A DNA stretch of 44,682 bases from Hahella ganghwensis DSM 17046 (GTDB lineage: Bacteria > Pseudomonadota > Gammaproteobacteria > Pseudomonadales > Oleiphilaceae), in the NCBI RefSeq assembly GCF_000376785.1, contig NZ_AQXX01000087.1, positions 1 to 44,682 of the forward strand, in the 5' to 3' direction. Below are positions 1 to 44,682 of this stretch, piece by piece (the stretch's first letter is position 1; each line of letters starts with the position of its first letter). The notes beneath the pieces were generated by a model. It was not told the DNA's origin, did no database searches, and saw only the letters and a program-made list of their open reading frames with translations. A program made the position numbers and the translations under genes.

Positions 1-107
1 CTTGCTTATCCGATTGTTACGAGTGATCGAATGCCGATTTTATCAGTGGCCTTGCGAAGGTAAGAAAGCAGGGTTGCGAAACGAACAAGCCAAGGCTTAG
101 CAGTTTC
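1..107 (+). other. 23S-5S intergenic spacer (partial)
   Basis: Non-coding DNA immediately before the 5S gene. It has no tRNA-like cloverleaf. By position it is the internal spacer of an rRNA operon whose 23S gene lies outside the window to the left. Confidence 0.7.
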
Positions 108-222
108 GCCTGATGATCATAGCGAGCTGGAACCACCTGATCCCTTTCCGAACTCAGAAGTGAAACAGTTCAGCGCCGATGGTAGTGTGGTTCGTCCATG
201 CAAGAGTAGGTCGTCGTCAGGC
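108..222 (+). rRNA. rrf: 5S ribosomal RNA
   Basis: This is a 115-nt 5S rRNA, recognised from the conserved core GAACCACCTGATCC, CCGAACTCAGAAGTGAAAC and GCGCCGATGGTAGTG. The ends GCCTGATGA and TCGTCAGGC pair to form helix I, which fixes both boundaries to within 1-2 nt. It is the last gene of an rRNA operon transcribed rightwards and is followed 15 nt later by a rho-independent terminator. Confidence 0.96.
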
Positions 223-237
223 TTCTAATACATAAAG

Positions 238-267
238 AAGGCTCATCCTAGCGGATGGGCCTTTTTT
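238..267 (+). terminator. rho-independent terminator of the rRNA operon, copy 1
   Basis: An 11-bp stem (AAGGCTCATCC at 238-248 with GGATGGGCCTT at 253-263) closes a 4-nt loop and runs into a T tract. It lies just after 5S rRNA and is repeated 166 bp downstream. Confidence 0.93.
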
Positions 268-374
268 ATTGGGGATATGAAAACCAAGACCTACGGGAGT
301 GCCTGGGCGGGAAAAGGGCTTATCAACAGTTTGATAAGATCCCGGTCAGGCGGGTGAAGCTCTGCGTAGCCCCG

Positions 375-438
375 GGTCGTCGTCAGGCTTCTAATACATA
401 GAGAAGGCTCATCCTAGCGGATGGGCCTTTTTTATTGG
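375..438 (+). repeat. duplicated 5S 3' end plus terminator (copy 2)
   Basis: Positions 375-438 repeat 209-272 with only one visible change (cataaag versus catagag). The copy contains the last 14 nt of 5S rRNA, the 15-nt linker and the whole terminator (stem 404-414 with 419-429). The upstream part of the 5S gene is missing from this copy. It looks like the scar of a tandem rrf duplication or of recombination between rRNA operons. Transcripts passing terminator 1 would meet the same terminator again. Confidence 0.9.
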
Positions 439-854
439 TGGGATGAAACCCCCAACCTCTCCCCCTGGCCCTGTCCGGATACACTTTATTGTCTGGAAGG
501 ATATTAAACTGCCTGTCCGTGGCCTAAGAGGATATGTGTAGCCGCCTGAAAGCGCCTTTAAGACGGATCAAGGCCGAGCAGAACATGATCGATGAATCGA
601 GCGCAGAGGTCATTGGCTTCCGGGGTTTCCTGGGCGACAGAGAGAGACAATTTCTCCTGCCTGGGGAAGATGGATCGATAGATCCATCTTCGGCTATTGA
701 AGTGCTTCTTAGCCTCTTCTGCGGCCAAAGATGAGGCTCAGAGCGGTTAAGCATGAAGCTTCTGTTGGGTTGGAATCAACTTACATTTAAGGGGGGATAG
801 CCACCCGTCTAGAGAGTGGCTGCTGTCCAGAATGTAGATCACGACTGAAATGAT
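439..854. other. non-coding stretch between the rRNA operon and barA
   Basis: No gene is supported here. Short reading frames exist on both strands (524-754 minus, 534-734 plus) but have no ribosome-binding site and no recognisable domain. The stretch contains an 11-bp perfect inverted repeat (GAAGATGGATC at 666-676, loop GATA, partner at 681-691). A weak stem (CAGCCAC/GTGGCTA type, about 800-835) could act as the barA 3' hairpin on the minus strand but lacks a T tract. Confidence 0.5.
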
Positions 855-3734
855 TTAAGTTGCCTGGCTAACCTGAAAGTTGCGTAAAGATGTCTGCCAA
901 TCATTTCTTTCGGCCCAGTACTGTACCCGGTCAATTTCATCTATCAGAGCATAGAGTTCACTTTTGTGTGGTTGCTCCTTCTTGATCAGGGTTTCTAACT
1001 CTCCGGCTTTTCTACGTAAAGCCGGAACGCCGCAATAACGGCTGGCACCATGTAACCGGTGAACGCGCTCAAGAAGCTTATCTTCTTCCTGTAATTCGTA
1101 CGCTTTTTGAATAGAGGCTTTGTCTTCAGGTAAGCTCTCAAGCAGCATAGAAAATAGTTCTTCAGCCAGGTCGGGTTTGTTTCCGGCGAGAATAATGCTG
1201 TTCTGCAGGTCTACGGATGGTTCTGTGGCGAACTTAACTGACGGCTTGATTTTTCCAACATCCCCCTGAGGAACCTTGCTTGCTCCCTGAGACTGTAATG
1301 TGAGATGAATGCCGGCTCTTCTTGCGATAATTCCCTGTAATTCCTCTTCATTGGTGGGCTTTGTCAGATAATCATCAAATCCGCTTTTTAACAGGTGTTG
1401 GCGTTCATCTGTCAACGCATGGGCAGTCAGAGCGATAATCGGGGTATGGCGCTTTCCTGCTTCAAATTGTCGGATTCTTTGAGTGGTCTCGATGCCGTCC
1501 ATTCCCGGCATCTGGACATCCATAAAGATAATATCGTATTTCTTCAGCTTGGCTTTGGTGAGTGCCTCATAGCCGCTGTTTGCGGTGTCAGTGTCTGTGC
1601 CAAGTTCATGGAGAAAAGCCTCCACCAGTTTCAAGTTTGCCGAATTGTCGTCAACAGCAAGAACTTTGGCTCGTTTGTAATCTTTTTCAAGGGGCTGTCC
1701 GTCGTCTGGGATTGGGTTGTCTGGAAGTAGCTCTCCCGGTGCACCGGTAATAAGTTGCGTGAGTGCATTGCCAATGCGGCGCTGAGATGGCGGTTTAATC
1801 AGATAGTTGGAGGCTTCGGCCAATATTGGCGGCTCATCTGCTCCAAGGGTGATCGTAGGGGTCAGCACGAGCGTTCGACAATCCAGTGAGAACTCAAGTT
1901 GTCTGATGGCATCGAGGTAAGACGAAGAGCGCAGATGATGGCGCGTGATGCCGATCAGTGCCACGGCATAACCTTCGCCCTTTTGTTGTGCCTCAGCCAC
2001 TTTCTGAATTAGTTCTGAAACGTTATCAACGGTTTTGAGTTCGGCGCCCCACTTTTGAAGAGTGTGCCGTATGGCTAGTCCCGTTTTTGGTTGGTTTTCC
2101 AGATAGATGATTCGTTCACCGGCAAGATCCGGTTGATAGATATCGTTTTCCGGTTGTTCAGGGGCAATGTCTACTGGCAGGACGATCCAGAAAGTTGATC
2201 CTTTTCCTAGTTCACTTTCCACACCAATAATGCCGCCCATTTGTTCTGTCAGTCGGCGGGAAATAACCAGACCAAGCCCTGTACCTCCGAAGCGTCGGGC
2301 GGTAGAGGCATCGGCCTGGCTGAATGCGTTAAACAGAGTGTTTTGCTGAACTCTGGATAGACCCACGCCAGTATCTGTCACTGTCACTTTTATGGTGGAT
2401 CGATGATGTTCATCTTCGTCTTCCAGCATGACTCTGACAACCACTTCACCACTCTGGGTAAACTTAATACCGTTGTTGACCAGATTGGTGATGATCTGCT
2501 TCATGCGTAGAGGATCACCCATGATGTGTTCAGGCACATCGGAATAGATCAGACCGGCGAGGTCCAGGTTTTTTTCATGGGCTCCCGGGGCCAGCATGGT
2601 TAGAACATCCTCAACAATTTCACGCAGATTCATGGCGGTGTTGTCGAGTATCAGCTTGCCAGCTTCAATTTTAGAGAAATCCAATATGTCATTGATAATC
2701 GTGAGCAGAATTTCGGAGGATTTATAGATGGTATTTAACTGGTCTCTTTGTTGAATCCCGAGGTTACTTTTAGCCAGTAGTTTAGTGAAACCGATGATGC
2801 CGTTAAGAGGGGTTCTGATCTCATGGGACATATTGGCAAGAAACTCCGACTTCACGCGACTGGCCTCAAGGGCTTCTTTGCGTGCCAGATCCAGCTCAAT
2901 GTTCTGTATTTCAATCGTCTCTAGTGTTTCCCGCAGATCTTCTGTGGCCTGGTCGATATTCTGCTGCATTTCAATCCGGGATTTCTCCAGAGCTTCAGCC
3001 ATGGAGTTAATGCCGTCTTGAAGGTTGGCGAGTTCGGGGCTGGCTTCAATAAACACACGAGTATCCAGTTTACCTTCACGAATTCGGTTCAGGGCGTCCG
3101 AGACATCGCTAAGTGGCCTTGTCAGATCCCGGCTGAGGCGTAAGGCCATATAGGTGCACAAAATTACCGCCAGAGTGACGGCGACAATGGCAAAGAGAAG
3201 TGTTTGGTATTTCGCCAGGTCCGTCGGAGCACGACTGACTTCAACCACTGCCCAGCCGACGAGGTTTTCCTTGGATTCCTGCGTGGAAAATGCTGAATTC
3301 GGCGGTGTTGTATTCGAACTTTCGGAAAGCTCTGCCTGTTGCCAGATCGGCATACTGAAACGCAGTACTTCGTAACTGGAATAAATCGTCAGTTGATTGG
3401 CAAGGCTGGCGGGTATAGTTTGAGGTTCCATCAGCTTAGGGCCAGCATGAGCAAGAATTTGGCGTTTATTGCCGTAGATGGTAACCGAACGTATATCACG
3501 TTCTTCCAGAACTGAGGTGGTCAGACTGGATAGTTGAGCACGCTGAGAAGACGTAACGCCGTAGGTCGCGGCATTGGCCATATGGCGGACTGAATCTGTT
3601 CCCCGCTCCAGGAGAGAGCGGTTTAAATCTGTCAGCCGTGTATAAACAAAGGCCGTCGACATAATCAGCGCGATACCCAATGTTGGTATCAGGGTGAGAA
3701 GAATAACTTTGGTTTCTATGCCCCAATGCTTCAT
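855..3734 (-). CDS. barA: hybrid sensor histidine kinase BarA/GacS
   Basis: Tripartite membrane sensor kinase (959 aa) of the BarA/GacS family, which phosphorylates the UvrY/GacA response regulator and so controls Csr/Rsm small RNAs. Visible domains: membrane helix about 8-30; extracytoplasmic region about 35-170; second helix about 176-198; HAMP about 198-250; HisKA with NMSHEIRTPLNG (phospho-acceptor His304); HATPase with N-box Asn417 and G-boxes DTGVG and GGTGLGL; a degenerate receiver-like stretch about 540-660; a full receiver (VDDNSANL, Asp739, Lys792); and a C-terminal HPt with VHRLHGA (His892). Every phosphorelay residue is present, so it should be active. The ATG at 3734 is used because the first helix follows at once; no strong ribosome-binding site is seen. 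In Pseudomonas gacS is also near cysM, rlmD and relA. The cognate regulator is not in the window. Confidence 0.95.
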   Translation of the reverse strand: MKHWGIETKVILLTLIPTLGIALIMSTAFVYTRLTDLNRSLLERGTDSVRHMANAATYGVTSSQRAQLSSLTTSVLEERDIRSVTIYGNKRQILAHAGPKLMEPQTIPASLANQLTIYSSYEVLRFSMPIWQQAELSESSNTTPPNSAFSTQESKENLVGWAVVEVSRAPTDLAKYQTLLFAIVAVTLAVILCTYMALRLSRDLTRPLSDVSDALNRIREGKLDTRVFIEASPELANLQDGINSMAEALEKSRIEMQQNIDQATEDLRETLETIEIQNIELDLARKEALEASRVKSEFLANMSHEIRTPLNGIIGFTKLLAKSNLGIQQRDQLNTIYKSSEILLTIINDILDFSKIEAGKLILDNTAMNLREIVEDVLTMLAPGAHEKNLDLAGLIYSDVPEHIMGDPLRMKQIITNLVNNGIKFTQSGEVVVRVMLEDEDEHHRSTIKVTVTDTGVGLSRVQQNTLFNAFSQADASTARRFGGTGLGLVISRRLTEQMGGIIGVESELGKGSTFWIVLPVDIAPEQPENDIYQPDLAGERIIYLENQPKTGLAIRHTLQKWGAELKTVDNVSELIQKVAEAQQKGEGYAVALIGITRHHLRSSSYLDAIRQLEFSLDCRTLVLTPTITLGADEPPILAEASNYLIKPPSQRRIGNALTQLITGAPGELLPDNPIPDDGQPLEKDYKRAKVLAVDDNSANLKLVEAFLHELGTDTDTANSGYEALTKAKLKKYDIIFMDVQMPGMDGIETTQRIRQFEAGKRHTPIIALTAHALTDERQHLLKSGFDDYLTKPTNEEELQGIIARRAGIHLTLQSQGASKVPQGDVGKIKPSVKFATEPSVDLQNSIILAGNKPDLAEELFSMLLESLPEDKASIQKAYELQEEDKLLERVHRLHGASRYCGVPALRRKAGELETLIKKEQPHKSELYALIDEIDRVQYWAERNDWQTSLRNFQVSQAT

Positions 3735-3936
3735 GAGAGTCTGGTTTCAGTTGTTATTGTGAGTTCATGGCAATTGGTATCCCTAAGGAGGTCCCTGGCC
3801 GCAAGTTTGACTCAAAGATCACCACTTGATCAGTTGCTGACAAACTCTAAGCTGACTTTACCTAACGTGCCTGTGAAAAACTACCTGTGTCTAACTGGGG
3901 AAGAAAAGTCACTCCCCGATACCGGCTATTATTCGC

Positions 3937-4143
3937 TTAAGACAGAAAGTTTTCGATAGCAACTTCGTAAACCAGTGAACTGAATTCCTCAGGGGGCTGC
4001 ATGTCTTTAATGCCGGAGTTCATTTTACCGAACAGGGGATGTAGCGACTGACACTGGTTGCTCGCCAGGGCGTATAAATCGTGTGTTTTCCACCCTGATA
4101 GCTTAAATGGCAGGGATTTAATTGAATGCTTATATAAAAGCAT
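3937..4143 (-). CDS. possible small protein or gene remnant (HEPN-like flavour)
   Basis: This 68-aa frame encodes a protein-like sequence with helical character (KHSIKSLPFKLSGWKTHDLYALASN and onward). The pattern KTHDLxALA after a KHSIKSL helix recalls HEPN-type helical domains, where a short loop precedes HDL. That is only an impression, and 68 aa is about half of a HEPN domain. There is no ribosome-binding site before the ATG, although the frame stays open for 15 more codons upstream. It could be a remnant of a longer gene or chance. I would not assign a function. Confidence 0.25.
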   Translation of the reverse strand: MLLYKHSIKSLPFKLSGWKTHDLYALASNQCQSLHPLFGKMNSGIKDMQPPEEFSSLVYEVAIENFLS

Positions 4144-4230
4144 GCTTTTTATATTGGAAAAGAATATAACAGGTTGAAGTTGAATTGCTTATCATGGTGT
4201 CCACTTTATGGCTTTCAATGATAAAGCAAA

Positions 4231-4344
4231 GGCTGCAATAAATGAGGTTAATGCCGAGCCAGAACCATAACCTCGTCAAACAGGAAGCTTGCAGCCACTT
4301 TTACTCAGTAACTGTAATATAGAAGGCTTGGCTTTAGAGCCAAG
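4231..4344 (+). promoter_or_regulatory. structured leader upstream of cysM
   Basis: Three perfect inverted repeats are packed together. GGCTGCAA (4231-4238) pairs with TTGCAGCC (4289-4296). Inside it GAGGTTA (4244-4250) pairs with TAACCTC (4268-4274). Then CTTGGCT (4327-4333) pairs with AGCCAAG (4338-4344) over a 4-nt loop. The last hairpin ends 33 nt before the cysM ATG. It matches no riboswitch I know. It could be a cis-acting leader of cysM or a terminator for something initiated upstream. Confidence 0.45.
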
Positions 4345-4377
4345 AGATAACCAAGAGATTAAAGAGTCACAAGTTAT

Positions 4378-5265
4378 ATGTCTTATCCGACAATAGAATC
4401 ATGCGTGGGCAACACTCCGTTAGTCAGGTTACAGCGATTGCCTGGCAAGACGAGCAATACGATTTTGGCCAAACTGGAGGGGAACAATCCTGCGGGTTCT
4501 GTTAAAGACAGGCCAGCACTGAGCATGATTCAGGAAGCAGAAGCACAGGGTAAAATCAGGCCGGGTGATACGCTGATAGAAGCAACCAGTGGGAACACCG
4601 GAATCGCTTTGGCGATGGCTGCTGCCATGAAAGGCTACCGGATGATTCTGATAATGCCCGCGCATATGAGTGAAGAGCGTCGTGCTGCCATGTCTGCCTA
4701 CGGGGCTGAAATTATCAGTGTGACCCGCGAAGAGGGCATGGAAGGCGCTCGAGATCTGGCCAAGGAAATGGAAGCCCGGGGTGAGGGCACAGTATTGGAT
4801 CAGTTTGCCAACCCTGCGAACCCGCTGGCTCACTATCGCACAACGGGACCGGAAATCTGGCAGCAAAGTCAGGGGAGGATCACCCATTTTGTCAGTTCCA
4901 TGGGGACAACAGGCACTATCATGGGGACTTCAAAGTTTTTAAAAGAGCAGAATCCGGATATACAAATTGTCGGTCTGCAGCCAGGAGAGGGGGCGTCTAT
5001 ACCCGGAATTCGCCGGTGGCCGGAGGCATACTTGCCACGGATATTTGAGCCTGAAAGAGTGGATCAGATCCTGGATATCAGTCAGGAAGAGGCAGAAGTC
5101 ACCATGAGGCGATTGGCCAGTGAAGAAGGCATTTTCTGCGGTGTTTCTTCTGGTGGCGCGATTGCCGGTGCGCTAAGAGTCTCCCAGCAGGTCGAGAATG
5201 CTGTCATCGTCGCCATTATATGTGATCGGGGGGACCGCTACCTTTCTACAGGTGTTTTTTCATAA
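4378..5265 (+). CDS. cysM: cysteine synthase B (O-acetylserine sulfhydrylase, CysM type)
   Basis: PLP enzyme (295 aa) that makes L-cysteine from O-acetyl-L-serine and sulfide or thiosulfate in the cytosol. The PLP lysine is Lys43 in NPAGSVKDRPA. The substrate/phosphate loops EATSGNTGIALA and SMGTTGTIMG and the C-terminal SSGGAIAGA and GDRGDRYLSTGVF are intact. The length and lack of a C-terminal CBS domain fit CysM rather than CysK or cystathionine beta-synthase. The start is the ATG at 4378 (MSYPTIESCVGNTPLV is typical of the family); the ribosome-binding site is weak. A structured leader precedes it and rlmD follows 193 bp later on the same strand, the order seen in Pseudomonas. Confidence 0.95.
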   Translation: MSYPTIESCVGNTPLVRLQRLPGKTSNTILAKLEGNNPAGSVKDRPALSMIQEAEAQGKIRPGDTLIEATSGNTGIALAMAAAMKGYRMILIMPAHMSEERRAAMSAYGAEIISVTREEGMEGARDLAKEMEARGEGTVLDQFANPANPLAHYRTTGPEIWQQSQGRITHFVSSMGTTGTIMGTSKFLKEQNPDIQIVGLQPGEGASIPGIRRWPEAYLPRIFEPERVDQILDISQEEAEVTMRRLASEEGIFCGVSSGGAIAGALRVSQQVENAVIVAIICDRGDRYLSTGVFS

Positions 5266-5337
5266 TGAAAGTAAGCTGGGCTGATGGTGCTCTTATGCTT
5301 GATAAATAAGTTGTTTTCTCTTTCTGTCTGAGCTGTG

Positions 5338-5375
5338 AGGCTTGAAAATCCCCGATAATCGGGGGGCTCAAGCCT
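5338..5375 (+). other. long hairpin between cysM and rlmD
   Basis: AGGCTTGA (5338-5345) pairs with TCAAGCCT (5368-5375), and CCCCGAT inside pairs with ATCGGGG, giving a nearly continuous two-step stem. It sits about 70 bp after cysM. There is no T tract, so it is not a standard intrinsic terminator. It may be a 3'-end stabiliser of the cysM mRNA. Confidence 0.5.
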
Positions 5376-5403
5376 TACACTATAAGCTTCGGACGTCTAT
5401 AAT
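5375..5403 (+). promoter_or_regulatory. possible sigma-70 promoter of rlmD
   Basis: A perfect TATAAT lies at 5398-5403. A poor -35 (TTACAC at 5375-5380) is exactly 17 bp upstream. The -10 is 55 bp before the rlmD start. The call rests mainly on the -10 box. Confidence 0.35.
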
Positions 5404-5458
5404 GCCGCACTTTTTTCCACACCATTCCATTTGTGAATCACGCTGAGAGAGTTTCCTG

Positions 5459-6793
5459 ATGTCCAGACGACGTAAAGCCCTGCCGACCACTCCAGTCACC
5501 TGCGAGATTGAGTCATTAAGCCACGAGGGCCGTGGCATTGCGCATCTAGACGGAAAAACCCTGTTTGTGGACGGTGGGCTTCCTGGTGAAACAGTCACTG
5601 CACGTTACGTTAACAGTAAGCGGAAGTATGACGAATTGGCGACGGAGTCTGTGTCAAATCCTCATCCGCAGAGGGTCACGCCTCCCTGCGCACACGCTCA
5701 TGTCTGTGGTGGTTGCTCCATGCAGCACGTGGACCTTTCGTTCCAGATTGTGCATAAACAGCAGGTATTGCTTGATCATTTGCATCATTTTGGTGCCCAG
5801 ACACCTGATGAAATCGTCCCGCCGATCACAAGTAAAAGTGTTGGATACCGCTCTAAGGCCAGACTCGGGGTGCGCTTTGTCATCAAGCGGGACGAAGTGC
5901 TCGTTGGTTTCCGGGAACGATTCAGTAATTTTCTGACAGCGATAGATACCTGCCCTGTTCTGATTGAATCTGTTGGCATGCGAATTCCTGAGCTGAAAGC
6001 TCTCGTGCGAAGTCTTTCCTGTTATCAGAGAATCCCTCAAATAGAGGTAGCGGCAGGTGATAAAACGGTTGCTCTGATCATACGGCATATGGAACCTCTG
6101 ACTGAAGACGATCTGGACAAGTTGAAGTCATTTTCCAACGAAACCGGATTGGCGCTTTATTTGCAGCCCAAAGGTCCGGATACCGTGCATAAACTATGGC
6201 CGGAGGATGGTCAGGAAATGCTCGAGTATTCTTTGCCGGCGCATCAACTTAAGTTGGACTTTCACCCTACGGATTTCACCCAGGTGAACCGTGAGATCAA
6301 CGCCAAAATGTTACAGCAGGCGTTGGAATGGTTGGCTCCAAAGAAAGATGACCGAATTCTTGATCTGTTCTGTGGTCTGGGTAACTTCACCCTTCCATTA
6401 GCGCGTCAGACTGGCCATGTGGTTGGTGTGGAAGGTAGTCAGGCGATGGTAGAGCGCGGTTATCATAATGCCCGCAAGAATGGGATAGAAAACGTCGAGT
6501 TTCACGCGGCCGACCTTCATCTGCCGATGACTGAAAGTCAACAGAAGCCTTGGGTTGGTGAATATGACCGAATCCTGCTGGACCCACCACGTTCAGGGGC
6601 CGAAGAAATCGTTAAATCGATTGAATTGTTTAATGCCGCCAGAATTGTCTATGTCTCTTGTAATCCTGCCACATTGGCCAGGGATGCAGGTATTCTGGCA
6701 CAGAAGGGCTATCGATTGGTCAGAGCGGGTGTGATGGATATGTTTCCCCATACTACTCACGTTGAGTCTATGGCGCTTTTTGAAAAGATCTGA
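5459..6793 (+). CDS. rlmD: 23S rRNA (uracil-1939-C5)-methyltransferase RlmD
   Basis: SAM-dependent iron-sulfur RNA methyltransferase (444 aa, formerly RumA) that makes m5U1939 in 23S rRNA. An N-terminal TRAM domain (about 10-68) is followed by the four cysteines of the 4Fe-4S cluster (Cys77, Cys83, Cys86, Cys165). The SAM-binding motif LDLFCGLGNFTLPLA is at 301-315, DPPRSG at 375-380, and the catalytic cysteine is Cys401 in YVSCNPATLARD. All key residues are present and the length is normal. The ATG at 5459 follows an AGAGAG purine stretch. It lies between cysM and relA as in Pseudomonas. Confidence 0.96.
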   Translation: MSRRRKALPTTPVTCEIESLSHEGRGIAHLDGKTLFVDGGLPGETVTARYVNSKRKYDELATESVSNPHPQRVTPPCAHAHVCGGCSMQHVDLSFQIVHKQQVLLDHLHHFGAQTPDEIVPPITSKSVGYRSKARLGVRFVIKRDEVLVGFRERFSNFLTAIDTCPVLIESVGMRIPELKALVRSLSCYQRIPQIEVAAGDKTVALIIRHMEPLTEDDLDKLKSFSNETGLALYLQPKGPDTVHKLWPEDGQEMLEYSLPAHQLKLDFHPTDFTQVNREINAKMLQQALEWLAPKKDDRILDLFCGLGNFTLPLARQTGHVVGVEGSQAMVERGYHNARKNGIENVEFHAADLHLPMTESQQKPWVGEYDRILLDPPRSGAEEIVKSIELFNAARIVYVSCNPATLARDAGILAQKGYRLVRAGVMDMFPHTTHVESMALFEKI

Positions 6794-6849
6794 ATCAGAT
6801 TCCAATGAGTCTGAAGGAAAGGAAATGCGCTTGTCGCATCTAGTGATAA

Positions 6850-6886
6850 CCGGCGAATGCCGGCAGAGTGTAAACCCAGGGGTTTA
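6850..6886 (+). promoter_or_regulatory. two small inverted repeats upstream of relA
   Basis: CCGGC-GAAT-GCCGG (6850-6863) is a short stable hairpin. TAAACCC-AG-GGGTTTA (6871-6886) is a 16-bp near-perfect palindrome. They lie 115-150 bp before relA and after rlmD. No T tract follows either one. The second could be a protein-binding site, but no regulator can be named. Confidence 0.35.
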
Positions 6887-7000
6887 ATTTCAGCGGTAGT
6901 GGACCCATTTATGCCTTTGGAGTGGGAAGTCAATTGCCTGAGCGGATTCTCAGTCATTTCCCGCGTCCCAAGATAATCAAGAACAAAGTGAAACACATAC

Positions 7001-9250
7001 ATGGTTAAAGTTCGCGAAGATTACCCTCTTCTGGAAGATGGTTCGGTTGACATCGACAGCTGGATCGATCGCCTGCAACAGCAGGAAAACCTTGAGGATG
7101 TGGAGGTTCTTCGGCAGGCTTGTGTTCTCGCCAAGAATATCGAATCTGAGGCGGTCAGGTCCGGCAACCTCTGGTATGACAACACCACCAGCTTTGTCAC
7201 CGGCCTGGAAATGACCCAGATTCTGGCAGAGCTTCAGATGGACACCCCCAGCCTGATTGCGGCCGTACTCTATCGGGCGGTCAGGGAAGAAAAGCTTAGC
7301 CTTGGGACAGTGGAGAAAGAGTTTGGTTCAGAGGTGGTGCACCTGATATCCGGTGTACTGCAGATGGCGGCAATCTCCAATATTCATCAACCCTACCAGG
7401 GAACGGTATTGGGGCAAACCCAGACACAGGTGGATAATATCCGCCGTATGCTGGTCACTATGATCGATGACGTGCGGGTTGCTCTGATCAAGCTGGCTGA
7501 GCGAACCTGTGCAATCAGGGACGTCAAGAATGCCAGCTCAGATAAACGCCATCGCGTGGCTCGGGAAGTTTTCGATATCTACGCACCTCTGGCTCATCGC
7601 CTGGGGATTGGTTATCTGAAATGGGAGCTGGAGGATCTATCTTTCCGTTATCTGCATGAAACGGCCTACAAGAAGATCGCCAAACAGCTTGATGAGCGTC
7701 GGGTCGATCGCCAGAAATTTATCGAAGAAGTGTTGTCTGCTCTGCGTCACGAACTGGATCAGTACAATATCAAGGCTGAGCTGTCCGGGCGCGCCAAGCA
7801 TATCTATAGTATCTGGCGAAAAATGCACCGCAAAGGCATTGATTTCTCGCAGATCTATGATATTCGCGCCATTAGAATTCTGGTTCCTTCGGTCAAGGAT
7901 TGTTATTCGGCGCTAGGGTTGGTGCATTCTTTATGGCGTCATATTCCCCATGAGTTTGACGACTACATCGCCAACCCCAAACAGAATGGCTATCAGTCTC
8001 TGCACACAGCAGTGGTAGGCCCACATGCCAAGGTCATGGAAGTTCAGATCCGGACTCATAAAATGCATGAGGAAGCTGAACTCGGAGTTTGTGCTCACTG
8101 GCTGTATAAAGGGACTGATACACAGCAGAAATCTCACGGTTACGAACAGAAGATCGCGTGGTTACGTCAGGTATTGGAGTGGCAGGAAGAGCTTGGGGCG
8201 AAGACATCAGACTTGGTGGAGCAATGGCGTAACGATATTGTCAGCGACCGTATATATGTTTTCACGCCAGAAGGGCATGTCATCGATCTGCCTTCCGGTT
8301 CCACACCGATTGATTTTGCCTACAAGGTTCACACAGAAGTAGGTCATGCCTGTCGAGGTGCCAAAATCAACGGTCGCATTGTTCCGCTAAACTATATGCT
8401 GAAGACTGGTGATCAGGTCACCATTCTGACCTCCGGCCAGGCAAAGCCGAGTCGTGACTGGCTTAATCCGGATCTGGGATATGCGGCGACCTCCCGGGCC
8501 AGGGCCAAAATTACACACTGGTTCAAGCTACAGGATCGTGATCAGAATATTGAAGACGGTCGTGAAATTCTGGAAGACGTACTTAAACGCTTGTCCCTGG
8601 AAAAAGTTCCATACGAAGAGCTGGCCCAGAAAGTTAATCTGCATTCCGCAGAGGATATGTTTGCGTCAATAGGGGCGGGTGATCTCAAGCCGATGCAAGT
8701 AGCTCATATCGCCCAGAAAATGTTGGAGCCGAAAGAACACCAGCTCAGTCTTCAATTGCCGAGCTCTACTACTGATACCAGTAAAAGCGGTGATGTGCAT
8801 ATTCTTGGGGTGGGTAATCTGCTCACGCAGATGGCCAATTGCTGTAAACCGCTGCCGGGAGACCCCATTGTTGGCTACATTACTATTGGTCGTGGAGTCT
8901 CCATCCATCGGCAAGACTGTATGAATGCCTTGCAATTGCAGTCTACTGAGCCCAATCGCATTATCGAGGTGAGTTGGGGAGATACCGAATACACCTATCC
9001 GGTGGATGTGCAGATCGATGCCTATGACCGTTCCGGGCTATTGCGAGACATTACGATTCTTCTGGCCAATGAAAGGGTGAATGTCACCACCGTTAACACC
9101 CAGTCGGACAAAAAGCTCAATACGGCACGCCTGTTATTGACTATAGAAGTGGCTTCTCTGGAATCCCTGGCCAGGGTGCTGGACCGTATTCGCCGACTGC
9201 CGAATATTATTGATGTACGACGCGCGCATAGCGGGGAAAAGTATGGCTGA
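7001..9250 (+). CDS. relA: GTP pyrophosphokinase RelA ((p)ppGpp synthetase)
   Basis: Ribosome-associated (p)ppGpp synthetase (749 aa) of the stringent response, which transfers pyrophosphate from ATP to GTP/GDP when uncharged tRNA enters the A site. Order: dead hydrolase-like domain (about 30-200) in which the HD motif is replaced (VLYRAVREEK about 89-98); synthetase domain with the acidic EFDD at 318-321, typical of monofunctional RelA; then NGYQSLHTAV and EVQIRTHKMHEEAE; TGS domain about 415-477; zinc-finger region with Cys614-Cys615; and a C-terminal ACT/RRM domain about 670-745. Loss of the HD residues separates it from bifunctional SpoT. The ATG at 7001 has a weak ribosome-binding site. 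Its stop overlaps the mazG start by 8 nt, so the two are probably translationally coupled. Confidence 0.97.
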   Translation: MVKVREDYPLLEDGSVDIDSWIDRLQQQENLEDVEVLRQACVLAKNIESEAVRSGNLWYDNTTSFVTGLEMTQILAELQMDTPSLIAAVLYRAVREEKLSLGTVEKEFGSEVVHLISGVLQMAAISNIHQPYQGTVLGQTQTQVDNIRRMLVTMIDDVRVALIKLAERTCAIRDVKNASSDKRHRVAREVFDIYAPLAHRLGIGYLKWELEDLSFRYLHETAYKKIAKQLDERRVDRQKFIEEVLSALRHELDQYNIKAELSGRAKHIYSIWRKMHRKGIDFSQIYDIRAIRILVPSVKDCYSALGLVHSLWRHIPHEFDDYIANPKQNGYQSLHTAVVGPHAKVMEVQIRTHKMHEEAELGVCAHWLYKGTDTQQKSHGYEQKIAWLRQVLEWQEELGAKTSDLVEQWRNDIVSDRIYVFTPEGHVIDLPSGSTPIDFAYKVHTEVGHACRGAKINGRIVPLNYMLKTGDQVTILTSGQAKPSRDWLNPDLGYAATSRARAKITHWFKLQDRDQNIEDGREILEDVLKRLSLEKVPYEELAQKVNLHSAEDMFASIGAGDLKPMQVAHIAQKMLEPKEHQLSLQLPSSTTDTSKSGDVHILGVGNLLTQMANCCKPLPGDPIVGYITIGRGVSIHRQDCMNALQLQSTEPNRIIEVSWGDTEYTYPVDVQIDAYDRSGLLRDITILLANERVNVTTVNTQSDKKLNTARLLLTIEVASLESLARVLDRIRRLPNIIDVRRAHSGEKYG

Positions 9251-10121
9251 AGAGAACAGAGCATCCGGTAAGTACAGCGTTGAAGATCTTATTTACCTGA
9301 TGGATCGGTTGCGGGACGCTGAAGACGGCTGTCCCTGGGACCTGAAGCAAACCTTCAAAACCATTGTACCCCATACCATTGAAGAAACTTATGAGGTGGT
9401 GGACGCTATTGAGCGTGAAGACTGGCCACATTTGATGGATGAACTGGGAGATCTGCTATTTCAAGTCGTGTTTTATTCCCGCCTTGGAAAAGAGCAAGGG
9501 TCGTTTCAGTGGGAAGGTGTAGTGGATAATGTGGTGCGTAAGCTCCTGCGTCGACACCCCCATGTTTTTCCGGAAGGCACTCTGGAGAGTCGGGTAGATC
9601 CAGAATGCAAGATTTCTGAAGCTGAGATTAACGCCAATTGGGAGAGAATAAAAACGGAAGAAAAGCGTCAGGCAATGATTTCTGGTGGTGCAGAAAGTGA
9701 GCAGCCTGCGTCATTGTTGCGCGATGTTCCCAGAGCCTTACCGGCAATGAGTCGGGCATTAAAGCTGCAGAAAAAGGCCTCTAGCGTTGGCTTTGACTGG
9801 CCTGAGGTCACACCGGTGATTGCCAAGATCAGGGAAGAGCTGGATGAACTTGAACAGGCGATTCAGGAGGTTGGTGGTTCGGGTCATCAGGAAAAGCACC
9901 ACATAGAAGACGAATTTGGAGATGTATTGTTCGCCTGTGCCAATCTGGCGAGATTTATTAAGGTCGATCCGGAAATGGCATTAAGAAGTACCAACAGTAA
10001 GTTCGTCAGGCGGTTCCAAAGAGTTGAGGCTTTGGCGCAGGCAGGCAATGTCAGTCTGAGTGATGCAACCTTGGAGCAGATGGATGCATTCTGGGAACAG
10101 GCCAAGAGTGAAGGGCTTTAG
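9243..10121 (+). CDS. mazG: nucleoside triphosphate pyrophosphohydrolase MazG
   Basis: Cytosolic all-alpha NTP pyrophosphohydrolase (292 aa) that hydrolyses NTPs/dNTPs to monophosphates and, in E. coli, influences ppGpp levels. There are two MazG domains. The N-terminal one has EETYEVVDAI (from Glu48) and ELGDLLFQV (67-75). The C-terminal one has REELDELEQAI and EDEFGDVLFACANLARF, the EExxE...ExxD metal site. The ATG at 9243 lies inside the end of relA (ATGGCTGA shares the relA stop), with GGGGAAAAG just upstream. A frame 11 codons longer exists but has no matching ribosome-binding site. The relA-mazG overlap fits their linked roles in nucleotide stress. Confidence 0.95.
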   Translation: MAEENRASGKYSVEDLIYLMDRLRDAEDGCPWDLKQTFKTIVPHTIEETYEVVDAIEREDWPHLMDELGDLLFQVVFYSRLGKEQGSFQWEGVVDNVVRKLLRRHPHVFPEGTLESRVDPECKISEAEINANWERIKTEEKRQAMISGGAESEQPASLLRDVPRALPAMSRALKLQKKASSVGFDWPEVTPVIAKIREELDELEQAIQEVGGSGHQEKHHIEDEFGDVLFACANLARFIKVDPEMALRSTNSKFVRRFQRVEALAQAGNVSLSDATLEQMDAFWEQAKSEGL

Positions 10122-10201
10122 GCTGGAAGCTGTCCCGGCTCTGGACTGAACCGGGAACCTAATATCTCTGCGACCAATGTTCAGGTCATCAAACCACCAG
10201 C

Positions 10202-10546
10202 TTAGTTATTGGCAGCCTTGATTTCCTGCTTCAGCATGGATATGTATTTCTTGCTGAGGTTAAGGAAACGAGGTGTGGGGCCGACATCCTCAAAAAGCGG
10301 ATCACCCATTTCGTCTTCAGCAACCACTTTTTGCCCTTCAACATAGGGGAAGCTGGTTTCCAGTTCATCAAGGGCTGCGGATATCAGTTCACGGATAATA
10401 TCTTCCTGCTGGCGTTTTGGGTACATTTCCGCCAGAGCAGCAATTCTTGCAGCGTCCTCAAGTTCCAGTTTCAGATTATATTCTTTATGTGTAAGTCGGG
10501 CTTTTGCGTTGGATTCCCACTCTCTCACCAGAGTGCTGATTTTCAT
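10202..10546 (-). CDS. conserved small protein (often labelled 'type 1 pili tip component')
   Basis: A 114-aa cytosolic protein without signal peptide or membrane segment. I recognise the family in Pseudomonas-like genomes from EDAARIAALAEMYPKR, AALDELETSFPYVEG and EDVGPTPRFL. The 'pili tip component' label used in databases has no support in the sequence. The first half (KLELEDAARIAALAEMYPKRQQEDIIRELI) reads like a strand followed by two helices, a ribbon-helix-helix-like pattern, so DNA binding is possible. A ribosome-binding site (GAGGTAC) sits 5 nt before the ATG. It converges with mazG. Function unknown. Confidence 0.8.
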   Translation of the reverse strand: MKISTLVREWESNAKARLTHKEYNLKLELEDAARIAALAEMYPKRQQEDIIRELISAALDELETSFPYVEGQKVVAEDEMGDPLFEDVGPTPRFLNLSKKYISMLKQEIKAANN

Positions 10547-10974
10547 AACGAGTACCTCGTATCAACAGCTGATCCATGATAAACAATGTCCTTCTAAATT
10601 TAAGTGTAGGCAGTGGTCAGCTGAGCCTCCATACGCGCATATACCTAAAACCCTTTGTTATCAACCAGACCTTTGGCACTACTGTCCGTGATTAATGTAT
10701 TAGCGTTACCACAAAAAATGTGGCTTGAGTCTGAGTAGTTCTAACACCTCGAGCGTTAGATCCATAGACCCTTTCCTAATGAGTTTAGTATTGAACCTGA
10801 GGCCAGCCACAGGTTATCTGTATTCAAATGGTGAGGACTTTGTTAAGTCTCGTAATAGCAACAGGTTACTGAATTCATTATTCTGTTAAAAAAAGCGTCG
10901 GCACGCCCTGATAAAGGCGCTAATAAAATGGGGCAGGGATCGATTGAATTTATTCCATCATCAGGCAGGTAATT
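10547..10974. other. intergenic region upstream of ppc
   Basis: 428 bp between divergent genes. I see no reading frame worth calling and no RNA gene. One small hairpin, CCACA-AAAAA-TGTGG (10709-10723), is present. The ppc promoter must be here but cannot be placed with confidence. Confidence 0.5.
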
Positions 10975-13614
10975 ATGACGAAGGAGCTACATCCGGATTT
11001 ACGTGAAAACGTTCGTCTCATGGGAGAACTGTTGGGGCTGAATATCCGTCACCACCTTGGCGATGAGGTGTTTGAAAAGATTGAAAAAATTCGTATGGCT
11101 GCCAAGGCGGATCGTCGTTCGGATTCTAATCAGAGAAAGCAGCTGAAGGATGTTCTGGCGAGCCTTGAGGATGAGCAACTGGTGCCGGTTGCCAGAGCAT
11201 TCAACCAGTTTCTGAATCTGGCCAACATCGCGGAACAATATCATACAGTACGCCGCAGAGCGCCGAAGGATGAACTGGTACACAACCGTATAGATACTCT
11301 GGAAGAGGTTTTCGAGCGCCTGATTGGCAAAGGGCTGAGTGGCGAAAAAATTGTTGAGCAACTTCAGGATATGTCTGTCGAATATGTCCTGACAGCACAT
11401 CCGACGGAAGTGACCCGTCGTACCCTGATCCAGAAATATGATCTGATCGCAGAAACACTTGAGGCCCTGGATCGGGACGATCTGCTTGATGCTGAATATG
11501 AGTCTATGGTGGCCACTTTACGTCGCTTGATTGCGGAAGCCTGGCATACAGATGAAATTCGTTACGAGCGCCCTACTGCGGTAGATGAAGCCAAGTGGGG
11601 GTTCGCGGTCATTGAGTATTCATTGTGGACGGCGGTTCCGGCATTCATGCGGCAAATGGAGAAAGCCCTGAAAAAACAGGTGGGGCTGGATTTGCCTTTG
11701 GATGTGACCCCGATTCGTATTGCTTCCTGGATGGGAGGAGATCGTGACGGCAATCCGAATGTCACTTCTGAAGTGACTCGAGAGGTCATGACCCTGAGTC
11801 GCTGGATGGCGGCGGACTTATATTTGAGAGACATCAAAAAACTTCGCTCAGAGCTTTCCATGACTGCCTGTAATGGTGAAATGGCCAGAGCCTCCGGGCA
11901 GGCAAGAGAACCCTATCGTAAAGTGCTTGGTAAGCTCAGGTCCAGGTTGGAAGCTACTCGTAGCTGGGCGTCGGTTTTTCCTCCGCAGCCCCCCTCAGGT
12001 GAGGTGCTGCTGGAGAACAAGGATCTGCTGGAACCTTTGATGATGTGCTATCGGTCATTAATTGACTGTGGGATGGAATCGATAGCTAACGGCCCATTGC
12101 TGGATGTCATTCGTCGGGCTCAGTGTTTTGGGTTGCAGCTTGTGAGATTGGATATTCGTCAGGATTCCGACCGGCATGCAGACGTGTTCAAGGAATTGTG
12201 CAGTTATCTGAACCTGGGGGATTACGCCTCCTGGTCGGAGAAAGAGCGTCAGGAGTTCTTGGTTGAAGAATTGCAGGGCAGGCGGCCTTTGATCCCTCGA
12301 GACTGGAAGCCCAGTGCTGAAGTGGCAGAAGTCCTGGCCACCTGTAAAGTTGTGGCAGAGCAGCCTGTCGAGGGATTGGGATCTTATGTGATCTCAATGG
12401 CCAGAGCGCCGTCCGATGTCCTGGCAGTCATTCTGTTGCTGCGCGAAAGCGGCATACAACACTCAATGCCTGTTGTGCCGTTGTTTGAGACTCTGAATGA
12501 TCTTGAGAATGCCGCAGAGAGTATTGATAAACTGCTGTCCAATGCCTGGTATAAGGATTACACCCAGGGACAGCAGGAGGTCATGATCGGTTATTCCGAC
12601 TCAGCCAAAGATGCCGGTCAGATGGCTGCTGCCTGGGCGCAGTATCAGGCGCAAGAAGCGCTGGTGGAAGTCGCCGGTAAGCATCAGGTGAAGTTGACGT
12701 TGTTCCATGGCCGGGGCGGAACGGTTGGACGGGGTGGAGGTCCTGCTAATCGGGCGATCCTTTCGCAGCCTCCGGGTTCCGTCAATGGTAGCTTCAGGAT
12801 TACCGAGCAGGGTGAAATGATCCGCTTCAAGTTTGGTCAACCCAGGGTTGCAGAACAGAATCTTCATTTGTATCTGGGAGCGGTACTTGAGGCCTCGCTA
12901 ACTCCCCCTCCAAAACCCCAGCCGGCCTGGCGTGAGATGATGAGTGATCTATCGAGCACTGCAGTGGAATCCTACCGTGCCGTTGTCAGAGGGCATGAGC
13001 ATTTCGTTGAATATTTCAGGTCCGCGACTCCGGAACAAGAACTTGGAAAGCTGGCATTGGGAAGCCGGCCGGCACGTCGCAAGTCCACGGGTGGAGTGGA
13101 AAGTCTCAGGGCAATTCCCTGGATATTTGCCTGGACCCAGATGCGTTTGATGCTGCCGGCCTGGTTGGGTAGTGATGAGGCATTATCAAAAGCAGTGGAA
13201 CAGGGTAAAAGTGAACTGTTGCAGGAAATGCTGGATCAGTGGCCGTTCTTTGAAACCCATATCGACATGCTGGAGATGGTGCTGTCAAAGGTGGATCCGG
13301 ATATCGCCAGTTATTATGAAGAACGTTTGGTGAGGCCTGAACTGCACTCTTTGGGGCAATCCTTGCGGGAGAGGGCAAAGGCTGTTGTTGGACTGTTGAA
13401 TGAACTTAAAAATCAGGATGAACTGTTGCGGGATAATCCGGTGTTTCAGCAGTCTCTGAAGGTGCGCAATCCTTACACGGATCCTCTGCATTTTCTCCAG
13501 GTAGAACTTTTGGTGCGCGATAGAGCGGAAGGAGAAACCAACAAGGAGACCGTCGAACGCGGGCTGAAAGTTTCCATGGCCGGTGTTGCTGCCGGGATGC
13601 GTAATACTGGCTGA
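10975..13614 (+). CDS. ppc: phosphoenolpyruvate carboxylase
   Basis: Cytosolic anaplerotic enzyme (879 aa) that makes oxaloacetate from phosphoenolpyruvate and bicarbonate. The catalytic histidine is in VLTAHPTEVTRR (His142). WMGGDRDGNPNVT, the glycine-rich FHGRGGTVGRGGGP and the conserved C-terminal MRNTG (usually QNTG) are present, and the length matches the bacterial family. The ATG at 10975 follows GCAGGTAATT. It is monocistronic in appearance, with a long promoter region before it and a nested inverted repeat after it. Confidence 0.97.
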   Translation: MTKELHPDLRENVRLMGELLGLNIRHHLGDEVFEKIEKIRMAAKADRRSDSNQRKQLKDVLASLEDEQLVPVARAFNQFLNLANIAEQYHTVRRRAPKDELVHNRIDTLEEVFERLIGKGLSGEKIVEQLQDMSVEYVLTAHPTEVTRRTLIQKYDLIAETLEALDRDDLLDAEYESMVATLRRLIAEAWHTDEIRYERPTAVDEAKWGFAVIEYSLWTAVPAFMRQMEKALKKQVGLDLPLDVTPIRIASWMGGDRDGNPNVTSEVTREVMTLSRWMAADLYLRDIKKLRSELSMTACNGEMARASGQAREPYRKVLGKLRSRLEATRSWASVFPPQPPSGEVLLENKDLLEPLMMCYRSLIDCGMESIANGPLLDVIRRAQCFGLQLVRLDIRQDSDRHADVFKELCSYLNLGDYASWSEKERQEFLVEELQGRRPLIPRDWKPSAEVAEVLATCKVVAEQPVEGLGSYVISMARAPSDVLAVILLLRESGIQHSMPVVPLFETLNDLENAAESIDKLLSNAWYKDYTQGQQEVMIGYSDSAKDAGQMAAAWAQYQAQEALVEVAGKHQVKLTLFHGRGGTVGRGGGPANRAILSQPPGSVNGSFRITEQGEMIRFKFGQPRVAEQNLHLYLGAVLEASLTPPPKPQPAWREMMSDLSSTAVESYRAVVRGHEHFVEYFRSATPEQELGKLALGSRPARRKSTGGVESLRAIPWIFAWTQMRLMLPAWLGSDEALSKAVEQGKSELLQEMLDQWPFFETHIDMLEMVLSKVDPDIASYYEERLVRPELHSLGQSLRERAKAVVGLLNELKNQDELLRDNPVFQQSLKVRNPYTDPLHFLQVELLVRDRAEGETNKETVERGLKVSMAGVAAGMRNTG

Positions 13615-13664
13615 CCGGTGAATATTGGATCGCAGAAAGATAAAAATATGTAATTCAATGAACT

Positions 13665-13726
13665 AGCGTCACAGGTTACAAAAAGGCTACAAGCGGTAAA
13701 TAACCTTTACCGCAACCTGTGACGCT
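13665..13726. repeat. nested perfect inverted repeat after ppc
   Basis: An outer 13-bp pair, AGCGTCACAGGTT (13665-13677) and AACCTGTGACGCT (13714-13726), encloses an inner 8-bp pair, GCGGTAAA (13693-13700) and TTTACCGC (13706-13713). All arms match perfectly. The left side has a 15-nt unpaired insert. There is no T tract on either side. It may terminate or protect the ppc transcript, or be a small mobile palindromic unit. Confidence 0.75.
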
Positions 13727-13773
13727 ATTGGCACTGTGAATTTCCAGACACAGATTAAACTTGGATCAATAGG

Positions 13774-13803
13774 TTCTGCAGACTGCTTCCGCCGGGTTAT
13801 AAT
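13774..13803 (+). promoter_or_regulatory. possible promoter of the YbaK-HDOD gene
   Basis: A perfect TATAAT is at 13798-13803, and a mediocre -35 (TTCTGC at 13774-13779) is 18 bp upstream. The expected transcription start would lie about 45 bp before the GTG start codon. Confidence 0.4.
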
Positions 13804-13858
13804 GACTGCAGATCCAGAGTGAAGTCGATGTTCGGTGTAATTCAGGAGATATCCAGCA

Positions 13859-15244
13859 GTGCCAGTTGCATCTCGAGTCATGCAGTATCTAAATCGTCAG
13901 GGGTTGGCATATCAGCAGCTCCACCATGATCGGGTCGGCACATTGGAAGCTGCCATCGAAGTGGCAAAAGTTGTTCAGGATGAAGTGGCTGTCGCGGAAA
14001 TTCTGGTTGATGCCAAAGGTGTAGTGATGTCTATCACTCCCTTGGGAAAAAAGATGGATCTTGAACGCCTGAATAAAATGACCCACCGTAATCTTCAACG
14101 GATTGCCCAGCATCAGGCGGATAGGCTCTTTAAAGATTGTGAGCCCGGTTCCCATCCTCCCGTTGCAAAAGCCTACGGGGTTCACGCGATATGCGATGAA
14201 ACCCTGTTCAGTAGAGAGCAGATCTACATTCAATCCGGTAGTCATACGACATTGTTGCGTTTGACGAAGGATTGTTTTCAGCAAATGATGGGGAATGCCC
14301 TGAAAATGAGTGTATGTGTCTGCGAACAAGTCGCAGATGCCGCTGCTGGTAACGACAACTCTCTTCAAGAAGTGGATATTAAAGAACGTCTTAACAGGCT
14401 TTACCGTTTACCCCCAATGCCAACTGTGGCGGCCAGGATTCTCCAGATCACTCAGGATATCGATGCATCTGTTGACGATTTAGCCAAAGTGATAGAACAG
14501 GACCCCAGTTTGACAGCGCAGGTGCTGCGGCAGGCGGCTTCAGCGCTCTATGGCTATCGAGGTGAAATCAAGACGATAAAAGACGCTGTTGCCCGTGTTT
14601 TGGGGTTTGAGCGAGTCAGTCAGATCGCACTTTCCATTGCAGCCAGCAAGGCTTTTGACCTACCCAAGGATGGCCCTTTAGGGCTCCGCAATTTCTGGAA
14701 ACATGCAATGCATTGCTCACTTTTGGTCCAGAGGCTGGCCTTTCATGTGCCCGATAAACGTGTAGACCCTGGTGTCGCCTACCTTGCCGGACTGTTGCAT
14801 AACTTTGGTTTATTGCTCTTGGGACATCTGTTCAAACCGGAATTTGGCATGCTGAACAAATTGGCCGCTTCAGAGCCATATACCGAGCTGTCGTCCCTTG
14901 AAAAGCAGGTGCTGGGAATGGGGAGTGCCAAAGAGTTGGTGGGTGTCGGACATGGTCAACTGGGGGCAATTCTGTTGGAAAAATGGCAACTGCCTGAGGA
15001 GATTACTGCCACTGCAGCTCATCACCAGGAAAAGGACTATGAAGGCGAGCACCAGGATTATGTGGCCTTGATTCAACTGGCAAACTGTCTGTTGAAAGAA
15101 TTGGAGCTTGGGGACGACCTTATGCCGGACGACCCTATCGTATATACGCGGCGGCTGGGGATAGATGCTGATATTGCCTTCGAAGTCTTCGAACAACTGA
15201 AACAATCCAGTGCAACACTGACTGATTTAGCCGCCGGGATGTAA
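13859..15244 (+). CDS. YbaK/aminoacyl-tRNA deacylase-like and HDOD fusion protein
   Basis: A 461-aa cytosolic fusion. Residues about 1-155 resemble the YbaK/EbsC deacylase domain, which removes wrong amino acids from tRNA (VAEILVDAKGVVMSITPLGKKMDLERLNK, then SHPPVAKAYGVHAICDETLF). Residues about 175-380 are an HDOD domain (LPPMPTVAARILQITQD, KVIEQDPSLTAQVLRQA, AGLLHNFGLLLLGHLF), a catalytically doubtful relative of HD hydrolases used in signalling. HN (314-315) replaces HD, as usual in HDOD. The start is a GTG at 13859, supported by CAGGAGAT 10 nt upstream; the next in-frame ATG would cut the YbaK domain. The fusion is known in Pseudomonas/Marinobacter-type genomes, but its role is not established. 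Confidence 0.88.
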   Translation: MPVASRVMQYLNRQGLAYQQLHHDRVGTLEAAIEVAKVVQDEVAVAEILVDAKGVVMSITPLGKKMDLERLNKMTHRNLQRIAQHQADRLFKDCEPGSHPPVAKAYGVHAICDETLFSREQIYIQSGSHTTLLRLTKDCFQQMMGNALKMSVCVCEQVADAAAGNDNSLQEVDIKERLNRLYRLPPMPTVAARILQITQDIDASVDDLAKVIEQDPSLTAQVLRQAASALYGYRGEIKTIKDAVARVLGFERVSQIALSIAASKAFDLPKDGPLGLRNFWKHAMHCSLLVQRLAFHVPDKRVDPGVAYLAGLLHNFGLLLLGHLFKPEFGMLNKLAASEPYTELSSLEKQVLGMGSAKELVGVGHGQLGAILLEKWQLPEEITATAAHHQEKDYEGEHQDYVALIQLANCLLKELELGDDLMPDDPIVYTRRLGIDADIAFEVFEQLKQSSATLTDLAAGM

Positions 15245-16247
<1,003 letters not shown>

Positions 16248-16264
16248 TATCATGCGATGCTAAC

Positions 16265-16294
16265 GGCGTCATTTTTTTAATGGTGACGCCTTTG
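16265..16294 (+). terminator. weak hairpin between adk and tsaB
   Basis: GGCGTCA (16265-16271) pairs with TGACGCC (16284-16290), followed by only three T residues; a T7 run lies inside the loop. At best a partial terminator that reduces read-through from adk into tsaB. Confidence 0.4.
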
Positions 16295-16318
16295 TGAAAC
16301 CCTGCCCAGAAATTACTG

Positions 16319-17032
16319 ATGCCCCATATCCTTGCCCTGGATACTTCCACAGATGCTTGCTCAGTCGCACTGGTGACTGAATCCGAGACCATTGAACGAT
16401 ACTCTCTTGAACCCAGATCCCATGCCCGTTTAGGGTTGCCCATGGTGGATGAGGTTTTGAAGGAGGCTGGACTCGATCTATCGATGCTGGATGCTGTTGC
16501 ATTTGGCAGGGGGCCCGGATCTTTTACAGGTCTGCGTATCGCAGCCGGTCTGGCGCAGGGTCTGGCATTTTCACGACAATTGCCGGTGGTTCCAGTCAGT
16601 ACCTTGGAAGCAATGGCTTATGGCTACCTGCATTCAGAATATAAGCTTCGTGACGGCGCTGAAGGTTCACCATGGATTTTGTCTGTGTTGGATGCTCGCA
16701 TGAGTGAAGTTTATGTCGCTCTTTACCAAGCTGAAGACAGCAGTCTTTGTCTGAAAGGGGAAGAGAGGGTGTTGCCGCCATCGATGGTCACTTTTCCTTC
16801 AGAAGCCACTGCCGTGTCGGCTATCGGTAGTGGCCTGTCATATCTGGCTGAAATGCCGGAGGCGACTCAACTTGCGATTGCCCATCAGGAGCCTGACTGG
16901 CACCCTCGTGCGGCGGCTGTTGGAAAGCTGGCACTAAAATATTTTGCTGCTGGTAAGGTCGTTTCTCCAGCCGATGCCCAACCAATCTACCTGCGAGATG
17001 AAGTGACTTGGCAAAAGCTTCCCGGACGCTGA
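16319..17032 (+). CDS. tsaB: tRNA threonylcarbamoyladenosine biosynthesis protein TsaB
   Basis: Non-catalytic partner (237 aa) of TsaD in the TsaBDE complex that makes t6A37 on ANN-decoding tRNAs. It has an ASKHA-type fold: ILALDTSTDACSVAL near the N-terminus, AFGRGPGSFTGLRIAAGLAQGLA (about 62-84), then VSTLEAMA. It lacks the metal-binding HxxxH of TsaD, as expected for TsaB. The start is the ATG at 16319. It lies 71 bp after adk and 55 bp before uppP. Confidence 0.95.
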   Translation: MPHILALDTSTDACSVALVTESETIERYSLEPRSHARLGLPMVDEVLKEAGLDLSMLDAVAFGRGPGSFTGLRIAAGLAQGLAFSRQLPVVPVSTLEAMAYGYLHSEYKLRDGAEGSPWILSVLDARMSEVYVALYQAEDSSLCLKGEERVLPPSMVTFPSEATAVSAIGSGLSYLAEMPEATQLAIAHQEPDWHPRAAAVGKLALKYFAAGKVVSPADAQPIYLRDEVTWQKLPGR

Positions 17033-17087
17033 ATCTGACCGTCCTCCTTTAATTGAAATTGTTCAAAATGCCTTAAAAGGAAATTAC

Positions 17088-17888
17088 ATGTCCTGGTTAG
17101 AAGTTGTGGTGTTGGCCCTAGTACAGGGGTTAACCGAATTTTTACCTATATCCAGTTCTGCACACCTGATACTCCCTTCCCAGGTATTGGGCTGGGAAGA
17201 TCAGGGGCTGCTGTTTGATGTCGCCGTTCATGTCGGGACTCTGTCAGCTGTCATGCTTTATTTTCGCAAGGATATTTACAGTCTTACCGTCGCATGGTTG
17301 CGTCAGATTACCGGTAACGGCAGCTCTCAGGAAGCCCGCTTGGCTTGGTGTGTTATATTGGGGACGATTCCCGCTGGGCTTGCTGGACTCTTTGGATCTG
17401 ACTGGATTGAAGCTAACCTTCGTTCAGCCCTGGTGATTGCCCTGGCCACTATAGGTTTCGGTATACTGCTTGGAGTGGCTGATCGCAAGACCGGTACCCG
17501 GGATATGAATCAACTTACTCTCAGAGACGCTCTGCTTATTGGCTTATCCCAGGCTTTGGCGTTGATTCCAGGGACTTCTAGGTCTGGTATTACAATGACA
17601 TCCGCCTTGTTTCTAGGCCTGAATAGAGATACCGCAGCGCGTTTTTCATTTCTGCTGTCTATTCCTCTGATTATGGCTGCCGGGCTCCTGAAAGGTGTTG
17701 AGCTTGCAGAGACCGGGACTGATTCCCAATTTATGGTGGTTGCTGTGGGAACTGTCTTATCTGCGGTTAGCGCATACGCCTGTATCCACCTGTTTTTGAA
17801 GTTTCTGGAAAAACTGAGCTTTATGCCGTTCGTTATTTATCGTTTACTGCTGGGCGTGGTTCTATTGGGTTGGGTTATTGTCGGCTGA
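17088..17888 (+). CDS. uppP: undecaprenyl-diphosphatase UppP (BacA)
   Basis: Integral inner-membrane phosphatase (266 aa) that recycles undecaprenyl pyrophosphate to the monophosphate carrier for peptidoglycan and other surface polymers; extra copies give bacitracin resistance. The two signature loops are present: LVQGLTEFLPISSSAHL (11-27, with the catalytic Glu17 region) and PGTSRSG (161-167). Hydrophobic segments run through most of the protein. The ATG at 17088 follows AAAAGGAAAT. Confidence 0.96.
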   Translation: MSWLEVVVLALVQGLTEFLPISSSAHLILPSQVLGWEDQGLLFDVAVHVGTLSAVMLYFRKDIYSLTVAWLRQITGNGSSQEARLAWCVILGTIPAGLAGLFGSDWIEANLRSALVIALATIGFGILLGVADRKTGTRDMNQLTLRDALLIGLSQALALIPGTSRSGITMTSALFLGLNRDTAARFSFLLSIPLIMAAGLLKGVELAETGTDSQFMVVAVGTVLSAVSAYACIHLFLKFLEKLSFMPFVIYRLLLGVVLLGWVIVG

Positions 17889-17924
17889 CGTGGCTGATCA
17901 GTTTTTACAAAAGTTGACTATACT

Positions 17925-17953
17925 TTGACCTTGTTAAGGTGTTTAGTTAGAGA
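17925..17953 (+). promoter_or_regulatory. possible promoter for the small gene before rsmJ
   Basis: A good -35 TTGACC (17925-17930) is 17 bp from a poor -10 TAGAGA (17948-17953). A second TTGACT lies at 17914. They are about 75-110 bp before the 118-aa gene. Weak call. Confidence 0.3.
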
Positions 17954-18025
17954 TTCAGCCATTGTCGGCTGGTGACATAACAAGAACTTCTAGAGAATTG
18001 GCGGCGGGAATTTGGCCGGGTTTCT

Positions 18026-18382
18026 ATGATTGGTGGAATTGGTAATTCATTACCGTTGCTTCCGCAGAATCGCCGGGATCTGACTGAGAATACTCAAGAG
18101 CAGCGGCGCGAACTGCAGCAACGTTCTGCAGCTGGCGATGCTGAACGGGCATCCGCTCTGGCAGCAGATCCTAACGCCAGTGAACAGGTTCTGTCCCAGC
18201 CGGATGTTCGCCGAGTCGAGGCTTTGAGGGAGGCAGAGGAAAGCCGTTTTCAACGGCAAAGAGAGCAGGATGAGCTTCCCCTTGGCAATCAGCAGGCACT
18301 TAGAACCTACCAATCAAATCAATCTACTGTGGCCCAGGATAAGAATACCGGAGAACTTGTAGGTATTGATGTCTTTGTCTGA
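18026..18382 (+). CDS. small conserved hypothetical protein upstream of rsmJ
   Basis: 118 aa, hydrophilic, rich in Gln, Glu, Arg and Ser, with no signal peptide or membrane segment. The central part (about 17-90) reads as low-complexity charged helix. The end, QALRTYQSNQ...GELVGIDVFV, resembles small proteins of Pseudomonas-like genomes that finish in a Tyr-containing segment and GxDxYx. I do not know its function. Its last 14 nt overlap rsmJ, suggesting coupling. The ATG at 18026 has no clear ribosome-binding site, so an internal start is possible. Confidence 0.65.
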   Translation: MIGGIGNSLPLLPQNRRDLTENTQEQRRELQQRSAAGDAERASALAADPNASEQVLSQPDVRRVEALREAEESRFQRQREQDELPLGNQQALRTYQSNQSTVAQDKNTGELVGIDVFV

Positions 18383-19184
18383 CACGGCGGTTACTCAAGA
18401 CGCCATTCCATTCTATATTTCCGCAAGCGACCCGGCCCGCGTATCTGAGGCTATCTCGTTTGCCGAAGAATTCGGCTATTGTTTTTGCCCTTCTGAGAAG
18501 CTGCCTGAACAGAGCCTTGAACCTGTCTATGTCATGGACTATGGTCCGGATTATGTTGCGTTGCTGAGTTGGTACAAAAAAGCTCCGGGACCTGTTTATG
18601 TGGATTTTATTCATGGTGCTTTGGAACACCGGCGTCTGCATGGCGGTGGACGGGGCGAGATGATTGCCAAAGCTGTTGGATTAAAAGGGGAAGTGAAATC
18701 CCTGCACATTCTTGATGCCACTGCTGGCCTGGGCCGCGATGCCTTTGTCCTGGCCGCGTTGGGTTGCAGGCTGGACATCTACGAAAGGCACCCTGTGGTG
18801 TATCAGCTACTCTATGATGGCGTTCATCGAGCTCGTGTATCAGATCATACCGAGGCTAACGAGGTGGTAGATCGCATGACGCTGTATTATGGAGAGGCTG
18901 ATTGGGGAAAGCCGGTTGATGTCATTTACCTGGATCCCATGTTTCCCGAGAGAAAGAAATCCAGCCAGGTTAAGAAGGAAATGCGAATTTTCAAGGATAT
19001 AGTGGGAGGCGATGCGGATAGTGATTCTTTATTGATTCGTGCGCTTGATGCGCCGGTTAAGCGTGTCGTGGTGAAGCGCCCTAAAGCTGCGCCGTTTCTG
19101 GCAGGTAAAACGCCAAGTGTACAACTTAAAGGGAAGAGTGGCAGATTCGACGTATACTCCCTCAAAAGTCTGCTGAAGGAATAA
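18369..19184 (+). CDS. rsmJ: 16S rRNA (guanine-1516-N2)-methyltransferase RsmJ
   Basis: Class I SAM methyltransferase (271 aa) that forms m2G1516 in 16S rRNA (formerly YhiQ). Family marks: YVDFIHGALEHRRLHGGGRGEMIAKAVG, the SAM-binding LDATAGLGRDAFVLA, the ERHP acid motif, the catalytic-type LDPMFPERKKSSQVKKEM, and VVVKRPKAAPFL. The ATG at 18369 is chosen; an in-frame TTG lies one codon earlier. The start overlaps the upstream 118-aa gene by 14 nt. Confidence 0.94.
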   Translation: MSLSDTAVTQDAIPFYISASDPARVSEAISFAEEFGYCFCPSEKLPEQSLEPVYVMDYGPDYVALLSWYKKAPGPVYVDFIHGALEHRRLHGGGRGEMIAKAVGLKGEVKSLHILDATAGLGRDAFVLAALGCRLDIYERHPVVYQLLYDGVHRARVSDHTEANEVVDRMTLYYGEADWGKPVDVIYLDPMFPERKKSSQVKKEMRIFKDIVGGDADSDSLLIRALDAPVKRVVVKRPKAAPFLAGKTPSVQLKGKSGRFDVYSLKSLLKE

Positions 19185-19782
19185 CGGGAAGTGAAGTAAG
19201 GGTTGCGGCTTCACTCTGTGGCGAAGACATCCTGTGGTAGTCCTTTTGATCCCCGCAGGCCTTGTTGGCCTTGAAGTTCGGTGATCCGGATAATCCTCCC
19301 TGCAGTCGTCTTTCGCCTCAAGTGAAACTGGCTCTCCACCCCTAGTGCAACAAAACTGGGGGAGCCGTCTGAGTCAATAAATTAGTTGTTGCTTGGTACT
19401 ACGATATCTTCGTCAAATTGATTTTCCATGGTGCTTTCTCCTCTTGTTGAGTTGTATACAATATAGACAATCCCGTGAATTAAATCTTTACGTAAATTCC
19501 CGTATCTATACTATTGTATTAATTGAGATTTTGTGATTGTCTCTTGTCATTCGAACGTCGTAAGACGAAAGTTTAAGAAGCTCGTTCTGCCCAAATCCTG
19601 TCTAATGCTTTGTATCTATGCACCTGTATTGACTGTCCCGGTTGATATCTGTGGTGCAAACTGTCTGTCATGGATTCTCGTGACACTTTTATTTATATGA
19701 AGCATGAAAGGACTTGGTCTTTTCCGAAGATCTGATTCCTAACAGGGAAGGATTCCATGATGAAATATAGAGAAAGAATGAC
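19185..19782. other. long intergenic region between rsmJ and the EamA-type gene
   Basis: About 600 bp without a long gene. It is not empty. An AGTGAAG/CTTCACT stem (19190-19215) follows rsmJ. A 15-codon minus-strand frame with a strong ribosome-binding site is at 19382-19429. The minus strand below it carries many GGA triplets. The palindrome TTGTATACAA sits just upstream of that frame, and a 9-codon leader frame lies at 19757-19786. No tRNA is visible. Confidence 0.6.
19382..19429 (-). CDS. candidate 15-aa micropeptide MENQFDEDIVVPSNN
   Basis: A complete ATG-TAA frame of 15 codons preceded by AAGAGGAG with 8 nt spacing, one of the best ribosome-binding sites in the window, in a region where neither strand has a gene. 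The peptide is acidic (Glu2, Asp6, Glu7, Asp8) with no Cys, Lys or Arg, so it does not look like a toxin or typical leader. AT-rich DNA including TTGTATACAA lies just upstream. Downstream on the minus strand there is about 200 nt before the convergent rsmJ end. It could be a free micropeptide, a leader inside a small RNA, or a decayed 5' end of a lost gene. I do not recognise it. Confidence 0.4.
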   Translation of the reverse strand: MENQFDEDIVVPSNN

Positions 19783-19786
19783 ATGA
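19757..19786 (+). CDS. possible 9-codon leader frame coupled to the EamA-type gene
   Basis: ATG ATG ... ACA TGA encodes MMKYRERMT and ends in an ATGA overlap with the start of the transporter at 19783. GGGAAGGA lies 6 nt before its first ATG, a better ribosome-binding site than that of the transporter itself. This suggests translational coupling, or that initiation can occur at either place. Confidence 0.35.
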   Translation: MMKYRERMT

Positions 19787-20691
19787 GTCCTTCGGATCTG
19801 ATGCTTGTGCTGATCGCTAATTTGGCGTGGGGATTCAATTTCATTGCCGGCAAAGAAGGGGCTACTCACTTCCAGCCGCTGTTTTTTACTGCCGTTCGCT
19901 TTGCTTTCCTTCTGTTGATAATGCTTCCCTGGCTAAGGCCAGCTCCAGGGGTGATGAAGCCATTACTCAGGGTTGCTCTACTGCTCGGAGTCTTTCACTT
20001 CAGCATGATTTTTATGGGGTTGCATGCTGGCGGAAATATTGCGTCGGTGGCAATTGCGACTCAGCTCTATGTGCCTTTTTCTGCGATTCTTGCGACCATT
20101 TTTCTCAGAGAAAAGCTTTCACTGGTCAGGATTCTGGCTATCGTGATTGCATTATCGGGCGTAATGCTGATCGGTTTTGATCCTATTGTATTCAATCATC
20201 TCGATGCACTGCTGTGGGTCGCTGGCGCGGCCTTTGTGATGGCCGTTGCCACGATTCTTATGCGGCAATGTCCCGGTCTTGGAGTGTTCAGACTACAAGC
20301 CTGGATTGCACTGGTGGCGACTCCGTCGCTCCTGTTGCTGTCGCTGATATTTGAATCAGGGCAGTGGGATATTCTTAAACAATCGTCATTATTGGACTAC
20401 TGGACACCACTGTATTCTGCTATCGGTGCTTCCGTTGTCGGCCATGGCATTGTTTATTATCTGGTGGGACGGTACCCCGTTTCCCTGGTCACTCCCATGT
20501 TGCTGCTGGCGCCCATTCTGGCAACGATCTTCGGTATCCTCTGGTTTGATGATGTGTTGGGCTGGAGGCTGATTGTCGGAGGCTTGCTGACTCTGGTTGG
20601 TATTACGCTGGTTTCAGTCAATATTAAGCAATTGAGGCGATTAGTTTACGGCAACGATAAGGGGAAAGAATTCGAAAAATTAGAAAGCTAG
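19783..20691 (+). CDS. EamA-family (DMT superfamily) transporter
   Basis: Inner-membrane exporter (302 aa) of the drug/metabolite transporter superfamily with about ten hydrophobic helices in two EamA repeats. The N-terminal LMLVLIANLAWGFNFIAGKEG and the mid repeat-end IFLREKLSLVRILAIVIALSGVMLIG are characteristic. The second repeat ends with DDVLGWRLIVGGLLTLVGITLVS. The closest recognisable pattern is the EamA (O-acetylserine/cysteine exporter) type, but substrate cannot be read from sequence. A terminator overlaps its stop codon. Confidence 0.88.
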   Translation: MSPSDLMLVLIANLAWGFNFIAGKEGATHFQPLFFTAVRFAFLLLIMLPWLRPAPGVMKPLLRVALLLGVFHFSMIFMGLHAGGNIASVAIATQLYVPFSAILATIFLREKLSLVRILAIVIALSGVMLIGFDPIVFNHLDALLWVAGAAFVMAVATILMRQCPGLGVFRLQAWIALVATPSLLLLSLIFESGQWDILKQSSLLDYWTPLYSAIGASVVGHGIVYYLVGRYPVSLVTPMLLLAPILATIFGILWFDDVLGWRLIVGGLLTLVGITLVSVNIKQLRRLVYGNDKGKEFEKLES

Positions 20692-20714
20692 GTGACAAAA
20701 AAGTTACTTTTTTT
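20691..20714 (+). terminator. rho-independent terminator of the EamA-type gene
   Basis: GGTGAC and GTTACT (with wobble pairs) flank an A6 loop and run into seven T residues. The stem begins at the stop codon. Confidence 0.65.
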
Positions 20715-20807
20715 ACGAATAATTATCCCTTTAAATACGCCTGATATTCACTGGGGCTGCTCCCCTGGTGACCAATTTGTCATTGATTTCAATTAGTCAG
20801 GTTACAG

Positions 20808-21356
20808 ATGTTCAGAAATTCTTCCAAAGGATACGGTTGGCTGACCATTTTAATCCATTGGGTTGCGGCTTTGGCCATCTTTGGGTTGTTTGGTCTTGGG
20901 GTGTATATGGTAGACCTGTCCTACTACGACCCTTGGTATCACGATGCACCGGAAATTCATAAGAGTATCGGAATGCTCCTGATTATTCTGGTGATGTTTC
21001 GTCTGCTCTGGCGCTGGCTCAATCCTCGTCCTCATCCGGTGGAATCCTTGTCTCGACTTGAGAAAAGTGCCAGTGAATGGGTGCATCGCGGACTTTACCT
21101 TATCATTCTGATCACACTTGTCATGGGCTATCTGATTCCTACTGCAGAAGGTCGGGGAGTTAACGTATTCGGCTTGTTTGAGGTTCCGGCGCTGTATGCT
21201 GGAGGCGAAGATATGGCTGATCTTGCCGGTGAGATACACGAATGGCTGGCCTGGGCTTTGGTTATCTTCGCTGCAGTTCACGGTATTGCTGCGCTTAAAC
21301 ACCATTTTATCGATAAAGACAAAACGCTTGTCCGGATGTTGCGTCCGGAGAAGTAA
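20808..21356 (+). CDS. yceJ: cytochrome b561 family protein (YceJ-like)
   Basis: Di-haem inner-membrane cytochrome b561 (182 aa) with four membrane helices (about 13-35, 50-70, 93-112, 145-163). Candidate haem-ligand histidines are His17, His51, His93, His143 and His158. RNSSKGYGWLTILIHW at the N-terminus and HKSIGMLL are typical. It probably moves electrons from quinol towards periplasmic partners. It is followed 132 bp later by yceI, the same yceJ-yceI pairing as in E. coli. The start is the ATG at 20808. Confidence 0.9.
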   Translation: MFRNSSKGYGWLTILIHWVAALAIFGLFGLGVYMVDLSYYDPWYHDAPEIHKSIGMLLIILVMFRLLWRWLNPRPHPVESLSRLEKSASEWVHRGLYLIILITLVMGYLIPTAEGRGVNVFGLFEVPALYAGGEDMADLAGEIHEWLAWALVIFAAVHGIAALKHHFIDKDKTLVRMLRPEK

Positions 21357-21488
21357 GCTTCACGCAGACATACTGGCGAAAGTTAGTGTCCATGTTGCTG
21401 ATCTAGATTGGGGGCAGCATTGGGAAAGTAACCACCCATTCCATATATAAATTCACTAATGTCTGAAAATTTACGAGGAGAATCTTCA

Positions 21489-22064
21489 ATGAAGAAGTTG
21501 TTGATGGCTGCTGCGTTTGCCGGTGCCAGCTTGTTCAACGTTGCTGCGTTGGCTGATGATTATCAATTTGATACTGAGGGGCAGCATGCTTTTATTCAGT
21601 TCAAGATCGGTCATCTCGGGTTTAGTTATATTGTTGGCCAGTTTAATCAGTTTGATGGCTCTTTCAGCTATGACGAGAGCAATCCAGCCGCTTCAAAGGT
21701 GAGTGTAACAATCGATACCAGCAGTGTAGATACCAACCATGCAGAGCGTGACAAGCATTTGCGCAGTGCAGATTTCCTCGAGGTGGATAAGTATCCCGAA
21801 GCGACCTTTGTGAGCAAGTCTGTTAAGCCCATGGGCGACGGCAAAGCACAGATCGTTGGTGATTTCACTTTTCATGGCGTGACCAAAGAAGTGGTGATCG
21901 ATGCCACCCACGTTGGTGGTGGTAAAGATCCCTGGGGAGGCGTGCGTCAGGGCTTTGAAGGTACTACCAAATTTGCTCTTAAAGATTTTGGAATTCCCAA
22001 GGATTTGGGGCCTGCCTCCAAAGAAGTGGAAATCTACATGTCTTTTGAAGGTGTTCGCCAGTAA
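21489..22064 (+). CDS. yceI: YceI-family periplasmic isoprenoid/lipid-binding protein
   Basis: Secreted lipocalin-like protein (191 aa) that binds polyisoprenoids such as ubiquinone-type lipids in its family. The signal peptide MKKLLMAAAFAGASLFNVAALA is followed by DDYQFDTEGQHAFIQFKIGHLGFSYIVGQFNQFDGSF, the YceI hallmark, and later RDKHLRSADFLEVDKYPEATF and WGGVRQGFEGTTKFALKDFGI. The ATG at 21489 is used: CGAGGAGA lies 7 nt upstream and the signal peptide begins there; the longer frame from 21459 adds ten residues before it. Confidence 0.93.
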   Translation: MKKLLMAAAFAGASLFNVAALADDYQFDTEGQHAFIQFKIGHLGFSYIVGQFNQFDGSFSYDESNPAASKVSVTIDTSSVDTNHAERDKHLRSADFLEVDKYPEATFVSKSVKPMGDGKAQIVGDFTFHGVTKEVVIDATHVGGGKDPWGGVRQGFEGTTKFALKDFGIPKDLGPASKEVEIYMSFEGVRQ

Positions 22065-22073
22065 TCTGCGGGC

Positions 22074-22100
22074 AAAAAAAGCCCGGCGCAAGGCCGGGCT
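22074..22100 (-). terminator. rho-independent terminator of putP
   Basis: On the minus strand an 8-bp GC-rich stem (AGCCCGGC/GCCGGGCT, 22080-22087 with 22093-22100) is followed by seven T residues. It ends the putA-putP transcript and lies between the convergent yceI and putP genes. On the plus strand no T tract follows, though the hairpin could still stabilise the yceI mRNA end. Confidence 0.9.
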
Positions 22101-22117
22101 GAACGCGAGGGTTAAAC

Positions 22118-23590
22118 TTAACCTACAGCTTCATCAAACTTTTTCTGGATACTTTGTGATGGCTCGCCTGTTGCCATGGAAACTCCTACAACGGCAATTG
22201 CGGCCAGGATAAAGCCAGGAATAATTTCATAAAGATCGAAAATTCCGCCACTCAGTTGCTTCCAGACCACCACAGTGACACCACCAACGATAACTCCTGC
22301 CAGAGCTCCATTACGGTTCATTCGTTTCCAGAACAGTGCCAGGATCAATACAGGACCGAATGCTGCGCCGAAACCTGCCCAGGCATAGCTAACCATTCCC
22401 AATACTTTGCTCTCTGGATCCAGTGCAATCAGGGTTGCGATCAGGGCGATACCGATAACTGCCCCACGGCCTACCATGACCAGTTCTTTCTGTGTCGCTT
22501 TCTTACGGAACAGCGCTTTATAGAAATCTTCCGCAAGTGCTGACGAGGAAACCAGCAGCTGAGAATCTGCTGTACTCATCACCGCAGCCAGGATTGCTGC
22601 AAGCAGTACGCCCGCAACGACTGGGTGGAATAGCGCATTAATCAGCAACATAAAGGCTTTTTCTGAATCTTCCAGAGGAGCGTCAAAGAAAGCGATAGCT
22701 GCGAAACCACACGCGACCGATCCGATTAGAGTCAATGCTGTCCAGCTCACTGCGATGCGACGTGCCATGGGAATATCATTCTCAGAGCGGATGGCTTTAA
22801 AACGCGCAAGAATATGTGGTTGACCAAAATAACCCAGTCCCCAGCCCAGCAGTGACAGGATAGCTATAAGCCCCAGAGGTTCTCCGGAAGAGTTGGTCCA
22901 GGCATCAAGCAATGCTGTATTCTTGCTGGCCATCGCTTCTTGGGCAGCACCCCAGCCGCCGTCAGCATTCAGAGCAATGACTGGTACGATGATCAAAGCG
23001 GCGGCCATTAACAGGCCTTGCACCACGTCTGTCCAGCTAACAGCCAGAAAACCGCCGAAAAGGGTGTAGGAGACGACGGCTACTGCACCAGCAACGACTG
23101 CAATGTGATAATCAAGACCGAAAACCGTTTCGAATAGCTTGCCACCGGCAACCAGACCGGAACTTGTGTAGAAAAGGAAGAACAATAGAATAAAGAAAGC
23201 TGCAATTACGCGCAGGGCATGGCTGCGGTCTTCGAAACGGTTCTCTAGAAATTCAGGAATGGTCAAAGAGTCTCCGGCAGCCTTGGTATACATCCTTAGG
23301 CGGCGTGCCACGACGAGCCAGTTCAACCAGGTTCCGACCAGCAGGCCGATGGCAATCCAGCTGGCTTCGTAACCTGCTGCGTAAGCATAACCGGGCAGAC
23401 CCAGAAGCAACCAGCCACTCATGTCTGAAGCCCCGGCGCTCAATGCTGAAGGGAAGGGACCAAGATTACGGCCGCCCAGAATATAATCGGACATATTTTG
23501 CGTTCGCATGTATGCCCATAGGCCGATTGCCAGCATGGCAATCAGATACACCATGAAGGTCATCCCCACGGCTAATTGGTTTTCTATCAT
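22118..23590 (-). CDS. putP: sodium/proline symporter PutP
   Basis: Inner-membrane Na+/L-proline symporter (490 aa) of the SSS family with about 13 hydrophobic helices. Family marks: YILGGRNLGPFPSALSAGASDMSGWLLLGLPG, SWTDVVQG, GWGLGYFGQPHILARF, and SADSQLLVSSSALAEDFYK (sodium-site serines). GAGGAGTAC lies before the ATG at 23590. It is downstream of putA on the same strand with a 124-bp gap containing a strong hairpin but no T tract, so co-transcription with reduced putP expression is likely. Confidence 0.96.
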   Translation of the reverse strand: MIENQLAVGMTFMVYLIAMLAIGLWAYMRTQNMSDYILGGRNLGPFPSALSAGASDMSGWLLLGLPGYAYAAGYEASWIAIGLLVGTWLNWLVVARRLRMYTKAAGDSLTIPEFLENRFEDRSHALRVIAAFFILLFFLFYTSSGLVAGGKLFETVFGLDYHIAVVAGAVAVVSYTLFGGFLAVSWTDVVQGLLMAAALIIVPVIALNADGGWGAAQEAMASKNTALLDAWTNSSGEPLGLIAILSLLGWGLGYFGQPHILARFKAIRSENDIPMARRIAVSWTALTLIGSVACGFAAIAFFDAPLEDSEKAFMLLINALFHPVVAGVLLAAILAAVMSTADSQLLVSSSALAEDFYKALFRKKATQKELVMVGRGAVIGIALIATLIALDPESKVLGMVSYAWAGFGAAFGPVLILALFWKRMNRNGALAGVIVGGVTVVVWKQLSGGIFDLYEIIPGFILAAIAVVGVSMATGEPSQSIQKKFDEAVG

Positions 23591-23674
23591 TCGAAGTACT
23601 CCTCGATCGATTTTCTTGTTGTTGTAAAACAGGTGGTACGCTTGTGCCCTATTATAAAAATGTCATGGCGCGAT

Positions 23675-23708
23675 GAAGCCTGAAACTCCTGATGAAGTTT
23701 CAGGCTTC
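23675..23708 (-). other. 13-bp perfect hairpin between putA and putP
   Basis: GAAGCCTGAAACT (23675-23687) pairs with AGTTTCAGGCTTC (23696-23708) across an 8-nt loop, starting 6 bp after the putA stop on the minus strand. No T tract follows in either direction, so a processing/stability hairpin or partial terminator between the cistrons is more likely than a full stop. Confidence 0.7.
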
Positions 23709-23714
23709 AAAGGA

Positions 23715-26700
23715 TCAAACGTGTTCCACCCCCAGTGACAGCAAGGTAGCGTTTCCGCCTACAGCTGTCGTGTTGATGGTCCGAGTCCTTTCATTGGTGA
23801 AGCGGTGGAGGTAGTGTGGACCTCCGGCTTTTGGCCCGGTGCCTGACAGGCCCCGGCCGCCAAATGGTTGCACACCGACAACAGCCCCAATCTGGTTGCG
23901 GTTGATGTAGGTGTTGCCGACTTTTACGTTCTTCTCAATATACAAAGCTGTGGACTCATTACGGGAATGGATACCCAGTGTGAGACCGAAGCCAGTGTTG
24001 TTGATGCTTTTAATCACGTTATCCAGGTCGGCAGCGTCATAGCGCACTATGTGAAGAATCGGGCCGAACTGTTCTTCGGTCAGTTCCTCGATTCCGCTGA
24101 TCTCGAAGGCTGAAGGTGGCACGAAATATCCCTTATCAGCATCGTCCGGCAGATTGGCTCTACTTTGCCACTTGGCCGTTTGGGACATCTTGCGGATGTG
24201 ATTGATCAGTTTGGTCTGTGCTTCCGCATCGATGACCGGGCCGACATCTGTTTTCAGCAAGCTGGGTTCGCCAACATTCAGTTCCTTCATGGCGCCGTCC
24301 AGCAATTCCATGATGTTGTCTGCAATATCCTGTTGTACGAACAATACCCGCAATGCTGAACAACGCTGTCCGGCACTGGCGAAGGAGGATTGCACAACAT
24401 CTTTGACCACTTGCTCCGGCAGTGCGGTACTGTCAACGATCATGGCATTTTGACCACCGGTTTCTGCGATCAGAGTACCGATAGCGCCCTCACGTGCCGC
24501 CATGCTGCGGTTAATAATATGCGCGGTTTGGGTTGAACCGGTAAAAGCAACGCCGGCAACTCTCGGGTCGGAGATCAGGTCCGGACCGATTTTGGCTCCA
24601 TCGCCCGGAAGGAACTGCAGCGCTTCTTTGGGGAGTCCTGCTTCAAACAGAAGTTGTACAGCCCGATGAGCAACCAATGTGGTTTGCTCGGCCGGTTTGG
24701 CAATCACAGCATTACCTGCAACCAGAGCGGCCACCATTTGGCCGGTGAAGATCGCCAGAGGGAAGTTCCACGGGCTGATGCAGACAAAGATACCGCGACC
24801 TTCCAGGTACAGCTCATTTGACTCTCCGGTAGGCCCGGGCAACAGAGTAGGTGTACTCATTTCTTTACGGGCCTGCTGGGCATAATAACGACAGAAATCC
24901 ACGGCTTCGCGAATTTCGTCAATACTGTCCTGCATGGTTTTACCGGCTTCGCGACAACATAGTGCCATCAGCTCAGCAAAGTTGGCTTCCATCTTGTCTG
25001 CGAAAGCTTCAATGATTTTAGCGCGATTGTCCGCAGGCGTTTCATTCCAGAGGGGGAAGCCTTTTTCCGCACTGTCCAGGGCGTTCTTCAGGTGTTGCTG
25101 GCCACTCCAAAGAACGGTTCCCACTGACAGGTTGCGGTTGTATGGGCTGACGATCGTTTCGCCGGCGCCTTCAGTATCGGCCTGTCCGTTAACGATTGGT
25201 GTCGCATGCCATTGGGTGTTATCCCAGAGCCGGATTTCTTCTTGCAAGGGCTGATATTGTTGTTCCACGAATAAGTTCACTCCTGCCGAGTTTGGACGGT
25301 CTGGATAGATGTCTCCAGGTAAGGCAATTCGGTTGTTAAACAAGTGTGTATATTTCTGCAGCTCAAGCGCCGGATGGTGGACCAGACTGGAAATCGGCGT
25401 TTCCGCATCGACCAGTCTGTGTACGAATGACGAGTTGGCGCCGTTTTCCAGCAGACGTCTGACCAGGTAGGGCAACAGGTCTTTGTGCGCGCCGACGGGT
25501 GCATAAATACGGACGTTATAGTCATGGTTGGCGAGAATGGTTTTATACAGAGCATCACCCATGCCGTGTAGACGCTGGAACTCGAAAGGTCTGGTAGGCA
25601 TTTGTTTGGCATGATAAAGCACACAGGCCGCTGTATGAGCGTTGTGGGTGGCAAACTGCGGGTATATTCGACCAACAGTTTGCGGGCTGAACAGGAACTT
25701 CATGCAGGCCAGATAAGAAACATCAGTGCCTTCTTTCCTGGTATATACCGGGTATCCGGGAAGCCCCTTTTGCTGGCAAAGCTTGATTTCGCTGTCCCAG
25801 TATGCGCCTTTTACCAGACGTATCGGAATTACGTCACCCTGTTCCTTGGCCAGAGCTGCTAACCAGACCAATACCGGAAGTGCTCGCTTGGAGTAGGCCT
25901 GCACCACCAGTCCGAGCTGGCCCCAGCCCTGGTTTACGGAAGAACGGTACAGCTTTTCAAACAGGCGCAGAGACAACTCGAGACGATCCATTTCCTCAGC
26001 ATCAATGGTGATGCTGACGTTCTTGTCGCGGGCAAACTTCAGCAGTTCCATCAGGGTGTTATAGAGCTCTGTCTGAACTCGGGATTCCTGTGCCTGTTCA
26101 TAACGGGGATGCAGGGCAGACAGCTTGATGGAGATACTTGAGGAACCGGGCTTTTCGGCGTTTGATGAATCGGCCCCAACGGACGCAATCGCCTGCATGT
26201 AGGAATCGAAATAGCGTTTGGCATCATGGGTTGTCAGTGCTGCTTCGCCCAGCATATCAAACGAATAGCTGTAGCCTTTCTCCCGGTACTTTCGGCCGTT
26301 ATCCAGTGCTTCCTGGATGTCGCGACCCAGGACAAACTGCTTGCCCATGATTTTCATGGCCTGATGCATTGCGGCTCGGATCACAGGTTCACCGCTGCGC
26401 TTGACCAGTCGGTTTAATACGCTGGCGGGGCGGCCGTCGAGGGTGCGGTCCATCTTGACAACTTTACCGGTCAGGAGGAGTCCCCAGGTAGAAGCGTTGA
26501 CAAGAGTGGATTCGCTTTTGCCCATGTGTTTTTCCCAGTCTGCACCGGAAAGACGGTCTTCAATCAGGGCATCGGCAGTTCTCTTGTCCGGAACCCTCAT
26601 CAAGGCTTCTGCCAGGCACATCAACAGAATACCTTCCTGAGTATCCAGGCTGTATTCCTGCAGCAGAGCATCTACCATATGGACGGAGTCGTCCTGTTTA

Positions 26701-26894
26701 CGGACGTTTTCGATCAGCCTGGTCGCTTCTTCTGTAATCTGACCAATACCGTCAGTGTCAGGTTGTGCCAGGGGAAGAAGTTCCTTCAGATAGCTGGCTT
26801 CATCAACAGCATAGTTGCTGGTGATGTGTTGCCAGATCTGGTCCAGGGGTTGATTCAGTAAGTCTTCAGCGAGAGCGCTGGACGCCTTGAACAT
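23715..26894 (-). CDS. putA: bifunctional proline dehydrogenase / P5C dehydrogenase PutA (short form)
   Basis: Oxidises proline to glutamate in two steps (1059 aa). The FAD-binding proline dehydrogenase barrel is about 130-500 ([15 protein letters not shown] at 356-370; [16 protein letters not shown] about 479-494). The NAD-dependent aldehyde dehydrogenase part is about 560-1040, with [19 protein letters not shown], Glu811 in ETGGQNA and catalytic Cys845 in [11 protein letters not shown]. It lacks the N-terminal ribbon-helix-helix DNA-binding domain and the C-terminal extension of E. coli PutA (1320 aa), so it cannot repress itself. The adjacent AraC-type gene probably regulates. The ATG at 26894 has GGAGGAAA 5 nt upstream; an in-frame TTG 21 nt earlier would place the start upstream of this ribosome-binding site. 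Confidence 0.96.
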
Positions 26895-27131
26895 AGATGG
26901 ATTTCCTCCGTCCAAAGCTCGACATGGAGTGGCTCGAAGCCTGAGAATTGTCGAACAATTGTTGTTGTTAATGACATGCTGTTATCAGCACGGTCATGCC
27001 TGCTGAGAAACGTGAGATTCTGTAGATTAAATCTATCGCGAGTGGAATTCCGTGGTCTTGTAAGTTCCCGCAGCAATTTTGCAGAAAACTGTGATATGGA
27101 GGTTGGAGAGGGGGGTTGGGGGACTTATCGA
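26895..27131 (-). promoter_or_regulatory. putA promoter region with repeated ATTAAATCTAT motif
   Basis: 237 bp between the AraC-type gene and putA. ATTAAATCTATCGCGA (27026-27041) recurs at 27135-27150 as ATTAAATCTATTACGA, inside the 3' end of the regulator gene, 14 of 16 bases identical and 109 bp apart. AraC-family proteins often bind direct repeats, so these are operator candidates. Confidence 0.35.
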
Positions 27132-27902
27132 TTAATTAAATCTATTACGAAGCTGCTTTGGTGTAAATCCTTCATATTTCCGCATGCTGTTGGTCATGGC
27201 ACTCTGACTTGAAAATCCGGATTTTTGACTGATCTCTGCCAGTGAAAGATTGGTCTCTCTTAAAAGTCTGCTGGCATAGTTCAGGCGCATACGAATGACG
27301 TATTGATGGGGAGTCTGATCAGTCTGTTGTTTGAACAGTTCGTGGAAGTGACGCTCACTGACACAGATGCAGTCTGCGAGATCGGAAATGCTGATCCGCT
27401 CTTGGATATGCTGCCAGATATAGTGGTCAATCCGATTGATGTCGAGCAGAGGCACTTTTTTTGGTTTGGTATCCGGCAATACCCGACGGCTCAGACAGCG
27501 GATGATGGTGCAGGCCATATGATGTCTTAATGCCAGATCCGTTTCTGCACGCTGGATCTCCTGTATGCAGACCTGGGTCAACTGGCGCATGCCCTGATCA
27601 AGTGAAACCAGTTTGGGGGATTCAAACAGGGGGTTCAAAATATCGTAATCCGGATGAAGAGGGTCATGGAATGCCGGTGAACTCTCATCCAGGTCAATCA
27701 CCAGTACGTGATTGCTTGGACGGCCGAAAAAGTCATGGTAGGTGTCAGTGGGGACAATGCAGGCATGGCTGACATCGAGATGAGCGGCAAGACCACACAT
27801 ATCGATTTCTGCAGAGCCGGTCAGCCCCAAGACCAACTGATAGTGGTCGTGCTTGTGCCGATTGACGGTCTGCGGCAGGCTCATGACCTTAGCTTGCGGC
27901 AT
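27132..27902 (-). CDS. pruR: AraC-family transcriptional regulator, PruR-like
   Basis: 256-aa regulator. The N-terminal cupin-type sensing region (about 10-120) has HDHYQLVLGLTGSAEID. The C-terminal double helix-turn-helix (about 155-256) carries ISISDLADCICVSERHFHELFKQQTDQTPHQYVIRMRLNYASRLL and SLAEISQKSGFSSQSAMTNSMRKYEGFTPKQLR. It lies directly upstream of putA on the same strand. In Pseudomonas the AraC-type activator PruR sits beside putA/putP and activates them with proline; the gene symbol is assigned by that context. Loss of the DNA-binding domain of PutA fits a separate activator. The ribosome-binding site GAGGTGA is just before the ATG. Confidence 0.82.
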   Translation of the reverse strand: MPQAKVMSLPQTVNRHKHDHYQLVLGLTGSAEIDMCGLAAHLDVSHACIVPTDTYHDFFGRPSNHVLVIDLDESSPAFHDPLHPDYDILNPLFESPKLVSLDQGMRQLTQVCIQEIQRAETDLALRHHMACTIIRCLSRRVLPDTKPKKVPLLDINRIDHYIWQHIQERISISDLADCICVSERHFHELFKQQTDQTPHQYVIRMRLNYASRLLRETNLSLAEISQKSGFSSQSAMTNSMRKYEGFTPKQLRNRFN

Positions 27903-28039
27903 TGATTCACCTCACTTAACGAAGCGGTGAAGTTTAGGTTAAATACTGTACAACTTGTTATAAGGGTAAATACTAATGAGGTTAAGTGCAAATCCGCACA
28001 AGTTGTTGTCTTCCAAGGCTGTATATATTTAGTGGGTGT

Positions 28040-28083
28040 GAATGGAAAGCGTAGTGAGAGAGAATGGAAGGTGTGGTGAGAGC
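28040..28083. repeat. 22-bp tandem repeat, two copies
   Basis: Two adjacent 22-bp units starting GAATGGAA and ending GTGAGAG, at 28040-28061 and 28062-28083, differing at four positions. Confidence 0.75.
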
Positions 28084-28314
28084 TCGGTGGGCGATCTGAC
28101 TGAATGGTCGTCATTTATAAATCCGGATTAACTTCAAAATCTTCCTGGTTTCTATACACTTGCACGGTCTCGTATGCGAATGTGCAAAGTTACATACTGA
28201 TACAAATCAGTGCACTCAAAGATAATTAATATGGCAACGATACTGAACATATTGATAATCAGGTGCATGAACAAGCCGCGTGAGACAGAGCCTGACCTGC
28301 GCAAGCTCTGTTGT

Positions 28315-28382
28315 TGCAGACAATCTTTAGCTGCAGACTATTTTGAGTTACAGACTATCCTGAGTGACAGATAAATAGAAGG
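28315..28382. repeat. 17-bp-period degenerate tandem repeat
   Basis: Successive 17-bp units: TGCAGACAATCTTTAGC (28315-28331), TGCAGACTATTTTGAGT (28332-28348), TACAGACTATCCTGAGT (28349-28365), and a decayed fourth, GACAGATAAATAGAAGG (28366-28382). The array ends 48 bp before the TraB-like start codon, in its leader or promoter. Confidence 0.75.
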
Positions 28383-28429
28383 AAGCTATTTATCTGCCGT
28401 ATTTATAAGCAAAGTTGGGGAAATGAATA

Positions 28430-29332
28430 ATGAAGATCAAGTCAGGGGTAATAGAAGCTTTTCGCTGGTGTCTGGGAATTGTCCTGCTGTCCCTGGCTAC
28501 AACTATATGGGCCGCTGAAAACTCCAAAAAAGGATTATTCTGGAAAGCGGAGTCTTCTGCCGGCACTGCTTATCTGCTTGGGGCGATCCATCTTGGTAAT
28601 GATAGCTTCTATCCTCTTCGCGCCGATATCATGTCTGCCTACGAGGAAAGTCCTGTATTGCTGGTGGAAATGGATGATCAGGCGATTCCAGTCCAAGAGC
28701 AACAGAAAATCATGATGGAGACTGTCGCTTACCCACCAGGTGAATCGCTGCAGCAGCATGTGGGTGCAGAAACCATGTCGGCAATTCAGAAACGCCTGGA
28801 TGAATTCGGAGTGCCATTACAGGCGGTGCAGCAGTTTCGCCCGGGCTTTGTGGCGATGATGCTGGCCTCTGTGCAGGCGATGAGGCTGGGTTATATCCCT
28901 GAAAAAGGCATTGATTTCCATTTTATGGGCTTGGCCAGAGGCAAGAAGCCCATTCTGCAAATGGAAACGTTCCGCCAGCAGATGGAGTTTATGACGGCAA
29001 TTCCCGAGGATGACGAAGCGATTCGTGAGACCATTGAACAAATGGATGATTACGCGGAAATGTGGGAGGAAATGCAGGCAGCGTGGGTGACCGGAGATGC
29101 TGATCGCATGTATCGGGTGGCAATTGCCGATCCTTTGGAAGAGTCTCCAGAAGCGGCTCCCATTTATGACGTGCTGTTCTATCAGCGCAACGGTCCAATG
29201 GCTGATTCAGTTCAACAGTGCGTGAAAGAGCATAAAACCTGTTTTGTGGTTGTCGGAGCGGGTCATCTGGTGGGAGATGGAAGTGTGGTTGAAGCGTTAA
29301 CTGAAAAGGGCTTCAGTGTACGTCAGAAGTAA
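28430..29332 (+). CDS. TraB/GumN-family secreted protein
   Basis: 300 aa with an N-terminal signal peptide (hydrophobic 12-28, cleavage near TIWA-AENS). Family marks: FWKAESSAGTAYLLGAIHLGNDSFYPL, VEMDDQ, the Glu-rich ETFRQQMEFM segment, and the C-terminal VVVGAGHLVGDGSVVEALTEKGF. This is the TraB/PrgY/GumN superfamily, proposed to be metal-dependent proteases related to Tiki; activity in bacteria is not proven. It probably acts in the periplasm. It is convergent with the LysR gene, 10 bp apart. Confidence 0.88.
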   Translation: MKIKSGVIEAFRWCLGIVLLSLATTIWAAENSKKGLFWKAESSAGTAYLLGAIHLGNDSFYPLRADIMSAYEESPVLLVEMDDQAIPVQEQQKIMMETVAYPPGESLQQHVGAETMSAIQKRLDEFGVPLQAVQQFRPGFVAMMLASVQAMRLGYIPEKGIDFHFMGLARGKKPILQMETFRQQMEFMTAIPEDDEAIRETIEQMDDYAEMWEEMQAAWVTGDADRMYRVAIADPLEESPEAAPIYDVLFYQRNGPMADSVQQCVKEHKTCFVVVGAGHLVGDGSVVEALTEKGFSVRQK

Positions 29333-29342
29333 GGGGACGCCT

Positions 29343-30269
29343 TTAAGACGCACCCTGAGTTTTCTGCAACTCCGACCATAGCCGGTTCAACCCGGCGTGA
29401 GGATTGTCCTTGCGCCGATACAGGCGGATTTCCAATGGGATATTGAATTCCATGCCGCCAGCCAGTTGCAGGCCTTTATAACGTAAGCTTTCCTGGGCCA
29501 GGCGACCGGGTATCCACCCGATGCCAAAGCCTTCCTTGATCATGGCTTTGACACTGACTGAGTGAAAGTTCTGATTCACTGTCGTCAGATGAACTTCTTT
29601 GTTTGAATGATTAACACCATAGTGAACGACCGGTTTGAGGAAAGCATTATCGTGATAATCAATAAACGGAATAGGTTTACGTTTTGTCCCTGGCAAGGTG
29701 TGACGGGGCTGTCCGTTGTCATCGCAACTAGTGACAGGAATCAGGTGCTCATCGCCCACTTTGACGAAGTCATATACGTCAGCTGTGGTGTCATTGAACA
29801 AATCGATACTCGGATGCCAGTAGCACAGCATGAAATCACATTGCTGCTCCACCAGCGCATGCGAAAAATCCCTGACAGTCCAGGCGGTGGATCGAAGATT
29901 CAGTTCCAGGTCGATGCTCAATTGCCTGCACAGAGGTTCCAACCATGAATTATAGAGCGACAAATACAGGGTCTGTGTTGTAGCGAATACTAGACGGCTG
30001 GCCTGCTGTTCCTTGATTGCATGGCATTCTTCCCGAGCATCCCTGAGGGTACGGGTAATACGTTCCGCTGCGGTGAGAAAAATCTCACCGGCAGGGGTCA
30101 GAGTTAACGGTAATGTATTGCGGTCAATCAACTGCACGCCCATTTCTTCTTCCAGCAACTTGATGCGTCGGCTGAAAGTGGGTTGTGTCACGTTTTGCTC
30201 ATCGGCGGCACGTGAAAAGTGCTGTGTCTTGGCGAGCGCAATAAAATCTTCTAACCAGCGAATTTCCAT
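29343..30269 (-). CDS. LysR-family transcriptional regulator, HypT-like
   Basis: 308-aa LysR regulator. The helix-turn-helix is at about 1-60 (MEIRWLEDFIALAKTQHFSRAADEQNVTQPTFSRRIKLLEEEMGVQLIDR) and the effector domain about 90-300. The opening residues (METRWL-like), TPLTLTPAGEIF and GFGIGWIPGRLAQESLR resemble E. coli HypT (YjiE), the hypochlorite-responsive regulator, but orthology is not shown. The ATG at 30269 matches the family start; an in-frame TTG at 30329 lies inside a 26-bp palindrome and is unlikely. It is upstream of, and divergent in role from, the dpp operon on the same strand side, so control of dpp is possible but not shown. Confidence 0.85.
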   Translation of the reverse strand: MEIRWLEDFIALAKTQHFSRAADEQNVTQPTFSRRIKLLEEEMGVQLIDRNTLPLTLTPAGEIFLTAAERITRTLRDAREECHAIKEQQASRLVFATTQTLYLSLYNSWLEPLCRQLSIDLELNLRSTAWTVRDFSHALVEQQCDFMLCYWHPSIDLFNDTTADVYDFVKVGDEHLIPVTSCDDNGQPRHTLPGTKRKPIPFIDYHDNAFLKPVVHYGVNHSNKEVHLTTVNQNFHSVSVKAMIKEGFGIGWIPGRLAQESLRYKGLQLAGGMEFNIPLEIRLYRRKDNPHAGLNRLWSELQKTQGAS

Positions 30270-30311
30270 AACAGTCTGTCGACTTAAAACGTTGAGTGCA
30301 TAACCTAGGGA

Positions 30312-30337
30312 TGGTTGCTTTGGTACCAAAGCAACCA
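30312..30337. promoter_or_regulatory. 26-bp perfect palindrome upstream of the LysR gene
   Basis: Each half reads TGGTTGCTTTGGT from its own strand; the centre is GGTACC. It starts 43 bp upstream of the LysR ATG. Perfect dyad symmetry of this length fits an operator; an autoregulatory LysR site is the simplest explanation. As RNA it would have no proper loop, which argues against a terminator. Confidence 0.6.
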
Positions 30338-30446
30338 GGGGTAACTATGGGGCAAGGGAAACTGAGCGTCTAGTGCTCCACCGGTCATTCTCCGGATTTT
30401 TTTGGTGATAGACTGTGCAGTTTTGGATAGCCCAAAGTCAGGTCGT

Positions 30447-31454
30447 CTAGCCTAAACGCTTCTCCTCAACGGCGTGGCAGGCAACTCTGGTTCCGTCTAC
30501 ATCCAGCAGTTTGGGAATTTCCTGTTTACAGCGTTCGTTAGCATGCGGACAGCGGCCGTGGAAGACACAACCGGAAGGTAGGTTAACCGGTGTAGGTACT
30601 TCCCCCTTAAGGCGAATAAAGTCCGGTTTTTCATCTTCCAGACGAGGAATTGCACTCAGCAGAGCTTGTGTGTATGGGTGTTTGGGGGAGGAGAACAATT
30701 TGCGGGTCGGTGCGACCTCACATAACGCTCCCAGATACATGACAGCAACCCGGGTACCGAAATGTTCCACAACTGACAGGTCATGAGTAATAAAAAGGTA
30801 TGTCAGTTCGCGCTGCTCTCTGGCGTCCATCAACAGGTTGAGAACCTGGGCCTGAATGGAGACATCGAGTGCCGATATCGGTTCATCGGCGACAATAAAC
30901 TCAGGGTCGACAATCAATGCCCGTGCAATACTGATTCTTTGTCGCTGACCACCGGAAAATTCGTGAGGAAAGCGGACACCCCAGGAGGGATCGATGCCCA
31001 CCGATGCCATGACTTCTGCCACCTTTTCTTTCACTTCGGCAGTATTCAGTTTGGGTTGATGCCAGCGAACAGGTTCTTCCAGAGCCTGGGTGATGGTCAT
31101 TCGCGGATTCAGCGACGCGTAAGGATTCTGGAAGATCATCTGCATTTTGCGTCGATAGGGCATCATCGCCGTTGGTGACAGATTATCGATGCGCTGGCCA
31201 TTGTATTGGATTTCACCGCTACTGGGGGAAAGCAGACCCATAACGGTTCGGGCCACGGTGGATTTGCCGCAACCAGACTCGCCAACAACACACAGGGCCT
31301 CGCCTTTGTCGACGTCCAGATTCACGCCGTTGATAGCATGCACATATTCATGCTTGAGATGAAACTTACCGCCGGAGAAACTGATTTGATCCAGCAGGTC
31401 TCCGTGAATCGGAAACTTCTTGTACAGATTTTTGATACTTACTAAAGATGTCAT
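30447..31454 (-). CDS. dppF: peptide ABC transporter ATP-binding protein, DppF-type
   Basis: Cytosolic ATPase (335 aa) of a type I peptide importer. Walker A GESGCGKST, Q-loop FQNPYASLNPRMT, signature FSGGQRQRISIARAL, Walker B FIVADEPISALD and the switch His in ITHDLSV are all intact. The C-terminal oligopeptide extension has VPTPVNLPSGCVFHGRCPHANERC, whose cysteines form the Fe-S/zinc-like cluster known in this family. The ATG at 31454 is used (the longer frame begins with TTG). It starts 18 bp after dppD and pairs with it as an ATPase heterodimer. It is the last gene of the operon. Confidence 0.94.
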   Translation of the reverse strand: MTSLVSIKNLYKKFPIHGDLLDQISFSGGKFHLKHEYVHAINGVNLDVDKGEALCVVGESGCGKSTVARTVMGLLSPSSGEIQYNGQRIDNLSPTAMMPYRRKMQMIFQNPYASLNPRMTITQALEEPVRWHQPKLNTAEVKEKVAEVMASVGIDPSWGVRFPHEFSGGQRQRISIARALIVDPEFIVADEPISALDVSIQAQVLNLLMDAREQRELTYLFITHDLSVVEHFGTRVAVMYLGALCEVAPTRKLFSSPKHPYTQALLSAIPRLEDEKPDFIRLKGEVPTPVNLPSGCVFHGRCPHANERCKQEIPKLLDVDGTRVACHAVEEKRLG

Positions 31455-31472
31455 GGTTTTCAACGACCCCGA

Positions 31473-32468
31473 TCAGTGAGTTTCTTCGGCTTTGGCTTTA
31501 AGAGCGATGCGCCCGGCCACGAGATGGCAGGCTGCCTGGCAACCACCTGATTGGGTGAACCCCGGTAACTCTTTTTCACAAATGGCATCGGCATAATCAC
31601 AGCGCGGATGGAAAGCACAGCCCTGAGGTATCCGGTGCAGGGGGGGCATGGAACCACGAATCTGGTTCAGCCGCTCACCTGGGATACCTTGTTGGGGCAG
31701 GGCGTTGATCAATCCCTGAGTGTATGGATGCTGGGCGTCGTTGATGATTTCCTTGGTCGGACCCTGTTCAATGATACGACCTGCGTACATGACGATCGCC
31801 TGTTCAGTGACCTGCGACACCACACCTAAATCGTGGGTAATGAGGATCAGTCCCAGATTCTGACTGGTGCACAGCTCCAGCAGCAGATCCATAATCTCTG
31901 CCTGAATGGTGACGTCCAGTGCCGTGGTAGGTTCATCGGCGATGATGATGTCCGGATTAAGCAGCAGGGCAATGGCAATGATGATCCTCTGCTTCATTCC
32001 CCCGGACAGCTCATGAGGGTACTGATCCAGACGCTTTTCCGGAGAGGGAATCTGGACCAGTTTCAGTTTTTCCAGGGAAATTCGCCGAGCTTCTTCCCGA
32101 TTGATCTTCGTATGTGCCTGAAGGCACTCCACCATCTGATCACCGACCGTCAGAACGGGATTCAGGGTCATCATCGGATCCTGGAATATCATGCTGATGC
32201 GATTGCCGCGAATGTAGCGCATTTCCTTTGTAGAAAGTTTGGCCAGATCCTTGCCGTCAAACAGGATTTCCCCTCCCGATATATAACCGGGTCGACTGAT
32301 CAGGTTGAGAATGGAAAATGCAGCGACGGATTTTCCCGCGCCGGATTCACCGACAATACCCAGACGTTGGCCTCGATCCAGGGTAAAGCTGATATCTCTT
32401 AGAGCTGTCACCTCACCTGTGCGCAACCCGAATTTCACTTCCAGATTCTTTACTTCTAACAATGCCAT
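31473..32468 (-). CDS. dppD: peptide ABC transporter ATP-binding protein, DppD-type
   Basis: Partner ATPase (331 aa) of DppF. Walker A GESGAGKS, Q-loop FQDPMMTLNPVLT, signature LSGGMKQRIIIAIAL, Walker B IIIADEPTTALD and ITHDLGVV are present. The C-terminal extension has HRIPQGCAFHPRCDYADAIC. The ATG at 32468 is chosen because TAGGTG lies just upstream; an in-frame GTG three codons earlier overlaps that site. It lies 47 bp after dppC. Confidence 0.94.
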   Translation of the reverse strand: MALLEVKNLEVKFGLRTGEVTALRDISFTLDRGQRLGIVGESGAGKSVAAFSILNLISRPGYISGGEILFDGKDLAKLSTKEMRYIRGNRISMIFQDPMMTLNPVLTVGDQMVECLQAHTKINREEARRISLEKLKLVQIPSPEKRLDQYPHELSGGMKQRIIIAIALLLNPDIIIADEPTTALDVTIQAEIMDLLLELCTSQNLGLILITHDLGVVSQVTEQAIVMYAGRIIEQGPTKEIINDAQHPYTQGLINALPQQGIPGERLNQIRGSMPPLHRIPQGCAFHPRCDYADAICEKELPGFTQSGGCQAACHLVAGRIALKAKAEETH

Positions 32469-32515
32469 GTGCGACACCTATTTATAATTCTTGAACTTAG
32501 TCATTATTCTTGAAT

Positions 32516-33457
32516 TTAGCCTTTATAGAGTTTTGGGTTGAGCACATCGCGTAACCAGTCACCCAGCAGGTTCATGACCAGAACCAGTGCGATCAGAGCG
32601 ATACCCGGTATGATGGTGATCCACCAGGAACCGGAGAAGATAAACTCAAAACCGCTGGAAATAAGAGATCCCAGAGAAGGCTGTGAAGGCGGCATACCCA
32701 GTCCGAGGAAGGAAAGGGAGGCTTCTGAAATGATCGCATTGGCGATCTGTACGGTAGAAATAACCAGAATCGGCGACAGCGTGTTGGGCAGAATGTGCCG
32801 GAACATGATCCGATTGGATTTCAGACCCATCACCCGAGCCGCATCGACGTATTCTTTCTTGCGTTCTGCCAGTACCGAGGCGCGGATGGTTCTGGCGTAT
32901 TGAGGCCACTCAGCAATACCGATCACCAGTACCAGCATGAACAGGGCTAGATCCTGATACAGCTCTGCGCCGAATGCGGCCTGAAATACCGCCAGGACGA
33001 TAATCGCCACCATCAGTGTTGAGAAAGACAGCTGTATATCGGCCAATCGCATCAGGAAGCTGTCGATGCGGCCTCCGAAATAGCCGGCAGCCAGCCCGAT
33101 GATGATACCGAGAAATGCCTGCAGCAAAACGGCGCAGATACCGATTGTCAGAGAGATCCGAGTGCCGTAGAGAATGGTGCTCCACATATCACGTCCCTGG
33201 GAGTCGGTGCCGAACACAAAGCGTTCGTCGCCGCTCTCCTGCCAGGAAGGTGGTATCTCAGAATCCATGATATCGAACTGGGTCATATCATAGGGATCAA
33301 AAGGTGCAATTAATGGTGCCAGCAGGCTGGCCAGAATATAAGTCAGGAAAATGACAAAGCTCAGGATCGCGACTTTGTCCTTCTTAAAGCTGTGCCAAAA
33401 ATGAGACCCTTTGAAACGCGCCCACACACTCGGGGAGCTTGCTTCGATATTTTGCAT
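32516..33457 (-). CDS. dppC: peptide ABC transporter permease, DppC-type
   Basis: Inner-membrane permease (313 aa). It has an N-terminal OppC segment (HFWHSFKKDKVAILSFVIFL), a periplasmic loop containing FVFGTDSQGRDMWSTILYGTRISL, and about five or six further helices. The EAA-type loop DAARVMGLKSNRIMFRHILPN contacts the ATPases. The ATG at 33457 is preceded by AAGGAGGCAG, a strong ribosome-binding site; the longer frame from 33517 has none and would overlap dppB. The gap to dppB is 10 bp. Confidence 0.94.
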   Translation of the reverse strand: MQNIEASSPSVWARFKGSHFWHSFKKDKVAILSFVIFLTYILASLLAPLIAPFDPYDMTQFDIMDSEIPPSWQESGDERFVFGTDSQGRDMWSTILYGTRISLTIGICAVLLQAFLGIIIGLAAGYFGGRIDSFLMRLADIQLSFSTLMVAIIVLAVFQAAFGAELYQDLALFMLVLVIGIAEWPQYARTIRASVLAERKKEYVDAARVMGLKSNRIMFRHILPNTLSPILVISTVQIANAIISEASLSFLGLGMPPSQPSLGSLISSGFEFIFSGSWWITIIPGIALIALVLVMNLLGDWLRDVLNPKLYKG

Positions 33458-33467
33458 GACTGCCTCC

Positions 33468-34451
33468 TTAGTGTGACTGTTTGCCGGTAAGTTTGACCGT
33501 GGGGTTAACCAGGCCATAAATCAGGTCAACAATGGTGTTGGTTACCACGAAGATCGCACCCACCACAATCAGGTAGGCCACTATCAGTGGTGTATCCACG
33601 CGGTTGACTGCTTCCAGGAATAAAAAGCCCATGCCCGGCCATTGAAATACGGTCTCAGTCAAAATGGTGTAGGCGACCATGGTGCCGATCTGTACTCCGC
33701 CCACTGTGATAACGGGCAGCATGGTGTTTTTCAGGGCATGGAGAAAATAGATACGCTTGGGACTGATACCTTTGGCCCAGGCGAATTTAACGTATTCGGA
33801 TTGCAGTACTTCCATCATTTCTGCCCGAATCAGGCGTATAAAAAGCGGCAGCATGATGGAGGAAAGGGCAATGGAAGGCAGTATCAGGTGGGCAAGGCCG
33901 TCGGCTGTGAAAAAGCCGGATTCCCAGTAACCCATGACATGGACCAACTCGCCACGTCCATAAGAAGGTGCCCAACCCAGTTCAATGGCAAAGACGTAGA
34001 CCAGCATGATGGCGGTCAGGAACACCGGGATGGATATCCCCACGATACTGAAGCCCATGACGGCTTTGGCAAGCAAGGTATTAGGTTTGATCGCGGCGTA
34101 AACCCCGAGTGGTACGGATAAAAACACGATGATCAGTGTGGCTCCGAAAACCAGTTCCAGAGTTGCCGGTAATTTTTTGAGAATGACATCCAGTGCGGGC
34201 TCCTTGAAGAAATAGGAGGTGCCCAGATCTCCCTGAACGGCATTTTTGGCGAAGCGCCAGTATTGGGTCAGGAACGGATCATTCAGCCCCAACTCATCTC
34301 TTAATGCCTGGCGCTCTGCTTCAGAAACAGATTGGCCAACAAGCTCCCGGAGTGGATCCCCGAGGTTATCCTGGATGGAAAAACTGATAAGGCTGATCAC
34401 AAACATGACCACAAAGGCCTGGACCAGTCGTCGAATTAGAAACGCCAACAT
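33468..34451 (-). CDS. dppB: peptide ABC transporter permease, DppB-type
   Basis: Inner-membrane permease (327 aa) with about six helices. It begins MLAFLIRRLVQAFVVMFVISLISF as in the DppB/OppB family. A periplasmic segment has LGLNDPFLTQYWRFAKNAVQGDLGTSYF, and the EAA loop is KFAWAKGISPKRIYFLHALKN. Its TILTETVFQWPGMG segment is conserved. It is separated from dppA by 154 bp containing a terminator-like hairpin. Confidence 0.94.
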   Translation of the reverse strand: MLAFLIRRLVQAFVVMFVISLISFSIQDNLGDPLRELVGQSVSEAERQALRDELGLNDPFLTQYWRFAKNAVQGDLGTSYFFKEPALDVILKKLPATLELVFGATLIIVFLSVPLGVYAAIKPNTLLAKAVMGFSIVGISIPVFLTAIMLVYVFAIELGWAPSYGRGELVHVMGYWESGFFTADGLAHLILPSIALSSIMLPLFIRLIRAEMMEVLQSEYVKFAWAKGISPKRIYFLHALKNTMLPVITVGGVQIGTMVAYTILTETVFQWPGMGFLFLEAVNRVDTPLIVAYLIVVGAIFVVTNTIVDLIYGLVNPTVKLTGKQSH

Positions 34452-34557
34452 AGCGGGGTATAACCTGATAATTATAGCTGTTTTTTGGTAAAGCGGATCG
34501 CACGCGAACCGCAGTTTGCTCGTGTAGTGCTACTGCTCTGATAAATCTATACGGAAG

Positions 34558-34589
34558 CAAAAAGAAGCCAAGCTCTGACGAGCTTGGCT
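34558..34589 (-). terminator. terminator/attenuator between dppA and dppB
   Basis: On the minus strand a 10-bp perfect stem (34566-34575 with 34580-34589, AGCCAAGCTC type, 4-nt loop) is followed by TTCTTTTT. It lies 17 bp after the dppA stop. Partial termination would give more binding protein than membrane complex, common for binding-protein-dependent importers. Confidence 0.88.
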
Positions 34590-34605
34590 AAAGGGCTGAA
34601 CTTCC

Positions 34606-36156
34606 TTACTTGATGACCAGGTCACCAAAGTAGGGGAAGTTCATGACGTTCAGGACAGCCTCTGCGTCTACGTTGCTCTTGGAGGCCCATGCCAGATCCT
34701 GCCAGTGCAGTGGTACAAACGCACCGTCTTCAAACAATGTACGTTCGATGCCTTGCATGATCTGGGCACGAAGGTTGGGGTCAGTCTCAGTGTTTGCCTG
34801 TTTGATCAGGGCATCCACTTTCGGGTTGCAATAGTTACCGCTGTTATATTGACCCAGACCGGTGTCTTTGTTCGGGCAGGCAATCAGGAATTCGAAGAAG
34901 TTGTTGGAATCCTCTGTATCTGAGTGCCATCCGATCATCATCATGTCAGCTGACCGCTTATCAAACTCAGGCCAGTATTGCGCTTTTGGCAGAGTCTTCA
35001 GATCAACTTTAATGTTGATCTTCGCCAACATTGCCGCAACCGCCTGGGCAATTTTTTCGTCATTAACGTAACGATTGTTCGGAGCCATCATGGAAATGCT
35101 GAAACCATCTTCATAGCCAGCTTCTTTCATCAACTGCTTGGCTTTTTTCAGATCATAACGAGGTTTCAGTTCAGGATTGAAACCAAGATAGCCTTCAGGG
35201 CTCATCTGGGCTGCCGGAGTGGCAAATCCTTTCATGATTTTGTCGGCAATACCTTCCTGGTTAATGGCATAGTTGATAGTCAGACGGACTTTCGGGTCTT
35301 TGAACTCTTCACGACGTTCCTGGTTCAACTGGAACGTGATAATACGAGTACCACTCATGGTAATCAACTTGGAACCGTTATTATTTTCAATACGCTTCAG
35401 GTCATTTGGCGGTACGGGGGCGATGTAATCGACATCACCGGACAGCAGAGCCGCAACACGGGTCGGATCTTCTTTGATGGGCGTCAGGACCATCTTGTCA
35501 ACGTTGCCTGGAGACTGTTTGTCCCAGTAGTTGTTATAACGGGAAAACTCAACGCGCACGCCTTGCTCACGATAGGTGACCTGGAATGGACCGGTGCCTG
35601 ATGCCTGACGGGACGCGAAAGAATTACCATGCTTAACGAGCATGTCTTTGCTGTTACCATTTTCATCTGTACCGGTGTAGAACGCACTGTCCATCGGAAA
35701 CAGGTAGGTGACATTATTCAGCACCAGAGGGAATGGCTCTTTGGTCACCAGATCGATAGTGTAGTCATCAACGACTTTCACATCGGCAAATGGGTCAAAG
35801 ATGGCTTTGAAATCAGGAGAATTTTTCAGTCGGTCAAAGGTCCATTTCACATCCTTTGCCGTCATTTTGTTGCCACTGTGGAAAGTCACGTTTTTGCGCA
35901 GGTGAAAGCGCATGGTCAGGTCGTCAACACGTTCCCATTTTTCCGCTATACGGGGCTCGAAGCTCAGATCCTTGGACCAGCGCACCAGTGGGTCAAAAAC
36001 CCAGTGGGACATCTGCAGAGTCGCACCTGAGAGCTGCTCATGTGGGTCCAGAGAAACAGGGTCGGCGTCCATGGCAACCTTGAAGGTGGCTGCATTTACG
36101 TTGACCAATCCTAATGAGAGCATAGCCCCGGCGATAAAACTTAACGACTTCTTCAT
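34606..36156 (-). CDS. dppA: peptide ABC transporter periplasmic substrate-binding protein, DppA-type
   Basis: SBP_bac_5 protein (516 aa) that captures the substrate in the periplasm and delivers it to DppBC. The signal peptide MKKSLSFIAGAMLSLGLVNVNA is followed by ATFKVAMDADPVSLDPHEQLSG, then RFHLRKNVTFHSGNKMTAKDVKWTFDR and YLGFNPELKPRYDLKKAKQLMKEAGY, all family patterns. No lipobox cysteine, so it is a soluble periplasmic protein. The ATG at 36156 follows AAGGAAGAC; the longer frame adds a hydrophilic leader and is rejected. The substrate could be di- or oligopeptide, opine-like or another family ligand; the symbol reflects operon architecture only. Confidence 0.92.
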   Translation of the reverse strand: MKKSLSFIAGAMLSLGLVNVNAATFKVAMDADPVSLDPHEQLSGATLQMSHWVFDPLVRWSKDLSFEPRIAEKWERVDDLTMRFHLRKNVTFHSGNKMTAKDVKWTFDRLKNSPDFKAIFDPFADVKVVDDYTIDLVTKEPFPLVLNNVTYLFPMDSAFYTGTDENGNSKDMLVKHGNSFASRQASGTGPFQVTYREQGVRVEFSRYNNYWDKQSPGNVDKMVLTPIKEDPTRVAALLSGDVDYIAPVPPNDLKRIENNNGSKLITMSGTRIITFQLNQERREEFKDPKVRLTINYAINQEGIADKIMKGFATPAAQMSPEGYLGFNPELKPRYDLKKAKQLMKEAGYEDGFSISMMAPNNRYVNDEKIAQAVAAMLAKINIKVDLKTLPKAQYWPEFDKRSADMMMIGWHSDTEDSNNFFEFLIACPNKDTGLGQYNSGNYCNPKVDALIKQANTETDPNLRAQIMQGIERTLFEDGAFVPLHWQDLAWASKSNVDAEAVLNVMNFPYFGDLVIK

Positions 36157-36583
36157 ATTTGTCTTCCTTTTTTTATGTTTGGAATGACTTGTTGTTATCG
36201 ATGAATGATTGATTTTTGTTATCTGAGAAATCGTCGATCCAGACGATGATGTGTCAGACAGAACAAGCCGGCAAATTTCCATCGCCGGCCTCTGCAACGA
36301 GAAACAAGCCTAATCTGCATCCAATCAAGGGAACAATCGAAATTTCGACATGAGTTATGCGGGAAATGTATAGCGATGCACGTTATTGGTTCCTAAAGGA
36401 AAAATCCTGAAATATTTAGGGGCAAAACAGGGGATGAAAATGACGGGAAAGAATATTTTCTCGCTTTTGGTGTGATTTATGATCACATTTGTACGTAAAG
36501 TCACTGATGGGTGATGGTCGAATATTCAGCATTTGTCTGGTCGGTTAACCTGAATCAAACAATCATAATGACCGGCTGTTTTT
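36157..36583. other. divergent intergenic region between dppA and the PDC-sensor gene
   Basis: 427 bp, AT-rich, no gene. It must carry the dppA promoter. TGTGAT-TTATG-ATCACA (36471-36487) is a perfect inverted repeat close to a CRP/Vfr site but with one extra base in the spacer. Confidence 0.5.
36471..36487. promoter_or_regulatory. CRP/Vfr-like inverted repeat with 5-nt spacer
   Basis: TGTGAT and ATCACA arms are separated by TTATG. The CRP-family consensus has a 4-nt spacer between these arms. It sits about 100 bp before the plus-strand gene and about 315 bp before dppA. Confidence 0.3.
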
Positions 36584-37519
36584 ATGTCCTCACATCAAAA
36601 TTATCTGCACCTTTTCAGCCAATACCGAGTTCATCATGACACCATCGTTCAGTTGATTGAATCCATTACCACCAGTATCACCTCTGCCGCGCTGGTGGAT
36701 GACTATCATGGGCAGATTGATATCGCGCGTCATCTCAGTCGCCAGTATCCATTCGTCGAGCTGATTTACAGTGTGGATGCCAGCGGTATTCAAAAATTCA
36801 ATACCGCCTTTGGTGAAAGTGTCAGCGAGCGAAATCGGCGGTCTCTGGGGCAGGGAAGTGATCGCAGTGAGAGGCCATACTTTAAACTGGCAAGTTCCTC
36901 TGATTCCGATGTAGTGGTCACCGATCCCTATTTGTCCAGCGCTACCCATAAGCTCTCGATTTCCGGTGTTCATCGTTTTTCTTGTGGGAATACTGAAAAC
37001 GGAGCCAGCGAGGTGCTGGGGTATCTGGTACTTAACTTCAATCTTGAACGCCTGATTTCCTTTTTAAACGGCGATGAGTACCGGCGGAAAATACATCCGT
37101 TCTTTCAATTGATCTATGGTGTCATCGGAGGAATGCTGATTCTGGTGGCCGGATTGCTGGTATATTCCGCGGCAGATCTGTTTGTCGGCGTTCTCTACCC
37201 GCACCGGGTAATGGCGACAGAAGCCTTTGGTATTGTGATACTCGTCACACTGGGACTGGCGATATTCGATCTGGGTAAGACGATTATTGAAGAGGAAGTC
37301 CTGCTGCACAAAGACATTCATCATGACGGCAGTACCCGGCGTACGATTACCCGCTTTATGGCCGCCATATTGATCGCAGTATCTATCGAGTCGCTGCTGT
37401 TGATGTTCAAATCCCTGTTAGGGGAAGCCGGGCAACTGCAAAACGCGGTCTGGATGCTGCTGAGCGCAGTTGGATTATTGATTGGTTTGGGGATTTATTT
37501 GAAGTTGAGCAAGGAATGA
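36584..37519 (+). CDS. PDC-sensor domain membrane protein of unknown function
   Basis: 311 aa. Residues about 1-165 form a PDC/Cache-like sensor domain with VELIYSVDASGIQKF, SERPYFKLA and VVVTDPYLSSATHKLSIS. No membrane helix precedes it, unlike most Cache proteins, so the sensor may be cytoplasmic. Four hydrophobic helices follow (about 172-195, 213-232, 259-279, 287-308), with FDLGKTIIEEEVLLHKDI and STRRTITRFMAAILIAVSIESLLLMFKS between them. I recall this architecture as a conserved family; no output domain is present, so the role is unknown. Its last six codons (KLSKE-stop) are the first unit of a six-copy 18-bp tandem repeat. Confidence 0.85.
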   Translation: MSSHQNYLHLFSQYRVHHDTIVQLIESITTSITSAALVDDYHGQIDIARHLSRQYPFVELIYSVDASGIQKFNTAFGESVSERNRRSLGQGSDRSERPYFKLASSSDSDVVVTDPYLSSATHKLSISGVHRFSCGNTENGASEVLGYLVLNFNLERLISFLNGDEYRRKIHPFFQLIYGVIGGMLILVAGLLVYSAADLFVGVLYPHRVMATEAFGIVILVTLGLAIFDLGKTIIEEEVLLHKDIHHDGSTRRTITRFMAAILIAVSIESLLLMFKSLLGEAGQLQNAVWMLLSAVGLLIGLGIYLKLSKE

Positions 37520-37609
37520 AAGTTGAACAAGGAATAAAAGTTGAACAAGGAATAAAAGTTGAACAAGGAATAAAAGTTGAACAAGGAATAAAAGTTGAAC
37601 AAGGAATAG
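37502..37609 (+). repeat. six-copy 18-bp tandem repeat at a gene end
   Basis: Units of 18 bp start at 37502, 37520, 37538, 37556, 37574 and 37592. The consensus is AAGTTGAACAAGGAATAA. The four central units are identical. The first is AAGTTGAGCAAGGAATGA and is the coding end plus stop of the PDC-sensor gene. The last ends in TAG. Being 18 bp the array keeps frame, and every unit encodes KL(N/S)KE-stop, giving six consecutive in-frame stops. Confidence 0.97.
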
Positions 37610-37706
37610 TTGGCTCGCTGGGCTGGTTTAGGTTGTGAGACCTTCCAGCCGCCGGCTCGTAATAAATCTATGGAAGAAATATCGGTGTCATACGCAGATT
37701 TCCCGA

Positions 37707-38435
37707 TCAGAAAGCGCGACGAAATTTCAGTCCGAGAACAATCGGCATGTCGCCATAGCGGGCAAGCTTCGGAAACTCTTTCTCCAGTTCCGGATTGCTC
37801 CGGTATTCCTCCATGTGCTCAAGTAGTAGTCCGGCGGTTTTCGCAGCGCCAACATAGTCTTTGATCAGGTGCGGGTAACTGGGAAGGAACTGATCTTCAC
37901 CTGATTCATCCTGGTAGTGGGCTCTTCGGCCGTTGAGCCGTTGAAATGGATGAATTTCAAAGATTATCAGTTGGCCGCCTGGAACCAGTACCCGCGCGGC
38001 CTCACTGATAACTCTATCGATATCCTGAATGTGCTCAAGTACCAGGCTGATCAATACCGTTCCAATCGATCCTGATGCCTGAGGCAATGCCTCATTGAGG
38101 TTGTGTCGGGTAACGCTGAAGCTCGTATTCTGAATTTTTTGCCGTGCAATGTTCAGCATGTCCTCTGAGATGTCCATGCCAATTCCTTCTGACAAACCCA
38201 GATCAATCATGTGCGCAAGATTACGCCCGGTACCACACCCCAGTTCCAGAACGGGGCCCGTCGTGGACGTATTCATATCCAGCATATCCGCCAGATGTTT
38301 TTCGACAATGTAGGTCATCGGATTACTGAAGCTGTCGTAGTGTTCGGACCAGACGGCATAGCCGTTTTCTACGGTGACAGTGCCATCATTGTGATTATGG
38401 GCATTATGGTGAGCGTTGGTATGTGCTTCAGGCAT
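37707..38435 (-). CDS. class I SAM-dependent methyltransferase
   Basis: 242-aa cytosolic methyltransferase. Motif I VLELGCGTGRNLAHM, the acidic GIGMDISEDMLNIARQK, then VLISLVLEHIQDIDRVISEAARVLVPGGQLIIFEIHP are the Methyltransf_11/UbiE-like pattern. The N-terminus is unusual: PEAHTNAHHNAHNHNDG has five His in 13 residues and may bind metal. The ATG at 38435 follows TTGGAGAAC; the longer frame has no ribosome-binding site. The substrate is unknown; HPFQRLNGRRAHYQDESGE suggests a small-molecule or quinone-type methylase. It converges with the PDC-sensor gene. Confidence 0.85.
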   Translation of the reverse strand: MPEAHTNAHHNAHNHNDGTVTVENGYAVWSEHYDSFSNPMTYIVEKHLADMLDMNTSTTGPVLELGCGTGRNLAHMIDLGLSEGIGMDISEDMLNIARQKIQNTSFSVTRHNLNEALPQASGSIGTVLISLVLEHIQDIDRVISEAARVLVPGGQLIIFEIHPFQRLNGRRAHYQDESGEDQFLPSYPHLIKDYVGAAKTAGLLLEHMEEYRSNPELEKEFPKLARYGDMPIVLGLKFRRAF

Positions 38436-38867
38436 ACAAGTTCTCCAATCGTTTTTGCTTAAGACCTGTCGGCAGGCCATTAGAAAAGGTCAATTCAAGG
38501 AGCACTTATTTTTAGGGAAGTCTTCTTTTGAGGAGCGATTCAAGAGCGCTGTAATAGCAAAAAGATGGCTGTAACAGCGAAAGAAGTTGTCCTTTCAGCT
38601 CCGCCAGAGCAGTCATCAGACTAATCGACCATTACAGGGATGTAAACCCTGCCGGGTTCCCGGTTCTTCGCAAGCAAACCTCATAAACAAACACCACAAA
38701 TCAATTTGCTGTGAAATAGAGCGTTAGGGAGGCTGTTATTATCCTCTCTTAGACTAATGTCTTACGTTGAGCTGAAGAAAACTTAACATGGTTCACAAAA
38801 CGGTCACCTAAGCTTAATAACTTGATGTTCCAATGGCGTCCGCAAACGACTACTCGGAGTACGCGGT
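38436..38867. other. intergenic region upstream of the dockerin phosphatase
   Basis: 432 bp between divergent genes. It contains two near-identical 20-bp units (GCTGTAATAGCAAAAAGATG at 38548 and GCTGTAACAGCGAAAGAAGT at 38568). No gene or RNA is recognised. The promoter of the 38868-43771 gene set should be here; I cannot place it. Confidence 0.5.
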
Positions 38868-41843
38868 ATGAAACTGAACTTGCAACAGGGCCACTCCAAC
38901 TGGTGGGAAAGAGTGTGCCTGATGTTATTGCTGCTGGTGGGTCTGCCAGCTTATGCAGCACTAACCCCTTATCTCCAATCTCCCACAGAAACCTCCATCT
39001 GGGTGTCCTGGAAAACTGCCCAGGGTACTGAGTCAGTGGTGGAATATGGTCTCAGTGAATCCTCTTTGGATCAAAGTGTCAGTGGTCAGTATGAATCACT
39101 GGCTTCCGATTATCTCTACCACCAGGTTCAACTGATCGGATTGCAGCCGAACACGCTTTATTACTATCGGGTCAGAACCGGTAATGATGCATCTGACATC
39201 TATCGTTTTAAAACGCCGCCGGTAAAAGGCACTGATAGTGGCCATATACGCATCCTGGTGATGGGGGATCATCAGATACGTAATGAAAACCGTTACGAGC
39301 AGTTGGTCAAAGCGGCTAAAAGCAAGCTGGAATCCCTATATGGCTCTTCAATAGAGGAGAGCATTAACCTGATACTGAATGATGGTGATCAGGTGGATGT
39401 GGGGACACTTGATCACTATGAGAACCTTCATTTTGCTCAATCAGCGGCGCTTTCTCCCAATCTGCCGATTATGACCACTGTCGGTAATCATGAGTATTAC
39501 TATGACGGAAACCTGGCCAACTATGGTGCCCATTTCATCTATGACGGATTGAGTTATCAGGGCATTCAGGGTGCAGAGGATGAGAGCTACTATGCCTATC
39601 AGGTCGGACGAGTACTCTTTGTCCATATGAACAGCATGCGCGCGGATGCTTTGCAGCAAAACTGGCTGGGGCAGATTGTGACGGCGGCAGATGCCGACAG
39701 CTCTGTGGATTGGATTATCAGTGTCATCCACCATCCCTATCAGGCAGAACAATACGTCGGAGATATTTCCCAGACCTTGCGCGACAGCTGGATAAGTATT
39801 CTTTCCAGCACGCGTAAACATGTGCTGAATATCGGCGGTCACCATCATCTATATGCTCGCGGCCAAACCCGGGAGTGGCCCACTTACCATATGATTTCCG
39901 GTGGTACGGCCTGGGACCAATATTGGGGACAATCCAATGAAGTGGATTATGATGATGTTCAAAAAACCATCGCCAACTGGGCCTGGCAGGTCATCGATAT
40001 CGATATCGCCAATCGTGAGATGCTGGTGGAAACCTATGCGGAAGCACATCCCATTCGTTACAAATCAGAAGGCTTCCACTATAACAGCCGCCTGATCGAT
40101 CGTTTCCATCGAAAACTGGACAGTGTTGCTCCGATGCAGCCGGCGATCACTAACGTGATCAATGGACAGATCGCCTTGCCATATACCTTTGAAAGTACTG
40201 CTTTCAATACGGCGGATTCTGAGCAACTGAACAGTACTCAGTTTCAGATCGCGACAGAGTCAAGCTTCGATAATCTGGCTGTGGATCGTATCCGGGATTA
40301 TGAAAATATCTTCGGTGATACCGGGGCACCCTTGTACGAACCCGTGGATATCCATGAAAACGTGAATATTCTGAACTGGGAAATTCCAGCATACGGTCTG
40401 GCCAATGGTGATTACTACATTCGTGTGCGCCACCGGGACCGCAATATGGAATGGTCTGAGTGGTCAGATGCTGTGGCCTTTACTGTAGAAGGCAGTTCTG
40501 ATGGAGACCCAGAGCTGGTGCTGTCCAAAACGCGCTTCCAAAGCGGGGAAACCGTTGACGTTGACTACACTGGAGGGCGCGGCAATTCGAAAGACTGGAT
40601 TGGTATTTATCGCAAAGGTGAAACACCGAACGGTACTCAGGCGACTCTGTGGAAGTATGTTCCTGCGCCCAGCGGCTCTGTCAGCTTTGACGGACTTCAG
40701 GACGGCGAATACTTTGTCGGTTTTTTCGAGAATGACGGCTATAACGAAATTGCTGACCGGGTACATTTCTATGTTGGGCCAGTGGTCCAGTTAAGTTCGG
40801 ATAAAACCCAGTATTCAGAAGATGAAAACATTGTGCTCAGCTGGAGCGGTTCCGGAGCCGGCAGCAAAGACTGGATTGGAGTATACCGGATTGGTGACAC
40901 CCCGGGTAATCAAAGCTCCACCTTATGGAAATACACGCCTGACGGAAGTGGGAGCGCCACATTTAGTGGCTTGGCCAAAGGTTACTACTTTGCTTCTTTC
41001 TTTATCAACGACGGCTATTCAGAAGTTTCTGAAAGAGTCTTCTTTTCTGTCGGGGAAGAGATCGCAGACGTTACCCTGACGAAGGCCCGTTTCGAGGAAG
41101 CTGAAGATATTACGGTGTTTTTCTCCGGAGGTCCGGGCCATCCCAAAGACTATATCGGCGTATTTGAGCAAGGCGCAATACCAGGTCAGACAGGAAGCGA
41201 GTTAGTGTCTTATCTGTACTTTGATGGCGCTGTTAACGGCAGTGTGACCTTTACCGAGGATTTCCCTGTTGGTGAGTATTTTCTGGCAATGTACACCAAT
41301 GACTCCTATGACCAGGTATCGAATCGGGCCTGTTTTGTTATTGGAAATATCAGTGGTTGTGGTGATGGCCCGGCGATGGGTGAGTTGTCAGTAGCCGGTC
41401 AGGAGATTCCTGTAGGAGACGATGTTGTCTTGACCTGGGCTGACACGCCGGGACATGCCAAGGACTGGATTGGCATATACAACGTTGGTGAAGAGCCGGG
41501 CGGACCAGCCTCCACGGTATGGCAATACCTGCCTGGACCCGAAGGTAGTGTGAGGTTCTCCGGCTTACTTGTCGGTGAGTATTTTGCGGTGGTGTTGGCC
41601 AACGACGGTTACGACGAAGTGACACCAAGAGTGTCGTTTAAAGTGGTGGATGCCGTTCTGGAGGGAGATCTGAATAGTGATGGTGTGCTCGATGCAACGG
41701 ATCGTAACCAGCTACGTCAGGCATTTGGCCAGTGCAGTGGCGACAGTGAATATGCCGATGCTGCTGATCTTGACAAGGATGGCTGCATCACCATGCAGGA
41801 CTACCGTAGGTGGTTGGCGTTGTACCGCGCAAGCAATGGTTAG
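38868..41843 (+). CDS. secreted purple-acid-phosphatase-like metallophosphoesterase with dockerin
   Basis: 991 aa. Signal peptide about 12-30 (cleavage near AYA-ALTP). Then a purple acid phosphatase-type Fn3-like domain (31-118) and a calcineurin-like metallophosphoesterase (125-400). Its metal motifs are VMGDHQIR (Asp134), LNDGDQVD (about 170-176), GNHEYY (206-211), VIHHPY (286-291) and GGHHHLYARG (323-332). A linker/Fn3-like part (about 420-543) is followed by four about 90-aa beta modules (about 549-637, 640-729, 733-826, 838-927), each with KDWIGIY or a variant and ending in DGYxEVxxRVxFxV. The C-terminus is a dockerin with two Ca-binding loops, DLNSDGVLDATD (934-945) and DLDKDGCITMQD (967-978). 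Predicted to release phosphate outside the cell and dock on a cohesin; the next gene is a candidate. Confidence 0.9.
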   Translation: MKLNLQQGHSNWWERVCLMLLLLVGLPAYAALTPYLQSPTETSIWVSWKTAQGTESVVEYGLSESSLDQSVSGQYESLASDYLYHQVQLIGLQPNTLYYYRVRTGNDASDIYRFKTPPVKGTDSGHIRILVMGDHQIRNENRYEQLVKAAKSKLESLYGSSIEESINLILNDGDQVDVGTLDHYENLHFAQSAALSPNLPIMTTVGNHEYYYDGNLANYGAHFIYDGLSYQGIQGAEDESYYAYQVGRVLFVHMNSMRADALQQNWLGQIVTAADADSSVDWIISVIHHPYQAEQYVGDISQTLRDSWISILSSTRKHVLNIGGHHHLYARGQTREWPTYHMISGGTAWDQYWGQSNEVDYDDVQKTIANWAWQVIDIDIANREMLVETYAEAHPIRYKSEGFHYNSRLIDRFHRKLDSVAPMQPAITNVINGQIALPYTFESTAFNTADSEQLNSTQFQIATESSFDNLAVDRIRDYENIFGDTGAPLYEPVDIHENVNILNWEIPAYGLANGDYYIRVRHRDRNMEWSEWSDAVAFTVEGSSDGDPELVLSKTRFQSGETVDVDYTGGRGNSKDWIGIYRKGETPNGTQATLWKYVPAPSGSVSFDGLQDGEYFVGFFENDGYNEIADRVHFYVGPVVQLSSDKTQYSEDENIVLSWSGSGAGSKDWIGVYRIGDTPGNQSSTLWKYTPDGSGSATFSGLAKGYYFASFFINDGYSEVSERVFFSVGEEIADVTLTKARFEEAEDITVFFSGGPGHPKDYIGVFEQGAIPGQTGSELVSYLYFDGAVNGSVTFTEDFPVGEYFLAMYTNDSYDQVSNRACFVIGNISGCGDGPAMGELSVAGQEIPVGDDVVLTWADTPGHAKDWIGIYNVGEEPGGPASTVWQYLPGPEGSVRFSGLLVGEYFAVVLANDGYDEVTPRVSFKVVDAVLEGDLNSDGVLDATDRNQLRQAFGQCSGDSEYADAADLDKDGCITMQDYRRWLALYRASNG

Positions 41844-41913
41844 ACGAACAGGTATTCACAACAGGCGACAGCAAGTTGTTTAAAAGGTGTTGGAAGTTTT
41901 TAAGAGGTTTGTG

Positions 41914-42486
41914 ATGAAACAAATGAAACGATTATCGCGGATTATTGTGATTTTGGGGCTTTGTCTGACGGGGACGATGGCTCAGGCAGGATTGATAACG
42001 CTAACATCAAGTCAGCAGGAAGTTCTGGTCGGTGATGTCTTCAGTGTTGATGTGAGGCTCAATGATCCGTTTGACGGTGCGTTTTCTGGAGACGTGCTTT
42101 CAGGCTTTGGGTTTGACCTGATGTTTGATTCCAACAAGTTGTTTCTGGCAGGGAAAAATATTTCAGCTAATTGGGATGACGATTCAGATTTTTTTGCGGA
42201 TACTGATATCGCCGGATCCAACTTTCCGGGAATTGAAGATACCGGCCAGACAGATTTGCTGTTAGGCACGCTGTATTTTGAAGTACTCAGCGCAGGCCAA
42301 TTGATGCTGCAAATTGCATCTGATAGCCAGGCATCCTTTAACCAGGGGCTTTTCTATTTGTCTGAGGTCGTGGACTTCGATGCTTCGGTGACGTTGCAGG
42401 CCAATGAGGTTCCTGCTCCGGCATCTATGGGATTGTTGATACTGGTATTAGGGATATACCGCGCCAGATCATCCCGTCTCGATTAA
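41914..42486 (+). CDS. cohesin-like secreted protein with PEP-CTERM-type tail
   Basis: 190 aa. Signal peptide 1-25 (TMAQA-GLI). Residues 26-160 follow the cohesin-like beta pattern LTSSQQEVLVGDVFSVDVRLN...LSGFGFDLMFDSNKLFLAG...LLLGTLYFEVLSAGQLMLQI. The C-terminus is a sorting signal: VPAPA (166-170), a hydrophobic helix (about 171-182), then basic residues (Arg183, Arg185, Arg188). This is the PEP-CTERM type recognised by exosortases, which are not in the window. The ATG at 41914 is chosen because AAGAGG lies 6 nt upstream; a GTG nine codons earlier is possible. It starts 70 bp after the dockerin gene. Cohesin identity rests on pattern only. Confidence 0.75.
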   Translation: MKQMKRLSRIIVILGLCLTGTMAQAGLITLTSSQQEVLVGDVFSVDVRLNDPFDGAFSGDVLSGFGFDLMFDSNKLFLAGKNISANWDDDSDFFADTDIAGSNFPGIEDTGQTDLLLGTLYFEVLSAGQLMLQIASDSQASFNQGLFYLSEVVDFDASVTLQANEVPAPASMGLLILVLGIYRARSSRLD

Positions 42487-42538
42487 CATGGATGAAGGCA
42501 CCTGTGCAGTTTACCGGCTGTGCAGGTGATATGGATTT

Positions 42539-43771
42539 ATGAGAAAGCTGATATTTTTTTGGTTGTTTTTCGTTTGCAATGCCCAGGCTCACCTCTCGGG
42601 GTTTACAGACACTTCGATACAGATTGCCGAACCTGGCATCAAAATTATCTACACACTCCCCAGTGATAACCTGCTTGAATTGGATGGCTCGCCCGGGCTG
42701 GAAAATCTGGCAGATGTTGATGTAACTGCCGGTACAGATAGTGATTCATTCGCATCAGAAGCCATGCCACCGGAGGCTTATTCAAACGCTGTCGCTGATG
42801 GCTGGAAAGTTGATTCCCGTAAACGCAATTGCCACCTTGATGACCTCAAAGCGGTAAGACTGGATACCGTGGAATCTTATCAGTACACACTTCTGTTCTC
42901 CTGTCCTCAGGGACTGGATGATGTCGAAATATACTATTCTCTTTTTACCGAACAGTGGCAGGGGCATCGAAACTACAGTCGTGTCTATATGGCGGATCAG
43001 CAAATGCGAACCCGCTTTGCTTTTGATAGAAACAAGCTATCCGTACCTGTCATGCAGTTGTTGGCAGAGTGGGACCGGTCGTTGGATGAGCAGTTCTTTC
43101 CTGATGACCCCAATAAGGTGATCAAAGAACTGGCAAATGCCGATCAATCCTCCGCAGCTCTGGATACCGGGGAGGCGGCTATAGTTTGGGTAGATCCTGA
43201 GTCATCTGAGTCGGGTCTGGCAGATCCTGGATTTATCTGGATGGGAATGGAACACATCTGGGGTGGGATTGATCATGTCCTGTTCGTGATAGCTCTGCTA
43301 CTGGTTCCTGTATCCTGGAAACGTTGGTTGCTCTGGATCAGCCTGTTTACCGTTGCCCATTCGATTACGCTGGCGCTTTCCTATTATGACGTGATTGCAT
43401 TGCCGCCATCAGTGACGGAACCGCTCATAGCGCTAACGGTGCTGGCGATCGGCATTGAGAACATCATGGTGATGCGTTATGGCAATTCCATGCTGAAGTG
43501 GCGTACGCTGATCATCCCTGTATTTGGCCTGATTCATGGTGTCGGCTTTAGCTATCTGTTAATTGAGCTTGGTAGTGGCCTGCCCGCCGTCGGCCGACTG
43601 TTCTATTTCAATCTCGGGGTTGAATTGGGCCAACTGGCGTTGGTGGCAGCCTTATGTGCTCCTGTTGTTCTTCTGTTTCGCTGGTCCAAAGGCAAAGCTC
43701 TTGCGGGGATTCTTTCTGGCAATATCGCGCTCTTCGGGGCGTTATGGCTTTGGCAGCGTGTAGTGTTCTGA
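42539..43771 (+). CDS. HupE/UreJ_2-family membrane protein
   Basis: 410 aa. Signal peptide 1-17 (CNAQA-HLSG). An extracytoplasmic domain (18-230) is followed by a membrane domain (232-408) of about six helices. The signature GMEHIWGGIDHVLFVIALLLVP (His239, Asp245, His246) and the later FGLIHGVGFSYLLIELG mark the HupE/UreJ_2 family. Related HupE/UreJ proteins are linked to nickel or cobalt uptake, but the larger HupE/UreJ_2 proteins are uncharacterised. It follows the cohesin-like gene by 52 bp on the same strand and may be co-transcribed. A role in metal supply for the metallophosphatase is a guess. Confidence 0.85.
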   Translation: MRKLIFFWLFFVCNAQAHLSGFTDTSIQIAEPGIKIIYTLPSDNLLELDGSPGLENLADVDVTAGTDSDSFASEAMPPEAYSNAVADGWKVDSRKRNCHLDDLKAVRLDTVESYQYTLLFSCPQGLDDVEIYYSLFTEQWQGHRNYSRVYMADQQMRTRFAFDRNKLSVPVMQLLAEWDRSLDEQFFPDDPNKVIKELANADQSSAALDTGEAAIVWVDPESSESGLADPGFIWMGMEHIWGGIDHVLFVIALLLVPVSWKRWLLWISLFTVAHSITLALSYYDVIALPPSVTEPLIALTVLAIGIENIMVMRYGNSMLKWRTLIIPVFGLIHGVGFSYLLIELGSGLPAVGRLFYFNLGVELGQLALVAALCAPVVLLFRWSKGKALAGILSGNIALFGALWLWQRVVF

Positions 43772-43782
43772 CCTGACCTTTG

Positions 43783-44532
43783 TCAAGCTCGCCACCTGGC
43801 TGGATGACGAACATCAAGTTCTCCATTTTCGTCCCAGTCATCCCAACCAGTAAAGGGAATCGGGGATTCTTCAGCCAGGTGGGCGAGACGATTGGCGTAA
43901 TCATCTTTGCTGTTTTCCAGATGTTTCCGGAAGTTTTCATCTGTTACATACTTCAATCCACCACCCTGAACTCCGTAAGTGATCTGTGGTGCAAGGACAT
44001 CGAAGCCGACATAGTATAATGAGCAGTGAATCGGCCACATGAGTTGTATGATGTCGCCACTTCTGCCGAAAGGGGAGAAAGTGGCTTCCGGTGCACCTGT
44101 TGTGACGGAGCAGAGTGCTTTTTTCCCGACGAATCTGCCGCGATCAAATCGGACACTGCCACTGTAAATTCCCCCGTAGACAAATACCCGATCAAACCAT
44201 CCCTTGAGCATGGCCGGCTGAGCATGCCACCAGAGTGGAAACTGAAAAATGACCAGATCAGCTCTTTCCAGTTTTTCGATCTCCTCATGTATCTGCTGGG
44301 GCAGGTTTCCCTGATCATAGCTGTTTCGCTGTTCCGTCAGGGGAGCAAAATACTCTCCGTCTGCACGTATCGGAAAATGACGGGGATGTTCTGTCGGATC
44401 GAAGCCATCGGCATACAAGTCAGATACCTCTACCTGGTGACCTTTATGGAGGAAGTGTTTTTTGGCCACTTCCTTGAGGGCTCCATTGAAAGATTGGGGC
44501 TCAGGATGGCAAAAGACGATCAGTATGTTCAT
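43783..44532 (-). CDS. NQO1-like NAD(P)H:quinone oxidoreductase (flavodoxin fold)
   Basis: 249-aa cytosolic flavoprotein of the MdaB/NQO1 group, expected to reduce quinones by two electrons with NAD(P)H. The family marks are MNILIVFCHPEPQSFNGAL (FMN/FAD phosphate loop), QIHEEIEKLERADLVIFQFPLWWHAQPAMLKGWFDRVFVYGG, and GKKALCSVTTGAPEATFSPFGR. The start is the ATG at 44532, with GAGG shortly upstream. It is convergent with the HupE-like gene, 11 bp apart. The left end of an IS element lies about 30 bp upstream of the start, so its native promoter may have been displaced. Confidence 0.9.
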   Translation of the reverse strand: MNILIVFCHPEPQSFNGALKEVAKKHFLHKGHQVEVSDLYADGFDPTEHPRHFPIRADGEYFAPLTEQRNSYDQGNLPQQIHEEIEKLERADLVIFQFPLWWHAQPAMLKGWFDRVFVYGGIYSGSVRFDRGRFVGKKALCSVTTGAPEATFSPFGRSGDIIQLMWPIHCSLYYVGFDVLAPQITYGVQGGGLKYVTDENFRKHLENSKDDYANRLAHLAEESPIPFTGWDDWDENGELDVRHPARWRA

Positions 44533-44562
44533 TTCAGCGGCCTCATTTCTATTTTCAGCTTT

Positions 44563-44682
44563 AGGGAGGCTCTGAATAACTCCCCAAATCAGTCATAATA
44601 CGGCCAACTTCACTCATCAGGAATACTATCCATGGATCAGATGACTTTCTCCGAAGCTGAATACCAGAATAAGAAGCGTAAG
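44563..44682 (+). mobile_element. left end of an IS5-family insertion sequence (truncated by window)
   Basis: The transposase start at 44632 and a likely terminal repeat beginning near 44563 (GGGAGGCTCTGAATAACTCC) indicate the left end of an insertion sequence that continues past the window. The exact boundary and target duplication cannot be determined without the right end. Confidence 0.65.
44632..44682 (+). CDS. IS5-family transposase, N-terminal fragment (runs off the window)
   Basis: The first 17 codons, MDQMTFSEAEYQNKKRK, match the N-terminus of IS5-type DDE transposases (xxQxTFxxAEYxxKKRxTRRExFL). The frame is open to the window edge, so truncation is only due to the cut. Confidence 0.85.
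   Translation, partial: MDQMTFSEAEYQNKKRK

Follow-up and report, generated by a model that had tools for sequence, protein, structure and literature searches.

The window, i.e. the whole stretch of 44,682 nucleotides of Hahella ganghwensis DSM 17046 that was analysed, harbours three adjoining genes on the plus strand, coding for a phosphatase, a small cohesin-like protein and a HupE/UreJ_2 membrane protein (Table 1). The ORF list confirmed the layout given by the first-pass annotation, with gaps of 70 and 52 bp between the ORFs at 38868-41843, 41887-42486 and 42539-43771. The second ORF codes for 199 residues from a GTG codon and for 190 from the ATG at 41914. The two gaps contain neither a promoter-like nor a terminator-like site, which is compatible with a single transcript.

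Table 1. Genes and protein features at the three-gene locus, in window coordinates
Feature	Position	Strand	Basis
Purple-acid-phosphatase-like enzyme, secreted, with C-terminal dockerin (991 aa)	38868..41843	+	ORF list, Pfam
Phosphatase signal peptide, residues 1-30	38868..38957	+	By eye
Pur_ac_phosph_N and Metallophos domains, residues 36-327	38973..39848	+	Pfam
Type I dockerin, two calcium-loop repeats	41664..41804	+	28.0 and 33.1 bits, cut-off 22.9
190-aa cohesin-like protein, tail PEP-CTERM-like	41914..42486	+	ORF list, family profile, AlphaFold, Foldseek
Signal peptide of cohesin-like protein, residues 1-25	41914..41988	+	By eye
Cohesin domain (predicted)	41989..42408	+	Family profile, AlphaFold model, Foldseek
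PEP-CTERM-like sorting tail: VPAPA, hydrophobic helix, Arg-rich end	42409..42483	+	TIGR02595 15.4 bits, cut-off 16
HupE/UreJ_2 membrane protein; N-terminal part ~210 aa; lineage-specific third gene	42539..43771	+	ORF list, Pfam, locus comparison

Domains and predicted folds of the three proteins

Pfam analyses of the 991-residue protein gave Pur_ac_phosph_N (68 bits), Metallophos (47.5 bits) and, at residues 933-979, Dockerin_1 (PF00404; 28.0 bits against a cut-off of 22.9). The calcium loops of dockerins follow a spacing rule, and both loops of this protein, DLNSDGVLDATD and DLDKDGCITMQD, have the canonical spacing. The phosphatase thus combines a score above the curated cut-off with the two calcium loops of a type I dockerin, in keeping with its initial description as an enzyme with a two-loop dockerin. 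It is itself devoid of a sorting tail. Homologs are found in 12 of 321 genomes of the class, including its own. None of the ORFs listed for these homologs carries a direct PEP-CTERM tail, but this carries no weight, as several of the loci have another ORF or an open end. One genome (G349) codes for a phosphatase with a dockerin (L106), yet the search of that genome yielded no cohesin match.

The cohesin-like domain and the sorting tail of the second protein escape single-sequence searches, since Pfam, NCBIfam and PDB searches with the 190-aa protein alone returned no cohesin, and its tail falls just under the TIGR02595 cut-off for PEP-CTERM (15.4 versus 16 bits). A family profile built from a set of 12 members (A1), one of which (L033) was later judged not to be a cohesin but remained in the PDB and Pfam runs, matched 16 PDB chains. 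All of them bear cohesins (13 are named scaffoldin or cohesin, and two of the remaining three, NagJ, are titled cohesin modules), with a best E value of 6.2e-5 and mostly weak scores. The AlphaFold model of the 190-aa protein has a pLDDT of 83.7, with a core above 90. Of its 35 Foldseek matches at E<=0.001, 33 are entries for cohesins or cellulosome scaffoldins, led by 2vo8 (E 3.6e-6; TM 0.55 for the query and 0.75 for the target). The protein is thus predicted to have a cohesin fold, as had been proposed.

The Pfam cohesin model PF00963 gave no match to the window protein; it matches two of the 12 A1 members (best E 4.1e-7) and, at E<=0.01, five of 10 further members, two of them over the cut-off (L051 and L053). 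The broad profile also picks up Ig-like tail proteins: two of its eight matches, the best one included, are of this kind and span 27 residues. A search of the window's own genome with the cohesin profile gave one match at E<=0.001, and the PF00963 search of that genome gave no cohesin. Across nine sequences of this type, conservation is higher in the strands that we take to make up the dockerin-binding face (0.68) than in the remaining strands (0.46).

The third gene codes for a 410-aa protein identified by Pfam as HupE_UreJ_2 (PF13795, residues 232-379, 130.5 bits), as initially annotated. Its predicted structure (pLDDT 46) is too poor for a fold search. By eye, the predicted mature protein starts with His (A-x-A|H) in the window and at six other loci with the same three genes. 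These six loci belong to five of the six other genomes of the genus searched (the exception being G003) and to one other genus, and the trio is thus kept in relatives. Both this conservation and the His start would fit a metal or phosphate acquisition unit, in which the HupE/UreJ_2 protein takes up or senses a metal on behalf of the phosphatase, with the cohesin as an incidental neighbour. However, 33 of 40 compared loci consist of a pair or a cohesin without HupE, and nearly all HupE homologs among the matches listed for the class sample share the membrane domain only, which makes such a unit very improbable. The suggestion that this protein supplies or senses the metal is therefore not supported: present at seven of the 40 loci, the gene is an addition particular to the window's lineage.

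Cohesin and dockerin genes are paired across genomes

Cohesin searches gathered 41 cohesin-like genes, among them the 24 on which the cohesin model A4 rests; a weak member without a dockerin (L061) was left out of that model. Loci L062 and L063 (genomes G004 and G005) were counted once. A same-strand dockerin gene adjoins 38 of the 41 genes, as scored by an HMM trained on the neighbours of cohesins, which replaced a strict two-loop regular expression that gave only 25 pairs. The two genes lie within 160 bp of each other in 37 of the 38 pairs, the dockerin gene comes first in 30 and the cohesin gene in eight, and two of the 38 cohesin genes share one dockerin gene. By a rough estimate, a dockerin would be expected within 1 kb by chance for 0.16% of cohesins. 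The pairs occur in Gammaproteobacteria and also in Deltaproteobacteria and Nitrospirae MAGs, a wider pairing than the first-pass annotation could see. In most partners the dockerin is C-terminal (beyond 90% of the length in 29 of 38 pairs), and 13 of the 30 partners scanned have hydrolase domains. The arrangement is repeated in a variety of Gram-negative bacteria, its partners being different enzymes or secreted proteins of other kinds, which suggests a general means of holding proteins at the cell surface. At one locus (L020 of G015) we see an exchange of cargo: identity to the window's proteins is 24% over 535 aa for the phosphatase, against 47, 47 and 52% for the dockerin end, the cohesin and HupE.

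In an independent Pfam check of 31 cohesin-positive genomes, 23 of 40 PF00404 matches lie in a gene adjoining a cohesin (hand tally); the other 17 are not known to do so. Inspection of a dockerin's neighbour recovered a second cohesin of G002 that the cohesin search had missed, and this pair (L117) is not among the 41. Of the three cohesin genes with no adjoining dockerin, two are L057 and L061 and the third lies at a contig edge; the genome of L057 (G270) gave neither a dockerin nor an exosortase match. Four candidates with no A4 match at E 10 were dropped from the counts: L033 and L034, which share the signal peptide and tail (by eye, the gene upstream of L033 has no dockerin), and L090 and L091, which are weak matches in giant ORFs.

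The subtypes of the two partners covary (Mantel test, p 1e-4 for both sets), with an r of 0.76 for the 38 pairs and of 0.57 once redundancy is removed, which leaves 32 pairs. With a five-cluster cut, the window's cluster comprises 13 cohesins; the partners of all of them fall in a single dockerin cluster, itself paired with no other. This matched cluster spans Hahella and Deltaproteobacteria/Nitrospirae MAGs, and the other pair carried by these Hahella genomes lies elsewhere. With a four-cluster cut, the cohesin-dockerin agreement is inside the shuffled range. When partners were swapped within genomes, six of 384 permutations reached the observed value, the observed one included. Only in the three closely related Hahella genomes did swaps clearly lower the correlation; in G015 the drop was modest, and in G618, G824 and G836 the effect was neutral or slightly opposite.

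The partners might also be co-transcribed surface proteins that do not interact, their cohesin- and dockerin-like folds being stable modules and their adjacency reflecting shared regulation. The solitary L057 and L061 and the 17 Pfam dockerins mentioned above would agree with this. Nevertheless, without contact it is hard to see why either gene order occurs, why the cargo is unrelated and why the subtypes match across phyla, and we regard this explanation as improbable.

Sorting tail, exosortase and proposed display of the phosphatase

The tail of VPAPA, helix and Arg that had been read in the window protein is supported by its family. At a lenient E<=10, nine of the 12 A1 members (one of the 12 being the non-cohesin L033) match the Pfam PEP-CTERM model, and four more members are over its cut-off, namely L057 and, from the scan of 10 members, L049, L053 and L056. 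By a simple rule, 40 of the 41 cohesin ORFs end in a hydrophobic stretch preceded by Pro. The suggested search for an exosortase found one in the window's own genome (E 9.7e-57), together with eight other PEP-CTERM matches over the cut-off. Exosortases are present in 11 of 13 cohesin-positive genomes versus 116 of 356 others (Fisher p 2.3e-4, with G283 scored as negative although positive with a later profile). Among 19 cohesin-positive genome entries scored, no exosortase was found in four drafts (G270, G428, G834 and G835).

The phosphatase and cohesin genes probably form a display module with a single cohesin, in which fold and pairing are computed and from which we infer binding, export and anchoring. 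Both proteins would reach the periplasm by means of their Sec signal peptides. The 190-aa protein, a lone cohesin bearing an exosortase (PEP-CTERM) tail, would lose this tail to the exosortase and end up at the outer surface or in the extracellular matrix. The phosphatase would be retained there through its C-terminal calcium-loop dockerin, which may bind the cohesin in a calcium-dependent manner. Computation bears out much of the initial interpretation, with the predicted cohesin fold, the dockerin, the genomic exosortase, the conserved trio, the 38 pairs among 41 loci and the matched subtypes; the metal-related role of HupE/UreJ_2 is the part that found no support.

It is quite conceivable, if short of probable, that the complex is held without being anchored: after exosortase cleavage it would be released or caught in exopolysaccharide, keeping the enzyme in the matrix rather than on the membrane. 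The PEP-CTERM protein ZepA is found in an exoproteome (PMC10957091). The pairing evidence is common to matrix holding and membrane anchoring, and nothing here tells them apart. The dockerin gene of L067, however, has a second, tail-less cohesin-like neighbour with a lipobox-like start (by eye), a would-be membrane anchor. The two arrangements are not mutually exclusive.

Comparison with known systems

Like clostridial cellulosomes, the pairs combine a cohesin fold with a type I dockerin that has two calcium loops and is mostly C-terminal in its partner. Cellulosomes are anchored through SLH domains or by sortase. In contrast with them, the system described here has one cohesin per protein, without a carbohydrate-binding module in it, a phosphatase as cargo, a Gram-negative host, an exosortase tail and adjoining partner genes. 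Judged by the single cohesin match in the window's genome and by the phosphatase cargo, this is no cellulosome, which would call for a scaffoldin with several cohesins and a CBM and for glycoside hydrolases as cargo.

Noncellulosomal cohesins and dockerins were reportedly described by Peer et al. in 2009. Archaeal ANME cases are also on record (PMC5244752, PMC9012536), and PMC5244752 calls the role of such modules outside cellulosomes an open question. The present modules likewise occur outside cellulosomes, but adjoining one-to-one gene pairs with a PEP-CTERM-tailed cohesin are not described in the excerpts of the two ANME reports. The tail resembles the substrates of the PEP-CTERM/exosortase (EpsH) sorting system described by Haft et al. 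2006 (PMC1569441) in its C-terminal motif, hydrophobic helix and basic end and in the presence of an exosortase in the genome. Unlike in that system, it appears to act for a second protein in trans. No description of PEP-CTERM combined with cohesin or dockerin was found in the literature searched. In these adjoining, mostly one-to-one pairs, nature provides small partners that combine a sorting tail with unrelated cargo, which opens both the specificity of binding and what becomes of exosortase substrates to direct testing. If the proposal is true, Gram-negative bacteria gain a modular display route that acts like a minimal cellulosome.

A more speculative and rather doubtful extension is that the cohesin serves as a sorting adaptor, providing the exosortase signal in trans and taking dockerin-tagged periplasmic proteins across or onto the outer membrane. 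There would therefore be one tag system for many unrelated, often very large secreted proteins in several phyla, with nucleases, proteases, phosphatases and RHS or PKD proteins as examples of its cargo.

Predicted cohesin fold of the 190-residue protein

By Pfam, the product of the trio's first gene resembles purple acid phosphatases and carries a type I dockerin, above the cut-off, at its C terminus; the third gene encodes a HupE/UreJ_2 protein. ORF calling recovered the layout described in the first-pass annotation, with gaps of 70 bp and then 52 bp between the genes. The genome is 6.56 Mb, and the window is its contig C87.

Genes of the trio in the window
Gene product	Coordinates	Strand	Length	Remarks
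Phosphatase with dockerin	38868-41843	+	991 aa	ORF call
Cohesin-like protein	41914-42486	+	190 aa	Start at GTG 41887 would give 199 aa
HupE/UreJ_2 protein	42539-43771	+	410 aa	ORF call

A single-sequence scan of the second gene's product gave no Pfam match. A profile of 12 relatives, including one (L033) afterwards judged non-cohesin, matched 16 PDB sequences at E<=10. Thirteen of these bear the name scaffoldin or cohesin and the other three are NagJ, of which the Foldseek listing titles two as cohesin modules; the best E value was 6.2e-5, and the majority of matches were weak. With a broader 24-row model, six of the eight matches at E<=0.01 were cohesins or scaffoldins; the remaining two, including the top match, were Ig-like tail proteins aligned over 27 residues only. 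Pfam Cohesin was matched directly by two of the 12 relatives and by five of ten other members (two above the cut-off), and an NCBIfam scan of the 12 gave mainly sorting-tail models, with no cohesin model among the matches. An AlphaFold model built from eight aligned sequences (pLDDT 83.7, pTM 0.72) retrieved 35 PDB chains with Foldseek at E<=0.001, of which 33 are cohesin or cellulosome-scaffoldin entries and two are not (9ifr, CLIPPER domain; 8gsy, pilus protein). TM-scores by query were often 0.4-0.5, with a maximum of 0.55. This model agrees with the fold proposed earlier, and the computations indicate that the protein adopts a cohesin fold.

Gene pairing and matched subtypes of cohesins and dockerins

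Cohesin loci were collected with cohesin queries from four sources: relatives (146 searched, 10 positive, two later dropped), the class (369 genomes, 13 positive), the phylum (349 genomes, 11 positive, two later dropped) and named genomes (6 loci). The counted set comprises the 41 ORFs in fetched loci that match the 24-row model at E<=1e-4, all 24 rows included. Cohesin and dockerin genes are paired: a same-strand dockerin gene lies near 38 of the 41 ORFs, at no more than 793 bp, and no more than 160 bp in 37. These 38 pairs involve 37 dockerin genes, and the order is dockerin-first in 30 and cohesin-first in eight. The three cohesin ORFs with no paired dockerin are those of L057 and L061 and one truncated at a contig edge.

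As an independent measure, we scanned 31 of the cohesin-bearing genomes with Pfam Dockerin_1. By hand tally, 23 of the 40 matches adjoin a cohesin. Among the other 17, three are in the vicinity of the cohesins of L058 and L059, and for three more (L028, L118, L119) the surroundings were read and hold no cohesin.

Several loci depart from the simple pair. At L058 (G356:C42), several dockerin genes lie in the neighbourhood of a single cohesin gene, an arrangement that would suit a cohesin shared by several partners. The gene at L057:7509-8159 clearly encodes a PEP-CTERM cohesin; searches of its genome (G270) gave no match to dockerin or exosortase. L028:4461-7067 (G000:C144) encodes an LTD and exo/endonuclease protein with a dockerin and no neighbouring cohesin gene; it is the one covered by the domain scan among the L028, L118 and L119 proteins, and six genomes of the genus have dockerin ORFs of comparable size. 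L106:1408-2874 (G349) encodes a phosphatase relative with a terminal dockerin (E 4.8e-5), in a genome with no cohesin match in the class search.

The subtypes of cohesins and dockerins are matched. Distances among cohesins correlate with those among their dockerins (r 0.76 for 38 pairs and 0.57 for 32 non-redundant pairs, p 1e-4 each). Because host ancestry can yield such a correlation, partners were swapped within multi-pair genomes. Swaps in G001, G005 and G006 lowered r to 0.47-0.49; these genomes are close relatives, and their swaps therefore count as about one event. Swaps in G015 lowered r to 0.69-0.76, and those in G618, G824 and G836 gave no drop. With the sequences cut into five clusters, the cohesin cluster that holds the window's protein pairs exclusively with one dockerin cluster; that cohesin cluster has 13 members, drawn from Hahella, other Gammaproteobacteria, and MAGs of Deltaproteobacteria and Nitrospirae. 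The adjusted Rand index was 0.24, 0.20, 0.67, 0.83 and 0.73 at 3, 4, 5, 6 and 8 clusters; with four, the index fell within the range of 5000 shuffles.

Sorting tails and the proposed display mechanism

The exosortase search suggested by the first-pass annotation found one in the window's own genome. The short PEP-CTERM model has eight matches above cut-off there, five at E<=0.001, although it exceeds its own cut-off in two of 14 control genomes too; the window's tail ranks ninth, below these, at 15.4 bits. A simple rule finds a hydrophobic stretch preceded by Pro at the end of 40 of the 41 cohesin ORFs. In the class sample, exosortase is present in 11 of 13 cohesin-positive genomes vs 116 of 356 others (Fisher p 2.3e-4); G283, cohesin-negative here and positive in the phylum search, has one. 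Four of the six named genomes have exosortase, and the two without are MAGs.

The exosortase-sorted cohesin would most likely keep the enzyme, by way of its dockerin, on the outer surface or within the matrix. The fold, the dockerin, the exosortase, the gene pairing and the matched subtypes are results of computation; from them we infer binding, a need for calcium, cleavage of the tail and the final location. PEP-CTERM was not found together with dockerin or cohesin in the literature searched, which mostly excludes subscription papers and so does not imply that the combination is unpublished; as a control, PEP-CTERM, exosortase and outer membrane occurred together in 24 papers. In one paper, on ANME archaea, dockerin and exosortase co-occur in separate passages, and wider searches gave only unrelated or Gram-positive titles plus a display review.

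At L067:1184-5578, a dockerin gene lies between an upstream PEP-CTERM cohesin and a downstream tail-less cohesin-like protein. The latter has a lipobox-like start (by eye) and is possibly an alternative lipoprotein anchor.

Cargo and the HupE/UreJ_2 neighbour

The domain scan covered 30 partner proteins, with L049 represented by its last 507 residues only, and found hydrolase domains in 13. These 13 are phosphatases (window, L020, L021, L025), nucleases (L083, L084, L087, L088), an M9 collagenase (L085), a reprolysin (L086), a subtilase (L052), a GDSL lipase (L060) and a glucuronyl esterase with CBM9 (L082). The other cargo includes a glucose/sorbosone dehydrogenase (L050), an IgGFc-binding protein (L056) and RHS, PKD or Ig-like proteins (L053, L054, L065, L081); the remaining partners have scarcely anything besides repeats or the dockerin. 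Most partners carry the dockerin at the C terminus; it is N-terminal in L053 and L054 and lies inside the protein in L055.

Residues about 548-921 of the window's phosphatase (about 40510-41640) hold four repeats, whose D[WY]IG[IV] cores lie at residues 576, 668, 761 and 866. Their Pfam matches are SKICH (29.0 bits against a cut-off of 23.4) and HECW_N, two families known in eukaryotes. Four such cores occur in L019 and one in L021.

Conservation of the trio, also raised in the first-pass annotation, was borne out in part of the set: among 40 loci compared, HupE/UreJ_2 accompanies the cohesin in seven, the window and six others, and is absent from the remaining 33. Homologs occur in 60 of the 369 class genomes, and nearly all those listed match in the membrane domain only. 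The predicted mature HupE/UreJ_2 protein of the window begins with His (42539-42592; AQA/HLSGF, by eye), a start kept in the trio relatives and present in two distant homologs (L094, L098).
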